A stretch of DNA of 9,499 nucleotides. Source: a bacterium. GTDB lineage: Bacteria; CG2-30-53-67; CG2-30-70-394. Shown here in pieces: positions 1-9,499 of this stretch; positions within the stretch are counted from its first letter, which is position 1; every line of letters starts with the position of its first letter. The stretch spans positions 1 to 9,499 of the forward strand of contig JAJRSX010000006.1 in assembly GCA_024278555.1 (NCBI GenBank). The letters run 5' to 3'. The notes below the pieces were generated by a model. That model did not search any database. It saw nothing but the letters and a program-made list of their open reading frames with translations, and had not been told where the DNA came from. The position numbers and the translations under genes were made by a program.

Positions 1-1
1 C

Positions 2-1993
2 CCGATCGACATCCCCAACTGCGAGCGGTGCCACGCCCTCGCCGACGGCGCGTCGGTGAACTCCGCCCAGAACGGCAAACCGGGGATCGACACCATGGTC
101 GCCGACGAGCTCGACTTCTGGAACGCCTACTACGGTGTCGACGTGGCCGCCGGCGACTCGGACTGGTACTCGCGCCTGAAGGCGGCGGCGGTCTCCATGC
201 TCGCCATCCACGACCAGCAGCACGGCACCTCGTTCACCGCCAACTTCCCGGGCGTCACCCTCGACGCCAACGGCAACCTCTCCGACACCAGCGACATCCC
301 CCAGAACACCCGCCTCGGCCACCAGACGGTCGCCTGCCAGCGGTGCCACGCGGACAACGTAATCGCGGTGGTCAAGTCGGCCTACAGCGCCGCCACCGGC
401 GAGCTGATCCCGCCGCTCACCGAGGCGCTCCACAACAACCACAAGGACAACCCCTTCTCCGACTCCCTGAACCGCAACGGCGGCTGCCAGGGGTGCCACC
501 CGGCGCACCGCTCCGACGGTGACATGACCGGCTACCCGATCACCGAGCTGGGCCTCAACGCCCAGTCCGCGGGCGACAACCGCGACGCCGCCGGCGGCTG
601 CTTCGTCGGTCGCGACGTCCACTCGAACCGCAACAAAGACGCCGACGCCACCACCCCGAGCCACCTGAACGCGGTGGGCCGGTGGCTGCTGGACAACGTC
701 GCCAACGACACCGGCACCTGGAAGGGGATCTGGTGCACCAACTGCCACAGCCAGCTCGGCCAGGAGTTGTGGAAGGCGGACAGCCTCGGCGACCACGGCG
801 GCACGCCGTTCGCGCCGAACCCCAACGACACCCTGCGTGACGAGCCGACCCTGGCGGCGATCGCCGGCGGCCTGGGGATCTCCCTCCAGCAGGCCACCGA
901 CTGGCTCGACCCGAAGACCAACGCCGACACCGCGGCGATCTGGCAGGAAGATCCCGGCCTCTGTGACTACGTGGGCGGCCTCTTCGGCAACCCGGTGAGC
1001 CCCTTCCAGGACGGCAACGTCGCCACCATCGAGGTCGCCCTCCCGGGCCAGACGTGCTCCACCGCGACCAGCGCCCCCGGCCCCGACTGCGACGGTGACG
1101 GCAACCCCGACTTCCAGATCTGCGGCACCCTGGACGCCGACGGGGACTTCTCCGTCAACGCCCTGGACTTCTGCACCACCCCGGGCTGTGTCGCCACCGC
1201 CCAGGCCACCCTGGCCAACTCCAGCGCGGTGCCGGTGCCCATGTCCGCGGCCACCGACGGCCGGGACCACTGGCTCTCCCCGGGTGAGCCCCACTGCGCC
1301 GACTGCCACAGTGCACCCTACGTGGAGAACAGCGGTGATCCGGGTCGCAACCCCTACCCGCCCTTCAACTACCCCGGCAAGTACGGCCTGTTCCGCTACA
1401 GCCGCGGCCACCAGGACATCACCTGCCAGGGGTGCCACGAGTCGATCCACGGCCTCTACCCGACCACCCAGATCGACACCACCTCCTACAACCAGGCGGC
1501 GAGCATGAACCCCGACGGCTCGCACGGGCCGCTCAAGTGCGCTGCCTGCCACCAGGCCAACGGCAACGGCGTCACCGCGTGGTCCGACAAGCTCACTTAC
1601 AACGGCACCAAGATCGCCGGCGACTTCGACACCGCGGTCTCCTGGATGCACACCTTCGACGACGCGGCCGATCCCACCGTCGCGGTGTGTCGCAACTGCC
1701 ACGGTGACGAGACCTCCAAGGTCTCGCAGACGAAAAAGGAGTGGCTCAAGCACACCATGAAGGGCCGGGTGTCGCGCTCCACCATGGACAAGGTGGAGAT
1801 GGGGATCATGGGCCACGTCTCCGGCGCCACCAACCCGCTCAACACCGTCTGCCTCGGTTGCCACGACGACAAGTCGTCGGATGTCCGCTGCTCCAAGGGT
1901 GAATGGCTCGACCACCTGAGCGAGGGGCGCGTCTCCGAGTCGGTGTGGGAGGCGGTCTCCACCATGCAGACCGGTGGAACCTGCGGCTACTAG
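2..1993 (+). CDS. Multiheme c-type cytochrome, 3' part (5' end outside window)
   Basis: An electron-transfer protein probably exported to the periplasm or cell surface, where c-type haems are attached. The frame is open to the left edge, and a CERCH haem site at 20-34 precedes the first possible internal start (GTG at 56), so the true start lies outside. Nine CXXCH sites are visible, starting at 20, 335, 485, 734, 1295, 1424, 1538, 1688 and 1850. Between the fourth and fifth is an Asp-rich stretch (about 1085-1174) with DCDGDGNPD and LDADGDFSVNALD, resembling EF-hand or thrombospondin type 3 calcium loops. The last two haem sites each start a related C-terminal unit (1688-1849 and 1850-1990) sharing K-x-EWL-x-H and GRVS-x-S. 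The second unit has two extra Cys outside CXXCH (VRCSKG and the terminal GGTCGY). I cannot name the family or its partner. Haem count and location are inferred from motifs, and the signal peptide is not visible. Confidence 0.93.
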   Translation, partial: PIDIPNCERCHALADGASVNSAQNGKPGIDTMVADELDFWNAYYGVDVAAGDSDWYSRLKAAAVSMLAIHDQQHGTSFTANFPGVTLDANGNLSDTSDIPQNTRLGHQTVACQRCHADNVIAVVKSAYSAATGELIPPLTEALHNNHKDNPFSDSLNRNGGCQGCHPAHRSDGDMTGYPITELGLNAQSAGDNRDAAGGCFVGRDVHSNRNKDADATTPSHLNAVGRWLLDNVANDTGTWKGIWCTNCHSQLGQELWKADSLGDHGGTPFAPNPNDTLRDEPTLAAIAGGLGISLQQATDWLDPKTNADTAAIWQEDPGLCDYVGGLFGNPVSPFQDGNVATIEVALPGQTCSTATSAPGPDCDGDGNPDFQICGTLDADGDFSVNALDFCTTPGCVATAQATLANSSAVPVPMSAATDGRDHWLSPGEPHCADCHSAPYVENSGDPGRNPYPPFNYPGKYGLFRYSRGHQDITCQGCHESIHGLYPTTQIDTTSYNQAASMNPDGSHGPLKCAACHQANGNGVTAWSDKLTYNGTKIAGDFDTAVSWMHTFDDAADPTVAVCRNCHGDETSKVSQTKKEWLKHTMKGRVSRSTMDKVEMGIMGHVSGATNPLNTVCLGCHDDKSSDVRCSKGEWLDHLSEGRVSESVWEAVSTMQTGGTCGY

Positions 1994-2058
1994 GCCAAAC
2001 CGACACCGGGGAGCGAGGGGTCCCACCCCCCTCCCTCCCCCGGCCATGAAGTCCCCGA

Positions 2059-2089
2059 GGGGGGCACCGGATGGTGCCCCCCTTTTTTT
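2059..2089 (+). terminator. Rho-independent terminator after the cytochrome gene
   Basis: A perfect 10-bp stem, GGGGGGCACC with GGTGCCCCCC, encloses a GGAT loop and is followed directly by seven T. It starts 65 nt after the cytochrome stop codon. It should separate cytochrome transcription from the downstream operon, which has its own promoter. Confidence 0.93.
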
Positions 2090-2129
2090 GTCGCTGCCGC
2101 CCCGGTGCACGCCATTTGCGTCGACCCAA

Positions 2130-2141
2130 TCGGTGGACCGA
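2130..2141. promoter_or_regulatory. Palindrome upstream of sigma-54 promoter (possible activator site)
   Basis: TCGGTGGACCGA is a dyad with perfect 5-bp arms, centred about 137 bp before the predicted start of transcription. That distance suits an upstream activating sequence for a sigma-54 activator. The rest of the 1994-2315 gap holds the terminator, this dyad, an AT-richer patch with the palindrome TTGATCAA (2201-2208) and the promoter. I see no gene in it. The dyad is short, so assignment as a binding site is weak. Confidence 0.25.
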
Positions 2142-2245
2142 AGCGCAACGACCGCCCCCCAACCGCCGCCGGCCCCGACGAGACAATCGCGCCAACCCCC
2201 TTGATCAATTGGGCTTTGCGACTACGCTTTCGGCCGCCGGTTGGA

Positions 2246-2262
2246 TTGGCACGGTCGTTGCT
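2246..2262 (+). promoter_or_regulatory. Sigma-54 (RpoN) promoter for the EGKCG-peptide operon
   Basis: TTGGCACG-GTCG-TTGCT matches the RpoN consensus YTGGCACG-N4-TTGCW at every defined position. The GG (2248-2249) and GC (2260-2261) have the required 10-nt spacing. The predicted transcription start is about 2273, giving a leader of roughly 43 nt to the ATG at 2316. A sigma-54 promoter needs an ATP-driven activator. The C-terminal part of one such protein is encoded at 8978-9499, though whether it acts here is unknown. Confidence 0.85.
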
Positions 2263-2315
2263 ACAGCTCAGACAGCAACGGCCTTTCCTATTTACACTGA
2301 GCAAGGAGATCCACC

Positions 2316-2843
2316 ATGGCACGTCCGTCCCAGCACCCCGTTATGAATTGGAAGCAGGCAACCTCGGCGTCGTGGCGCCTCCTCCTGGGTGCGACCGTCG
2401 CCGCCGCCTTCGCGGTGGTCCCCGCCGCCCACGCGGGCAGCAACCCCTTTGAAGTAAGCGGCGACCACGCCCCCCTGCTCCTCGCCGACGGCGGCAAGTG
2501 CGGCGAGGGCAAATGTGGCGACGCCATGAAGGAGAAGAAGGAGGCCAAGTGCGGCGCCGAGATGAAGGAAGGCAAAGAGGGCAAGTGTGGTGAGGGCAAG
2601 TGCGGTGACGCCATGAAGGAGAAGAAGGAAGGTAAGTGCGGCGCCGACATGAAGGCCCATAAAGAGGGCAAGTGCGGCGAGGGCAAGTGCGGTGACGCCA
2701 TGAAGGAGCACAAAGAGGGCAAGTGCGGTGAAGGCAAGTGCGGCGACGCAGTGAAAGAGCACAAGGAAGGTAAGTGCGGCGACGCCATGAAGAAGGAGGA
2801 GAAGTCCGCCAAGTGCGGCGAAGGCAAGTGCGGCGGCAAGTAG
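2316..2843 (+). CDS. hvfA: HvfA-like exported Cys-rich EGKCG-repeat peptide (RiPP metallophore precursor family)
   Basis: A 175-aa low-complexity protein. The ATG at 2316 follows AAGGAG (2303-2308) at 7-nt spacing. The N-terminus is a long signal peptide with hydrophobic core about residues 22-37 and a likely cleavage after AHA at residue 40. A short linker follows, and from residue 61 the protein is built of Lys-Cys-Gly repeats: 13 Cys, all in KCG, ten of them in EGKCG. It has no other Cys. In the known family (HvfA of Haemophilus, bufferin BufA2 type), MNIO/DUF692 enzymes convert EGKCG cysteines to thiooxazole-type groups that bind copper. This one is unusually long and motif-rich. It is the first gene behind the sigma-54 promoter and is followed by doxX. 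No MNIO gene is in the window, so modification is unproven; it could be an unmodified thiol-rich metal buffer. Family assignment is strong, metal and modification are inferred. Confidence 0.85.
   Translation: MARPSQHPVMNWKQATSASWRLLLGATVAAAFAVVPAAHAGSNPFEVSGDHAPLLLADGGKCGEGKCGDAMKEKKEAKCGAEMKEGKEGKCGEGKCGDAMKEKKEGKCGADMKAHKEGKCGEGKCGDAMKEHKEGKCGEGKCGDAVKEHKEGKCGDAMKKEEKSAKCGEGKCGGK
2496..2840 (+). repeat. Coding tandem repeats of the EGKCG peptide
   Basis: The repeat tract has two unit sizes in order. Two 29-residue units (2496-2582 and 2583-2669, 87 nt each) are followed by two 17-residue units (2670-2720 and 2721-2771, 51 nt each), a 13-residue remnant (2772-2810) and a terminal KCGEGKCGGK. 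The 17-residue unit equals the 29-residue unit without its middle 12-residue KCGA-x-MK segment. Cys spacing therefore alternates 5 and 12, with one 13. Synonymous differences between units (GGC/GGT, AAG/AAA, GAA/GAG) show they are not recent identical copies. Confidence 0.9.
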
Positions 2844-2878
2844 CCCGTCCCGACAGGTCGTAACCCGTAACGGCTGGC

Positions 2879-2905
2879 AGGGGCGGGGGAGCCCCCCCCG
2901 CCCCT
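2879..2905 (+). promoter_or_regulatory. Strong intercistronic GC hairpin between peptide gene and doxX
   Basis: An 11-bp perfect stem (AGGGGCGGGGG with CCCCCGCCCCT) closes a 5-nt loop. It lies 35 nt after the peptide stop and 54 nt before doxX. No T-run follows, so it is unlikely to be an efficient intrinsic terminator. It more likely stabilises the 3' end of the peptide mRNA or attenuates read-through, so that the peptide is made in excess over the enzymes. That role is inference. Confidence 0.6.
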
Positions 2906-2959
2906 CGCCGGCGACGCGGCCGACGACGCACCGTCCCTCAACACAAGGGAGCCCCCCGG

Positions 2960-3574
2960 ATGAACCCCCTCATCACCCTCGCCGACCGCCTCCTCCGGGC
3001 GGTGCGCCGCCTCGACTTCATCACCCCCCTGGCCCTGCGCCTCTACCTGGCGCCGATCTTCCTCGACTCCGGGTGGCGCAAATTCACCGACATCGAGTCC
3101 ACCGCCGCCTGGTTCGGCAACCCCGACTGGGGGCTCGGCCTCCCCTTCCCCCACCTCCAGGCGTGGATGGCGACCTCCACCGAGCTCATCGGCGGCGTCT
3201 GCCTGCTCCTCGGCCTGGCGGTCCCGTGGCTCGCCATCCCCCTGATCGTCGTCCTCCTGGTGGCCATCGCCACCGTCCACGGCGCGCACGGCTGGCTCGC
3301 CCTCGTCGGCCCGACCAACGGCACCAGCGGGCTGTTTGCCAACGACGCCACCCGCGAGGCGGTGACCCACCTGGAGCGGGCCAAGGAGATACTCCAGGCC
3401 CACGGCAACTACGACTGGCTCACCCAGACCGGCTCCTTCGTGGTCCTCAACAACGGCATAGAGCTGGTGGTCGCCTACATCATCATGCTCACCGCCCTCT
3501 TCTTCTGGGGCGGCGGCCGCTACCTCTCCGCCGACTACTGGATCCGCCACTGGTGGGAGACGAAACAGCGGTGA
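2960..3574 (+). CDS. doxX: DoxX-family membrane protein, HvfX-like type linked to EGKCG peptides
   Basis: A 204-aa integral membrane protein. The start at 2960 follows AAGGGAG (2945-2951) at 8-nt spacing. The DoxX signature is clear: LALRLYLAPIFLDSGWRKF in the first membrane segment (about 22-41), TELIGGVCLLLGLAVPWLAI (about 74-93), and a following helix ending near VHGAHGW (106-112). A soluble insert (about 113-160) ends in NYDWLTQTGSFVVLNNGIE, and the last helix is about 168-184. This long insert resembles DoxX proteins found in EGKCG-peptide (Hvf/bufferin) clusters, where DoxX accompanies the MNIO enzyme. Its biochemical role there is unsettled, with export, redox or copper delivery considered. 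The stop codon overlaps the likely GTG start of the next gene (GTGA), indicating translational coupling. Family call is firm, function is inferred. Confidence 0.88.
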   Translation: MNPLITLADRLLRAVRRLDFITPLALRLYLAPIFLDSGWRKFTDIESTAAWFGNPDWGLGLPFPHLQAWMATSTELIGGVCLLLGLAVPWLAIPLIVVLLVAIATVHGAHGWLALVGPTNGTSGLFANDATREAVTHLERAKEILQAHGNYDWLTQTGSFVVLNNGIELVVAYIIMLTALFFWGGGRYLSADYWIRHWWETKQR

Positions 3575-4251
3575 GCACCCAGGGGGGCAGCGGCCGACCC
3601 CCGGCAGCCGGGCAGACCGGCCCCCCGGGTGGTCCCCGCGAAAGGACAGAGGCTCCCAGCCTCCTCGAAGGGTGGTTGACCACCCCGATCGCCCGCCGCG
3701 CCCTCCTCGCCCGCGGAGCGGCGCTGGCCGCCACGGTGGCGGCGGGCGGAGCCCTCGCCTGCCTCCGGCGGCCGTCGCCGGCGCAGGTGGCGCGTGCCGC
3801 GACCGGCCTCGACCAGCCGCCGTGGCCGGCGATCGCCGCCATCCACGACCACCTCTTCCCCGACGACGACAACGGCCCCTCGGCCCGCGACATCGACGCC
3901 ACCGCCTACCTGCGCGCCCTCCTCGACGACCCGGACTTCGACGCCGAGGAGGCGCGCTTCATCCGCAAGGGGGCCGGCTGGCTCGATGACCTGGCCATGA
4001 AGCGCGGCGGCAGCCCCTTTGCGAAGCTCGACACCGCGACCCGTGAGCGGGTGGTCACCGAGGTCGCCGCCTCCGGCCCGGGGGAGCGGTGGCTCTCGAC
4101 GCTGATCACCTACCTCTTCGAGGCGCTGCTTTCCGACCCCATCTACGGCGGCAACCCCGACGGCATCGGCTGGCAATGGCTCCACCACCAACCCGGCTTC
4201 CCGCGCCCGGAGGCGGGGCAGACCTACCGGGAGCTACAGGCCCACATATGA
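3571..4251 (+). CDS. Gluconate 2-dehydrogenase subunit 3-family protein with Tat-like signal
   Basis: A 226-aa protein if started at GTG 3571, which overlaps the doxX stop as GTGA. Members of this family are the small subunit of periplasmic FAD dehydrogenases (gluconate, sorbitol, glucose), and the small subunit commonly carries the Tat signal that exports the cofactor-loaded GMC partner. Here ARRALLARGAALAATVAAGG (41-60) looks like a twin-arginine signal. The family C-terminal signature appears as DPIYGGNPDGIGWQWL (189-204) followed by HHQPGFPRP. Residues 1-35 are Gly/Pro-rich and odd for a Tat leader. A TTG at 3676 would give a conventional short leader (191 aa), so the start is uncertain. 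The stop overlaps an ATG (ATGA, 4248-4251), as if coupled to a following frame. The GMC partner is the next real gene. The substrate cannot be read from the sequence. Confidence 0.85.
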   Translation: MSTQGGSGRPPAAGQTGPPGGPRERTEAPSLLEGWLTTPIARRALLARGAALAATVAAGGALACLRRPSPAQVARAATGLDQPPWPAIAAIHDHLFPDDDNGPSARDIDATAYLRALLDDPDFDAEEARFIRKGAGWLDDLAMKRGGSPFAKLDTATRERVVTEVAASGPGERWLSTLITYLFEALLSDPIYGGNPDGIGWQWLHHQPGFPRPEAGQTYRELQAHI

Positions 4252-4484
4252 ACCCGCCACCGAAAAACTGGAGATGCCACATGAGCGGGTTCGGGTTCAC
4301 CGCAAAGACGCAGAGAGCGCAGAGATATCGGAAGGGAGTACCAGGTCGGCTCGCCACTCCCCACGGTGTGCTGGGAGGAGCCCGTTTCCCCGGCCTCTCC
4401 GTGGTAACACCCCTCTGCGTCTCTGCGGTGAAAACGTCCCACCTTGATTCCCCAAGAGCCAGCGGGAACCCCAGCCACCCATGA
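4248..4484 (+). other. Short coupled reading frame running through the repeat element
   Basis: An ATG overlapping the previous stop (ATGA, 4248-4251) opens a 78-codon frame that passes through the inverted-repeat element and ends in the TGA overlapping the GMC start (ATGA, 4481-4484). A second in-frame ATG at 4281 has GGAG (4270-4273) at 7-nt spacing. Its product (TAKTQRAQRYRK and so on) is the translation typical of a dispersed intergenic repeat, so I do not think it is a functional protein. It may matter as a ribosome path that couples translation of the two enzyme subunits. Confidence 0.3.
4296..4432. repeat. MITE-like inverted-repeat element between subunit 3 and GMC genes
   Basis: Terminal arms TTCACCGCAAAGACGCAGAG (4296-4315) and its complement CTCTGCGTCTCTGCGGTGAA (4413-4432) agree at 19 of 20 positions, enclosing about 97 bp with no transposase. 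Short inner complementarity occurs (CCACGG near 4360 and CCGTGG near 4399). The arm sequence resembles dispersed intergenic repeats seen in many environmental bacterial genomes. The flanks share GCCAC-ATGAGC (4276-4286) and GCCACCC-ATGAGC (4474-4486), which may be an imperfect duplication made on insertion at the GMC start. Confidence 0.75.
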
Positions 4485-6217
4485 GCCACGACTTCGACAT
4501 CTGCATCGTCGGTTCCGGCGCCGGGGCCGGGCCGGTGGCGCTGACTTGCGCCGAGGCGGGCTACTCGGTCCTGGTCCTGGAGAAGGGGCCGTGGTTCACC
4601 GAGAACGACTTCACCAAGGACGAGCTCGCCTGCTGCCGGCGCTCCGTCTACACCCCGAAACTCGCCGACGAGCAGCATGTGATCGAAGAGCGTGGCCGCA
4701 ACGGCTGGGAGGCGACCCCCACCTTCGAGTCCGGGTGGGACTTTTGGAACGGCAACTGCGTGGGCGGCTCGTCGAACTTCATGAGCGGCTTCTTCTACCG
4801 CCTCAAGCCGGTAGATTTTCGCCTGCGCTCCACCTTCGGCCCCGTCGCCGGCGCCGAGGTGGTCGACTGGCCGATCGACTACGAGGAGCTGGAGCCCTAT
4901 TACGAGCAGGTGGAGCGGGTGGTGGGGATCTCCGGCCACATCGTTCCCCACCCCTTTCTCGAACCGCGCTCCACCCCCGACCTCCCCTACCCCCCCACCG
5001 CCGAGCACCCGGTCGCCGCCCTGTTTGACGCCGCCGCCACCCGCCTCGGTCTCCACCCCCTGCCGACCCCGCGGGCGGTCCTGCCGCACGCCGCGCTCGG
5101 CCGCTACGGCTGCGCCTACTCCGGCTACTGCGGCTCCTACGGCTGCGCCACCGGCGCCAAGGGGTCGGCGCGCGCCGCGCTCCTGGACAAGGCGGTGGCC
5201 ACCGGCCGCTGCGAGATCCGCCCCCACGCCAAGGTCACCCACCTGACCAGCGACGCCACCGGCCGCATCGAAGCCGTGGCCTACGTGGATCGCGCGGGCG
5301 CCCGCCACCAGGTCGACGCCCGCCTCTACGTGGTCGCCTGCCAGGCAATCGAGACCAGCCGCCTGCTGCTCCTCTCCACCGGCCCGCGCCACCCGAACGG
5401 CCTCGCCAACCGCTCCGGCCAGGTGGGCAGGAACCTGCTCTTTTCCGCCGGCGGCTCCGGCGGCGGCGACCTCGTCTACAAAGAGATGTCCGCGGCGGCG
5501 GCGGACGACCTCAAGGAGGTCGGCCCGTTCGTCAACCGCGGCCTCCAGGACTGGTACGAGGTCAACGCCCCGGAGCTCGGCGGCCGGGTCAAGGGCGGCA
5601 CCATCGACTTCCTCTTCCAGCACCCCAACCCGATCGTCCGCGCCAACCGCCTCAAGTGGGCGGACAACGGCAACCTCCTGTGGGGCTCCGCCCTGAAGCG
5701 CAAGCTCAAGTCCGCCTTCACCGAATCGCGCCGCTTCCGCTTCGAGGTCTTCTGCGACTGGATGCCCAACCCCAACTGTCGCGTCACCCTCGACCCCCAG
5801 GTCCGCGACCGGTGGGGGAGCCCGGTGGCCAGAGTCCGGGTTGGCCACCACCCCCACGACGTGCGCATCGGCAAGCTCCTGGCGGCGAAGGCGGAGGCGG
5901 TGCTGCGCGCCATGGGGGCCAAGCAGGTCGACTCCTCCACCACCGGCGACCCGCCCACCAACCTGCAGGCGGGCGGCTGCCGCTTCGGCGACGACCCGGC
6001 CACCTCGGTCCTCGACCGCGACTGCCGCGCCCACGACGTCGACAACCTCTACGTCACCGACGGCTCCTTCATGCCCACCGGCGGCTCAGTCCCCTACACC
6101 TGGACCATCTACGCCAACGCCTTCCGCGTCGCCGACCGCATCGTAACGCGGCTCGGCGGACGGCGACCAGAGGAGACAACCACGAAGGCCACGAAGAGCA
6201 CGAAGGGGGTCGCCTGA
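4481..6217 (+). CDS. GMC-family FAD oxidoreductase, gluconate dehydrogenase flavoprotein type
   Basis: A 578-aa flavoprotein, probably the large subunit paired with the subunit 3 protein upstream and co-exported by its Tat signal, since it has no leader of its own. FAD-binding features: VGSGAGAGPVA (10-20), LVLEKG (31-36) with Glu34 for the ribose, and GNCVGGSSNFMSG (91-103). A Cys-rich loop, CAYSGYCGSYGC (211-222), fits the region where related dehydrogenases hold an Fe-S cluster, but has three Cys (211, 217, 222) with Ser214 where I expect a fourth. The GMC C-terminal domain ends in NLYVTDGSFMPTGGSVPYTW (522-541). The usual catalytic His and Asn appear replaced by Leu495 and Pro538. Ribosome binding is weak (GGGA 13 nt before the ATG at 4481), because a repeat element lies just upstream. 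The substrate is unknown. The C-terminal TTKATKSTK is encoded by a short repeat. Confidence 0.88.
   Translation: MSHDFDICIVGSGAGAGPVALTCAEAGYSVLVLEKGPWFTENDFTKDELACCRRSVYTPKLADEQHVIEERGRNGWEATPTFESGWDFWNGNCVGGSSNFMSGFFYRLKPVDFRLRSTFGPVAGAEVVDWPIDYEELEPYYEQVERVVGISGHIVPHPFLEPRSTPDLPYPPTAEHPVAALFDAAATRLGLHPLPTPRAVLPHAALGRYGCAYSGYCGSYGCATGAKGSARAALLDKAVATGRCEIRPHAKVTHLTSDATGRIEAVAYVDRAGARHQVDARLYVVACQAIETSRLLLLSTGPRHPNGLANRSGQVGRNLLFSAGGSGGGDLVYKEMSAAAADDLKEVGPFVNRGLQDWYEVNAPELGGRVKGGTIDFLFQHPNPIVRANRLKWADNGNLLWGSALKRKLKSAFTESRRFRFEVFCDWMPNPNCRVTLDPQVRDRWGSPVARVRVGHHPHDVRIGKLLAAKAEAVLRAMGAKQVDSSTTGDPPTNLQAGGCRFGDDPATSVLDRDCRAHDVDNLYVTDGSFMPTGGSVPYTWTIYANAFRVADRIVTRLGGRRPEETTTKATKSTKGVA
6180..6206 (+). 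repeat. Three 9-bp tandem units at the 3' end of the GMC gene
   Basis: CCACGAAGG, CCACGAAGA and GCACGAAGG stand head to tail and encode the Thr/Lys-rich tail of the GMC protein. This resembles a dispersed CACGAAG repeat common beside genes in environmental proteobacteria. It probably extended the reading frame past the ancestral C-terminus. Confidence 0.6.
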
Positions 6218-6232
6218 GGGGTGATGTCTCGC

Positions 6233-6350
6233 CTCTTCGGGGATCGACTCGTGGCCACTGCCCCATGCCGAGTGAGGGGGATGAGGAGGCCGCTCTCCTC
6301 GTGAGCGGAGGGATCACCTCCCTCTTTTCCCGACCCGTCCCCTCGAAGAG
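6233..6350. repeat. Imperfect inverted repeat filling the convergent intergenic gap
   Basis: CTCTTCGGGGA (6233-6243) is matched by the complement of TCCCCTCGAAGAG (6338-6350) with a 2-nt difference. The arms frame most of the 160-bp gap between the two convergent operons. It may be another small non-autonomous element. Arms are short, so chance is possible. Confidence 0.3.
6290..6328 (+). terminator. Weak hairpin and T-run after the GMC gene
   Basis: Two overlapping small stems, CCGCTC/GAGCGG (6290-6308) and GGAGG/CCTCC (6307-6321), precede CTCTTTT (6322-6328). This could end plus-strand transcription of the EGKCG operon. I find no equally clear terminator for the opposite operon. Confidence 0.35.
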
Positions 6351-6377
6351 ACGTCTGCCCGGGAAGGGAAAACGTGC

Positions 6378-6965
6378 TTAGACCTCCCCCGCGGCCCCTC
6401 GGTTCATAATCGCCAGGATGACGCTCTTCACCCGCAGGGCCTCCCTCTTCAGGGGCAGGGGCAGCGGCTTGCCGCCGTAGATCATCGGGTCCATGTTCAG
6501 GGTGTAGAGCCAGAGCTGCCCCTCCTTGTCCTCCACCAGGGTGATGCGGCAGGGGAGGTAGGCGGCGTAAGCGTCGTTGTAGTCGAGCATCTGCGCCGCG
6601 GTCAGGGCGTTACAAAACATGAAGACCTTGACGTGGCGGTACGGCGTGCCGCTCATCAGGGAGACCCGCTCGGAGAGGGCGAGCTCGCCGACGTTCTTGA
6701 TGTTCAGCTCGGTGGCCACCGAGCGCATGGTCTCCTCCACGTCCTCCACCGTGAGCCCCTCGGCCACCTTCACCCGCCACACGGTGGCCGCGGCGCTGTT
6801 GCCACTCTCCAGGAGCCCCTGGACCAGCTCCGAGTAGACCGACATCGCCTGGGGATCGAAGCCGCGCAGGGTGGCGATGGCGCCGCCGTAGCGGGTCGCC
6901 CCGTAGACGACCAGGACGAGCGCCGCCACGCCTACCAGGGCCAGCAGATTTCGTATCGCCTTCAT
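6378..6965 (-). CDS. Membrane-anchored DUF302 protein
   Basis: A 195-aa protein with one N-terminal membrane segment (about residues 5-21) and a DUF302 domain in the C-terminal half. The domain core shows VFMFCNALTAAQMLDYN (114-130), AYLPCRITLVED (135-146) and LWLYTLNMDPMIYGG (151-165), with Cys118 and Cys139 at the family's usual Cys positions. DUF302 has no established biochemical activity; members occur beside sulfur and heavy-metal genes. It is the last gene of the minus-strand operon. Its ATG overlaps the preceding stop (ATGA), and GGAGG lies 7 nt upstream of the start. The segment between anchor and domain (about 40-110) carries no motif I recognise. The domain probably faces the periplasm. 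Confidence 0.85.
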   Translation of the reverse strand: MKAIRNLLALVGVAALVLVVYGATRYGGAIATLRGFDPQAMSVYSELVQGLLESGNSAAATVWRVKVAEGLTVEDVEETMRSVATELNIKNVGELALSERVSLMSGTPYRHVKVFMFCNALTAAQMLDYNDAYAAYLPCRITLVEDKEGQLWLYTLNMDPMIYGGKPLPLPLKREALRVKSVILAIMNRGAAGEV

Positions 6966-7555
6966 CTCGCGCCTCCCGTGTGTGGCTTCGGTTTCGGGGT
7001 GGCCGCCGGCACCGCCTCGGCCGACACGGGATGCTCGACGCGCCCACCGCCGTAGCTTGCCGCCACGTCGCGGACGATCCCGTCGAGGAGCCCCTCCACC
7101 GCATCGAGGACCGGCCTATCCTGCGGGTCGGGCCAGTCGATGTGGCGGTAGGAGAGGTAGATGGTCCCCGGCCTGCCCGCCAGCGAGTAGACGGCGATCT
7201 CGTAGGGGCAGTAGGCGACCAGGTGCGGATTCTGCTCCAGCATGTCGCGGGAGATCACCGCGCTGCAAAACGACATGACGTTCGCCTTGGCGAAGATCGG
7301 CCGGGTGCGGCCCAAGGCCTTGCCGGTGCGGTCGATCATCTCCCCCACGTGGGAGATGGTGGAGATGACCAGGCCGCGATCGCCGAGGGCCATCTTCAGG
7401 TCGTCCCACACGTCGTCGTAGTCCCCCTCCACGGCGTAGATCACCACCGTCTCCGGAGAGGTCGCGCCCTCCCGCGTCGCCTTCGCCGGAGCGGCGCATC
7501 CCGCCGCCATGAGGAGGAGGCCGACGGCGGCGGCTACCGGGCGCGTGCTTCCCAT
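6962..7555 (-). CDS. DUF302 lipoprotein
   Basis: A 197-aa protein with a lipoprotein-type leader: VAAAVGLLLMAAGC with the acceptor Cys at residue 20. Ala at the -3 position makes the lipobox acceptable but not ideal. The DUF302 domain spans about 35-145, with NVMSFCSAVISRDMLEQNPH (92-111), LVAYCPYEIAVYSLAG (112-127) and TIYLSYRHIDWP (131-142). Cys97 and Cys116 match the positions of the two Cys in the second DUF302 protein. The C-terminal tail (about 172-197) is Ala/Pro-rich. The ATG abuts the transporter stop directly (TAG-ATG), and the GGAGG sits inside the end of the transporter gene, so the two are translationally coupled. With its paralogue it may form a periplasmic pair serving the transporter. 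Function of the domain is not established. Confidence 0.87.
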   Translation of the reverse strand: MGSTRPVAAAVGLLLMAAGCAAPAKATREGATSPETVVIYAVEGDYDDVWDDLKMALGDRGLVISTISHVGEMIDRTGKALGRTRPIFAKANVMSFCSAVISRDMLEQNPHLVAYCPYEIAVYSLAGRPGTIYLSYRHIDWPDPQDRPVLDAVEGLLDGIVRDVAASYGGGRVEHPVSAEAVPAATPKPKPHTGGAR

Positions 7556-8788
7556 CTACACCTCCCGCATCAACTGCCAGTTCATGATCTTCGCCCCGGA
7601 GATGGCACCGATGATAATGAAGGTCATGGTCAATATAGAACCCACGGAGAGGGTGGAGATCCCGCTCAACCCCTGGCCGATGTTGCACCCGAGGCCGAGG
7701 ACGGCGCCAAACCCCATGAGCAGGCCGCCGGCGAAGTTCCACTTGAACTGCTGCAGGGGCGGCGCGACCCAGTGGAAGCTGCGGGTGATCACGGCGGCGA
7801 GGAAGGCGCCGCCGAGCACCCCGAAGACCGTGGCGACGGCGAAGTTGATCGTCTCTCCGGTCCACATGATGATGTAGCGGAAGGTCTGGGCGTCGGCCAG
7901 GGCGAAGGTGAGCGCCTTCGGCCGCCACGTCTGCAGCAGGGTGGGATCGTCGGCGCCGGTAAAAGAGAAGGCGTCGATGTGGGGGATGGCCCGGAACGCG
8001 ACGCCGTTGAGCCACCAGGCGAGGACGATGGTGAGACCGATCCCGATCCCGGCAAGCGGCCAGCGCAGACCCCACCAGTCGGAGTCGGTGGGGGCGCGGA
8101 CGACGAAGACGATCAGCGCCACCTCGACGAGGAGGATCACCACCCATCCGGGCACCTGCTGGAAGAGGTGCGGGAGGTACTGGCTGGACATCGCCACGGT
8201 GGCGCGATTGAAGTAGTCGGTGCGCAGGTGGGCGGAGATCCCCCACAGGGTGGCGCCCGAGGAGAGGATGAAGGCGAAGACCGCGACCAGGCCGCCGAGG
8301 TTGCCTTCGGCGGTGCGCACCAGGATGCGACTGGCGCAGCCGCCGGCGTAGACGATCCCGACGCCGAAGATGAAGCCGCCGACGCAGTAGCTGAGCCAGG
8401 TCATCGGTGAGGCGAGGTAGATGCTTCGAGTGATGTCCACCTCACCGAGGCTGTAGAGAAACTGGGTCCCGGCGATCGCCACGATCAGCGACATGGCGTA
8501 GGCGCGCGTCTGGCTCAGGTCGCGGACGGTGACCACCGCATGGCAGGCGGCGGCGATGCAGTAGGTGGTCCGCTGCACCACCGCCCCCATCACCGCCCCG
8601 AGGAGCAGACCGCCGATGAGGACGCGGTTGCGGATCGCCCCCTTGAAGGCGGCGATCTCCTCGTCGGAGAGGGCATCCGCGTCGAGGGCGAGGAGGTGGC
8701 CGATCTGAAATACGAGGACCACCACGGCAACGAGCGCGGCGATGACAGAGAGGGTGACGAGGAGCTCACGGCCCCGATTCTTCGACAT
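7556..8788 (-). CDS. yeeE: YeeE/YedE-family transporter (thiosulfate/sulfur-compound import)
   Basis: A 410-aa inner-membrane protein with about nine hydrophobic segments. The family includes the thiosulfate importer TsuA (YeeE) and SoxT-type proteins, in which conserved Cys relay the sulfur compound. All three Cys regions are present: TTYCIAAACHAV (Cys77 and Cys82), YAGGCASRILVR (Cys151) and LGLGCNIGQGLSG (Cys368). The long periplasmic or cytoplasmic loop at about 265-305 is poorly conserved, and an extra Cys135 lies in a membrane segment. I chose the ATG at 8788 because GGAGG precedes it at 7-nt spacing; an upstream ATG at 8857 has no such site and would lie inside the proposed sigma-54 promoter region. 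It is first in an operon with two DUF302 genes. Sulfur-compound transport is supported by family; the exact substrate is not. Confidence 0.9.
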   Translation of the reverse strand: MSKNRGRELLVTLSVIAALVAVVVLVFQIGHLLALDADALSDEEIAAFKGAIRNRVLIGGLLLGAVMGAVVQRTTYCIAAACHAVVTVRDLSQTRAYAMSLIVAIAGTQFLYSLGEVDITRSIYLASPMTWLSYCVGGFIFGVGIVYAGGCASRILVRTAEGNLGGLVAVFAFILSSGATLWGISAHLRTDYFNRATVAMSSQYLPHLFQQVPGWVVILLVEVALIVFVVRAPTDSDWWGLRWPLAGIGIGLTIVLAWWLNGVAFRAIPHIDAFSFTGADDPTLLQTWRPKALTFALADAQTFRYIIMWTGETINFAVATVFGVLGGAFLAAVITRSFHWVAPPLQQFKWNFAGGLLMGFGAVLGLGCNIGQGLSGISTLSVGSILTMTFIIIGAISGAKIMNWQLMREV

Positions 8789-8851
8789 GGTCGGTCCTCC
8801 GAACTTCCGGTTCGCGTGACGGCCCGGTTGACGCACCGGACGCCTCCACGA

Positions 8852-8868
8852 ATGCACATGGCGTGCCT
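8852..8868 (-). promoter_or_regulatory. Sigma-54-like promoter for the yeeE-DUF302 operon
   Basis: Read on the minus strand, AGGCACG-CCAT-GTGCA-T fits TGGCACG-N4-TTGCW with two mismatches. GG (8867-8866) and GC (8855-8854) are separated by exactly 10 nt. The predicted transcription start is near 8842, leaving a leader of about 54 nt before the ATG at 8788. The sigma-54 activator gene ends just upstream on the same strand. It is weaker than the promoter at 2246-2262, and GCAC/GTGC symmetry is an alternative reason for the match. Confidence 0.6.
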
Positions 8869-8909
8869 ACCCGCCAAACCCTGGGAATCCAAGCGGTGCG
8901 CGGACCCTC

Positions 8910-8959
8910 GTCCCACCACCCTGTACGCCACGGGACAACCACCCCGACCCCGCTGTCCC
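8910..8959. promoter_or_regulatory. Evenly spaced GTCCC/GGGAC half-sites (possible activator sites)
   Basis: GTCCC (8910-8914), GGGAC (8932-8936) and GTCCC (8955-8959) alternate in orientation with centre spacings of 22 and 23 bp, about two helical turns. The outer pair extends to GGGACA-N16-TGTCCC. They fall at about -68 to -117 from the predicted start, where sigma-54 activators bind. Short motifs in GC-rich DNA can recur by chance, and the same motif is not evident before the promoter at 2246. Confidence 0.3.
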
Positions 8960-8977
8960 TCCGCGCACAACCGCCCG

Positions 8978-9499
<522 letters not shown>

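Follow-up and report, generated by a model that had tools for sequence, protein, structure and literature searches.

Cysteine-repeat peptides of the EGKCG type encoded in genomes without MNIO present a puzzle. Such precursors have been reported in 67 of 2583 genomes and were proposed either to need no modification or to be non-functional (PMC12452194). The locus described here raises the question of whether a peptide of this kind has a redox partner other than MNIO, and a recurrently linked flavoenzyme is a candidate for this role. The window, that is, the whole stretch of DNA that was analyzed, is one entire contig of 9499 bases from an assembly of 3.06 Mb in 211 contigs (completeness 100, contamination 0.68). 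Among the genomes compared, one belongs to the same genus, six belong to the same class and the remainder share only the domain, so that the lineage appears sparsely sampled. The features of the window are the following.

56..1993, + strand: multihaem c-type cytochrome whose reading frame is open toward the contig start; this upstream gene is also present in the sister species
2057..2084, + strand: hairpin with a T tract, resembling an intrinsic terminator and closing the upstream cytochrome gene
2247..2262, + strand: sigma-54 (-24/-12) promoter TGGCACGGTCGTTGCT; 0.01 matches expected by chance
2316..2843, + strand: HvfA-family secreted peptide with a Sec signal, an AxxNPF motif and 13 KCG, including 10 EGKCG
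2960..3574, + strand: HvfX (DoxX family) membrane protein (NF050144, 212.5 bits; PF07681)
3571..4251, + strand: gluconate 2-dehydrogenase subunit 3 (G2DH3) with a Tat signal (PF13618, 57.8 bits); its GTG start overlaps the stop of HvfX
4252..4480, no strand assigned: spacer with an imperfect palindrome (arms 4296-4315 and 4413-4432), not found in the sister species
4481..6217, + strand: GMC flavoprotein (PF05199/PF00732) with the FAD motif GSGAG, C211/C217/C222 and L495/P538

The peptide consists of 175 amino acids and contains 13 cysteines, every one of them within KCG; EGKCG occurs exactly 10 times, compared to a mean of 0.02 and a maximum of 1 in shuffled versions of the mature part. It passes the NCBIfam model for the KCGExKCG repeat domain (NF050137, 96.5 bits against a cut-off of 19.5) and falls under the cut-off of the HvfA equivalog (NF050188, 47.6 bits against 95). 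The peptide is likely a ligand of copper or another metal. For the census of such peptides, NF050137 alone was rejected because in genome searches it misses several peptides of anammox bacteria and that of the sister species; instead, we used our own profile, built from the anammox peptides and the peptide of the window.

The genes of the locus are closely spaced: 116 bp separate the peptide gene from hvfX, HvfX and G2DH3 overlap by 4 bp, and a gap of 229 bp, partly occupied by an inverted repeat whose arms are 20 nt long and which is probably a dispersed repeat, lies between G2DH3 and GMC. The hairpin at 2057-2084 sets this operon apart from the upstream multihaem cytochrome c, which is a possible electron acceptor, though encoded in a separate transcription unit. 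No cytochrome gene is present between 2247 and 6217, and the operon accordingly encodes no trihaem cytochrome c subunit. A first-pass annotation of this DNA had described a ten-motif EGKCG precursor and an HvfX-like DoxX protein followed by G2DH3 and GMC, with the first three genes tightly linked behind one sigma-54 promoter; all four were identified here by family profiles, and both the spacing and the promoter site bear this description out.

The same annotation had pointed out that MNIO and HvfC are missing from the operon, and had considered that maturation might be supplied from another locus. The genome-wide search that it called for found neither: profile searches of the window's genome yielded no matches to MNIO (DUF692, PF05114) and none to HvfC or PME1 (DUF2063, PF09836), with control genomes positive in both cases. 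Nor does the genome hold a second EGKCG locus in which an MNIO/HvfC pair could reside. Maturation in trans was therefore rejected. PF05114 also has no match in the sister species or in the rest of the class.

The GMC protein is most similar, among solved structures, to FAD-dependent glucose dehydrogenase and fructose dehydrogenase (6a2u, 7w2j; pLDDT of the GMC model 77.9). In FAD-glucose dehydrogenase (GDH), Cys212, Cys218 and Cys222 are ligands of the [3Fe-4S] cluster, and His476 and Asn519 are catalytic (PMC6719666). The cysteines C211, C217 and C222 of the window's GMC protein align with this triad and are invariant in 87 subfamily members, and the protein would accordingly hold FAD and a [3Fe-4S] cluster. 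The position of His476 is occupied by Leu in 98% and that of Asn519 by Pro in 93% of these 87 proteins (L495 and P538 in the window), which argues against a sugar substrate. Homologues at 34-39% identity retain the catalytic His, so that its loss marks this subfamily; the GMC protein belongs to an uncharacterized subfamily with a rebuilt active site. Cys213, which in GDH bonds to the small subunit, is not conserved in the subfamily. Cys500 was considered as a special active-site cysteine and rejected, as it occupies the position of the usual Cys of the GMC motif GTCRMG. The Tat signal of G2DH3 includes an invariant RR (residues 42-43); a fold search with its predicted model gave no significant match among solved structures. 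In homologous complexes, the small subunit is a Tat hitchhiker (PMC9727119), and by analogy the GMC:G2DH3 enzyme is predicted to reach the periplasm via Tat.

Among the relatives of the window's genome, the second species of the genus contains the cytochrome, peptide, HvfX, G2DH3 and GMC genes in the identical order, which rules out an assembly artefact or chimera; the four operon genes are neighbors there as well. The GMC proteins of the two species are 83% identical. In the sister species, the HvfX/G2DH3 overlap is again 4 bp, and G2DH3 shares 1 bp with GMC, so that the G2DH3-GMC gap in the window is probably secondary. An exact TGGCAC-N5-TTGCT sigma-54 pattern precedes the peptide gene at the equivalent position. 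The peptide itself has drifted and contains 8 cysteines, all in KC, with the NPF motif after the signal kept. The GMC gene is absent from the six other class members.

The linkage of the peptide with the flavin pair recurs in another group. Anammox bacteria are anaerobes, and O2-dependent maturation is implausible in this lineage. Three anammox Planctomycetes, in which KCG peptides are encoded upstream of the pair, were among the loci recovered in a genome scan with the window's GMC protein. G2DH3 was detected in 9 of the 75 genomes of Brocadiia (anammox) searched, and all nine genomes with the pair have the arrangement peptide-G2DH3-GMC on one strand, with the peptide directly upstream; the other genomes of the 75 have neither G2DH3 nor GMC. 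These loci fall into three flank contexts, and one genome has a tandem second peptide-G2DH3 unit. The peptide profile matches exactly the same nine of the 75 genomes (chance of perfect overlap 8e-12, uncorrected for relatedness); this profile was built from those very peptides and that of the window, and absence in the other genomes holds at its sensitivity. The nine genomes, one of which includes a 4.4-Mb contig, contain no match to PF05114; the result for HvfC (PF09836) covers the window's genome. None of the nine encodes HvfX above cut-off, and no cytochrome subunit is found in the anammox operons. An ECF sigma factor and an anti-sigma factor are encoded upstream in three of the loci, and a gene for a GH15-family glycosidase follows GMC in one; a second, related locus has a gene resembling it. 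In a maximum-likelihood tree of GMC proteins obtained with a quick method, the anammox copies fall into a single clade (support 100), apart from the window's copy, which groups with that of locus L005 (98) and with Chromatiales (92); this indicates that the linkage does not stem from one recent transfer. A literature search found no paper joining anammox with GMC oxidoreductases.

Beyond these groups, the G2DH3/GMC pair is more widespread than its link to the peptide. The scan was analyzed for the first 80 loci, beyond which there are about 390 further GMC relatives; these 80 come mostly from Gamma- and Betaproteobacteria, and G2DH3 adjoins GMC in 78 of them. A linked peptide was found in four of the 80; as the pair stands without an adjoining peptide gene in most of these loci, the idea of a generally conserved unit of GMC and peptide was rejected. 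In a metagenome-assembled genome of Gallionellaceae that lacks MNIO, an NPF/KCG peptide is divergently oriented from the G2DH3/GMC pair; on a Sulfurospirillum plasmid, a 73-aa KCG peptide without NPF and with a weak profile score is likewise divergent from the pair and adjoins msrP and a two-component system. A full MNIO is encoded in 31 of 51 GMC-bearing genomes, usually beside an EGKCG peptide and distant from GMC. The survey of co-occurrence proposed in the first-pass annotation thus gave a skewed distribution: a peptide adjoins the pair in 5 of 20 genomes without MNIO and in none of 31 with it (Fisher p 0.007, uncorrected for relatedness). At one locus (L083), a complete peptide-MNIO-DUF2063-HvfX cluster is convergent with a neighboring Trx-G2DH3-GMC group; here the pair adjoins an hvf cluster with MNIO, so that it can be an addition and not only a substitute. 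In two MNIO-free genomes (G064 and G090), peptide-HvfX pairs are unlinked to the GMC pair. Of 386 genomes spread across the domain, just two have a match to the peptide profile at E 1e-6, namely the window's own and one other (G411); both carry the GMC subfamily, unlinked to the peptide in the latter. Most proteins of the subfamily lack a neighboring peptide gene, and in many of the genomes concerned an EGKCG peptide adjoins an MNIO at another site, so that the general substrate of the enzyme need not be the peptide.

A gene for a secreted WCxxC thioredoxin-fold protein (PF13899), resembling the C-terminal domain of DsbD, lies just upstream of the pair in 22 of the 80 loci, and a TlpA/AhpC-type gene in three more; the thioredoxin-type loci and the four peptide-linked loci do not overlap. 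The simplest factor common to the neighbors of the pair is a secreted thiol.

The reading that we favor, tentatively and at somewhat short of an even chance, is that the locus represents a version without MNIO of the HvfA/captophorin-type secreted Cys-repeat peptide system in which the flavin pair acts as a periplasmic thiol-redox partner. A sigma-54-controlled operon would give rise to a Sec-exported EGKCG peptide, the membrane protein HvfX and GMC:G2DH3, the latter exported by Tat as a folded complex in which the hitchhiker subunit G2DH3 bears the signal. The GMC protein, with FAD and [3Fe-4S] and minus the His/Asn pair of sugar and alcohol oxidation, might oxidize protein thiols in the periplasm or control their redox state, those of the KCG peptide in this case, with electrons passing via the Fe-S cluster to a cytochrome. 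GMC:G2DH3 would fill the redox-partner position that the O2-dependent MNIO has in hvf operons. The suggestion of the first-pass annotation that a periplasmic flavoenzyme operates here in a variant system has gained from conservation in a second species and from recurrence in MNIO-free anammox bacteria and two further lineages; as for its other part, direct action of the flavoenzyme on the peptide cysteines is an inference, as are the thiol substrate and the product. Given that the anammox version has no HvfX and that most of the GMC subfamily has no peptide, replacement of a maturase cannot be the only role of the pair. Other RiPP enzymes use a flavin to oxidize Cys thiols to thioaldehydes, which makes an O2-free flavin route chemically conceivable. 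We nevertheless regard as quite improbable the more specific proposal that GMC:G2DH3 is an O2-independent maturase that dehydrogenates the EGKCG cysteines in the periplasm (e.g., thiol to thioaldehyde to heterocycle), such that anaerobes could make captophorin-like metallophores; oxidation of the thiols to disulfides, or a stress regulon common to these genes, is no less likely.

A shared regulon only, in which the peptide, HvfX and the flavin pair respond separately to a common periplasmic stress (copper, oxidants), with the peptide as an unmodified buffer of copper or thiols and the flavoenzyme acting on another substrate, is a serious contender, even if on balance unlikely. It would fit the majority of GMC-pair loci, which have no peptide, the separation of EGKCG-HvfX from the GMC pair in the two MNIO-free genomes, and the proposal that precursors without an MNIO may not require modification (PMC12452194); the ECF sigma/anti-sigma genes of three anammox loci and the plasmid-borne msrP with its two-component system suggest stress regulons, and joint regulation in response to metal or redox stress could account for the linkage without physical contact. 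However, tight adjacency in four lineages, the exact co-occurrence in Brocadiia and the HvfX/G2DH3 overlap exceed what co-regulation needs. If the flavin pair instead worked in the reductive direction, keeping the peptide or a thioredoxin-like protein competent for metal binding, or if it handled Cu(I)/Cu(II) electrons, the adjoining DsbD-like WCxxC proteins and msrP beside the plasmid version would be in place; this appears improbable, as the homologous FAD/[3Fe-4S] complexes are dehydrogenases that feed cytochromes (PMC6719666, PMC9727119) and the nearby genes encode no electron donor.

We consider it very unlikely that the pair is a conventional dehydrogenase of sugars or alcohols that adjoins the peptide by chance. 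Glucose and fructose dehydrogenases are its closest solved structures and the GH15-type genes of anammox bacteria would suit such an activity, but this neighbor is confined to two related loci, the neighbors elsewhere being thiol proteins, and Leu/Pro replace the catalytic His/Asn throughout the subfamily. The clear, unrelated sugar substrate that would have spoken against the first-pass annotation is thus not indicated, the sugar-oxidizing catalytic pair being absent.

The thiol-redox reading can be placed against three known systems. With the FAD-glucose and fructose dehydrogenase complexes (6a2u, 7w2j), the pair shares a GMC alpha subunit with the [3Fe-4S] Cys triad and a small Tat-signal subunit (PF13618); it differs in the lack of the catalytic His/Asn, the FAD-linking His and Cys213 from the window's GMC protein, and of a gene for the trihaem cytochrome subunit from the operon. 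The peptide system is of an already known type, that of hvfABCX or captophorin (oxazolin, fontiphorin, bufferin-EGKCG), with which it has in common a signal-bearing HvfA-family precursor with EGKCG repeats, the NPF motif and, in the version of the window, HvfX/DoxX (212.5 bits for NF050144, cut-off 80). In the known system, where HvfA-family cysteines become 5-thiooxazole, MNIO forms thiooxazole with the use of O2, as proposed via a Cys thioaldehyde (PMC13097082), whereas the window's operon and genome lack MNIO (HvfB) and HvfC/DUF2063 and have a Tat-exported flavin pair instead; the anammox version further differs in lacking HvfX. Genomes with EGKCG genes and without MNIO are likewise known; the neighbors listed for EGKCG clusters include a molybdenum oxidoreductase and a ferric reductase, with GMC or gluconate dehydrogenase unmentioned, and the main text names no conserved partner for the MNIO-less precursors (PMC12452194). 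In contrast, the present analysis delineates an uncharacterized GMC subfamily and identifies it as a recurrent partner of MNIO-less peptides.

The operon that converges with the thiol-peptide operon in the window, and lies near it, could possibly have a role in sulfur trafficking; it is listed here with the arrangements found at other surveyed loci.

Window, 6378-8857 (-): two neighboring DUF302 proteins, together with a sulfur transporter resembling YeeE/TsuA
L083, 7688-13873: full hvf cluster made up of peptide, MNIO, DUF2063 and HvfX genes; a Trx-G2DH3-GMC operon runs convergently to it
L176, 9088-10568, and L182, 3715-4736 (genomes G064, G090): two-gene EGKCG-HvfX pair
L186, 1821-6001 (on a plasmid of Sulfurospirillum): KCG peptide and GMC pair, with a two-component system and ferric-reductase-like/msrP genes alongside

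Both G064 and G090 lack MNIO, and their EGKCG-HvfX pairs are unlinked to the GMC pair. The plasmid region is flanked by transposases.

At the end of the GMC gene in the window (6170-6217), a 'cacgaaggccacgaagagcacgaagg' repeat encodes the C-terminal tail TTTKATKSTKG. This tail is missing in the sister species, and the reading frame in the window seems to have been lengthened by the repeat.

At three anammox loci (L129, L130 and L011), a sigma factor of the ECF type and an anti-sigma factor of the zf-HC2 type are encoded upstream of the peptide operon, an arrangement reminiscent of the sigma/anti-sigma genes in bufferin 1 clusters.
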